From IMG/VR virus record IMGVR_UViG_3300020401_000047, positions 1-34,435 of that record: DNA of 34,435 bases; one strand, given 5' to 3'. Of this stretch, positions 1 through 34,435 are shown in pieces. The notes under the pieces are model-generated. The model was not told where the DNA came from. It searched no databases and saw nothing but the letters and a program-made list of their open reading frames with translations. This stretch comes from a virus. Within the stretch, counting starts at the first letter, position 1. Every line of letters starts with the position of its first letter. The position numbers and the translations under genes were made by a program.

Positions 1-77
1 CTTACCCAACCCTGAACTTTCTCTTTTCTGATAGACATAAATACAGGCATATGACCTTCTGCATTCAGAAGATATAA
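1..77. repeat. Left copy of 77-bp terminal overlap
   Basis: Bases 1-77 are identical to 34359-34435. The frame of the tail nozzle gene continues through the repeat without interruption. The simplest reading is that this is the same DNA counted twice because a circular assembly was written as a line. A length of 77 is also a common assembler k-mer size, which favours an assembly overlap over a biological terminal repeat. The real genome length would then be 34,358 bp. Confidence 0.95.
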
Positions 78-1322
78 ATAGCCTTCCATTTGGTCTGATG
101 ACTCTCTTTGTGCTTCAATTGCAGTTGGTGTTCCAATAATATGCTCTGATAATAATGTGATTGAATCAGAGTTATAAGCTTGAGATATATCTGAAAATAT
201 AAATTCTCTTATAGCACCTTTTGACTTAGTTAAAAATACTATAGCTCCATCAAACTCTTGAGGTTGGACAGTTCCTGAGCCATAGCTTGTTTGTTTCTTA
301 ACTGTAATGGTCGAGGGTGTAAGAGGTTTGTTCTCACTAGTTGGCACAAAGAGTTCTTGCTCAGATGTAAAGATTGTAAGAAATCGAAATGATTGCATAG
401 CTTTGATCTCTGAGACTTGGTTCTCTGCAATTTGTATTTGGATAGATTCATCGTCATTTCCTATACCTATATCAAAATTAGTAAACTCTGCTATCTTTGA
501 CATGAATAGAAAGTTTGGTAAATCTCTGCTCCCCCCAAATATCAAACGTTGATCGTGTAATGTAACTGTTCTTGCAAATCCTCTGACAGAACTAAATACT
601 GGTTCTGCCCATTCTGTTATGGCATTTGTATTTGCTAAAGCTCCTGATAAGGTAGCAGTAACTTGTGTGCCACTTGTATAATTTGTTATTAGTGCATGAC
701 GTACTGTATTAGCTGAATCAACTAATCTTAGATACAAACCATTATATGCTGAAGTAAATGCAGTAGCACTAGCTGTTAATGTTACCGATCCACTTGTACC
801 ACTAGGAGTAATTGTAACACTGCCAGCTGCAAATTTATTATATGGTTGAAACTTCATACCTGATGATGTGTCAAACTCATATGCAGATCTTGCAAAATTT
901 GTTGCACTAGTTCTTGTCAGTTCTTGCATTGGCATATCAGGGTGAGTGATAAACATGGTATCACCACTTTGAGTTACAACTAAACTGCCAATCATTGCAG
1001 TGGTCCAAGGACAACTTGTTATTGTTTGTAAAAGATTTGTTGGGTCTGTTATATCTACTATTCTTAGTTTTGTATTACTAAAAAGCAGAATATAAGCTTC
1101 ATCTTCATCATAAACGTATGGTTCTGCCTGATAGTCCTCATTTGCGAGGGTCTGAAGGTATCTAAGCCCAGGTCGCCTAGTGCAACCACCCTGAGCCTTT
1201 AACCTTACGTTACGGAGTCTAAAAGCTCCATTTCTGTAAGCCTCAGCATCTACTCTAGATGACAAAAGAGGGGATAACTCCCCTGATGAAAAATTTGTAG
1301 TAAACTGTCTTAATAATGCCAT
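1..1322 (-). CDS. Tail nozzle protein, T7 gp12-like (N-terminal part, cut by window edge)
   Basis: This is the N-terminal 424+ codons of the tail tubular protein B that forms the distal tail tube or nozzle. It continues in the same frame at the other end of the window (34358 down to 33755), giving a 641-residue protein without a stop codon. The start is ATG at 1322 (MALLRQFTTNFSSGELSP), four bases after the TGA of the gp11-like gene. The opening FSSGELSPLL-S-R-D, followed by a region with GCTRRPGLRYL, is typical of podovirus nozzle proteins, as is the QRLIFGGSRDLPNFLFMS stretch. T7 gp12 is longer (about 790 residues). Adjacency to the gp11-like gene supports the call. Confidence 0.85.
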   Translation of the reverse strand, partial: MALLRQFTTNFSSGELSPLLSSRVDAEAYRNGAFRLRNVRLKAQGGCTRRPGLRYLQTLANEDYQAEPYVYDEDEAYILLFSNTKLRIVDITDPTNLLQTITSCPWTTAMIGSLVVTQSGDTMFITHPDMPMQELTRTSATNFARSAYEFDTSSGMKFQPYNKFAAGSVTITPSGTSGSVTLTASATAFTSAYNGLYLRLVDSANTVRHALITNYTSGTQVTATLSGALANTNAITEWAEPVFSSVRGFARTVTLHDQRLIFGGSRDLPNFLFMSKIAEFTNFDIGIGNDDESIQIQIAENQVSEIKAMQSFRFLTIFTSEQELFVPTSENKPLTPSTITVKKQTSYGSGTVQPQEFDGAIVFLTKSKGAIREFIFSDISQAYNSDSITLLSEHIIGTPTAIEAQRESSDQMEGYLYLLNAEGHMPVFMSIRKEKVQGWV

Positions 1323-1326
1323 TCAT

Positions 1327-1956
1327 TCAACTCGTTGTTTCTCCTTCGATCTTTGCATAAATACCTGATCCAAGTCTTATTCTATGAAATCTACTGAGAG
1401 CAACTTGTTGTGTGGTTACCTGTTGTGCATCTCTAGCTTTTGCTCTTCTAAACTGCACTTCAGCTAATTGACTGTAAGATCTTGCTATATCACCTTTTCT
1501 TGTAACTGCTAAAGCCAAAACTGATGCAAGGCGATATATAACCCATAAAGTAAATGCTGGTGGCCAATATTGTGTATCAACTCTAAATATATAATTTAGA
1601 ACTACTCTATCATTCTCATTAGCATTGAGATAGATTGCTCTTTCATAAATATCATATTGCTGAACTGCATCATCTATTGTTACAGTTTGAACTTGGACAA
1701 CTGCTGGTTCTGTAGGTAAAGCATAAGCAGCTGACCAACGATCTACTGGTGTATCAGCTAATCTAGATAATACTTTTTGACCAGTAGCAAAGTTCCAATT
1801 ATTTTGTGCTAAACAATCTTCGACAATATCTTCATAGCTTGTATTCATAACTAAGGCTTCATCAGTTCCCTCTGTAAATGATGAAAGTGGCTCCATGCCC
1901 ACCATAACCATAGCTCTTTGTGCTACCTCAATATCCGTCTTAGCTGTTTGTGGCAT
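1327..1956 (-). CDS. Tail adaptor, T7 gp11-like tail tubular protein A
   Basis: This 209-residue protein is close in length to T7 gp11 (about 196 residues), the ring that joins portal to nozzle. Family features are visible: an N-terminal IEVAQRAMVMVGMEPLSSF, then a short acidic NTSYEDIVEDCLAQNNWNFA segment, and later YWPPAFTLWVIYRLASVLA followed by a helical Arg/Lys-rich tail. The start ATG follows the upstream stop as TAAATG. It is followed after four bases by the nozzle gene, the normal podovirus order. Confidence 0.85.
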   Translation of the reverse strand: MPQTAKTDIEVAQRAMVMVGMEPLSSFTEGTDEALVMNTSYEDIVEDCLAQNNWNFATGQKVLSRLADTPVDRWSAAYALPTEPAVVQVQTVTIDDAVQQYDIYERAIYLNANENDRVVLNYIFRVDTQYWPPAFTLWVIYRLASVLALAVTRKGDIARSYSQLAEVQFRRAKARDAQQVTTQQVALSRFHRIRLGSGIYAKIEGETTS

Positions 1957-2211
1957 TTAATATGCTTTTCCCTTATCAAACATAACTTCATTCTTTTTAG
2001 GTCTAGTCTTATAAAGGTTTCTACCCATTGTCCGTAAGTTTTTTGATTTTTGAAATTCTAAGAAAGAACCATGAGCCACACCTACAATCATATTAGCTAC
2101 TCTTTCAGGTGCAGACATTTCACCAAAACTTTTATTTTTTTTCCTACTAAAATAATTCATAGTATTTTTTTTATTCATGAAGGAAGATTGTGGATCATTA
2201 GCGTACTTCAT
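1957..2211 (-). CDS. Small unknown basic protein in head-tail block
   Basis: This is an 84-residue basic protein that I do not recognise. It has an N-terminal Lys/Asn-rich stretch, a central APERVANMIVGVAHGSFLEF segment that could form a helix, and a basic C terminus. Its ATG shares the A of the upstream TAA stop (TAATG), and its own stop is followed directly by the gp11-like start. It therefore sits in a translationally coupled chain. The position between capsid and tail adaptor suggests a minor virion or assembly role, which is inference only. Confidence 0.6.
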   Translation of the reverse strand: MKYANDPQSSFMNKKNTMNYFSRKKNKSFGEMSAPERVANMIVGVAHGSFLEFQKSKNLRTMGRNLYKTRPKKNEVMFDKGKAY

Positions 2212-2255
2212 TAGTAACCTCTACCTTTACCTTTTCCCTTACCTTTTTTCTTCAT
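2211..2255 (-). CDS. Possible 14-residue Lys/Gly peptide
   Basis: This very short frame encodes MKKKGKGKGKGRGY. Support is contextual. Its ATG overlaps the upstream TAA (TAATG), its TAA overlaps the next ATG (TAATG), and a GGAG sequence lies about nine bases before the start. Without it there would be an unexplained 43-base gap in an otherwise gapless gene chain. It could also be only a leader that carries ribosomes to the next gene. Composition is extreme: apart from the initiator Met, only Lys, Gly, one Arg and one Tyr. Confidence 0.4.
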   Translation of the reverse strand: MKKKGKGKGKGRGY

Positions 2256-2410
2256 TATGCCATCTCCTTCTTTTTTGATTCTATAATTTTTTTCTTAAGA
2301 TCATCAGGTAAACTCTTTTGTTTGGCAGTTAGCATACTTTCATCATTGCCATTTTTTTTCTTTTTACCCATCATTTTATTATTAGGTTTAGGTTTGCTAT
2401 GCTTTGGCAT
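2255..2410 (-). CDS. Small Lys-rich protein
   Basis: This 51-residue, strongly basic protein begins MPKHSKPKPNNKMMGKKKK. The second half (LPDDLKKKIIESKKEMA) is probably helical. A GGGAG ribosome-binding sequence lies eight bases before the ATG. The first 14 bases overlap the end of the upstream frame. I assign no function. Small basic ORFs of this kind recur on both sides of the scaffold-capsid pair in this genome. Confidence 0.5.
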   Translation of the reverse strand: MPKHSKPKPNNKMMGKKKKNGNDESMLTAKQKSLPDDLKKKIIESKKKEMA

Positions 2411-2540
2411 CTACTCTACTCCCAAGTTTAACTTTATCTCCAAACTTTACTGTATACACAGTACCATTTGATGTTGTTACTTTATGTGAGGAAGTGGCCT
2501 TTACAGCCACCTCCTTAGTTTTAGTTGGTTTCTTAGCCAT
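2397..2540 (-). CDS. Small unknown protein with basic N terminus
   Basis: This is a 47-residue protein with a basic N terminus (MAKKPTKTKE), followed by a beta-like segment (TSNGTVYTVKFGDKVKLG). The start ATG shares one base with the TAA of the upstream capsid-adjacent gene. Its stop lies inside the next overlapping frame. No family is recognised. The location next to the capsid suggests a minor virion component, but nothing in the sequence proves it. Confidence 0.55.
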   Translation of the reverse strand: MAKKPTKTKEVAVKATSSHKVTTSNGTVYTVKFGDKVKLGSRVDAKA

Positions 2541-2800
2541 TATCTACTGTCCGAAGTCATGCTAACGATATCAGCAGTGTCAATTGCTGATCCGTCATTT
2601 GATACGACAGTTGTGATACCAAAACCATTAGATGCATTGATAAATATTACATCGCCAACATTCATCTCATTGACTAATGCATTAAAATATCCAGCTGTAT
2701 CTATTGTGTTTAGGTTGTCACCAGATGATTTGTAATTCCAGATATGGAACCCATTACCAGCATAGGAAACTAAACTTAAGTCTGCTTGAACTAACGCCAT
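2540..2800 (-). CDS. Capsid-adjacent small protein (possible head decoration)
   Basis: This 86-residue protein begins MALVQADLSLVSYAGNGFHI and contains a YKSS...DTAGYFN...VGDVIFI core. I recognise this as a small family often encoded just after the major capsid gene in phages. The beta-rich sequence would suit a capsid decoration or spike-base protein. Family function is not established, so this role is inference from position. It starts ten bases after the capsid stop, with an AGGAGG-type ribosome-binding site. Confidence 0.6.
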   Translation of the reverse strand: MALVQADLSLVSYAGNGFHIWNYKSSGDNLNTIDTAGYFNALVNEMNVGDVIFINASNGFGITTVVSNDGSAIDTADIVSMTSDSR

Positions 2801-2809
2801 GTCTACCTC

Positions 2810-3649
2810 CTATTTCTTTAGTTCCATTTCAAATACACCCTCAGCATCGATTAAGACTGCATTCTGTTGCATTTTGTTTAATACAAAATAACTGTCTTTA
2901 TCGTTGTGATATTGCATATTTGAAGTGATATCTGTACCGATTGCATGAGCAACAGCATCTCTGTGGTAAGCAAAACACTCTCTGTGTGTTGTACCAGCTG
3001 CTCCTGATCCATTTGTTTCAGTTAGACCTGAATGTGCAAACCACATAAAGCCTAACCATCTTTTGGCAGTTACACCATTTGGAAAAGGAAGATCTGCTTC
3101 ACCGACATATTCTGCTCTTGAGAATTGATCGATTGCCATTAGTTGCGACCATTGCTCCCAACCAACAACTGCGTATCTCTGACCATCATCAGGCACACTA
3201 TTGTTACCAAACTTTTCCATAAGCTCTAATGCCCAGGTTAAAGTTATTCCGTTAGAAGTTTCATCATGCGCTGATGTTGTGGTAGTCATCTGATTTAGTA
3301 TTAGTTCATCAGTTTTTCTACCTAGAGCATATGCACCTGATTGTTGTGCAACTTGCATCTCGTCATGGTTGATTCTTAACTGATCTAGATCATCGACCCA
3401 CTCACCAGCAAAGAAGTCCTCAACTGTAACAGATACATTGGTATGTGCAAGATTCATTGGTGCTACGTTACCATGCCTTGCTTTAGTAGTAGCAAAACCT
3501 TTACCGATTTTTTGGAATGTTGTTTTGTTCTTAACACCATTTCTAGTACGAACAGTATTCCTAAGTTTTGAACCCATACGTTGATAAGCAACGTGTACTC
3601 CAGATTCAAACTCCTCAATAAAGGAAGTGCTTATGGTATTTAAAGCCAT
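2810..3649 (-). CDS. Major capsid protein
   Basis: This 279-residue protein is the shell subunit, called from position just downstream of the scaffold and from its sequence. It has an N-terminal helix (ISTSFIEEFESGVHVAYQRMGSKL), followed by a basic strand-rich segment and a conserved-looking VEDFFAGEWVDDLDQLRI stretch. The centre contains GQRYAVVGWEQWSQLM, a pattern seen in podovirus HK97-fold capsid proteins. It is shorter than T7 gp10A (345 residues). The ribosome-binding site GGAGG lies about six bases before ATG. Capsid identity is very likely; assignment to a subfamily is not made. Confidence 0.85.
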   Translation of the reverse strand: MALNTISTSFIEEFESGVHVAYQRMGSKLRNTVRTRNGVKNKTTFQKIGKGFATTKARHGNVAPMNLAHTNVSVTVEDFFAGEWVDDLDQLRINHDEMQVAQQSGAYALGRKTDELILNQMTTTTSAHDETSNGITLTWALELMEKFGNNSVPDDGQRYAVVGWEQWSQLMAIDQFSRAEYVGEADLPFPNGVTAKRWLGFMWFAHSGLTETNGSGAAGTTHRECFAYHRDAVAHAIGTDITSNMQYHNDKDSYFVLNKMQQNAVLIDAEGVFEMELKK

Positions 3650-3721
3650 TATAGCCTCCGTTATAGGTTAATATTTATACTATTCTGGTTATTCGCTTCA
3701 CTACTACCTTGAAGTTATTCC

Positions 3722-3762
3722 ATTACTGGGCCTCTAAGTAGTTCTACGAGCCTTCTAGTAAT
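3722..3762 (-). promoter_or_regulatory. Inverted repeat in capsid leader
   Basis: The 141-base gap between scaffold and capsid genes is one of the few gaps in the late block. It holds an imperfect hairpin with outer arms ATTACT (3722-3727) and AGTAAT (3757-3762) and an inner TAG/CTA pairing. A second weak dyad (GTTTC...GAAAC) lies near 3770-3787. No T-tract follows on the transcribed strand, so it may be a leader or processing site for capsid mRNA and not a terminator. Confidence 0.35.
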
Positions 3763-3790
3763 TACAATGTTTCAGAAAAAAGAAACTTTG

Positions 3791-4597
3791 TTAATTCACA
3801 TTACTTTGTTTCTGTTTTGCTAATTGTGCTGACATGGCTCTTACTTTTGCTACATGAGATGGATCTCCACCATTTTGCCAATACTTTGGATCTCTTTGAG
3901 CAGCCATAAGATCTTCTCTAGTCACAGTTTCCTGAAACTCAGTAGTAGATGTCATATTAAACTTTGGTTGACCATTTAGCTCCATGATGCCTTCAAACAG
4001 CTTAACCATACCAGCTGAAGCTGGAATACCAGCAAAAACATTATATTCTTCTTCTGTAAATACACTATTTGCCCAAGTATCAACTCTTTCAAGCCTTCTA
4101 TCTGCGTGTTCACCAAGTGCTTCTGACTCAACATTCCAGTCAGGACCTGATTGTGCTTGTTGCGTAAGATACTCACTAACAAAATCAGAAAACTCATCTT
4201 GAGTTAAAGCCATATCGTGTGCTTTTTCTCTAAACCAGCCCAGCATATGATCGTCATCAGGTATAGCTACGTCATTACCTTCTTCGTCTTTGATTTCAAT
4301 TTTGTAATCACCAGCACTTACTGGAACATCTTTGGAAGCTTCTTGGTTAATCTCTTCAACAAGTTCTGCTTTAATTTCATCACGCCTTGTATGAAATTTT
4401 GTTTCCAATTGCTTATAGCTTGTCTGTAATTGTTGAGGGGTTTCGAACTTAGGGTCAAGCCACTCAGGTCTTTCGGTTGAGTCTTTTTGCTCAACTTCGT
4501 TTTGTTCTCCTGAGTCTTTTGCACTCTGGACTTCAACTCCTTCTTGTTGATCTTGGCTTTCATTGCTTTCTGTAACGACTTCTTGCTCATTAGACAT
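3791..4597 (-). CDS. Scaffolding (capsid assembly) protein, T7 gp9-like
   Basis: This is a 268-residue acidic protein just upstream of the capsid gene. T7 gp9 has about 307 residues. The first 45 residues are rich in Glu, Gln, Ser and Asp and are probably disordered. Next comes RPEWLDPKFETPQQLQTSYKQL, a typical podovirus scaffold segment, then an acidic middle and a helical C-terminal third ending in Gln/Lys-rich sequence. It would fill the procapsid and be lost or released on maturation. ATG at 4597 is preceded by AGGAGA. Confidence 0.8.
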   Translation of the reverse strand: MSNEQEVVTESNESQDQQEGVEVQSAKDSGEQNEVEQKDSTERPEWLDPKFETPQQLQTSYKQLETKFHTRRDEIKAELVEEINQEASKDVPVSAGDYKIEIKDEEGNDVAIPDDDHMLGWFREKAHDMALTQDEFSDFVSEYLTQQAQSGPDWNVESEALGEHADRRLERVDTWANSVFTEEEYNVFAGIPASAGMVKLFEGIMELNGQPKFNMTSTTEFQETVTREDLMAAQRDPKYWQNGGDPSHVAKVRAMSAQLAKQKQSNVN

Positions 4598-4609
4598 ATC
4601 TTCTCCTAT

Positions 4610-4879
4610 TTAACAGTCCCACTTTCTTAACGCTTTATTAATTCTGCTATTTGGATCATTAGCAGTCTTTTTACTAGTCAATTTCTTTTTCATTCCCATC
4701 ATTCTTTTACAGAACGATCTACGTCTAGCAGCTGCTTTTGGACTTTTCTTTGCTTCTTTCGCAGAAACTGGACGTTTGATATTCTTCCCTTGACGACGTA
4801 GACTTGCTCTTCCTTTGGCATTGAGTCCTCCACTTGGATTTTTGCCTTCTTTTCTTTGCCATGCTGGTGTTTTTGCCAT
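4610..4879 (-). CDS. Small basic protein, AWQRKEGKNP family
   Basis: This 89-residue, Lys/Arg-rich protein opens MAKTPAWQRKEGKNPSGGLN, continues with AKGRASLRR, and ends with DPNSRINKALRKWDC. I recognise this as a conserved small family widespread in marine phages (I believe DUF6321). Its function is unknown. It contains two Cys (SFCKRM and the final residue). It is the third of three consecutive small basic proteins between the portal and the scaffold. A virion-internal DNA-binding role is only a guess. Confidence 0.7.
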   Translation of the reverse strand: MAKTPAWQRKEGKNPSGGLNAKGRASLRRQGKNIKRPVSAKEAKKSPKAAARRRSFCKRMMGMKKKLTSKKTANDPNSRINKALRKWDC

Positions 4880-4882
4880 GAT

Positions 4883-5113
4883 CTACGTCCTTGCATATGT
4901 TGGTTTTTTACCACCACTCTCAGGGTTTGTCTTTCTCTTTCTTGCAACAGCTGCTCTTTTTTCTTTTACACTCATTCTTGCAGCTTTAGATGATGGTACA
5001 CATTTAGGATATTTTCTACCATCACCCATCTTTCTACCACACTTAGGGTGTTTACCATCTTTCTTTGTGGATATATCTACCCAGTTTTCATTGAACCACT
5101 TAGTAAGACTCAT
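4883..5113 (-). CDS. Small conserved basic protein, KWFNENWVDI family
   Basis: This is a 76-residue protein with a Trp-rich N terminus (LTKWFNENWVDI), then HPKCGRKMGDGRKYPKC, where two Cys-containing motifs could bind a metal, and a Lys/Arg-rich C terminus (KRAAVARKRKTN). I have seen this pattern as a small domain in large-phage and marine-phage proteins of unknown function. ATGA coupling links it to the upstream 48-residue frame. No function is assigned. Confidence 0.7.
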   Translation of the reverse strand: MSLTKWFNENWVDISTKKDGKHPKCGRKMGDGRKYPKCVPSSKAARMSVKEKRAAVARKRKTNPESGGKKPTYART

Positions 5114-5256
5114 GCTGACCTATATTTACCACCCATTTTCTTATATAAACGAACAAGTTGGCCACTAGCATATGCTGATGGCCATTTCTTCACTCTTGCT
5201 TTTACAATTGCTTTTGCTCTAGCATATAGTTTAGGATTGGTTGGTTTGCTCGCCAT
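5110..5256 (-). CDS. Small YPSAYA-type basic protein
   Basis: This 48-residue protein starts at ATG 5256 and ends in the ATGA that opens the next gene. The pattern NPKLYARAKAIVKARVKKWP, then SAYASGQLVRLYKKMGGKYR, matches a small conserved phage protein type with a YPSAYA...YK..GG.YR signature (here WPSAYA). It overlaps the end of the upstream gene by 26 bases. Function is unknown. It forms a cassette with the two following small basic proteins. Confidence 0.65.
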   Translation of the reverse strand: MASKPTNPKLYARAKAIVKARVKKWPSAYASGQLVRLYKKMGGKYRSA

Positions 5257-5506
5257 TGATCCTCCCTTGTTCAGTTCTATGTTTTATTAATGCCACGACC
5301 CACCTCTGACCTTCAAAGTGAGCAAGACTTTCGATTTGTACTCCAGCACCATGAACGTTGCCCGTTGTGATGTTTTCCAAATACTGAAGGAACAGTTTGC
5401 CAACCCCTGAACCAAAAAGAGCATAGGCTTTATTATTAAGATCAGCTTCAACTTCAGCAGTGTAACTTCGACCATCGACAGATGCATTGATTTTTTCCTT
5501 TTTCAT
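5231..5506 (-). CDS. Unknown 91-residue protein after portal
   Basis: This is an uncharacterised 91-residue protein directly coupled to the portal stop. The N-terminal KINASVDGRSYTAEVEADL suggests a small beta-rich domain, followed by a helical LFGSGVGKLFLQYLENI. The C terminus is basic. I do not recognise a family. The start ATG at 5506 shares a base with the portal stop codon. Confidence 0.6.
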   Translation of the reverse strand: MKKEKINASVDGRSYTAEVEADLNNKAYALFGSGVGKLFLQYLENITTGNVHGAGVQIESLAHFEGQRWVVALIKHRTEQGRINGEQTNQS

Positions 5507-7083
5507 TATTGTCCTCGTTGTTGTTGCATTAATTGTAATGCCATATCAATGTTCCCTTGTACTTCATCTCTACTAGCCAATAATTCTTCTTTTACACCAA
5601 ACTTAGATGCAAGATATCTTATTACCTCTTCTTGATTATACAGTGCTGGTGTTATGTCAGGACCAAATGTTCCAGATACAGTTTGCTGAAATCTAACAAA
5701 GTCAGCAACATCTTGTTGATCTTGAGCCCTTAGTAATGGAGAAACAGGTACAATTCTTATTTCCCTACCATCAACTTTTGGTATATCCAAGATACCTTGT
5801 TTCGAATAGATGTAAACAATTCTCTCAACCAATGGGTGGAGAAATTCTTTCTGCATTCGTCCTGCGACTGCTCCCATATCTCTTGCCACGTCAGCAAGCC
5901 TTTCTGAAACTTCTGTTGCTGACAATGGTGTTTTCGCATTTGCTCTTGAATCGAGTTCATCAATATACATAGCCTTCCTGACATTTCTTCTCATATCCTC
6001 CAGTATAAGTTGACCAACATCAAATCGTGCTGGACTTTGTAAAGATTCTAAAGTTGACCCAGGGCTTCGTGGTATAAATGTCCCAGGCTGTATAGTAATA
6101 TTATCAGGATTAAATACTCCATCATCGTCATAAACATATGCACCTCCTATTGCCATTTCAGCATTTTCTAATATTAGCTGAACAGTAAGATTCAATGTTT
6201 TGATTGCTGGCATTGCTTGTAATACAGGACCTCTGCCCCATACTTCCATACCTGATTTTGACCATCTAGTCGTTAACCAAGGTAATGACCCTTTGCCTTT
6301 TAGCTTTTGTTGTTGAAGTATATGATTGTCTGTTTCTGAAATGAGGTAGTATGTATATTCATCTTTGAACTTATCATCACTATCAAACATAGTAGCTTCT
6401 ATTATTCTAGTTTTTCTATGTGGATCTCTTTTCTGAATAAGCTCCATATCTTTACTGTACTTGGCATCAGGATATCTATGCTTTATGTCAGTGATTTCAC
6501 AATCATAGTTCCATCTAAACCAATCAGTAACTTGATCCATAGCACCTGATAAAAGTGCCACGTTATTTGGTGGTACAGCAGTAAAATGGAGATCGCCAAC
6601 AAAACGTCCTGATTCAACAAGCATATTCATTGTACCAATACCAAGGTCTTGTAATCCTTCATGAAACTCAGAATTAAAATTACTATTCCTTAGTCCTTCA
6701 TGTAGTAACTCTGTAATATCATCTAACTCTCTTAAAACTTGTGAGTTAATCTGATCTTGTGGATACTCAGGTCCTGGGGCAAGTTTAAAAGCTCGACCAT
6801 TTGGAGGAAAAAAGCCAAGCTGAAGTCTTGAGGCAAACCTAGGGAGTCCAGTTACTGCTGTTTCATCATAAATATTTTCTGTACGTCTTTGACCAGCATA
6901 TTCACCAAAGAAACTTTCTCTGTGTGGTAAAACGTAATCGTAAATCTCTTCCCATATATCAGACCAATTCTGCCATCTACCTTTGGCTTTCTTGTATCTG
7001 TTCATAACCTTTTGATATTCAGCACGATTTTTTGTGCCACCTGAAGGTGCTGGATCGGCATCACCACCATAACCATCACGCAT
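5506..7083 (-). CDS. Portal (head-tail connector) protein, T7 gp8-like
   Basis: This 525-residue protein matches the length of T7 gp8 (536). It forms the dodecameric portal through which DNA is packaged and ejected. Family-type features include an early RYKKAKGRWQNWSDIWEEIYDYVLP followed by an RTENIYDETA segment, a central LPWLTTRWSKS with GRGPVLQAMPAIKTLN, and a C-terminal TATEVSERL-like SATEVSERLADVARDMG stretch. I place the start at ATG 7083 because GGGAGG lies eight bases upstream. The GTG at 7092 would include that site. The start overlaps the previous gene by eight bases. Confidence 0.9.
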   Translation of the reverse strand: MRDGYGGDADPAPSGGTKNRAEYQKVMNRYKKAKGRWQNWSDIWEEIYDYVLPHRESFFGEYAGQRRTENIYDETAVTGLPRFASRLQLGFFPPNGRAFKLAPGPEYPQDQINSQVLRELDDITELLHEGLRNSNFNSEFHEGLQDLGIGTMNMLVESGRFVGDLHFTAVPPNNVALLSGAMDQVTDWFRWNYDCEITDIKHRYPDAKYSKDMELIQKRDPHRKTRIIEATMFDSDDKFKDEYTYYLISETDNHILQQQKLKGKGSLPWLTTRWSKSGMEVWGRGPVLQAMPAIKTLNLTVQLILENAEMAIGGAYVYDDDGVFNPDNITIQPGTFIPRSPGSTLESLQSPARFDVGQLILEDMRRNVRKAMYIDELDSRANAKTPLSATEVSERLADVARDMGAVAGRMQKEFLHPLVERIVYIYSKQGILDIPKVDGREIRIVPVSPLLRAQDQQDVADFVRFQQTVSGTFGPDITPALYNQEEVIRYLASKFGVKEELLASRDEVQGNIDMALQLMQQQRGQ

Positions 7084-7321
7084 TGTAGCCACCTCCCATA
7101 TTTTTAGTTTTATTCAAACGTCTAAAACCTGTAAAATCTTCTAATTCTGTGCTTTGCAATGATCTTTGACCAATTTTATTTGTTGCAATCTTACGAATCC
7201 TTTCTTTTTTTTCAAACTGTTGTCTTGCAGCTTCTTCTTCATTAATTCTCTTTTGTTCAGCTTTTCGCTTCTTTAATTCAGGATCTTCTGCTGGTTTTGG
7301 TGTTTTAAACATACTACCCAT
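7076..7321 (-). CDS. Small charged protein upstream of portal
   Basis: This is an 81-residue protein beginning MGSMFKTPKP. A long charged helix, probably a coiled coil (DPELKKRKAEQKRINEEEAA and onward), is followed by a Gly-rich C terminus. The start at 7321 is chosen because GGAG lies six bases upstream. An ATG at 7312 is the alternative. It overlaps both neighbours by eight bases. Small Lys/Glu-rich proteins before the portal are common in podoviruses and have no known function. Confidence 0.65.
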   Translation of the reverse strand: MGSMFKTPKPAEDPELKKRKAEQKRINEEEAARQQFEKKERIRKIATNKIGQRSLQSTELEDFTGFRRLNKTKNMGGGYNA

Positions 7322-7727
7322 TTGATTGCTCCAATAAATCTTTTGCATCAAAGATGACTTTTCCATTCAATCTACGCAATTCACAATACAATTGAAATGG
7401 AGTTAAAATCCAAAATTTTCTTATATTACATAGATGTTTTACAAAACTTACGCAATAAAATAGCCTTGGCATATAAATTGGCTTGTCTTTAACATCAATT
7501 TCCAAACATTCTCCTCCGAGATGCATATTAAGCACTAATTCAGTAGCTTTTTCACCTTTTAAGGTGTGAAAATGGAATCCATTTGTAGTTAATTCTAATT
7601 TTTTCCATAAATCTAACTCAGGATCATAATTTACTGCATAAACATGAGAAAAGCCAAATCGGTGTTTGGTAAAATACTTCCAAATACCTATATTTTTGCT
7701 TTCACAGAAGCATATTATCCATTTCAT
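7314..7727 (-). CDS. Possible permuted papain-fold (NlpC/P60-like) protein
   Basis: This 137-residue protein lies between the large terminase and the portal. A His occurs in FGFSHVYAV (about residue 28) and a Cys in LFYCVSFVKHLCNI (about residue 92). The order His-then-Cys, with the Cys starting a hydrophobic helix, fits the permuted NlpC/P60 or YiiX-like papain fold, which includes amidases and peptidases. This is a pattern match by eye and not a confirmed family. The start overlaps the terminase stop as ATGA, and the stop overlaps the next start. Confidence 0.4.
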   Translation of the reverse strand: MKWIICFCESKNIGIWKYFTKHRFGFSHVYAVNYDPELDLWKKLELTTNGFHFHTLKGEKATELVLNMHLGGECLEIDVKDKPIYMPRLFYCVSFVKHLCNIRKFWILTPFQLYCELRRLNGKVIFDAKDLLEQSNG

Positions 7728-9262
7728 ATTGCTCTTTTCCTATTAAAACGACTATTTCTTCGTTTCATACGATCAAATGGGTTACTAGTTCTTTCTACAA
7801 CAGTTACATTGGCTCTTTGACTACCTAACATTACTTTCCTACCTTCTCCACCACCAAGAAAAGCATATTGTAATGCATCATGACAATGTGAAAATCTATT
7901 TTTATCAGGTTTTTCTTCGTATCTTTCACTTCCCATATAATACATTCTTTTATATTGATAGCCACCTTCAAAGCCTGAAATGAGATTTGTGCAAGTAGGA
8001 CTTACACTTAATGATGGAAAACCATCTGTCATACGATTAATAACAGATTCAACTGCTTCTACTCTTACAGATATATCATTTGATGGTGCTGGATAGGCAT
8101 TAATACCAGCTGCTCTTAGCATCATAAATGGTGTATGCTCAGAAACTTGTGCCATTTGATTACCAGCTGGATCTCCAATAAACTTAAATGTTAATTTATC
8201 CCATTGATTTTTCGATATGTCTTTTTTCAGTATATCTGCAAATCTTATTGCACCCATATCTTTGCCAATTATTTCATGAAAAATAATCCATTTTCCAGAA
8301 TGCAACTGTTGGCAAAAGACAGCAGAAGGGGATCGTCCAAAGTCTATGCCAACAATTACATCACTCTGTTCCGTAGGCACTAAAGGCTCACTTGAAACAT
8401 GAGTATCTCTTCTGAATGTTGGATAAACTGGTTTACCATCTAAAAGAGCTTGGTATTCATTAAGAACATATACTTTAACCCAAGCTGGTGATTTTCCTAA
8501 GATTATCTTGTCATAATATTCTGATTGCAAATTATCCCTATTCTCTGAATCAAGGTTAGGGTTATAACCTGATAAATTGCCATGAATGTCTTTTTTCTCA
8601 TGCATAGCAGAGGGTTGTGAATAAAAATTCCAGTCGTCAGGTTTCACCATCAATAATTTTTCTTCAGCAGTCATATATTCAGGTACAGGAACTTCTCCAG
8701 CTACAATGCCCCACCAATGATCTTCACTTGGAGCATTTGTGTCCATGATTACACCATACCAAGTTGGGCCACCTTCTCTCATTGCTGGATATCTGCCAAC
8801 ACGCATAGTACAGGCATCAATTATATTTTTATTTATTTCTCTAGCCTCATTAACCCAAACACCAGTTAGTTCTAATGAAAGTAACTTTTTTACATCTTCA
8901 GTTTTATCTAAAGCTAAAAATATTACTTCAAGTTCTACTGTAGTTTTATCTCCTAGTGAAAAACATACATTATGAGTATAAGGAGGTGACCATACAAAAC
9001 GTCCTAGTTCATCACTAAACCAATCTCTCCAAGTTTTGATGGTGGTTGTTTTAAGTTGTGGATTGGTATTACGAATTACTGCCCATCTGCTTTTTCTTAC
9101 ACCTTGATCGTTTGGTTGTTGTGCAATTGACCTTCTCATGATCTCCATGCAACAAGCTACAGATTTACCACTGCCAACTGGGCCTCTAATACCCCTGACA
9201 AAAGAGCCATCTTTCATAAATGCTTTGGCTACTTTGCCTGGGGGTTTATAGTCTAGCTTCAT
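7724..9262 (-). CDS. terL: Terminase large subunit
   Basis: This 512-residue packaging ATPase-nuclease uses ATP to drive DNA into the procapsid and cuts the concatemer. The Walker A motif is GPVGSGKS at residues 27-34. The likely Walker B is GVWVNEARE at 134-142, with E139 as catalytic Glu and Asn where many relatives have Asp. The RNase H-like nuclease carries acidic residues D307 (VGIDFG), D364 (FIGDPAG) and D462 (HDALQY). It is slightly shorter than T7 gp19 (586). It overlaps both neighbours by four bases. Confidence 0.95.
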   Translation of the reverse strand: MKLDYKPPGKVAKAFMKDGSFVRGIRGPVGSGKSVACCMEIMRRSIAQQPNDQGVRKSRWAVIRNTNPQLKTTTIKTWRDWFSDELGRFVWSPPYTHNVCFSLGDKTTVELEVIFLALDKTEDVKKLLSLELTGVWVNEAREINKNIIDACTMRVGRYPAMREGGPTWYGVIMDTNAPSEDHWWGIVAGEVPVPEYMTAEEKLLMVKPDDWNFYSQPSAMHEKKDIHGNLSGYNPNLDSENRDNLQSEYYDKIILGKSPAWVKVYVLNEYQALLDGKPVYPTFRRDTHVSSEPLVPTEQSDVIVGIDFGRSPSAVFCQQLHSGKWIIFHEIIGKDMGAIRFADILKKDISKNQWDKLTFKFIGDPAGNQMAQVSEHTPFMMLRAAGINAYPAPSNDISVRVEAVESVINRMTDGFPSLSVSPTCTNLISGFEGGYQYKRMYYMGSERYEEKPDKNRFSHCHDALQYAFLGGGEGRKVMLGSQRANVTVVERTSNPFDRMKRRNSRFNRKRAI

Positions 9263-9942
9263 AAAAGATTTCTTCTAGCAGCACTTCCACCAGCACCAGC
9301 TATCAAAGCTCTCCTTGAGGCAGTAGATATTGATGGGCTAGATGATCTTGATGTAGTTGTCATATCTTTCATTGAAGAACTTGCTACAACTTCATTTGGT
9401 CCTTCACTAGAATCACGTTCAGAAGCTGTTAATGAATATGAACCTGATGCAGTTCTTGTAACATCATTTCTACCTATTGGATTAAATGCTGGATCACCTG
9501 AATAAACACCATCTTTCATCACACCTCTATAATCTTTATCAGCATCAAACATACTACTACTTGCATCATAAACTGGTCTACCACCAGCCCTCAATGCCCT
9601 AGCTTGTTGTCTTGCACTAGCAGAACTTATCGTTCCCATTGCAACAGTACCAAAAGTAGGTATAGGCACATTCAATTGTGACGACCTTGCTCTTTCATCT
9701 AGCATCATTGCAAGACCAGCATTCTCTCTGACAGTTCCAGCCTTCTCTGGACTAATCATTACATCTATACCTTGTGAAGCTGCTTTTCTCTGTTGTTGAT
9801 AATCTGTAAAAGCAATTTCTCTTGATTTACGTTCTTGTTCTTCTTTTGCACGATTTGTGGCTTCTGCCATTTCTCTAGATCTCATTTCATTAGGATTAGA
9901 TCTATCGACTGAACCACCACCACCTGAACTTTCACCACCCAT
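9259..9942 (-). CDS. Unknown protein between terminase subunits
   Basis: This is a 227-residue low-complexity protein. It has a Gly/Ser-rich start (MGGESSGGGGSVDRS), then a charged helix (RSREMAEATNRAKEEQERKS), Ala/Arg-rich stretches and a long Ser/Thr-rich region in the C-terminal third. No domain is recognised. It would be largely disordered. ATG is preceded by AAGGAG. Similar Ser/Gly-rich proteins beside terminase genes sometimes are virion components, but nothing here proves that. Confidence 0.6.
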   Translation of the reverse strand: MGGESSGGGGSVDRSNPNEMRSREMAEATNRAKEEQERKSREIAFTDYQQQRKAASQGIDVMISPEKAGTVRENAGLAMMLDERARSSQLNVPIPTFGTVAMGTISSASARQQARALRAGGRPVYDASSSMFDADKDYRGVMKDGVYSGDPAFNPIGRNDVTRTASGSYSLTASERDSSEGPNEVVASSSMKDMTTTSRSSSPSISTASRRALIAGAGGSAARRNLL

Positions 9943-10098
9943 ATTAATCTCCTTTGTTTTTGGCTTTATTTAAAGTAAAATATTTTTTAGTGTCTTGTCT
10001 TTTCACATATATCATGAGTGTGATCTACCTGTTATAGTATCTATGTCTGTATTTTTAGGACGTATATCTATAACTACTATACTGCCTGTGGGGCCCCC
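9943..10098 (-). promoter_or_regulatory. Gap between small terminase and following late genes
   Basis: This 156-base gap is one of the few breaks in the late block. It contains a GGGGCCCC palindrome (10088-10095) just after the small terminase stop, then AT-rich sequence. An AAAGCCAA motif on the transcribed strand (9960-9967) sits just before the AAGGAG of the next gene. A partial transcription stop and a second late promoter are both possible. I see no convincing -35/-10 pair. Confidence 0.3.
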
Positions 10099-10530
10099 TT
10101 AGTCTACGTTGAAGTTTATATTCACGGAAGTATTGCTAGTCTTAGGCGCATCAACTCTGAGTCCAGCACGATCCATCAGATCTCTACTTGCTTCCAGTCT
10201 TACGTGTGCTGACTTTGCATTGAGCAGTTCTCTCATAGTTGCCAATGCCTGTGTTGCGTCCCAACCCAAGCAGTTCATTGCTATCTGCTGTCTGTACTCC
10301 ACAACATGAGGCTTTGCAATGGTTTTGTATGCCCATGCCTTGTTCCTACCTAACCTCTTTGCTCCCTCTGTGGGGTTGCAACCATCATGCAACATTGCGT
10401 GTACTAATTCAGCCTGTGCTTCTGTTATCTGTTTGTGATTGGGTAGTAGCAATTCACTATGCTTTTGTATATCCTCTAACGGAACTATTGACCCTTGGTA
10501 TCGTTGCTGTTGTTCGTTACTTGCTTTCAT
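10099..10530 (-). CDS. terS: Probable terminase small subunit
   Basis: This is a 143-residue protein, first gene of the leftward late block. The central ITEAQAELVHAMLHDGCNPT, then EGAKRLGRNKAWAYKTI (about residues 36-70), reads as a helix-turn-helix that would bind the packaging site. It is followed by a helical oligomerisation-like region (ATMRELLNAKSAHVRLEASRD) and a short beta tail. This layout is typical of small terminases, and the large terminase lies one gene away. A plain DNA-binding regulator is the alternative. The ribosome-binding site is weak. Confidence 0.65.
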   Translation of the reverse strand: MKASNEQQQRYQGSIVPLEDIQKHSELLLPNHKQITEAQAELVHAMLHDGCNPTEGAKRLGRNKAWAYKTIAKPHVVEYRQQIAMNCLGWDATQALATMRELLNAKSAHVRLEASRDLMDRAGLRVDAPKTSNTSVNINFNVD

Positions 10531-10547
10531 GAGGCAGCTCTTATTAT

Positions 10548-10562
10548 TACTCTACGAGAGTA
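10548..10562. promoter_or_regulatory. 15-bp dyad overlapping late promoter -10
   Basis: TACTCTACGAGAGTA is a perfect inverted repeat with 6-bp arms and a 3-base centre. It overlaps the proposed -10 box and the expected transcription start of the leftward promoter. This is a classic place for a repressor or activator site. It could equally act as a 5' hairpin on the mRNA. The XRE protein at 16993-17229 is a candidate ligand, by inference. Confidence 0.45.
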
Positions 10563-10589
10563 TAACCATAGGTGCTATATCAATGTCAA
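10559..10589 (-). promoter_or_regulatory. Sigma70-like promoter of leftward late block
   Basis: On the minus strand, a perfect TTGACA (10584-10589) is followed after 19 bases by TATACT (10559-10564), or after 18 bases by TTATAC. The spacing is slightly long. Transcription would start near 10552 and give a leader of about 20 bases before the small terminase ATG at 10530. With no phage RNA polymerase gene seen, the host polymerase would use this promoter. Confidence 0.5.
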
Positions 10590-10621
10590 TTCACATTTGT
10601 AAGTCTTTGTTATTACGAATG

Positions 10622-10657
10622 AATATGAGGTGGCATTGAGCCACACACATTCATATT
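10622..10657. other. Hairpin 1 of the divergent region
   Basis: Inner arms GTGGC (10630-10634) and GCCAC (10640-10644) enclose a 5-base loop. Outer arms AATATGA (10622-10628) and TCATATT (10651-10657) extend the stem across a 1-base/6-base internal loop. Confidence 0.45.
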
Positions 10658-10716
10658 GTTCTACAACAATCCCTTTCATCACATTCCCTGACAGGGGTCT
10701 AAGTGATTTTAATATT

Positions 10717-10732
10717 ACGATTTGCAAATCGT
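10717..10732. promoter_or_regulatory. Perfect 16-bp palindrome
   Basis: ACGATTTGCAAATCGT is a perfect palindrome without a spacer, so a double-stranded protein-binding site is more likely than an RNA hairpin. Candidates encoded here are the ParB-like protein and the XRE regulator. It does not resemble the well-known bacterial parS consensus. Confidence 0.5.
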
Positions 10733-10780
10733 TAGCCTTTTGCTTCCCCTAAAGAAGTCAGCAAAAGTTAATTCGATGCA

Positions 10781-10813
10781 GAATAATATGTGCTTCATGG
10801 CACGATATTATTC
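10781..10813. other. Hairpin 2 of the divergent region
   Basis: GAATAATAT (10781-10789) pairs with ATATTATTC (10805-10813), and GTGC (10790-10793) with GCAC (10800-10803). The loop is TTCATG and one G is bulged. That is a 13-bp stem in 33 bases, with no T-tract after it. Confidence 0.55.
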
Positions 10814-10883
10814 TTTACTCATGTCCACGTACTGTGATTGTGTAACACGATATTGCATGGGGTAGCCCCCACGCTTCAATCGT

Positions 10884-10920
10884 AGAAGTTTGTTGTATTC
10901 CTACGGAAGTACAAACTTCT
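10884..10920. other. Hairpin 3 of the divergent region
   Basis: AGAAGTTTGT (10884-10893) pairs perfectly with ACAAACTTCT (10911-10920). Inside it, TTCC and GGAA around TAC can pair again after a small internal loop. The result is a two-helix RNA-like hairpin of 37 bases. Confidence 0.55.
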
Positions 10921-10933
10921 CTGTTCGTAAGAA

Positions 10934-10965
10934 TTTTGTCTGACGTGAAGTACGTCAGGTCAAAA
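10934..10965. other. Hairpin 4 of the divergent region
   Basis: CTGACGT (10940-10946) pairs with ACGTCAG (10952-10958) around loop GAAGT. TTTTG (10934-10938) pairs with CAAAA (10961-10965) across a small internal loop. The total is 12 bp in 32 bases. As RNA on the plus strand it lacks a following U-tract. Confidence 0.55.
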
Positions 10966-11060
10966 CCGTGTCCCACTTTCTAAGAACAGGCTTACTACTA
11001 CTACTACGTTCTGCACTGCTCACGTACCGAGGAGCTATACCACACCATACAACCCCTACA

Positions 11061-11105
11061 GAAATGCGACTTACTGTGCTGTATGAATATTACCCCTCGC
11101 ATTTC
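11061..11105. other. Hairpin 5 of the divergent region
   Basis: GAAATGCGA (11061-11069) and TCGCATTTC (11097-11105) are perfect 9-bp inverted repeats around a 27-base loop. Confidence 0.45.
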
Positions 11106-11111
11106 TTAATC

Positions 11112-11175
11112 CTTTCTAAGTTCGTCAAGATAAACTTTTTCGTGAAGAACGAAAAACTGGACGAACTGAAGAAAG
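11112..11175. other. Nested three-helix hairpin of the divergent region
   Basis: CTTTCT (11112-11117) pairs with AGAAAG (11170-11175), AGTTCGTC (11119-11126) with GACGAACT (11160-11167), and TTTTTCGT (11136-11143) with ACGAAAAA (11149-11156) around loop GAAGA. That gives 22 base pairs in 64 bases, in one coaxial order. Such nesting by chance is unlikely. A structured small RNA, 5' leader element or origin structure are all possible. Confidence 0.6.
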
Positions 11176-11280
11176 TATCTCTGGGGGTTTCCTTGGTGTG
11201 AATCGTAACCACAAGTGAGCAGTACAAAACGCAGTAGGTAGTGCTTTAATATCAATAACTGTACAAAAGGAGATGTTACA

Positions 11281-11520
11281 ATGAAACAGTTAGATTTATT
11301 TATCAAAAGCCAAGCAAGTGATCTAGAGGTACTTGATGATATGGTATCGTATCAGAATACTTCAACAGTTGATCTACTTGATACAGAATATCGTATGCCA
11401 TTCAGGGAGCAGAAGCTACCATCTAGTCAGCTAGACTGGGATATACAATGTGCTATCGAGGCTGGTGATTGGGATCGTGTCCATGAATTGAATACAATCA
11501 AGCATGACATGAGCAATTAA
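11281..11520 (+). CDS. First rightward early gene, unknown
   Basis: This 79-residue acidic protein is the first gene after the divergent region. AAAAGGAG lies about eight bases before the ATG, a strong ribosome-binding site. The sequence is rich in Asp, Gln and Leu (QLDWDIQCAIEAGDWDRVHE). No domain is recognised. First early genes of phages are often small host-takeover proteins. That is a positional inference only. Confidence 0.7.
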   Translation: MKQLDLFIKSQASDLEVLDDMVSYQNTSTVDLLDTEYRMPFREQKLPSSQLDWDIQCAIEAGDWDRVHELNTIKHDMSN

Positions 11521-11583
11521 GAAAGCCAAATCATAGGGGGTATAATTCTATATCCCCTTCAATGTCAGAGAAAGGAACATATC

Positions 11584-12270
11584 ATGACATATCAAATTGA
11601 AGAATCAAACAAGACTAAATCAGAGATCGAAGCTGGTAAGCAGTTGGAGAACATGACTACTGAACAGCTTGATGCACTTGCTGCACAATTCAAACCCAAG
11701 TCTACTTACACAGCAGATTGGGAGGGTGAGTTCATCAGACGTGCATTGTCATTTGCCGAGATGTTTGAAGATGGCAATGAGGTCATCATCAAAGCCAAAC
11801 TTCAGGACCAGTTACCTCGTATGTTTGAGAAGATGAGGGACAATGTCTTGGAACGTGCAGAGAAGCTAATCAGAGAACGTACAGTCAAGGTTCGTCAGGA
11901 CGTTGGCATTGAGATCACTGGCAACATCTTGGAGGATCACGACAAGAAGATTGACCAGATGCGTCAACAGTATGCATCACTCAATCATGCATTCAAGCTA
12001 TTGCTTACACACTTCAGACCTATGATTCAAGGTCAGACTGGTATTGACAATGGCAAGTACACTCAGCTTCATGAGTTTGCCAAGGTACATCGTATGAAGA
12101 AACGTAACGAGAAGATGACACTAGATACTCTTGTCAACAGTCGTGACGTGTATGATGATCTTCAAGCTGAGAGATCTAAGGTTTATCCTATCAGTTCACA
12201 TCATGAGGAACTGATGCTTGATATCTCTAATCAAGAGGGCATCATTGAAATGCCTGAAGATCTTGAGTAA
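11584..12270 (+). CDS. Unknown 228-residue early protein
   Basis: This is a mostly helical, highly charged protein with likely coiled-coil parts (LIRERTVKVRQDVG, DHDKKIDQMRQQYASLNHAF). I do not recognise the family. Codon use differs visibly from the late genes: more GAC, AAC, ATC, AAG and CGT and fewer A/T-ending codons, suggesting strong early expression or a different origin. A strong terminator follows directly. AAAGGAACATATC before the ATG gives a fair ribosome-binding site. Confidence 0.75.
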   Translation: MTYQIEESNKTKSEIEAGKQLENMTTEQLDALAAQFKPKSTYTADWEGEFIRRALSFAEMFEDGNEVIIKAKLQDQLPRMFEKMRDNVLERAEKLIRERTVKVRQDVGIEITGNILEDHDKKIDQMRQQYASLNHAFKLLLTHFRPMIQGQTGIDNGKYTQLHEFAKVHRMKKRNEKMTLDTLVNSRDVYDDLQAERSKVYPISSHHEELMLDISNQEGIIEMPEDLE

Positions 12271-12280
12271 GTTATCCCCA

Positions 12281-12315
12281 GGGGAGAGGGCTTCGGCTCT
12301 CTCTCCATTTTTTTT
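12281..12315 (+). terminator. Strong intrinsic terminator with UUCG loop
   Basis: An 11-bp GC-rich stem (12281-12291 with 12296-12306, two G-U pairs) closes on a C(UUCG)G tetraloop and is followed by an A and eight Ts. This is a textbook Rho-independent terminator. It ends or attenuates the first early transcript just after the 228-residue protein, setting off the next gene group. Confidence 0.92.
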
Positions 12316-12368
12316 ATCCGTCTCGTGATTCCCCACCCAGGGGTCTATCGCCTCAGAAAGGAAACGTT

Positions 12369-12500
12369 ATGAGTAAAGGTATCAAAGGTAGAGGTAAGAT
12401 TCATAGTACATCAAGATCTTGGGAAAAATCATTAAAGAAAGTGGCTAAGGCAAAGGATCGTCAGAAAGCCAAGAAGTTAATTAGAAAACAAGGAGGTTAA
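12369..12500 (+). CDS. Small 43-residue basic protein
   Basis: This 43-residue protein, with roughly a third Lys and Arg, reads MSKGIKGRGKIHSTSRSWEK then a Lys-rich helix. AAAGGAAA precedes the ATG by a few bases. Its end carries the AGGAGG site of the next gene (last codons and TAA), so the two are coupled. Function is unknown; small basic early proteins may bind nucleic acid. Confidence 0.6.
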   Translation: MSKGIKGRGKIHSTSRSWEKSLKKVAKAKDRQKAKKLIRKQGG

Positions 12501-12501
12501 A

Positions 12502-12786
12502 ATGTTCTTTTATCTTATAGCTGGTATCGCATCAGCTTGTGCAATTTTATTCCTACTTGCTAAACTAAATATCAAACGAGTTCTTTGTTTTGATGTTTTC
12601 GTAGACATAAGTGCCTCAATCGCATTGATTATCATGTTTGCTGGTACATTTGCTGGAATGATGGCTGGAATCCTAGGTGGTGCAATCATTTCCATTGTAC
12701 TATTCATTCTTAAACGCACAATAGGGTACGAAAAGCCAAAACGAGAAGGTTTCAAGGTTAGATGGGTGAATGTTCCCCCCAAATAA
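12502..12786 (+). CDS. Small membrane protein, two to three helices
   Basis: This 94-residue protein has a first membrane segment at about 3-20 (FYLIAGIASACAILFLLA) and further hydrophobic segments at about 35-70 (Ile/Ala/Met/Gly-rich). The C terminus is basic and probably cytoplasmic. The start lies just after AAGGAGG, inside the end of the preceding gene. As an early membrane protein it might act on the host envelope, for example in superinfection exclusion, but no family is recognised. Confidence 0.65.
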   Translation: MFFYLIAGIASACAILFLLAKLNIKRVLCFDVFVDISASIALIIMFAGTFAGMMAGILGGAIISIVLFILKRTIGYEKPKREGFKVRWVNVPPK

Positions 12787-12871
12787 TCTTGGATAAATGA
12801 TGCAGAGTCTAGCTAGCAAGATGGTGTCTGCAACGGGTGGTGATGTCCCTAATCCACTGTACTAGTCAAGT

Positions 12872-12905
12872 CCAGTAGCCTTTGGTGAAAGCCAAGGGCT
12901 ATTGG
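12872..12905 (+). promoter_or_regulatory. Hairpin in ssb leader
   Basis: CCAGTAGCCTTTGG (12872-12885) pairs with CCAAGGGCTATTGG (12892-12905), a 14-bp stem with two G-U pairs and a 6-base loop. It ends 37 bases before the ssb start and has no T-tract. One AAAGCCAA motif spans its loop and right arm (12888-12895). It may be an RNA control element or processing site for ssb mRNA. The rest of the 156-base gap shows only weak dyads. Confidence 0.5.
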
Positions 12906-12942
12906 CATTATCATTAATCATCTAACGTAAAGGAGAAATCAG

Positions 12943-13374
12943 ATGAATATTGCACAAATCACAGTATCAGGTAACATTGGTCAACAGCCAGAGATCAAAG
13001 AAGTCAATGGCACTAAGGTTGCTAACTTTTCAATCGCAGTCAATGAAGGCTACACAACTAAGTCAGGTGAGAAAGTAGAAAAAACTCACTGGTACAGATG
13101 TGAAGCTTGGGACGGATCAAGTGGCAAAGGTCTTGTAACCAATGTCATTGAAAAGTATGTGTCAGCTGGCACTACTGTATTCGTACAGGGTTTCCCAATT
13201 GTAGAATCCTATGAGAAAGATGGTCAGAAAATGACTGCTTTCAAAATCAAACTAGCTGGTGTGTCATCAACTTTCAGACTCATCAACTCAAAACCAGTTG
13301 ACTCTACTGCAACCAAGGGTGATACTAAATCCCCAAAGGTTGACGACAAAGTTGACGATGAGATTCCGTTCTAG
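12943..13374 (+). CDS. ssb: Single-stranded DNA-binding protein
   Basis: This 143-residue SSB binds and protects single-stranded DNA in replication and recombination. The N-terminal 105 or so residues show the OB-fold pattern: NIAQITVSGNIGQQPEIKEV, VANFSIAVNEGY, THWYRCEAWDG and a later AGTTVFVQGFP. A short disordered linker ends in the acidic tip DDEIPF, the canonical tail by which bacterial-type SSBs recruit partner proteins. That suggests it engages host replication proteins. AAAGGAG precedes the ATG, and an intrinsic terminator follows. Confidence 0.95.
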   Translation: MNIAQITVSGNIGQQPEIKEVNGTKVANFSIAVNEGYTTKSGEKVEKTHWYRCEAWDGSSGKGLVTNVIEKYVSAGTTVFVQGFPIVESYEKDGQKMTAFKIKLAGVSSTFRLINSKPVDSTATKGDTKSPKVDDKVDDEIPF

Positions 13375-13404
13375 GGTTGGACTGCATTAACCTAGACGGA
13401 AGTG

Positions 13405-13434
13405 GGGTAGGCTTGGCAGAGCCTACCCTTTTCT
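13405..13434 (+). terminator. Intrinsic terminator after ssb
   Basis: GGGTAGGCT (13405-13413) and AGCCTACCC (13420-13428) form a perfect 9-bp stem with loop TGGCAG, followed by TTTTCT. It lies 30 bases after the ssb stop and would end or reduce transcription before the DUF3310 gene. Confidence 0.85.
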
Positions 13435-13457
13435 ACTGTATATTATTGGAGATCAGA

Positions 13458-13703
13458 ATGATATCGCCTCAACATTACGAACAATTTGAAATAGAACCAG
13501 TAGAGTTCATAACACAAAATCGCCTCAACTACTTACAAGGCAACATCATAAAATATATTCTACGATACAAACAAAAGAATGGTATCGAAGATCTAGAAAA
13601 AGCCAAAACATATTTGGAATACTTAATCAACTTTGAAAAGGAGGGCAGATGTCTAAAGACTGGCAAGAACAGCTTCAAGAAGAAGAAGCCTACGAAGAGG
13701 TAG
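13458..13703 (+). CDS. DUF3310-type small protein
   Basis: This is an 81-residue protein starting MISPQHYEQFEIEPVEFITQ at ATG 13458, chosen because GGAG lies seven bases upstream and the domain begins here. A longer frame from 13377 would run through the terminator. HY-(x)n-GNIIKYILRYKQKNGIEDLE, then KAKTYLEYL, is the DUF3310 signature, a short phage domain sometimes annotated as nucleotide kinase-like without proof. The basic tail overlaps the next gene by 55 bases. Confidence 0.8.
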   Translation: MISPQHYEQFEIEPVEFITQNRLNYLQGNIIKYILRYKQKNGIEDLEKAKTYLEYLINFEKEGRCLKTGKNSFKKKKPTKR

Positions 13704-13924
13704 TTGCAAAACTAACCAAACGTACAGCTGATCTTGTTGATGCTAAAAATCAAATCGGTACTCTTCAGTGGAAACTATATGAAAGAGATACATTACTCAT
13801 TGAAACTAATCAGAAACTAAGGGAGTTGCAAAATGCAATTACTAACAACATCTTTGAGAAAACAACTAATCGCAAACCACCATGCAAACAAAAAGGCACA
13901 AAAGGAAGAAAAAGGTGTGATTGA
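13649..13924 (+). CDS. Coiled-coil protein, unknown
   Basis: This 91-residue protein is acidic and helical at the N terminus (EQLQEEEAYEEVVAKL), with a probable coiled coil at about 25-70, and has a Lys/Cys-rich C terminus. AAGGAGG lies four to five bases before the ATG. The frame overlaps its two neighbours by 55 and 92 bases, and the C-terminal coding part lies entirely within those overlaps. No family is recognised. Confidence 0.6.
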   Translation: MSKDWQEQLQEEEAYEEVVAKLTKRTADLVDAKNQIGTLQWKLYERDTLLIETNQKLRELQNAITNNIFEKTTNRKPPCKQKGTKGRKRCD

Positions 13925-14189
13925 CTTCGCTCCTGTAGTTAAATTTTTCTTTCCTATTGGTGCAGCTACTTGGCTTATCACAGAGATGGACGAAGAAGAA
14001 ATGATGTTCGGTCTATGTGATTTAGGTCATGGGTTTCCAGAACTTGGCTATGTCCATCTACATGAATTACAAAATACCAAATTTATGAATGGTATGGTTT
14101 CAGTAGAAAGAGATAAGCATTGGAAAGCCAAAGGCACATTACAAGATTACACTAACAAAGCTCAATTACATGGAAGGATCGTAGCCTAA
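13833..14189 (+). CDS. DUF2958-type protein
   Basis: This 118-residue protein shows the DUF2958 pattern: MQLLTTSLRKQLIANHHAN at the start, APVVKFFFPIGAATWLITE in the middle, then MMFGLCDLGHGFPELGYVHL and a late VERDKHW. This domain is frequent on plasmids and phages and its function is unknown. The start lies 92 bases inside the upstream coiled-coil gene, so both strands of this overlap are under double coding constraint. The stop shares a base with the next ATG. Confidence 0.75.
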   Translation: MQLLTTSLRKQLIANHHANKKAQKEEKGVIDFAPVVKFFFPIGAATWLITEMDEEEMMFGLCDLGHGFPELGYVHLHELQNTKFMNGMVSVERDKHWKAKGTLQDYTNKAQLHGRIVA

Positions 14190-14410
14190 TGTGGGAAAAA
14201 ATCAAACAAATCAAACCAATCTCAAGAAAAGCTAATTGGCTTGGTTGGTTCTGTACTGTTCATATTGCCTCAACAATACTTGTTTTGCTATTGTTTTTGG
14301 GTATGGGCATCAATCCAACACTAGTTGTATCAGTTGTAGCTGCTCCCTTGTGGCTTGCTGTTGCATTCACATCTAAATACATCACAGACAAAATCATGGA
14401 GGATAAATGA
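14189..14410 (+). CDS. Small two-helix membrane protein
   Basis: This 73-residue protein has two hydrophobic segments at about 20-38 (WFCTVHIASTILVLLLFLG) and 43-60 (PTLVVSVVAAPLWLAVAF), a short turn between them and charged ends. This would place both termini on the same side of the inner membrane. TAATG coupling joins it to the DUF2958 gene, and ATGA coupling joins it to the next. Function is unknown. It lies far from the lysis genes, so it is less likely to be the holin. Confidence 0.65.
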   Translation: MWEKIKQIKPISRKANWLGWFCTVHIASTILVLLLFLGMGINPTLVVSVVAAPLWLAVAFTSKYITDKIMEDK

Positions 14411-14763
14411 TGTTATCACTAAATCTAAAAATAAATGACGATACTTATGTTATCAGAGGTCAAGCCTCAAAGGTAGTTGACTTTATCAGTCATTTTTATG
14501 ATGATGAATTTTCAATCCATAAGAAAGAAAAAGAGTATATCTACATCAATGATGAAGATGCTAAGAAGCTTTCTCAGGATCAAATCAAAAGGATAAAAAC
14601 TTTTTGTGAGGATAATAAGATCAATGATTTTCAGACCTACGAAACTCTGACTCCTATCAAAGTTTCTATGGATAGTAATGAGATCAGGCATATGACCTCA
14701 GTTCAAAAAGACTTTCAAAGTTTGATTCATGGATTGATTAACCAAGCCAAAGCAAAGGCTTAA
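14407..14763 (+). CDS. Unknown 118-residue protein
   Basis: This is an acidic-to-neutral soluble protein with an N-terminal beta-like stretch (LSLNLKINDDTYVIRG) and then helical, Lys/Asp-rich sequence. It ends in a basic helix (GLINQAKAKA). No domain is recognised. It is the last gene of the coupled DUF3310-DUF2958 group. A strong hairpin follows eight bases after the stop. Confidence 0.65.
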   Translation: MMLSLNLKINDDTYVIRGQASKVVDFISHFYDDEFSIHKKEKEYIYINDEDAKKLSQDQIKRIKTFCEDNKINDFQTYETLTPIKVSMDSNEIRHMTSVQKDFQSLIHGLINQAKAKA

Positions 14764-14770
14764 TTGAGTA

Positions 14771-14805
14771 GGGGGATCAAGGAAACGTTACAAAAAAGAT
14801 CCCCC
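14771..14805 (+). promoter_or_regulatory. Hairpin between early gene group and ParB-like gene
   Basis: GGGGGATC (14771-14778) and GATCCCCC (14798-14805) form a perfect 8-bp GC-rich stem with a 19-base A-rich loop. No T-tract follows on the plus strand, so Rho-independent termination is doubtful. It may stabilise the upstream mRNA 3' end or control the ParB-like gene 30 bases downstream. Confidence 0.55.
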
Positions 14806-14834
14806 ATAAACATACTAGACTAAGGGAGTTTAAT

Positions 14835-16439
14835 ATGCAAATAGCATTAAATCAACTAAAACCGAATCCTAACAACGTAAGAAAAGTAAAAGGTAATGGT
14901 CTTGATTCTCTTATCGCCTCAATCAAATCTAGAGATCTACTGCACAACCTCGTAGTAAAGAAGAATGGCTCTGGATATATTGTTATTGATGGCAATAGAA
15001 GATTCCAAGCTCTTACCAAAATACATGGTAAAAATTCATCAGAAATGATTCCATGTAAAGTCATTGAAGAAAACGAAACAGAGATTGGTGTAATGGCCAA
15101 TATGCTTCGTGAAGGTATGCACCCTCTTGACGAATCAGAAGCTATCAACAAAGTGATGGCAGATGGTGAGTATTCTTATGATGAACTTGCAATCAACTGG
15201 GGTCAGACCACAAAGTGGGTCAAGCAACGTGTTGCTCTTGCTGAATTATCAAAGAAGGTAAAAGCTGCATTCCGTAACAATGAGTTTGGTATCGGCATTG
15301 CTCAACTATTTACCAATGTCAATCAAGATACCCAGGATAAATTGTATGATGAATGTCATGGTTACTTTGACTATGATGATATACAAAGAATGATTGGTCA
15401 GGTAAGACTCCTGAGATCAGAGGTAATTATTCCTGAGAAACACAAGCTATTCAAGTCTATTGATTTTGATGGTGATTTGTTTTCTGATGCTCAGTATGTA
15501 GCTGATATGAAGCAGTATATGCCTCTTGCAGTACAATTCATTGAGGAGAAACAAAAGTATTACAAAAGACTATACAAAGAATGTGTAGTTATTGATACTT
15601 ATCCACAAGAAGTAAAAGGCTTACTCAAGAACAAAGACCAAGTCTATGAGCATGAGATCAAAAGCCAAGAGATTGATAGGAAAAGTCTTGATGTAGTTAT
15701 TACTGCAATACCTATCAAAGGTATATTCTATGTATACAAATACAGAGATAAGACAGAACTATCACAAAAAGAACTAGATGCAATTGACAAAGGCGAGATA
15801 CCAGAACTGGGTCTAGCTGATATGTCTAATCCTCAGATAGATATGTCCAATGATATGTTTTATGACTATCTAAGGGGTATGATGTGGGATCAACAGCCAA
15901 AGGTCCAAGATTATGTACAATCAAATGGTATGCATCTTACATCTGCTATACTTTGTAATGCCATGTTACCAAATTGGTGGCATGAAGAAGGTGATGCAGA
16001 ATCAACACATATAGATCACTATACAGATATCTCATTCAATTTACATGGAGGAACAGATGGGTACTTTGCTAATATTTACAAAGAAGCTATTGCTTATGCT
16101 AAAGAGTGGAAATGTAATACTCTCCAGTATTTTCTCCGTAAAGAACAAAGTGAGTTATCTGCTATATTGTATAAAGCAGTGGTGGGCTGTATGCATCGTA
16201 CTTATGCGTTCAAAGCACACAAAGAAATCTTCAAAATCCCAGTTGCTCCAAATTGGTTCAGCCCAACAGAAGAGTGGCTCAACAAATACAAAATAACTCA
16301 GCTTCGTTTACTTGCTAAGAAGCTAGATGTAGATGTATTACCTACTGACAACAAGAAGATGGTAATGCATAGACTTCTTGCAGCATTTAGTGAGGGTGCA
16401 GAGTTTGACCCTATCAAGTTCTTAGAAGAAGTTGAGTAA
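14835..16439 (+). CDS. Large ParB-like protein
   Basis: This 534-residue protein has an N-terminal ParB/Srx-type domain: LKPNPNNVRK at 8-17, then IDGNRRFQAL at 51-60 (the GERRxRA-like nucleotide-binding motif), then ANMLREGMHPLDESEAI at 88-104. A helix-turn-helix follows at about 113-137 (SYDELAINWGQTTKWVKQRV). The C-terminal half is unfamiliar except for a SAP-like helix-turn-helix, ITQLRLLAKKLDVDVLP, near 484-516. ParB proteins are CTP-dependent DNA clamps in partition or transcription control. No ParA is seen here. GGAG precedes the ATG. Confidence 0.8.
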   Translation: MQIALNQLKPNPNNVRKVKGNGLDSLIASIKSRDLLHNLVVKKNGSGYIVIDGNRRFQALTKIHGKNSSEMIPCKVIEENETEIGVMANMLREGMHPLDESEAINKVMADGEYSYDELAINWGQTTKWVKQRVALAELSKKVKAAFRNNEFGIGIAQLFTNVNQDTQDKLYDECHGYFDYDDIQRMIGQVRLLRSEVIIPEKHKLFKSIDFDGDLFSDAQYVADMKQYMPLAVQFIEEKQKYYKRLYKECVVIDTYPQEVKGLLKNKDQVYEHEIKSQEIDRKSLDVVITAIPIKGIFYVYKYRDKTELSQKELDAIDKGEIPELGLADMSNPQIDMSNDMFYDYLRGMMWDQQPKVQDYVQSNGMHLTSAILCNAMLPNWWHEEGDAESTHIDHYTDISFNLHGGTDGYFANIYKEAIAYAKEWKCNTLQYFLRKEQSELSAILYKAVVGCMHRTYAFKAHKEIFKIPVAPNWFSPTEEWLNKYKITQLRLLAKKLDVDVLPTDNKKMVMHRLLAAFSEGAEFDPIKFLEEVE

Positions 16440-16445
16440 ACAGTT

Positions 16446-16523
16446 TGAGGGCAGCCGAAAGGTTACAAGCATTAAACGGCCATGTAAGCTGTCATTAAGT
16501 ACACTATGGTTGCTATGCCCTCA
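16446..16523. terminator. Hairpin in convergent gap
   Basis: TGAGGGCA (16446-16453) and TGCCCTCA (16516-16523) are perfect 8-bp arms around a 62-base loop. The loop itself can form CC-GAAA-GG and TTACA/TGTAA stems. It fills the gap between the ParB-like gene (plus) and the resolvase gene (minus). It may stop transcripts from both sides, but T-tracts are lacking. A small structured RNA is the alternative. Confidence 0.4.
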
Positions 16524-17012
16524 TACATCTCTACATCTTTCAATTGATTTTCTCAATCCCCAATAGGCAATCAGACTAGCTTCAGCTATTCCATCTTGGC
16601 TCTTGAGTTTCCACAGATGTTTGCCTTGGGGCATTAACTTTGATGCAAGATCTCTTGATTGATCTTTATCAGAAGGACAGTTTAAGTCTTTTTTCCAGAC
16701 TCTTGCTGGTACTTCTGTATAATTATATCCAGTAGCAACAAGCAATCCTAGGTATGCACCATACCCCATACCAGTAGCAAATGTGCTTACTAGTCCTTGG
16801 TTTGGCATTGGTTGTTGCTTTTCAATGAACACATGGTCTGGGTCATGGTCATTGAGTATAGTTAGTAACTGCCATAGATCTAAAAATCTTTTAGTCTTTG
16901 TTCTAGTTTGTAACTTATATGTCGGTACTTTCTCAGCATATAGGTCATAGCTTACGTTTCTGTAGAATGCTATGCCCCCACTAAGTCCTGGGTCAATTCC
17001 ACATATTATCAT
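16521..17012 (-). CDS. RuvC-like Holliday junction resolvase
   Basis: This 163-residue protein has the RNase H-like resolvase pattern: D7 in MIICGIDPGLSGGIAF, E64 in HVFIEKQQ, and D140 and E144 in SQDGIAEASLIAYWG, giving the full acidic set. It would cut branched DNA formed by recombination or replication before packaging. I start it at ATG 17012 because GGAGG lies six bases upstream; a start at 17027 would swallow that site. It overlaps the regulator gene by 20 bases and runs against its neighbours. Confidence 0.88.
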   Translation of the reverse strand: MIICGIDPGLSGGIAFYRNVSYDLYAEKVPTYKLQTRTKTKRFLDLWQLLTILNDHDPDHVFIEKQQPMPNQGLVSTFATGMGYGAYLGLLVATGYNYTEVPARVWKKDLNCPSDKDQSRDLASKLMPQGKHLWKLKSQDGIAEASLIAYWGLRKSIERCRDV

Positions 17013-17229
17013 TGATCGCCTCCACATTTATTTTACATTTGAGGGCCTCAGCCCAACAATACAAATTAAATGCTGTTGGCTTTCTGTTCCCAGTTTCCCA
17101 CTTAGCGACAAGTCCTGTAGCACAACCAATCTTATGGTCTAATTCGTTTTGTGAAATTTTCAGTTCATATCTACGATGGGTAAACTGTGAAACAAGATCA
17201 GTTATCCATTGTTCTTCTTTTGTAACCAT
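16993..17229 (-). CDS. XRE-type helix-turn-helix regulator
   Basis: This 78-residue protein begins at ATG 17229 (MVTKEEQWITDLVSQF). The DNA-binding motif runs RRYELKISQNELDHKIGCAT, then GLVAKWETGNRKPTAFNLYC, a typical XRE fold with Q-x-x-L-D and the recognition helix before WETG. No ribosome-binding sequence is visible upstream, so translation may be leaderless. It pairs with the resolvase and diverges from the exonuclease group. It is the only clear regulator in the genome and may act on the region just upstream. Confidence 0.82.
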   Translation of the reverse strand: MVTKEEQWITDLVSQFTHRRYELKISQNELDHKIGCATGLVAKWETGNRKPTAFNLYCWAEALKCKINVEAINDNMWN

Positions 17230-17241
17230 GTACGGAAGTAT

Positions 17242-17266
17242 TACACAAGAAAGCCAAAATACACAA
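17242..17266. promoter_or_regulatory. TACACAA direct repeats between divergent genes
   Basis: Two exact TACACAA copies (17242-17248 and 17260-17266) are 18 bases apart, centre to centre, in the 59-base gap between the XRE gene and the gene at 17289. An AAAGCCAA motif (17250-17257) lies between them. Spacing near two helical turns suits a dimer or paired regulator sites. The rightward gene has AGGAGG eight bases downstream of the last repeat. Confidence 0.4.
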
Positions 17267-17288
17267 TAGTAAAAATCAGGAGGTAAAA

Positions 17289-17558
17289 ATGGCACAAATG
17301 TTCAGTCGTAAAGATTTACAATGGTTTGCAACACAAATTGCGCCAATGATCTATCCACAAGACATGGAAGAGTTTGCAAAGGTTGTAAAAGCCAAATCAA
17401 GAAACAGCAGATTTAATATGGATCTTTTCATGGAAGTATGTAAACTTTCTTGGCAAGGTAGAAACAGTCCCCATGCACAGACGGACTGGTTATCAATTGA
17501 ATTGAAACAACAATATCAGGAGGGGCGTAATCATGGTACTAACGAAACAGCAGCTTAA
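17289..17558 (+). CDS. Unknown 89-residue protein upstream of exonuclease
   Basis: This is a small soluble protein (MAQMFSRKDLQWFATQIAPM) with several aromatic residues and no recognised domain. GGAGG lies six bases before the ATG. It overlaps the exonuclease gene by 26 bases, so the two are likely co-translated. A helper for the recombination module is possible, but only by position. Confidence 0.65.
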   Translation: MAQMFSRKDLQWFATQIAPMIYPQDMEEFAKVVKAKSRNSRFNMDLFMEVCKLSWQGRNSPHAQTDWLSIELKQQYQEGRNHGTNETAA

Positions 17559-18402
17559 TGAAAGAAAAAATTTCATTGGCTCATCAGAAGCTAAGATCAT
17601 TGCTGGTGGAGATTTCACAGCATGGGCTAAACTTATATCAGAGAAAAAAGGGGAGTCTGAACCATTTGTTACCAAGCAACTACAATTCATGTTTGATGCT
17701 GGTAATCATCTTGAATCTTTTGTTCTTGATGCTTTTGCCAACACTACTAAGATGAAGTATGGTTCAGCTGGTGAAGGTCGTACTGTAGACTACAATGGTG
17801 TTCCTATTCATTCTACATACGATGCTATTGCCTCTGATGGCAATCCAATCGAAGCTAAGACACATTGGGGATTCATTCCTATGGACGATCTTTGTGATCT
17901 ATACGAAGCACAATGCCAACATCATATGCATACTAGAGCAAAGGATCATTGCTATCTTGCAGTATTCTTTGGTGTTCATTGCAGATTCGAATACAGAAAG
18001 ATCAACAGAGATGATGCATGGATCAAGCAGTATCTAGAGCAATGCCAGATGTTTTGGAATTGGTATCAAAACAATGAGATGCCTGACGAGTTCAAGGTTC
18101 TGCCTCCAGTTGACTGGACAGATCAGATCAGCATCAACATGAAAGATCTGGAATGTTGGGATCGTCAAATGCAATCAGAGATGAATCTTCATGCTCAGGA
18201 TATCATTGAGGCAAACAAAGCCAACAAGATTGCAGAAACTGCAAAGATATCTATCAAACACTATTTGCCTGACAATTGTCGCAAAATGGTGTTGGATCTG
18301 TCAGGCAACCTAGAAGGCGATAAGATTATCGTTACTAGGAGCAAATCCAATACTGTAACACTTAAACATCAACCAAAGAAGGGAAGTAAAGATGGCAACT
18401 AA
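17533..18402 (+). CDS. YqaJ-type (lambda Exo-like) exonuclease
   Basis: This 289-residue nuclease fits the YqaJ viral recombinase fold, a PD-(D/E)XK enzyme that resects double-stranded ends. Motifs seen: IGSSEAKIIAGG at 15-26, E61 in GNHLESF, D97 in STYDAIASDG, E107-A-K109 in PIEAKT, and the Gln motif QCQHHM at 127-132. The C-terminal third is helical. It overlaps the annealing protein gene by 11 bases, the usual exonuclease-annealase pair. GGAGG precedes the start. Confidence 0.9.
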   Translation: MVLTKQQLNERKNFIGSSEAKIIAGGDFTAWAKLISEKKGESEPFVTKQLQFMFDAGNHLESFVLDAFANTTKMKYGSAGEGRTVDYNGVPIHSTYDAIASDGNPIEAKTHWGFIPMDDLCDLYEAQCQHHMHTRAKDHCYLAVFFGVHCRFEYRKINRDDAWIKQYLEQCQMFWNWYQNNEMPDEFKVLPPVDWTDQISINMKDLECWDRQMQSEMNLHAQDIIEANKANKIAETAKISIKHYLPDNCRKMVLDLSGNLEGDKIIVTRSKSNTVTLKHQPKKGSKDGN

Positions 18403-19051
18403 AACCTCAGCTAAATCGGTATGGGAAGTTCTATCAAAAATCGACGTGTCAGGATACATGGAGAAGAAGAATGGACTTGACTATGTATCATGGACTCATG
18501 CTTGGTCAGCAGTGAAACAAGCATTTCCTACTGCATCATTCATGAAGCACACATTTGTTGACAATCAACACAATGTTTTACCATTCATGCGTGATTACAA
18601 GGGCAATACTTTTGTCAAAGTTTCTGTCAAGATCGAAACAATCAACATTGAAGAGATCTATCCAGTCATGGACAATCGTATGCAAGCAATCAATGCAGAA
18701 AAGACCAGCAAGTTCAACAAGGACAAGGTGGGTCGCATACCTGATGCAACAGAAATCAACAATGCTTTCCAACGTGCATTGACTAAGTGTCTTGCATATC
18801 ATGGTCTTGGCATCAACGTCTATGCTGGTGAAGATCTACCTATGGGTGACATGATCGAGAAAACCATTGACAAAGATGAAGAGGCTGTGCAAGCATTCGA
18901 AATTGCTTTGAAAGATGTCAAAGACAAAGATCAACTAAACGAGGTATGGTCATTGAACGCTTCAAGATACAACAAAATGGGTGTACAGGCTCAGGACAAA
19001 GTCCAGCAGCTGTTCAAGTCTACTCGTACTAAACTAAAGATTGCTAACTAA
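18392..19051 (+). CDS. DUF1071-type single-strand annealing protein
   Basis: This 219-residue protein pairs with the exonuclease. The DUF1071 (Sak-type) pattern is clear: NGLDYVSWTHAWSAVKQAFP near 28-47, YPVMDNRMQAIN in the middle, then EINNAFQRALTKCLAYHGLG followed by VYAGEDLP. Members anneal complementary single strands and are used with SSB and Exo in phage recombination. The C-terminal region is helical and Lys-rich. Codon use is less A/T-biased than in the late genes. Confidence 0.88.
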   Translation: MATKTSAKSVWEVLSKIDVSGYMEKKNGLDYVSWTHAWSAVKQAFPTASFMKHTFVDNQHNVLPFMRDYKGNTFVKVSVKIETINIEEIYPVMDNRMQAINAEKTSKFNKDKVGRIPDATEINNAFQRALTKCLAYHGLGINVYAGEDLPMGDMIEKTIDKDEEAVQAFEIALKDVKDKDQLNEVWSLNASRYNKMGVQAQDKVQQLFKSTRTKLKIAN

Positions 19052-19075
19052 TGCAATCTATTCCGAGGCAATGCT

Positions 19076-19321
19076 ATGGAATTTGAAACTCCTGACAGTA
19101 TTGCTTCGGAAATTAAAAGACTTTTAATACTTATAAAGAATAAAAACCTAATTGATTTTCCAAGACAAGAGTTTGATTTTGAGTTTGAAGTAGGTAACGT
19201 TCCAGCTTGTGTGACATTGTCACTAGAGATTCGAACTCCAAACTTAATTGAAATTAATTTAGATGAAGATATATCTAATAAAAACAATGTCTTACACCTA
19301 AAAGATTACAGGAGGGATTAA
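19076..19321 (+). CDS. Unknown 81-residue acidic protein
   Basis: This is a small acidic protein with a helical N terminus and then a beta-rich middle (DFEFEVGNVPACVTLSLEIR). Ribosome-binding sequence is weak (GAGG). The stop TAA is followed at once by the next ATG. Codon use is more A/T-ending than in the annealing protein gene before it. No family is recognised. Confidence 0.55.
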   Translation: MEFETPDSIASEIKRLLILIKNKNLIDFPRQEFDFEFEVGNVPACVTLSLEIRTPNLIEINLDEDISNKNNVLHLKDYRRD

Positions 19322-19507
19322 ATGCCTGAATATACTAGCACTGTCACTTTAATATTTGGTGGCAATAATTTAGATGCAAAAGATGTAGAAGAGTATAGGC
19401 TAAAACTAAAAGATAATTTTCTTGGTACATTTGGCATACTCATCACAGATGATGAGATAACTGATATCAATAAGATTAGACAGATTAATTACAAGAGGAA
19501 CGAATAA
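19322..19507 (+). CDS. Unknown 61-residue protein
   Basis: This is a short soluble protein (STVTLIFGGNNLDAKDVEEY) with a beta-alpha pattern and an acidic character. AGGAGG lies about seven bases before the ATG, inside the previous gene. Its stop shares a base with the next start (TAATG). The compact size and coupling support a real gene; function is unknown. Confidence 0.6.
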   Translation: MPEYTSTVTLIFGGNNLDAKDVEEYRLKLKDNFLGTFGILITDDEITDINKIRQINYKRNE

Positions 19508-19773
19508 TGAAAAGCTTTGAACATTGTGTTAAGTGTGGAATGGAACTAAGAAAGGTAAGCTTAGTAAGGGTTAGGCCGACTAGATGTGGTGAATGCAGAG
19601 CTAATTCAAGAAACCATGAGTTCAAAAGAATCATGGAGGATTGTGCCAAAATGTCAGAACCTGAAGAAGGTATGTTTGAAGATATTAAGTTTGATCCTGA
19701 TGAAGGTGTAATGCATAGACACAAGAAACCAACAACAGAAGTCGGTATTAAGAGTTCTTTAGGTGGCTTGTAA
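19507..19773 (+). CDS. Zinc-ribbon protein
   Basis: This 88-residue protein has two CxxC knuckles (C7/C10 in HCVKCGMEL and C27/C30 in RCGECRAN) 16 residues apart, which should hold one zinc ion. Acidic sequence follows, then a short basic tail. It may bind nucleic acid or protein. Last gene of the rightward arm: its 3' end overlaps the endolysin gene on the other strand by 26 bases. Confidence 0.7.
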   Translation: MKSFEHCVKCGMELRKVSLVRVRPTRCGECRANSRNHEFKRIMEDCAKMSEPEEGMFEDIKFDPDEGVMHRHKKPTTEVGIKSSLGGL

Positions 19774-20287
19774 CATACATCTCTACTGCTGTTTTTCTAG
19801 TTTCATAACATCTCCTATCCCAACCCTTACCAAATGTATCATAGTTTTTAAGGGTTCTATAAAATTGTGATCTTTGTGCAGTAAACACTTCGATCACACC
19901 TTTTATAGTAGTTGGATAGTCTTGTATAGCTTGCAATGTACCTGATCCTATCACACCATCAATAGATGTAGCTAAAAAACCTTGTAACGTTTTAGCTGCT
20001 CTTGATACACCAGCATTGACTGCAAAGTCAAAAACTGCCCAATCTAAACCAGCTGGTAGATCATCGCCTTTTATTTTGTCCCAATACTTTCTTTTGTATA
20101 TCTCACGAACAGCTTCCATAGGCATTTCTTTTACTTCATCTTTGGTACATTCTCTTCCTAGATAACGTTCATATACCTTTTTAGTAACACCATAATTAGT
20201 AGCTCCCCCTGGGTCTTTGGGGTGATCTACGTATCCACCTTCATGATGTAAAACCAACTCCAATGCTTTTTCAAAATTTTCTTTCAT
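19748..20287 (-). CDS. Endolysin, GH108-type muramidase
   Basis: This 179-residue enzyme degrades cell-wall glycan at lysis. The catalytic Glu lies in HHEGGYVDHP (E16), the hallmark of glycoside hydrolase family 108. It continues PGGATNYGVT, then LDWAVFDFAVNAGVSRAAKT, and ends with a C-terminal peptidoglycan-binding-like part with IDGVIGSGTLQAI. No signal peptide is seen, so it needs the holin encoded just upstream (ATGA overlap). It is the last gene of the leftward late block. Confidence 0.92.
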   Translation of the reverse strand: MKENFEKALELVLHHEGGYVDHPKDPGGATNYGVTKKVYERYLGRECTKDEVKEMPMEAVREIYKRKYWDKIKGDDLPAGLDWAVFDFAVNAGVSRAAKTLQGFLATSIDGVIGSGTLQAIQDYPTTIKGVIEVFTAQRSQFYRTLKNYDTFGKGWDRRCYETRKTAVEMYVTSHLKNS

Positions 20288-20649
20288 TTTTTCAACTTTG
20301 CTATTGATTTAAGACCAAAGGAAGCTGCAATTGATGCAAGTATTCCGTAGCTCAGCCAATCAGGGCAATCCTCTCTTAAAAATTTAAAGCCATCTGATAT
20401 ATATGGCTGAAGTGCTGGTATGAAACAAGCAACTATCAATATAATAAAAGTAATGGTCCAAGCCTCGTCTTTCCAGCTGTTATCAGAAGCGTCCATTGCT
20501 TTTTCGTCCCATGAACCTTCTTGTTCAACTCTTTTAACTTGTGCTTGTACTTTTGCAACTTCTAATTGTTGCTTGGCTTTGGCTTTCTCTTGTTTGCCTT
20601 GAAGCCAAGTTGTAGCAATATTTGCTATCGGACCTAATAGTTGTATCAT
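20284..20649 (-). CDS. Probable holin, GTA-type 3TM family
   Basis: This 121-residue protein has an N-terminal helix with Lys/Gln-rich sequence (QEKAKAKQQLEVAKVQAQVK) and two clear hydrophobic segments at about 64-85 (WTITFIILIVACFIPALQPYI) and 99-115 (SYGILASIAASFGLKSI). The WKDEAWT motif before the first membrane helix matches holins of the 3TM type known from gene transfer agents. It is coupled to the endolysin gene, which supports pore formation for its release. Confidence 0.82.
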   Translation of the reverse strand: MIQLLGPIANIATTWLQGKQEKAKAKQQLEVAKVQAQVKRVEQEGSWDEKAMDASDNSWKDEAWTITFIILIVACFIPALQPYISDGFKFLREDCPDWLSYGILASIAASFGLKSIAKLKK

Positions 20650-21116
20650 ATTATTCCTTTCTTTTTAGCAATGATAGCAAGTACTGTTACAACACCAGCT
20701 AACAAAGCAGTTATCAGTATTCCTAAAACTATTTTAAGAATCAAATCTTTTATTTCTTCTTGTCGTTTTTTTTGTTTTAATGCAGCTTCTTTTCTAGCCT
20801 TTCTTGCCTCAGAACAATAACGTTGGTAATCTGTCCATAAACCAGCCCTACCATATAACTGCATATATTCTCTAAGTTTATCATGCTTAACTCTTATTTG
20901 TTCTAATGCCATGAACTCTTCTAGATCATTATCAGTTTTACCTGACAAATTAGTCCATAAACTATTACGTTTTTTATGTAGATCTTTTTGTAATTCATCT
21001 TCAGCAGCTACAAAACGACTTATTGCATTACCAGCTGATGCTATATCTTTTCCATTTTCTAGTGTTTGTTTGATGACAGCGAAGGCACTATTTGCAATCA
21101 TTAGCATTTCAAGCAC
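20646..21116 (-). CDS. Tail-anchored coiled-coil membrane protein in lysis region
   Basis: This 156-residue protein has a long helical body (residues 1-125, with YGRAGLWTDYQRYC in the middle), a Lys/Arg/Glu-rich stretch, and one hydrophobic C-terminal segment (IVLGILITALLAGVVTVLAI). The start is a GTG at 21116 with GAGG seven bases upstream; ATG 21107 would have poor spacing. Its place before the holin suggests a lysis role. I cannot identify a spanin signature. Confidence 0.65.
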   Translation of the reverse strand: MLEMLMIANSAFAVIKQTLENGKDIASAGNAISRFVAAEDELQKDLHKKRNSLWTNLSGKTDNDLEEFMALEQIRVKHDKLREYMQLYGRAGLWTDYQRYCSEARKARKEAALKQKKRQEEIKDLILKIVLGILITALLAGVVTVLAIIAKKKGII

Positions 21117-21120
21117 AGTG

Positions 21121-21351
21121 TCACCTCACATTCAGAACCTTATCAAGCTTATCTTCTAGTCTATGCAATGCCTCCATTACACGACCAGATGTATCACGCA
21201 GATCATCTTTCGATGCGTACTCTTCTCTTGTTTTGTTAAGTAGTATTTGTAAACGTTTTACTTCAGCAAACATTTTATTAAATGCCCAGCCAAATGGGAG
21301 TATAACAAACGTCAATATTGCTGACCATATTACTTGCACATCTATTTCCAT
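21121..21351 (-). CDS. Small membrane protein with coiled coil
   Basis: This 76-residue protein has an N-terminal hydrophobic segment (VIWSAILTFVILPFGWAF, about 7-24) followed by a heptad-like charged helix (VKRLQILLNKTREEYASKDD and onward). The layout, one membrane helix then a coiled coil, is common for accessory holins or small tail-lysis proteins of phages. It lies in the lysis cluster next to the tail-anchored protein. Function is unproven. Confidence 0.65.
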   Translation of the reverse strand: MEIDVQVIWSAILTFVILPFGWAFNKMFAEVKRLQILLNKTREEYASKDDLRDTSGRVMEALHRLEDKLDKVLNVR

Positions 21352-21353
21352 AT

Positions 21354-21773
21354 CTATCCTTTAGGATATTTGTCTTTCACTGCTTTTATTGCTTTTTGGA
21401 AAGCATCACCACCTTCGCCAGCATGATATATCATATCTAGCTGATCTCCTATGGTTGGATATTCTGCTTCTCTTTTATCTTTATAAGTCATAGCAGCTTT
21501 TCTATCTGCTTCAGCTTTTGCCTCAGCATCTATTACAGATTGTTTTTTCGTTGCAAACTTCTTTTCAAAATCAAAAGATGAAATATCAGTTATAATTTTA
21601 TTAGGTGATCCATCATTATATTCTATTTCACCTGATTTACCATTCCATTGTATAGCATGAATATTTTCATCAACTCTAAAAGTAGATGATTCTAAGTAAT
21701 CATTATCAACATAAAGTTGAGCCTTACCATCAAATTCAGATTCTTTTATATAAGTTATTACTGCCATGCTCAA
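21354..21773 (-). CDS. Tail-associated protein, paralogue of the one at 23378-23743
   Basis: This 139-residue protein has a beta-rich N-terminal half and a helical C terminus with EYPTIGDQLDMIYHAG, then IKAVKDKYPKG. The same C-terminal module occurs in the protein at 23378-23743. This short module is common in marine phage tail-fibre clusters and is of unknown function; a chaperone-like or fibre-attachment role is an inference. A four-base overlap joins it to the oxygenase gene. Confidence 0.7.
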   Translation of the reverse strand: MSMAVITYIKESEFDGKAQLYVDNDYLESSTFRVDENIHAIQWNGKSGEIEYNDGSPNKIITDISSFDFEKKFATKKQSVIDAEAKAEADRKAAMTYKDKREAEYPTIGDQLDMIYHAGEGGDAFQKAIKAVKDKYPKG

Positions 21774-22378
21774 TCTCCTTGTGCTATGTAATACCAGCCA
21801 GTAGCAATATATTTATTATGTGTATAAACTGTATTGCCTCTATGTGCATGAGTCCATTCAGCTGGGAAAAAACATACTCTACCTTTTTTTGGTTTTACTT
21901 CAATACCATATTCTAAAAATGCTGTTTCTCCTTCACCATCAGGAACATCATTTAAATATATAGTCCACGTCAAACATCTACCACTATAATCAGCTGCACC
22001 TCTTTCACAGTGCCATACGTGAAAACCACCTTTGGGTGGTGTTTTTTGTACTTTAACAGTATGACTATAAAAATTATGACAAGTTCCTAATGATGGATAT
22101 TCTTCCATATATAATTTTAGACCTTTATCTAATATTTGATTTGTTTCTTTATGAAGATCTAGAGCATCATTATGACCTTCATGGAAGTATATTGATAAAT
22201 CTTTTCTTGCTTTTGCACCATACTGTTCAGTTCCAGAAAAAGCACTGGTTTGCATAAGTGAAGTATTACTTGCTATCTCTTCAAATTTAGCAATCATTCT
22301 ATCACAATAATCATCTGTGGCTAAGTTATCATAAGAACTTATAAAAGTGAGATTCTTAACTTTTGTCATATCATTCAT
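21770..22378 (-). CDS. 2OG-Fe(II) oxygenase
   Basis: This 202-residue protein resembles prolyl hydroxylase-type dioxygenases, which use 2-oxoglutarate, oxygen and iron. Likely iron ligands are H123 and E125 in FHVWHCERG and a distal His (H177 or H179) in PAEWTHAHRG; K189 in NKYIATGW is a candidate 2OG anchor. The first part of the motif has Glu where most relatives have Asp. It sits among tail genes, so a virion protein or host surface component might be its target. ATGA coupling links it to the upstream gene. Confidence 0.85.
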   Translation of the reverse strand: MNDMTKVKNLTFISSYDNLATDDYCDRMIAKFEEIASNTSLMQTSAFSGTEQYGAKARKDLSIYFHEGHNDALDLHKETNQILDKGLKLYMEEYPSLGTCHNFYSHTVKVQKTPPKGGFHVWHCERGAADYSGRCLTWTIYLNDVPDGEGETAFLEYGIEVKPKKGRVCFFPAEWTHAHRGNTVYTHNKYIATGWYYIAQGD

Positions 22379-22680
22379 TGTGATAAAGCCTTTTTATTTT
22401 TCAATTCCATAAACTTAGAAAGCTCTAATAAATTTTGATTTGACTCGTTGGCTTTTACCATTTCATTTCTGAATGATTCAATAGCACCACCAGTTTGCCT
22501 AGATTGCATTGCATTCTCTACTAATAACATTGGTAACCAAGCTACTGCACAAGCATATTCATCAACTTCTTTTCCGTCATTTGGATTTGTACCTTTCATT
22601 TGTACAAACCATGCACATTGAAATTGTTTACATTTTTCAAAATTATTTAGTGGACAATTTTCTTCAACTTGTAACTTCAT
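22375..22680 (-). CDS. Small conserved Cys-rich protein
   Basis: This 101-residue protein has four Cys in CPLNNFEKCKQFQCAWF and later YACAVAWLPMLLVENA. The C-terminal half has RQTGGAIESFRNEMVKANE. I recognise this as a conserved small phage protein of unknown function near tail genes. The Cys spacing could bind a metal or iron-sulfur cluster, which is inference. It is ATGA-coupled to the oxygenase that follows; a functional link is possible. Confidence 0.7.
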   Translation of the reverse strand: MKLQVEENCPLNNFEKCKQFQCAWFVQMKGTNPNDGKEVDEYACAVAWLPMLLVENAMQSRQTGGAIESFRNEMVKANESNQNLLELSKFMELKNKKALSQ

Positions 22681-22681
22681 A

Positions 22682-23374
22682 TTAATCCTTATTAGCTATG
22701 ATGAAGTCAACATAATTTACATTTATTACAGCAGTAGATGCACCGACTGCTAAGTTACCAGCACCGATATTACCACTCATGCTACCACTAAGATTATGAC
22801 TGTGACTGTGAGCCCCACCATTACCAGTATTGCTCGTTGCTCTATTACCATTGTTTATATAGTTGCCAGGGTTTGTACTGCCAGGTCTATCATATAGGCC
22901 ATTACCACTACCAACTGGTCCTGGGGATTGATTTTTATAATATGCCAAAGTGTGTGAGTGGCTTGGTATAGAGTTAACTGTCAAGGTATGATTAGCTATA
23001 TTACCACTAATACTTACACTTAAGCTACTAGCATCAGGTGAACCACTAACAGCACCACCAGCAACTGTTGCACCTGATCCTAGAGCAGTGCTAAATGCGA
23101 CACTACCACCAGTTCCAACAGAGCCAGTTACAATTCTCAATGCTTTATCATTATGAGTTGTTTGCTTTGTCCAACCAGTAGGTGCAGAAGTTTGTTGAAA
23201 TAACATTGATGTACCTGATGGAAATGGTTCAGCATTACCAACTGCTGTTGTTACAAATGCTGTAGTAGCAAGCCTTGTAGTATTGTTACCAGCTGTTTGT
23301 GTGGTAGCAGTTACATTACCAGCTAGGTTGACATCACCAGTTAATATTTCTCCAATACTTCTTGCTCTTGTCAT
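22682..23374 (-). CDS. Collar/receptor-type tail fibre protein with HxH motifs
   Basis: This 230-residue protein begins with a phage-fibre attachment-like segment (GEILTGDVNLAGNVTATTQT, then TTRLATTAFVTTAV), followed by SMLFQQTSAPTGWTKQTTHN and KALRIVTG. Gly/Ser/Asn-rich repeats carry His motifs (PSHSHTLAYY and GAHSHSHNLS), a type that binds metal ions along trimeric tail-fibre needles. It probably recognises the host surface or forms a second fibre. It lies downstream of the main fibre gene. Confidence 0.78.
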   Translation of the reverse strand: MTRARSIGEILTGDVNLAGNVTATTQTAGNNTTRLATTAFVTTAVGNAEPFPSGTSMLFQQTSAPTGWTKQTTHNDKALRIVTGSVGTGGSVAFSTALGSGATVAGGAVSGSPDASSLSVSISGNIANHTLTVNSIPSHSHTLAYYKNQSPGPVGSGNGLYDRPGSTNPGNYINNGNRATSNTGNGGAHSHSHNLSGSMSGNIGAGNLAVGASTAVINVNYVDFIIANKD

Positions 23375-23377
23375 TTG

Positions 23378-23743
23378 TTAACCCTTTGGATATTTATCTT
23401 TAATTGCTTTGATTGTAGATTTCCAGCCATCAATACCATTATGATATAGATCATCAAGTTGATCTACTATATCAGGATATTCTTCTTGTCTATCTCTTTG
23501 ATACTGTTGAGCTTTCCATTCATCTATTAATTTTTTTTCTGCATCTTTATCAACTGGTGCAAGATCACCTTTGATAGCAACTCCATCTTTGTGAGTGTAG
23601 GTGTATGCTAAGTCAAAAACCTCACCTTCAGGAACTTTTGCAATAACATATTTTGTTTCATCTTTATAAATATCACTTGGAACTCCATTACATGACATTA
23701 AAAAAGAATTATCTGATTTATTAAATATTACGATTTCTGACAT
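23378..23743 (-). CDS. Tail-associated protein with YPKG C-terminal module
   Basis: This 121-residue protein has a beta-rich N-terminal half (SEIVIFNKSDNSFLMSC) and a C-terminal EYPDIVDQLDDLYHNGIDGW, then IKAIKDKYPKG. The C-terminal module is shared with the protein at 21354-21773. Position directly after the tail fibre gene suits a fibre-assembly or attachment factor. No enzyme motif is seen. Confidence 0.72.
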   Translation of the reverse strand: MSEIVIFNKSDNSFLMSCNGVPSDIYKDETKYVIAKVPEGEVFDLAYTYTHKDGVAIKGDLAPVDKDAEKKLIDEWKAQQYQRDRQEEYPDIVDQLDDLYHNGIDGWKSTIKAIKDKYPKG

Positions 23744-23751
23744 TTTTACTC

Positions 23752-26700
23752 CTATGAAGGACCAGCATATGTTTCAACTTTAATAACATAGTTTCCACCA
23801 CCTATGTATGTTCCAGCATTTTTAGTTATCCTAAATACATTATTGCCAGGGGAACTAACTGACCATGAACCACCACCTGATGAAGTAACATTTTGTATAT
23901 TATGAGTTGACACAACACTGCCAAGATACATTCCAAACACAGCTATTCTAGAAGCACCATAGTTTTGTATAGCATGATGGCTATAAAAAGCAGTAAGCAT
24001 AGTGGCACCAGCACTTGATATATCAGGTACATCTATTGAAATTGAAGCATTATTTAATACACTACCTCTAAAATAATAGACAAATGCACCATTGTATTTA
24101 ATTAAACCAGTAGTGCTTGTGATAACCATACGTTCTGATTCATTAGTACGAATCTTTATATCAGTAGGCACAGTGGTTGATGAAGTGCCGTTTTGCACTA
24201 CATTTATCTCAGCGCCAATATCTGAAACATTAGAAGTATTTACACCTCTAAATTTAACTGAACCTAATGATTCGCCATCTGCTGTTGCTGCAAAGTTACC
24301 ACTATCTGTTGATGATTTTTGTAAAACTATAAATGGTTCATCACTATCTGTTGTTGATCTAGTTAAAAGTGATAAAATAGAGCTTCCAGCAGATGTCGCA
24401 ATGCTTAACTTACCACCATTTACTTGAGAAGATTCTCCGATAGAAACAAAATCAGATCCTCCATCTACAACTAAAAGATTGGGATCGTTACTACTCTCAA
24501 CACGAAAGTCTACATCTGCTGCATCTTCATTGAATACTGCACCACCTTTGGCATTTAAAGCACCAGTAAGTGTAGCTGAGCCACCTGATATAGCTCCAGT
24601 TGTTGTGATGGTACTTGAACCAACATCAATATTACCAAATCCACTTGTTATTGATCCTGAATCTAATGCACCAGTTGTAACTAAACTTGAACTACCAGCT
24701 AAAGGACTTAATGTTGATAAGTCTATAGTTGTAAATGTATTATCGCCTCTTAGGAAAGTTGTGTTGTTTTTAGTGCCAGTACCTATTCTTGCTATTGGAA
24801 CTGTACCACTTGCTAAATCACTAGCATCTAAATTTGTTAAATTAGCTCCACTTATAGCTGGTAAAGTAGCTGGGAATCTAGCATTGGGTATTGTGCCAGC
24901 ATTAATATTGTTTGCATTTATTGCAGCAACATTGAATGTACCAAATGCAACAATATCGACTGTATCACCATTTGATAATGCATTAGCAAAAACTACAGAA
25001 GTACCTGATGTAACAGTCACATCAGTACCATTTACTTGTTTCACACCATTTAGGTAGACATCAATGAACCCAGCATCATATGCTAATGTTTCTCCATTTG
25101 CTTCTGCAAAGCCAGTTCCTGATGCACCTGTCAATGTTGTAGGTGTTCCAGTTATATTATATGTAAATCTAGCAGAAGTTCCATTAACAGTTGACCCAGC
25201 AGCTGCCCAACCACTTGATTTATATACTTTTAATTCATTTGCTGTAGTGTCAAAGTAAAGATCACCTATATCTAATGACGAGGTTGGTGCTGAACTTGCT
25301 ACTCTATATCTATCAGCAAAACTATTTACACCTGAAATATTTGATGCAACAGTATTCACGTTTGATATTGACCCACCGACATTATTAACATTTGTAATAG
25401 AGCCAGCTACTGTTGTGATATTTGTGTTTGCACCAGCAACTGTTGTGATATTAGAATTTGCAGATGCGACAGTATTAACATTGGAGATTGATCCAGCAAC
25501 TGTGTTAACATTAGTTAATGCACCACCAACTGAGTTTACATTAGCAATTGAACCAGCTACTAAAGATATATTGCTGTCTTTTACTGTAATGGTATTACCC
25601 ATACCATTTCCATGTACATAACAGTAATATCTTAATCCAGATGATGGTGCTGTAGTCGCAACCTCTATCTGTATTTTTCTATCACCTGATGATCGGCCAG
25701 CATTAAATGTCGTTGTATTAACGTAGTTTGACTGTGTAGTTGCAGATCCATTTAGAAAGTAAGTAACCCCAACTTCATAAGCAGAACTGCCATTTTTGAA
25801 CACAAGTGGGTGTCCATCATTAGTCGCATCATTCTGATTGAAGATATATGTGTTACCTCTAAACATCTCAATAGCTGGTGCATTAGCACTATCAAGAACA
25901 AATACGTTACCAGACCCAGGGTTTGCAACAGTAACTGTATATGTTTTTTCAAGAGAATTAGCTAACGATGTAATATCACTTGAAATTGCAGCTAATGTAT
26001 TTAAATCAGATACTGCATCAGATGTACCAAGTATTGCAACATTAGAGGCTACTCCTGACACATTAGATAAATGGGTTTGATTTATACCAGCGACTGTTGT
26101 TACGTTTGAAGATATTCCAGCTACTGTCGTTACGTTAGCCGAAATCCCAGCAACAGTAGTTACATTACTAGAAATACCAGCGACTGTTGTGACGTTGGCT
26201 TTTATGTTTTCAACTGCTGCAATGTCACTTGATATACCAGCAACAGCTGTAACGTCACTAGCAATCCCAGCTACTGTAGTAACATTTGCTTGAATGCCAG
26301 CGACTGTAGTAACATTACTTGCAACTCCAGCAACTGTAGAAACATTGCTAGCAATACCAGCTACAGTCCCAACATTCGAGGCTATGCCAGCCACAGTAGT
26401 TACATTTGCACTAATTCCAGCTACTGTATTAATATTAGCTGATTGTGCTGATACTGTTGTAATAGAACCAATAGATGGGCCAGCTTCTGCTGCTCCTGTT
26501 GTTGCGTTGAATGCTAATACATTACCTTTTCTAGCAGCTTTATTTGGTAATGATATTTCACTTGCATCATCTGATTCTGCCATTGTTAATGAACGAGAAT
26601 TTTTATTCTCAATTTCTTGCATAATTGCATAAATTTTATCAAGATCTGTATTCAAGCTTGATATATTAAATGGACCACTAGTTGCAAAGTCACTTGTTCT

Positions 26701-27000
26701 TTCAACATCAATATCTCTAAAAATAGTGACTGTAACACTTGTGTACACAGAGCCTAGTGTAATATTACCACCTGAAAATCCATCTTCAACAGCAGTTCCA
26801 GTTACAGCAAAAGTATTAGATCCAGTTCCTCTTGTAATTGTTGTATCTGTTCCTGAGCTATCAGTGATAATAACATTAATGTCATCTAATGAAAAAAATG
26901 GGAAGTCTATAGGAAACTGTGTTACGTTTGCAGTATTACCACCACTTCCTATTGTATGTTGTATTCTAGCATCATTGTCACCAATTGATATAGTAGCCAT
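23752..27000 (-). CDS. Tail fibre protein, T7 gp17-like N terminus with cupredoxin-like domain
   Basis: This 1082-residue receptor-binding fibre has an N-terminal T7-type fibre attachment domain (about 1-150). Two decapeptide repeat arrays follow (188-307 and 479-561). Between them, at about 352-474, lies a cupredoxin-like domain with candidate copper ligands H397 (GHPLV), C460, H463 and M467 (YYCYVHGNGMGN). Residues 565-600 resemble a common marine fibre module (DRYRVASSAPTSSLDIGDLY). The C-terminal third is Ser/Thr/Gly-rich beta fibre ending in a likely receptor tip. The start shares a base with the preceding TAA. Confidence 0.88.
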   Translation of the reverse strand: MATISIGDNDARIQHTIGSGGNTANVTQFPIDFPFFSLDDINVIITDSSGTDTTITRGTGSNTFAVTGTAVEDGFSGGNITLGSVYTSVTVTIFRDIDVERTSDFATSGPFNISSLNTDLDKIYAIMQEIENKNSRSLTMAESDDASEISLPNKAARKGNVLAFNATTGAAEAGPSIGSITTVSAQSANINTVAGISANVTTVAGIASNVGTVAGIASNVSTVAGVASNVTTVAGIQANVTTVAGIASDVTAVAGISSDIAAVENIKANVTTVAGISSNVTTVAGISANVTTVAGISSNVTTVAGINQTHLSNVSGVASNVAILGTSDAVSDLNTLAAISSDITSLANSLEKTYTVTVANPGSGNVFVLDSANAPAIEMFRGNTYIFNQNDATNDGHPLVFKNGSSAYEVGVTYFLNGSATTQSNYVNTTTFNAGRSSGDRKIQIEVATTAPSSGLRYYCYVHGNGMGNTITVKDSNISLVAGSIANVNSVGGALTNVNTVAGSISNVNTVASANSNITTVAGANTNITTVAGSITNVNNVGGSISNVNTVASNISGVNSFADRYRVASSAPTSSLDIGDLYFDTTANELKVYKSSGWAAAGSTVNGTSARFTYNITGTPTTLTGASGTGFAEANGETLAYDAGFIDVYLNGVKQVNGTDVTVTSGTSVVFANALSNGDTVDIVAFGTFNVAAINANNINAGTIPNARFPATLPAISGANLTNLDASDLASGTVPIARIGTGTKNNTTFLRGDNTFTTIDLSTLSPLAGSSSLVTTGALDSGSITSGFGNIDVGSSTITTTGAISGGSATLTGALNAKGGAVFNEDAADVDFRVESSNDPNLLVVDGGSDFVSIGESSQVNGGKLSIATSAGSSILSLLTRSTTDSDEPFIVLQKSSTDSGNFAATADGESLGSVKFRGVNTSNVSDIGAEINVVQNGTSSTTVPTDIKIRTNESERMVITSTTGLIKYNGAFVYYFRGSVLNNASISIDVPDISSAGATMLTAFYSHHAIQNYGASRIAVFGMYLGSVVSTHNIQNVTSSGGGSWSVSSPGNNVFRITKNAGTYIGGGNYVIKVETYAGPS
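25318..25566 (-). repeat. Second decapeptide repeat array in tail fibre
   Basis: About eight consecutive ten-residue units of the type SISNVNTVAG (protein residues 479-561) give 30-bp periodic DNA. Unit variants include ANTNITTVAG and SITNVNNVGG. They probably form a triple-stranded helical or beta stalk. The units differ enough in DNA that they diverged long ago or are selected at protein level. Confidence 0.85.
26080..26439 (-). repeat. First decapeptide repeat array in tail fibre
   Basis: Twelve ten-residue units with consensus SNVTTVAGIx (residues 188-307) are in perfect register, giving 30-bp periodic DNA. One unit is degenerate (SDIAAVENIK). Such arrays form long fibre stalks and can expand or shrink by recombination. 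Confidence 0.9.
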
Positions 27001-27152
27001 TATTTACCTACCTCTTTCATCGCTAGTTTATGTGCTTTAGTAAAACTCATGCCTTGTTTCATTTTTGTTGACATAAACTTCATGTGCTTTTTTGTATGAT
27101 GCACACTATGTTTTTTCATTGTATCTTTTTGTCTTTTAGTTAACTCGGCCAT
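27000..27152 (-). CDS. Small His/Lys-rich protein upstream of tail fibre
   Basis: This 50-residue basic protein reads MAELTKRQKDTMKKHSVHHT, then Lys/His/Met-rich helix, ending AHKLAMKEVGK. It looks like a small protein type seen in marine podoviruses and cyanophages, of unknown role. TAATG coupling joins it to the fibre gene. The many His might bind a metal. Gap to the next gene upstream is only 41 bases. Confidence 0.65.
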   Translation of the reverse strand: MAELTKRQKDTMKKHSVHHTKKHMKFMSTKMKQGMSFTKAHKLAMKEVGK

Positions 27153-27193
27153 GCTAATACCATTACTGTTAATAAATATTTAATCAATTCACA

Positions 27194-30100
27194 TCACTTC
27201 CTATCAGCTGCCATAATATTATCCCATATAGGATCAAGGTATGGCAGATTTCCTGTAGGAGTTATAAAACGTAAACTTCTAAGAGTGCTATCATCAGCTT
27301 CTCCAGTTAAAATATCTGTAGCAACACCACCAGCAGTTATGGTGTTAGAAGCTGCTGGACCAAATATTGCACCCATTTTAGCTCCAAATGGTAGATAAGA
27401 TTCTTTCTTACCCATCATTGGTCTTAGACCTAATTTATAGTCTGAAAGTTTTTCTATAGAATTATTTATATCTGTGAAGAAACCTAGTACCCCACTTCTA
27501 TCAATGGCATCTGCAAGTAGTTCAGAATAGGATTGTTCTTTATCTATACCATATTGTTTCTTTTTAAATTCATTCACCAATGATGCCATGCCAACTAAAA
27601 GTATTGCACCTTGCCAAAAAGCAGCATCTTTTTCTTGTAGACCAGATGTAAGAAGTCTAACAGTAGCTCCTTGACCATATCCTTTGAACTGAGTAATTAA
27701 TGATCCCATTTCAGTAGATGTCCATAATGCACGATCACCAGCACCTGGGGTAATGATTGTTCTTTCAACAGATTGATTCAGTGCATTTCTAAACTTTCTT
27801 GCTAACAACTGATCTTCCCAAAGAGCAGTATTTGGCAACCATTCACCATCTACTCTTTGTCCATGCTGTCTAATAAGTTGTTGCATTCTAAATGCTTCAT
27901 TGCCATCAATGCCATTGGCTAATAGTTTCTGTCGATCTTTTGCATTAAGTCTTTGAAAATCCTTCATAATTGCTTCTGTCATTCTTAACGTAATGATATT
28001 ACTTGCAAATTCTTTCATTGCCTGATTCCAATAGTTTAACCCATTGATAAGAAAGAATATTCCTGTAGATGTATTCAATGCTCTTTCCATTGCATATCTA
28101 CTTCCAAAAAGATCACCTACATCAGAAAATGCACTTGCTCTTAGACCTAATGCAGCATCAACTGCAATGCCAGCTTGTCTTGCCTCTTTAGTTAACATTT
28201 TTTTAATTGTAGACCTTTGGCTTTTGAACATATGTCTATATCCATGCTCAAAAACATTTTTAAAACCCTCTGTCATTATCGGTCTAATTACATCAGGTAT
28301 AGAAGATATAGCTGCTCCACCCATGCCAACTAAGACATTAAATGATTTCATTTGTCTTACAAAACGACTTGCCATATTATGTGGATCTTTTGATGCACCG
28401 AATGTGCCTCTAACTCTATCTCTTAGACCTCTTATATCTCTCAGATCATCTGCAAGTGCTTTTTTTAACTTTTGTTTTTCTGCAACAGAAGTAGCTTGTC
28501 TTATAAGACCTTCATATTCTTGAGTAACCTCATCAAGAACCTTTGACATAGAAACATCGCCAAACTTTCTTGTAAGCTCAATATCTGTACCCATTGTTTT
28601 TGTATGATGCCTAATAAGAACCTCTATATCGTTTTCCAAGAAATCTTCTATAAGTTTATCAGGTATTTCAAATGTTCTAGCTTTTGTACCACTAGCTTGA
28701 GTAATCCAATCTATTTGTGATGTGCCTTCATCTAAATTGTAAAATGGTTTGCTCTTAGTATAATTTAATATGATATTGTCTGCATATTCATTTGCACTAG
28801 ATCTTGTCATATTGGGAAAATGGTTGATTGCCCAGTTACTAACTATACGTTTAAATAACTCAGCATTTTTTTCTATCTTATCTATTCTTGGTACTCTAGG
28901 AACGTACCCTAATGCTGTATTTGTAAGAACACCTTCTGATCTAATTTTTCTTAATAAATTTTTTGCTTGCACCAATTCTTCAGGACTAGCTTTACCTTCG
29001 GCTATTTTTGCTTCTAACCCTCTGATTTTCTTAGCTAAATCAAGTTCGAACAGCTTTGTATCTTCAGCATTCTTTTTTATCATATCTAAATGTTTACGAT
29101 ATCCTACAGCTGCTTGATTGACATATGGTGTAGCTGAGTCTGTTATTTCATCAGCATCACCATTTCTCATAGCTTTTGCTACTCTTGTACGAAAATCAAA
29201 TTCAGTTAATGAATCATTGCGTTGTATAAAGTCTTTACTTTTTTGACCAAGCATTTGCACAGATCTACCAATATCACCAGCCTTAGCAGTAATGCCTCTA
29301 TATGCAAGATATGCAGTATCACTTACTCTAATAGCATCTAAAAGAGAACTTAGATAAATTGTTCTAAAGTTTGTTTCAGCAGATTGTTCCTGTGCAACAC
29401 CTGTAACTTTACCACCCTGGACTTTCTTTTGAATTACACCACCAAAATCAACTAGTGAAGATGCAACTTTTCTAGATGCTAAACTTGCACTTTGAGTAAG
29501 TCTAGTTACTGGATTCCATTTCAGTTTTTCCAATGCTATACCAGTTTCTGCTAATCCTTCTGCTTCTAATGATTGTCTGAGAACTTGTGGGTTACTAGGA
29601 TCAACAGCAGCTCCAGCACTACGAAAAATACCAGACTCACCTTCTTGTGCTAATTCTTCTGCTGGATTTATACTGCCAGTTATACGTTTACCAAAAGCAC
29701 CACCTATTGTTCCACCAATTAAAGATGCTCCAGCTAAAGGTATTAAAGTCTGGCTTATTTCAGATCTACCCATGTTTTGTGTGGCTATTAATAATTCTTC
29801 AGGAGCATATAAAGCAGCAGTAAAGGTGGCACTACCTATAAATCTACGGAGAAAACTAGATTGAGATAATGTTTTAAATGTTCCTATAGGGGCAAGGGTT
29901 AGTGGAGAAACAAGTCCACCTAAACCTACTGCTAAGAGATTACCATTTTCAATGATCTCTAAATCTCTAAGATCATCTTTTAATCTTTTAAGTCTTATAG
30001 TTGTTTCTTGTTCACTTGCACTGTTGATGAATCTCCATTCATATCCTTTAGGTATTTGTGTGTCTTTCATTGGGTCATAAGATGGATCATCTACAAAGTC

Positions 30101-30304
30101 TGAGTTTTCTATCATTCTCATAATAGCTTGTGCTGGTGCATACTGCCTGAAGCCAGCACCAAATGATTCACCAAAACTAAAGTCTTCAGGTGCAACTAAA
30201 GGACTCTTATAAACATCATTATATGTTGCAACATTATTTACCTCTTCTTCAGAAATAGTATCTCTTATTTTATCTGTAATTGGTTTTAAATGTGCTTCAA
30301 TCAT
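27194..30304 (-). CDS. Internal virion protein, T7 gp16-like position
   Basis: This 1036-residue protein is the last of the three ejection proteins (T7 gp16 has 1318). Hydrophobic, Gly-rich segments at about 121-143 (NLLAVGLGGLVSPLTLAPIG) and 187-206 (TLIPLAGASLIGGTIGGAFG) could enter the membrane during DNA ejection. Most of the rest is charged helix. I see no lytic transglycosylase motif, unlike T7 gp16. It overlaps its upstream partner by four bases (ATGA). Confidence 0.78.
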   Translation of the reverse strand: MIEAHLKPITDKIRDTISEEEVNNVATYNDVYKSPLVAPEDFSFGESFGAGFRQYAPAQAIMRMIENSDFVDDPSYDPMKDTQIPKGYEWRFINSASEQETTIRLKRLKDDLRDLEIIENGNLLAVGLGGLVSPLTLAPIGTFKTLSQSSFLRRFIGSATFTAALYAPEELLIATQNMGRSEISQTLIPLAGASLIGGTIGGAFGKRITGSINPAEELAQEGESGIFRSAGAAVDPSNPQVLRQSLEAEGLAETGIALEKLKWNPVTRLTQSASLASRKVASSLVDFGGVIQKKVQGGKVTGVAQEQSAETNFRTIYLSSLLDAIRVSDTAYLAYRGITAKAGDIGRSVQMLGQKSKDFIQRNDSLTEFDFRTRVAKAMRNGDADEITDSATPYVNQAAVGYRKHLDMIKKNAEDTKLFELDLAKKIRGLEAKIAEGKASPEELVQAKNLLRKIRSEGVLTNTALGYVPRVPRIDKIEKNAELFKRIVSNWAINHFPNMTRSSANEYADNIILNYTKSKPFYNLDEGTSQIDWITQASGTKARTFEIPDKLIEDFLENDIEVLIRHHTKTMGTDIELTRKFGDVSMSKVLDEVTQEYEGLIRQATSVAEKQKLKKALADDLRDIRGLRDRVRGTFGASKDPHNMASRFVRQMKSFNVLVGMGGAAISSIPDVIRPIMTEGFKNVFEHGYRHMFKSQRSTIKKMLTKEARQAGIAVDAALGLRASAFSDVGDLFGSRYAMERALNTSTGIFFLINGLNYWNQAMKEFASNIITLRMTEAIMKDFQRLNAKDRQKLLANGIDGNEAFRMQQLIRQHGQRVDGEWLPNTALWEDQLLARKFRNALNQSVERTIITPGAGDRALWTSTEMGSLITQFKGYGQGATVRLLTSGLQEKDAAFWQGAILLVGMASLVNEFKKKQYGIDKEQSYSELLADAIDRSGVLGFFTDINNSIEKLSDYKLGLRPMMGKKESYLPFGAKMGAIFGPAASNTITAGGVATDILTGEADDSTLRSLRFITPTGNLPYLDPIWDNIMAADRK

Positions 30305-33300
30305 CTAGTGGTAAACCCTAATGCAAGAAACTCATCAAAATATCCATCAAGCTCATCTTGAGATCCATCAAGTTGAAGGTATGGTAATATTTCAGAATAT
30401 TGTATAGGGGCTCTATTTATAGCACTTGCCATAGAGTTATATGCATTAACAAGTTTTTGAAAACCCTTGCTATAATCTCGTGAAGAAGCTATTGCACCCA
30501 TAGTTTGTTCTAGAACATTCTTAGACATAAAGTTTACACTATTAAGCATTCTTCTTATTGGCTCATTCTCTATTTTATCAATAGCTAAATAGTAGTCTTT
30601 TTCTAACTGTGATCCTTGATAATTCCATCTATAGTTGTTTGCTAAAACTTCATATCGACCATCTCCAGTTGGCACTACAACTCTGTATGTCTGATCGCCT
30701 ACACCATCATTGTTCCCAATAAACATGATGTCACCTTTATCGATAGCTTCTTGTACTAACGGATCTTGTGATCCACCACCAAAACTTTTATTATAGTTTT
30801 CTATCATATCATCTTTGATAGTTTGCAATGTAAGTGTTGGTCCAAGGGCTGGTATAGTTGATTGTGCTTCTCTCAGAATACTATTACCTTTAATCAAATA
30901 TGCTTGCCCACTAGCATCTTGATGAATGCTAAGATGTGGAGCAAGTTTATAAAATGCATTATGTATTGCAGATGTTAAACCCTCACGATCTGCTGTAACA
31001 TCTTTTCTTGTAATTTGTAATTGAACCAGCTTTATCATTTCAGCTTTGACTGATGGATCTTGTATAATAGCTTCATCAAAATCACTTGCACCACTTTGGG
31101 CAACATAAGCAAGTAATGCATCATCTTCTTCAGGATCACCACCTACAGCTTCTTTAAAGAATCTTGTAAATGCATTGGAATCTAAATAGTTTTTTACAAT
31201 TTGAAATCCACGATCAAACACTTCTTCATTGTCTTTTCCATCAATTCTAAAATAGTCAGATAAACTTCTATTGATTGACTCTCCTGAATGTGCAGTTGCA
31301 AATTCTTTATAATCATTATATACCATTGCAGATTCCATAAGAGGTACAGAAACACCACTATTTTCCATTATAAGATTAAACTGAACTTCACCATCTTTTC
31401 TTTTTGCTTGACCATATTTTTTGATAATGGCTGATTTCATTGTTGAATACATCATCTTAATCATTGCAAAATTTTCATCACTACCACTTGTTTTAATACT
31501 CTCAAAAGCAGTTTGCAAAACTCTTGGCACATAACCAAAACTTTGAACAACTTGTGAGTAGTATTTGATTGACTCTTCTCTAATAGTTTCATCAGAACTC
31601 ATTATGTTGTAGTCAACACGTTGTCCGTCTAATACAAAATTTGTTGCAAGAATTTTATCTTCAATAGCTGTCTTTTGTGTTTGATTTAATCCCAAACCAA
31701 GTTTTTGATTTACACCAATTTTACTTAGCTGATATATTTCTTTCTGTTTTTTAATATAATCAGTTCTATAATTATTAACTCTTTGTTGCCATGACTTTCT
31801 TGTATAAGCAAACCCAGGGCCAATACCGATAATGCCTTTGTTTTCTAACTCTCTGACATAAGATTCTTTTGTAAGATCATTAGGATTAAGCATTACTGTA
31901 TTCTCACTTCCATCTAGCATTCTTTCCATATTTGCAGCAAATGCATCATTGTCTTGTTCAAGTTGACGAGTTGCAACTTTATTTATGACTTTCAAAATTG
32001 CTTTTTTATTTGGTAAAGAAGTATCTTTATGGTTGTATAAATTATTAAGTTCATTAACTGCTTCAACCTCTGCCATACGTTTTAAAATTGTTCTAGGTGT
32101 TTGATCGCCTTCAACTTCAATGACTTTTGGTTGAACTAAATTATTATCAAGAACACTTATTTTTAATGCTATTTTATCATTAAATATTTTATTAATTTTT
32201 GTATCGGTTGTTTTTTGAAATGTATTTCTAAATTTTAAAAAACTAACTTGGTCTGATAATTCTAATTCTTCAATTTGTGCATTCGTAACTGGTATACCAT
32301 TCATAATATTTATTTGGTATTGATAACCTTTTGCTTTGCTAATTCTAGATGCCTCTTGTCTTTCGTCAGTTTTCATAGCCTCGTATATTGCTATCTTGCC
32401 TCTCATAGCTGACTCAACAGCATCGCCATCAATATTTGGATCATTTTCAAAAGCTTTACGAGTATCAATAGCCATCTTAATCATATCTGCTATTGATGTA
32501 CCTGATTGATATGCAAGATCTACTGCATTTACTGACACATTGTTTTGTAGCATTTGATTATATTTGATTTTAACTTTTTCAGCTTCGGCTCTACTTGAAG
32601 AGTTATTTTCAATTATTTCAAATACTCTTGCTTTCTCATTTTCTATAAACTCAATATCAACATCTTCACCACCATTTGTGACAAGATCAACTTCTAAGTT
32701 TAGGACATGATTTATATGTTTTTGTGCTTCTATTAATGCAGTTTCTTTTACATCTTTGATTTGTTGCGCTGATGCTTTTCTAGAGGCTTGACCCCATATT
32801 TTACTAATTGCAGGACTTATAACATCAAAGACTTCAGGTGCTACTTGTTTCTTGATTCCATCGATATAACTATCACCAGCATTTTGTACTATTAACTTGC
32901 CTTGTTCATTTACCTTACCACCATTCTCCAAGAATGATTTACTAGCAACATCAATGGCATGATTTTGTAATGCAAGCCCATAACTATTTATAGCTTCTTT
33001 TTTGAAATATTGTTGTGCTTTTCTTATATTGGCTTTGTTGTAGATATCAGCAGTAAAAGAATTAAGAGTCATCTGATCTAATGGCTTAGGAATAGTATTA
33101 CCATTTTTATCTGTTATAGTCTGTGATCCAACTCGTCTGCCTTGTATCTCAGCATTTAAAACAGCTTCTTGAAATTGGTTATCGTCAATAAATTTAGTAA
33201 GATTGCTTACTGTGTTAGCAACAGTTTCTGTAGCTTTAGCTAAACTTAAAGCACCAGATGATACGTCCATTTGAACTGGTCTTACACCATATCTTCTAGT

Positions 33301-33321
33301 TATTGTTCTTTTTATTGCCAT
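30301..33321 (-). CDS. Internal virion protein, T7 gp15-like position
   Basis: This 1006-residue protein (T7 gp15 has 747) starts MAIKRTITRRYGVRPVQMDV and is almost wholly soluble helical sequence with many Asn, Lys and Asp. No enzymatic motif is visible. It would form part of the internal core and periplasmic tunnel. The gene is coupled on both sides by one- to four-base overlaps. The call rests on size and order, since such proteins diverge quickly. Confidence 0.75.
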   Translation of the reverse strand: MAIKRTITRRYGVRPVQMDVSSGALSLAKATETVANTVSNLTKFIDDNQFQEAVLNAEIQGRRVGSQTITDKNGNTIPKPLDQMTLNSFTADIYNKANIRKAQQYFKKEAINSYGLALQNHAIDVASKSFLENGGKVNEQGKLIVQNAGDSYIDGIKKQVAPEVFDVISPAISKIWGQASRKASAQQIKDVKETALIEAQKHINHVLNLEVDLVTNGGEDVDIEFIENEKARVFEIIENNSSSRAEAEKVKIKYNQMLQNNVSVNAVDLAYQSGTSIADMIKMAIDTRKAFENDPNIDGDAVESAMRGKIAIYEAMKTDERQEASRISKAKGYQYQINIMNGIPVTNAQIEELELSDQVSFLKFRNTFQKTTDTKINKIFNDKIALKISVLDNNLVQPKVIEVEGDQTPRTILKRMAEVEAVNELNNLYNHKDTSLPNKKAILKVINKVATRQLEQDNDAFAANMERMLDGSENTVMLNPNDLTKESYVRELENKGIIGIGPGFAYTRKSWQQRVNNYRTDYIKKQKEIYQLSKIGVNQKLGLGLNQTQKTAIEDKILATNFVLDGQRVDYNIMSSDETIREESIKYYSQVVQSFGYVPRVLQTAFESIKTSGSDENFAMIKMMYSTMKSAIIKKYGQAKRKDGEVQFNLIMENSGVSVPLMESAMVYNDYKEFATAHSGESINRSLSDYFRIDGKDNEEVFDRGFQIVKNYLDSNAFTRFFKEAVGGDPEEDDALLAYVAQSGASDFDEAIIQDPSVKAEMIKLVQLQITRKDVTADREGLTSAIHNAFYKLAPHLSIHQDASGQAYLIKGNSILREAQSTIPALGPTLTLQTIKDDMIENYNKSFGGGSQDPLVQEAIDKGDIMFIGNNDGVGDQTYRVVVPTGDGRYEVLANNYRWNYQGSQLEKDYYLAIDKIENEPIRRMLNSVNFMSKNVLEQTMGAIASSRDYSKGFQKLVNAYNSMASAINRAPIQYSEILPYLQLDGSQDELDGYFDEFLALGFTTR

Positions 33322-33755
33322 TACCCTTTTCCTGTTTTATTTGCATAGTATGCTTTAGATCCACTTGAAGCTGCACTTGCTAAACCACCAATAAGAGCAG
33401 CATCTCCTTTTAGTTTTTGGTTTTTAGCATCTAGCATAAATTTTCTTCTATTTTGTCTACCCATTAATTTTATAGCAGATACGTCATCACTAGCTAGTTT
33501 AGTTTCTCTTCTTTTTAAATTTTTGAAACTACCACTTGTACCTACTGTAACACCACCAGCAGATGCAGTCGCTGAGATAGCAGCAAGTTGTGCATTGAGT
33601 TGTGCAGTTCTATTAATAGCCTCTTGATCTGCTTGAATGCCAGCCATATCAGCAGCTTCTTGTGATTGCTTAGCTTGTAAGGCATATGCTTCTTTTGCCT
33701 TCATAGCAGCTGCTATTGATAAAGCAGCACTTATTCCATATCCAACTGCACCCAT
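33321..33755 (-). CDS. Internal virion protein, T7 gp14-like
   Basis: This 144-residue protein (T7 gp14 has 196) has an Ala-rich N-terminal helix (GYGISAALSIAAAMKAKEAY), then Gln/Ala-rich helix, a Gly-rich ASAGGVTVGTSGS turn, basic sequence with RRETKLASDDVSAIK and a second Ala/Gly-rich helix. This is the usual plan of small ejection proteins that enter the outer membrane. It follows the nozzle gene and precedes the larger core proteins. Confidence 0.8.
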   Translation of the reverse strand: MGAVGYGISAALSIAAAMKAKEAYALQAKQSQEAADMAGIQADQEAINRTAQLNAQLAAISATASAGGVTVGTSGSFKNLKRRETKLASDDVSAIKLMGRQNRRKFMLDAKNQKLKGDAALIGGLASAASSGSKAYYANKTGKG

Positions 33756-34435
33756 TATACTTCTACCTCAAGTAATATACCATTTAATGTTAATGGTAAT
33801 GGTTCTTCTTGTGTTACTGTCACTCTACCCTCTTTTGACCAACCTAGTAAATACACTTCTTTTCTTTGTGTAATAGGTGTAGTTTCTTGTGAAAAATCAT
33901 CAGTGACTGATCTTAGTAATATTCTTGTGCCACCAGCTTTGACATTAAGAGTTGTAACAAGATCAAGCACTGCTCTAACAACTCTTCTTTTTTGACCAAC
34001 ACTTACTCCATCAGGTAATTGCATTTCAGGTGGCAAGGTTGTTATTTCAGGTGTATATGCCAAACCTATTTCTACAGAAGTAACTGTATCATTGAGAGTA
34101 ACTTGTCCACTACCATTTGTAGTAAATGTTCCTAAGCTATAATTACCTGATTTGACCTGTACTTGTGTATTAGGTAAATGACTTACTGTCCATGTATTAG
34201 TTGCACTTGCAGTTTGTTGTGATGCCATATCTAAATGATAGTCATTTGAAAATAATTCTAGTGACTTAACAGTAGCACTATTAATCGTTCTTTCTACTAC
34301 TGTATATATTTGTCTATTTACATTAACTATATTTTTAAAATTACCAGTTGTATCATATCTTACCCAACCCTGAACTTTCTCTTTTCTGATAGACATAAAT
34401 ACAGGCATATGACCTTCTGCATTCAGAAGATATAA
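33755..34435 (-). CDS. Tail nozzle protein, T7 gp12-like (C-terminal part, cut by window edge)
   Basis: This is the C-terminal portion of the 641-residue nozzle protein that starts at 1322. An internal Met at 34408 is not the true start: the frame is open to the window edge and continues at position 77 downward. Residues near GVSVGQKRRVVRAVLDLVTT and the late KEVYLLGWSKEG segment are characteristic of this tail tube protein. It ends next to the gp14-like gene, with TAATG-type coupling. Confidence 0.85.
   Translation of the reverse strand, partial: LYLLNAEGHMPVFMSIRKEKVQGWVRYDTTGNFKNIVNVNRQIYTVVERTINSATVKSLELFSNDYHLDMASQQTASATNTWTVSHLPNTQVQVKSGNYSLGTFTTNGSGQVTLNDTVTSVEIGLAYTPEITTLPPEMQLPDGVSVGQKRRVVRAVLDLVTTLNVKAGGTRILLRSVTDDFSQETTPITQRKEVYLLGWSKEGRVTVTQEEPLPLTLNGILLEVEV
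34359..34435. repeat. Right copy of 77-bp terminal overlap
   Basis: This is identical to bases 1-77. It is best read as the overlap of a circular assembly and should be counted once. Confidence 0.95.

Follow-up and report, generated by a model that had tools for sequence, protein, structure and literature searches.

The only long gene-free region of the circular phage record IMGVR_UViG_3300020401_000047 probably holds a previously undescribed large phage RNA, whose relatives keep their fold through two-sided changes and swaps of parts. The record comprises 34,435 nt, with ends that overlap by 77 bp, and its full length is referred to here as the window. We propose with moderate confidence, based on comparison of related sequences, that a large structured noncoding RNA is specified by the minus strand of the gap, and that it would be read toward the small terminase gene (TerS) and act as a free-standing molecule. 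We read the element as a large structured RNA because its stems covary, its unpaired motifs are fixed, a long-range helix closes one of its domains, and its domains are exchanged between phages.

A structured gap between the two transcription arms

The inter-arm gap (10531–11280, with the element assigned to the minus strand) fits exactly between TerS (10099–10530, minus strand), which the element always adjoins, and the first rightward ORF, a small ORF at 11281–11520 on the plus strand. It is the longest stretch of the window without a plausible gene, so that the original prediction of tandem hairpins in the only long gene-free region, between the two transcription arms, was correct in its coordinates. 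The late operon (25 kb) lies directly downstream of the element on the same strand. Among annotated phages, Pelagibacter phage EXVC031P Hodr is the closest relative (TerL 54%, TerS 33%), and the capsid protein also matches HTVC010P-type pelagiphages at about 24%.

With a strong local hairpin defined as a gapless stem scoring at least 9 with a loop of at most 45 nt, the gap contains 10 such hairpins compared to 1.6 per dinucleotide shuffle, and 20 relatives together contain 103 compared to 29.5 in shuffles. The predicted series of at least eight inverted repeats is thus real. Folding of the whole gap gives z-scores of -5.7 for the plus strand and -11.5 for the minus strand, and none of 20 shuffles is as stable on either strand; the proposed control with shuffled sequence therefore yielded both fewer hairpins and weaker folds. 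When z-scores are computed for 200-nt tiles along the whole window, the gap contributes five of the top six. Several of the hairpins had been described as lacking terminator T-tracts, in agreement with a single terminator-like site in the gap where 1.1 are expected, and an array of terminators was rejected on the same count. The picture of separate tandem hairpins holds only in part, as long-range helices, for example 10994–11023 with 11215–11242, close a branched domain.

Two further features were observed elsewhere in the window. A strong long hairpin on the plus strand (20501–20700, z -5.6, 200 shuffles), in which GTTGTAGCAATATTTGCTATC pairs with GATAGCAAGTACTGTTACAAC, is located where two leftward genes meet, shortly past the point at which the two arms converge. 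Tandem 30-nt repeats resembling VAGISSNVTTVAG (25349–26442) lie within the gene of a 1082-amino-acid tail protein.

Covariation in related phages

Scans with TerL, TerS, and a 228-amino-acid ORF yielded 55 distinct related gaps of 503–1583 nt, all positioned between TerS and the rightward arm, directly upstream of TerS; some of the longest extend to the second rightward gene and may contain a small ORF. Gaps holding the element span roughly 500–1200 nt in close relatives. RNA-strand alignments were built for the window type (type I, alignment A1) and for a second type (type II, alignment A2), with pairs predicted by RNAalifold. In A1, two-sided changes occur in 29 of 145 pairs (89 cells), compared to 18.4 and 29 in shuffles, and in A2 in 23 of 81 pairs (48 cells), compared to 11.3 and 14.8; none of 500 shuffles reaches either result, and these counts are not to be read as probabilities because the related sequences are not independent. 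When the partners are slid by one to three columns, pairing falls from 94–95% to 37–53%, a contrast that is overstated since the same alignments had served to predict the structures. In type II, the slid controls retain 5–8 pairs with two-sided changes compared to 23 in the real alignment. The stems of the relatives thus vary in sequence yet stay paired, and the covariation check that had been suggested for the hairpins is clearly positive, from which we conclude that the structures are under selection.

One gap differs from both types. It lies beside a TerS 80% identical to that of the window (L136, 2420–2922), carries neither 5' domain type and no linker, and is possibly a third element type.

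Architecture of the element

The proposed RNA of about 620 nt occupies 10619–11242 on the minus strand, with its 5' end near 11242 and its 3' boundary near 10619, both inferred from conserved helices. Read 5' to 3' on this strand, a 5' domain closed by helix P1 is followed by a 3' domain of hairpins, about 30 bp, a promoter-like site, and TerS. All features below are on the minus strand except where stated.

The 5' domain of the window (10994–11242, type I) is closed by the 25 pairs of P1, which joins 11215–11242 with 10994–11023. Within it, a two-tier hairpin (11119–11167) consists of an outer stem AGTTCGTC/GACGAACT with compensatory changes and an inner stem TTTTTCGT/ACGAAAAA, separated by a conserved internal loop that reads GUUYAUCUU / CAG on the RNA strand. 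A second hairpin (11060–11106) pairs AGAAATGCGA with TCGCATTTCT, replaced by AGAAATGG/CCATTTCT in relatives, and a long-range helix connects 11041–11047 with 11194–11200, with two-sided changes in four of its seven pairs. The 3' strand of P1 contains the linker CGUAGUAGUAGUAGU (10994–11008, RNA strand; the CGUAGUAGUAGU linker), which is invariant, present in both element types, and forms the junction of the exchangeable 5' and 3' domains.

The first subdomain of the 3' domain (10921–10989) has an outer stem CTGTTC/GAACAG and a nearly invariant UUAGAAAGUGG-ACACGG, and encloses the inner hairpin TTTTG-T-CTGACGT-GAAGT-ACGTCAG-GT-CAAAA. It is followed by the hairpin AGAAGTTTGT..ACAAACTTCT (10884–10920), represented in relatives by AAAACTTTG/CAAAGTTTT, ATAACTTTG/CAAAGTTAT, and AGAACTTTG/CAAAGTTCT, and by a stem ATCGT/ACGAT around the hairpin GCATGGGG-TAGC-CCCCACGC (10847–10883; ATCAGGGT/ACCCTGAT in relatives). 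Further along, the hairpin AGAATAATAT..ATATTATTCT (10780–10814) is replaced by AGAACATAA/TTATGTTCT and AGAATGATAT/ATATCATTCT in relatives, and a perfect 16-bp palindrome without strand assignment, ACGATTTGCAAATCGT (10717–10732), gives way to another short hairpin in some of them. The last hairpin (10619–10654) reads ATGAATATG-AG-GTGGC-ATTGA-GCCAC-ACA-CATTCAT, with ATGATTATG/CATAATCAT and ATGGC/GCCAT as its counterparts in relatives.

Two interchangeable 5' domains and a conserved core

The 5' domain exists in two interchangeable types. A type II domain is found in a phage whose TerS is 98% identical to that of the window (L110), and in three chimeras (L014, L058, L088) the linker connects a 5' domain of type II with a 3' domain of type I. 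The type II domain is organized by the predicted long-range helices P1 (CUACGGAAUUGUA/UACAAAUUCGUAG), P2 (GGCUUAUC/GAUAGGCC), and P3 (AAUNCCCC/GGGGGNUU) of the minus strand. Its internal loop corresponds to a circular permutation within the type I hairpin (AAAAAGUUCAUCUUGAC versus AAAAUCGUCUUUGUCGA); as a link between the two loops this is suggestive only. In two gaps (L005 and L055), we observed a hairpin with a GAAGA- or GAAGT-like loop in up to five copies per gap, its stem often bearing a T/GT internal loop, which resembles a small mobile or duplicated module.

The core hairpin of type II has the form AAAAU-CGUCUUUGUCGA-(variable stem)-GAGCU-AUUUU. As a DNA pattern it occurs in 43 viral contigs and in none of 84,980 bacterial and archaeal species, each represented by one genome. 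In the divergent contigs that were checked (TerS 32–34% identical), the core always lies directly upstream of TerS on the same strand, and it remains nearly unchanged at this distance. Its unpaired motifs UCUUUGU-N-GA and GAG are conserved while the stems vary, and the flanking stems covary across 21 sequences (48 two-sided cells versus 18.0 in shuffles, reached by none of 500). A covariance model of the core recovered one more divergent copy (L103), in which the altered loop-closing letters appear compensatory, and gave no match in Hodr, HTVC010P, Greip, or the window. The gap of Hodr, a cultured relative (L079, 3585–3921), is strongly structured, with z about -6 on both strands, and has a TTGACA-17-TATACT site beside TerS; it is not shown to be the same element because the core model gives no match there. 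The gaps of Greip and MEP301 have little or no structure.

Element type and TerS sequence are thus decoupled, as the type switches at 98% TerS identity and the core is kept at 32–34%, which speaks against a role in tight co-evolution with TerS.

Strand, transcription signals, and alternative functions

Each strand is significantly structured, and the signal is larger for the minus strand, along which the terminase and structural genes are read. Against conservation-preserving column shuffles, RNAalifold gives z-scores of -12.4 (type I) and -7.7 (type II) for the minus strand, compared to -8.5 and -5.4 for the plus strand. In helices selected irrespective of strand, the wobble cells number 83 for the minus strand and 43 for the plus strand, and the type II long-range helices contain frequent G-U pairs. 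The window type is more even: its local stems are almost purely Watson-Crick, the helices common to both strands have very few wobbles, distributed symmetrically (14 versus 16 cells), and single-sequence folding scores better on the minus strand in just 14 of 20 cases. Raw wobble counts from single sequences (81 versus 68 and 26 versus 32) were uninformative and were discarded as a strand criterion. Confidence in the minus strand is thus good in type II but moderate in the window.

These near-perfect, strand-symmetric stems are also what a DNA-level element, or one functional on both strands, would display. Here, the hairpins, extruded or in single-stranded DNA, would constitute a replication origin or primosome-assembly region for the host replisome, or a terminase recognition (cos/pac) site beside TerS, a reading we regard as unlikely. 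Cos and pac sites often lie beside TerS, as the element does. Furthermore, the phage encodes recognizable recombination proteins (SSB, a RecE-like exonuclease, a Sak-like annealing protein, and, weakly, a RuvC-like protein), and the proteins tested yielded no polymerase, primase, or helicase. The minus-strand preference in RNAalifold and in the type II long-range helices weighs against such a function, as does the change of type while TerS stays at 98% and the persistence of the core while TerS falls to 33%. DnaA boxes are absent from 10531–11280, with four in the whole window where 7.3 are expected by chance. GC skew changes sign at about 11 kb and 20 kb, where gene orientation switches, and not at replichore midpoints; because these changes follow gene orientation, they provide no independent sign of an origin. 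The replication origin or packaging site offered in the original prediction thus finds no specific support.

A promoter scan of 28 gaps revealed a consistent site only upstream of TerS. In the window, it occupies 10559–10589 on the minus strand, ahead of TerS and the late operon, with a -35 box TTGACA (10589–10584), a spacer of 19, and a -10 box TATACT (10564–10559); nearly all members have TTGACA or TAGACA, TATNNT, and the same spacer length. Conserved ATGTGAAT and CAANGRCTTA precede the site, the fixed 19-bp spacer is unusual, and the spacer often holds a short dyad, such as ATAGCACCTAT, reminiscent of activator-twisted (MerR-type) promoters. In the same scan, the stretch where the RNA is expected to start (11242–11300, minus strand) showed no conserved sigma-70 promoter, and the plus strand no conserved rightward promoter; no terminator was found at the 3' end of the element. 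Since the 5' end has no conserved sigma-70 promoter, DNA-level and cis-acting explanations stay alive.

The cis-acting explanation, in which the element heads the late transcripts as a put-like antiterminator or a leader switch of the 25-kb late operon, is improbable in our assessment. Its fixed synteny, directly upstream and on the same strand as a long operon that the host polymerase must traverse, would suit this role, and strict synteny over great divergence could also indicate a role in cis. In nearly all members, however, the promoter-like site separates the element from TerS, so that transcripts starting there would lack the element, which is moreover far longer and more variable than the put sites of about 70 nt.

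A structured pre-primer RNA resembling ColE1 RNA II, which would form an R-loop and be extended by the host polymerase, has a very low probability. It would accord with the phage's apparent reliance on host replication, with the position of such a long structured element next to the divergence point, and with the lack of any recognised initiator among the proteins tested, but the gap matches no Rfam family and nothing in our analysis places a replication start there. Least probable of all is that the gap serves the rightward (early) operon from the plus strand, as its 5' leader or antitermination region. This could explain why that strand is also significantly structured and why boxB-like U-GAAGA-A hairpins, with GAAGA loops closed by U-A that match the lambda boxB pentaloop in letters, occur there, but the plus strand has no conserved promoter, the minus strand scores better in both types, and many of the loops read GAAGU, a sequence incompatible with the GNRA-like fold.

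A proposed modular RNA beside the terminase

In our preferred reading, a free-standing minus-strand RNA, the window would be transcribed leftward into a molecule of about 620 nt with two exchangeable domains. The CGUAGUAGUAGU linker provides the 3' strand of the long helix that closes the 5' domain, and the 3' domain is formed by successive hairpins. Rather than a leader of TerS, it may be an RNA complex or a host-factor-binding RNA made during infection, like GOLLD or ROOL, and domain swapping may reflect changing partners. Among the functions originally proposed, small RNAs come nearest; the element is better described as one large modular RNA of about 600 nt than as several small RNAs or layered operators.

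We tentatively propose, with confidence just short of even, a new class of large phage RNA whose 5' and 3' domains recombine at an invariant linker and which would act in trans in infected cells. Its carriers would be uncultured marine phages of a lineage related to the pelagiphage Hodr, which keep the element beside the terminase. For small host-dependent phages, this suggests that constraint on the seemingly empty divergence region can exceed that on their proteins.

Comparison with known RNAs

A search of all Rfam families gave no match in the gap of the window up to E = 1, and eight related loci gave nothing at the gathering score; two weak matches, both outside the gap and far below the gathering score, were rejected. 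Annotated phage genomes contain no DNA similar to the window segment or to either element type, and the pelagiphage papers examined for noncoding or intergenic features report none in the region beside TerS.

ColE1 RNA II is likewise long and structured and belongs to a replicon dependent on host polymerases, but the element has no match to the Rfam RNA I family. The pRNA of phi29, which is linked to packaging functions, shares with the element a conserved fold in a drifting phage RNA sequence; the motor here is TerS/TerL, there is no Rfam match, size and architecture differ, and the element type is decoupled from TerS. The put RNA of HK022 resembles the element in that it forms stem-loops ahead of an operon and belongs to a phage dependent on the host's RNA polymerase. 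It is about 70 nt long and acts in cis, as part of the 5' end of its target operon's transcript; the element spans hundreds of nucleotides and has a conserved promoter-like site downstream.

The closest likeness is to GOLLD and ROOL, large ornate phage RNAs that form Rfam classes of their own and have no known function (PMC12286853). Like these, the element is phage-encoded and combines a length of about 600–800 nt with an elaborate covarying secondary structure (PMC12286853); its covariation extends over hundreds of nucleotides and includes long-range helices, as expected of large structured phage RNAs. It differs in having no match to the GOLLD or ROOL covariance models (up to E = 1 in the window, and at the gathering score in the eight loci), in its fixed site upstream of TerS, and in the exchange of whole domains. 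GOLLD and ROOL are often found near phage tRNA genes, whereas the window contains no tRNA or tmRNA gene. Few large structured phage RNAs of this kind are known, and their functions are poorly understood; if our reading is right, the element would add an independent class beside GOLLD and ROOL in marine phages related to a pelagiphage, one in which dozens of variants and domain swaps found in nature allow structure and function to be tested.
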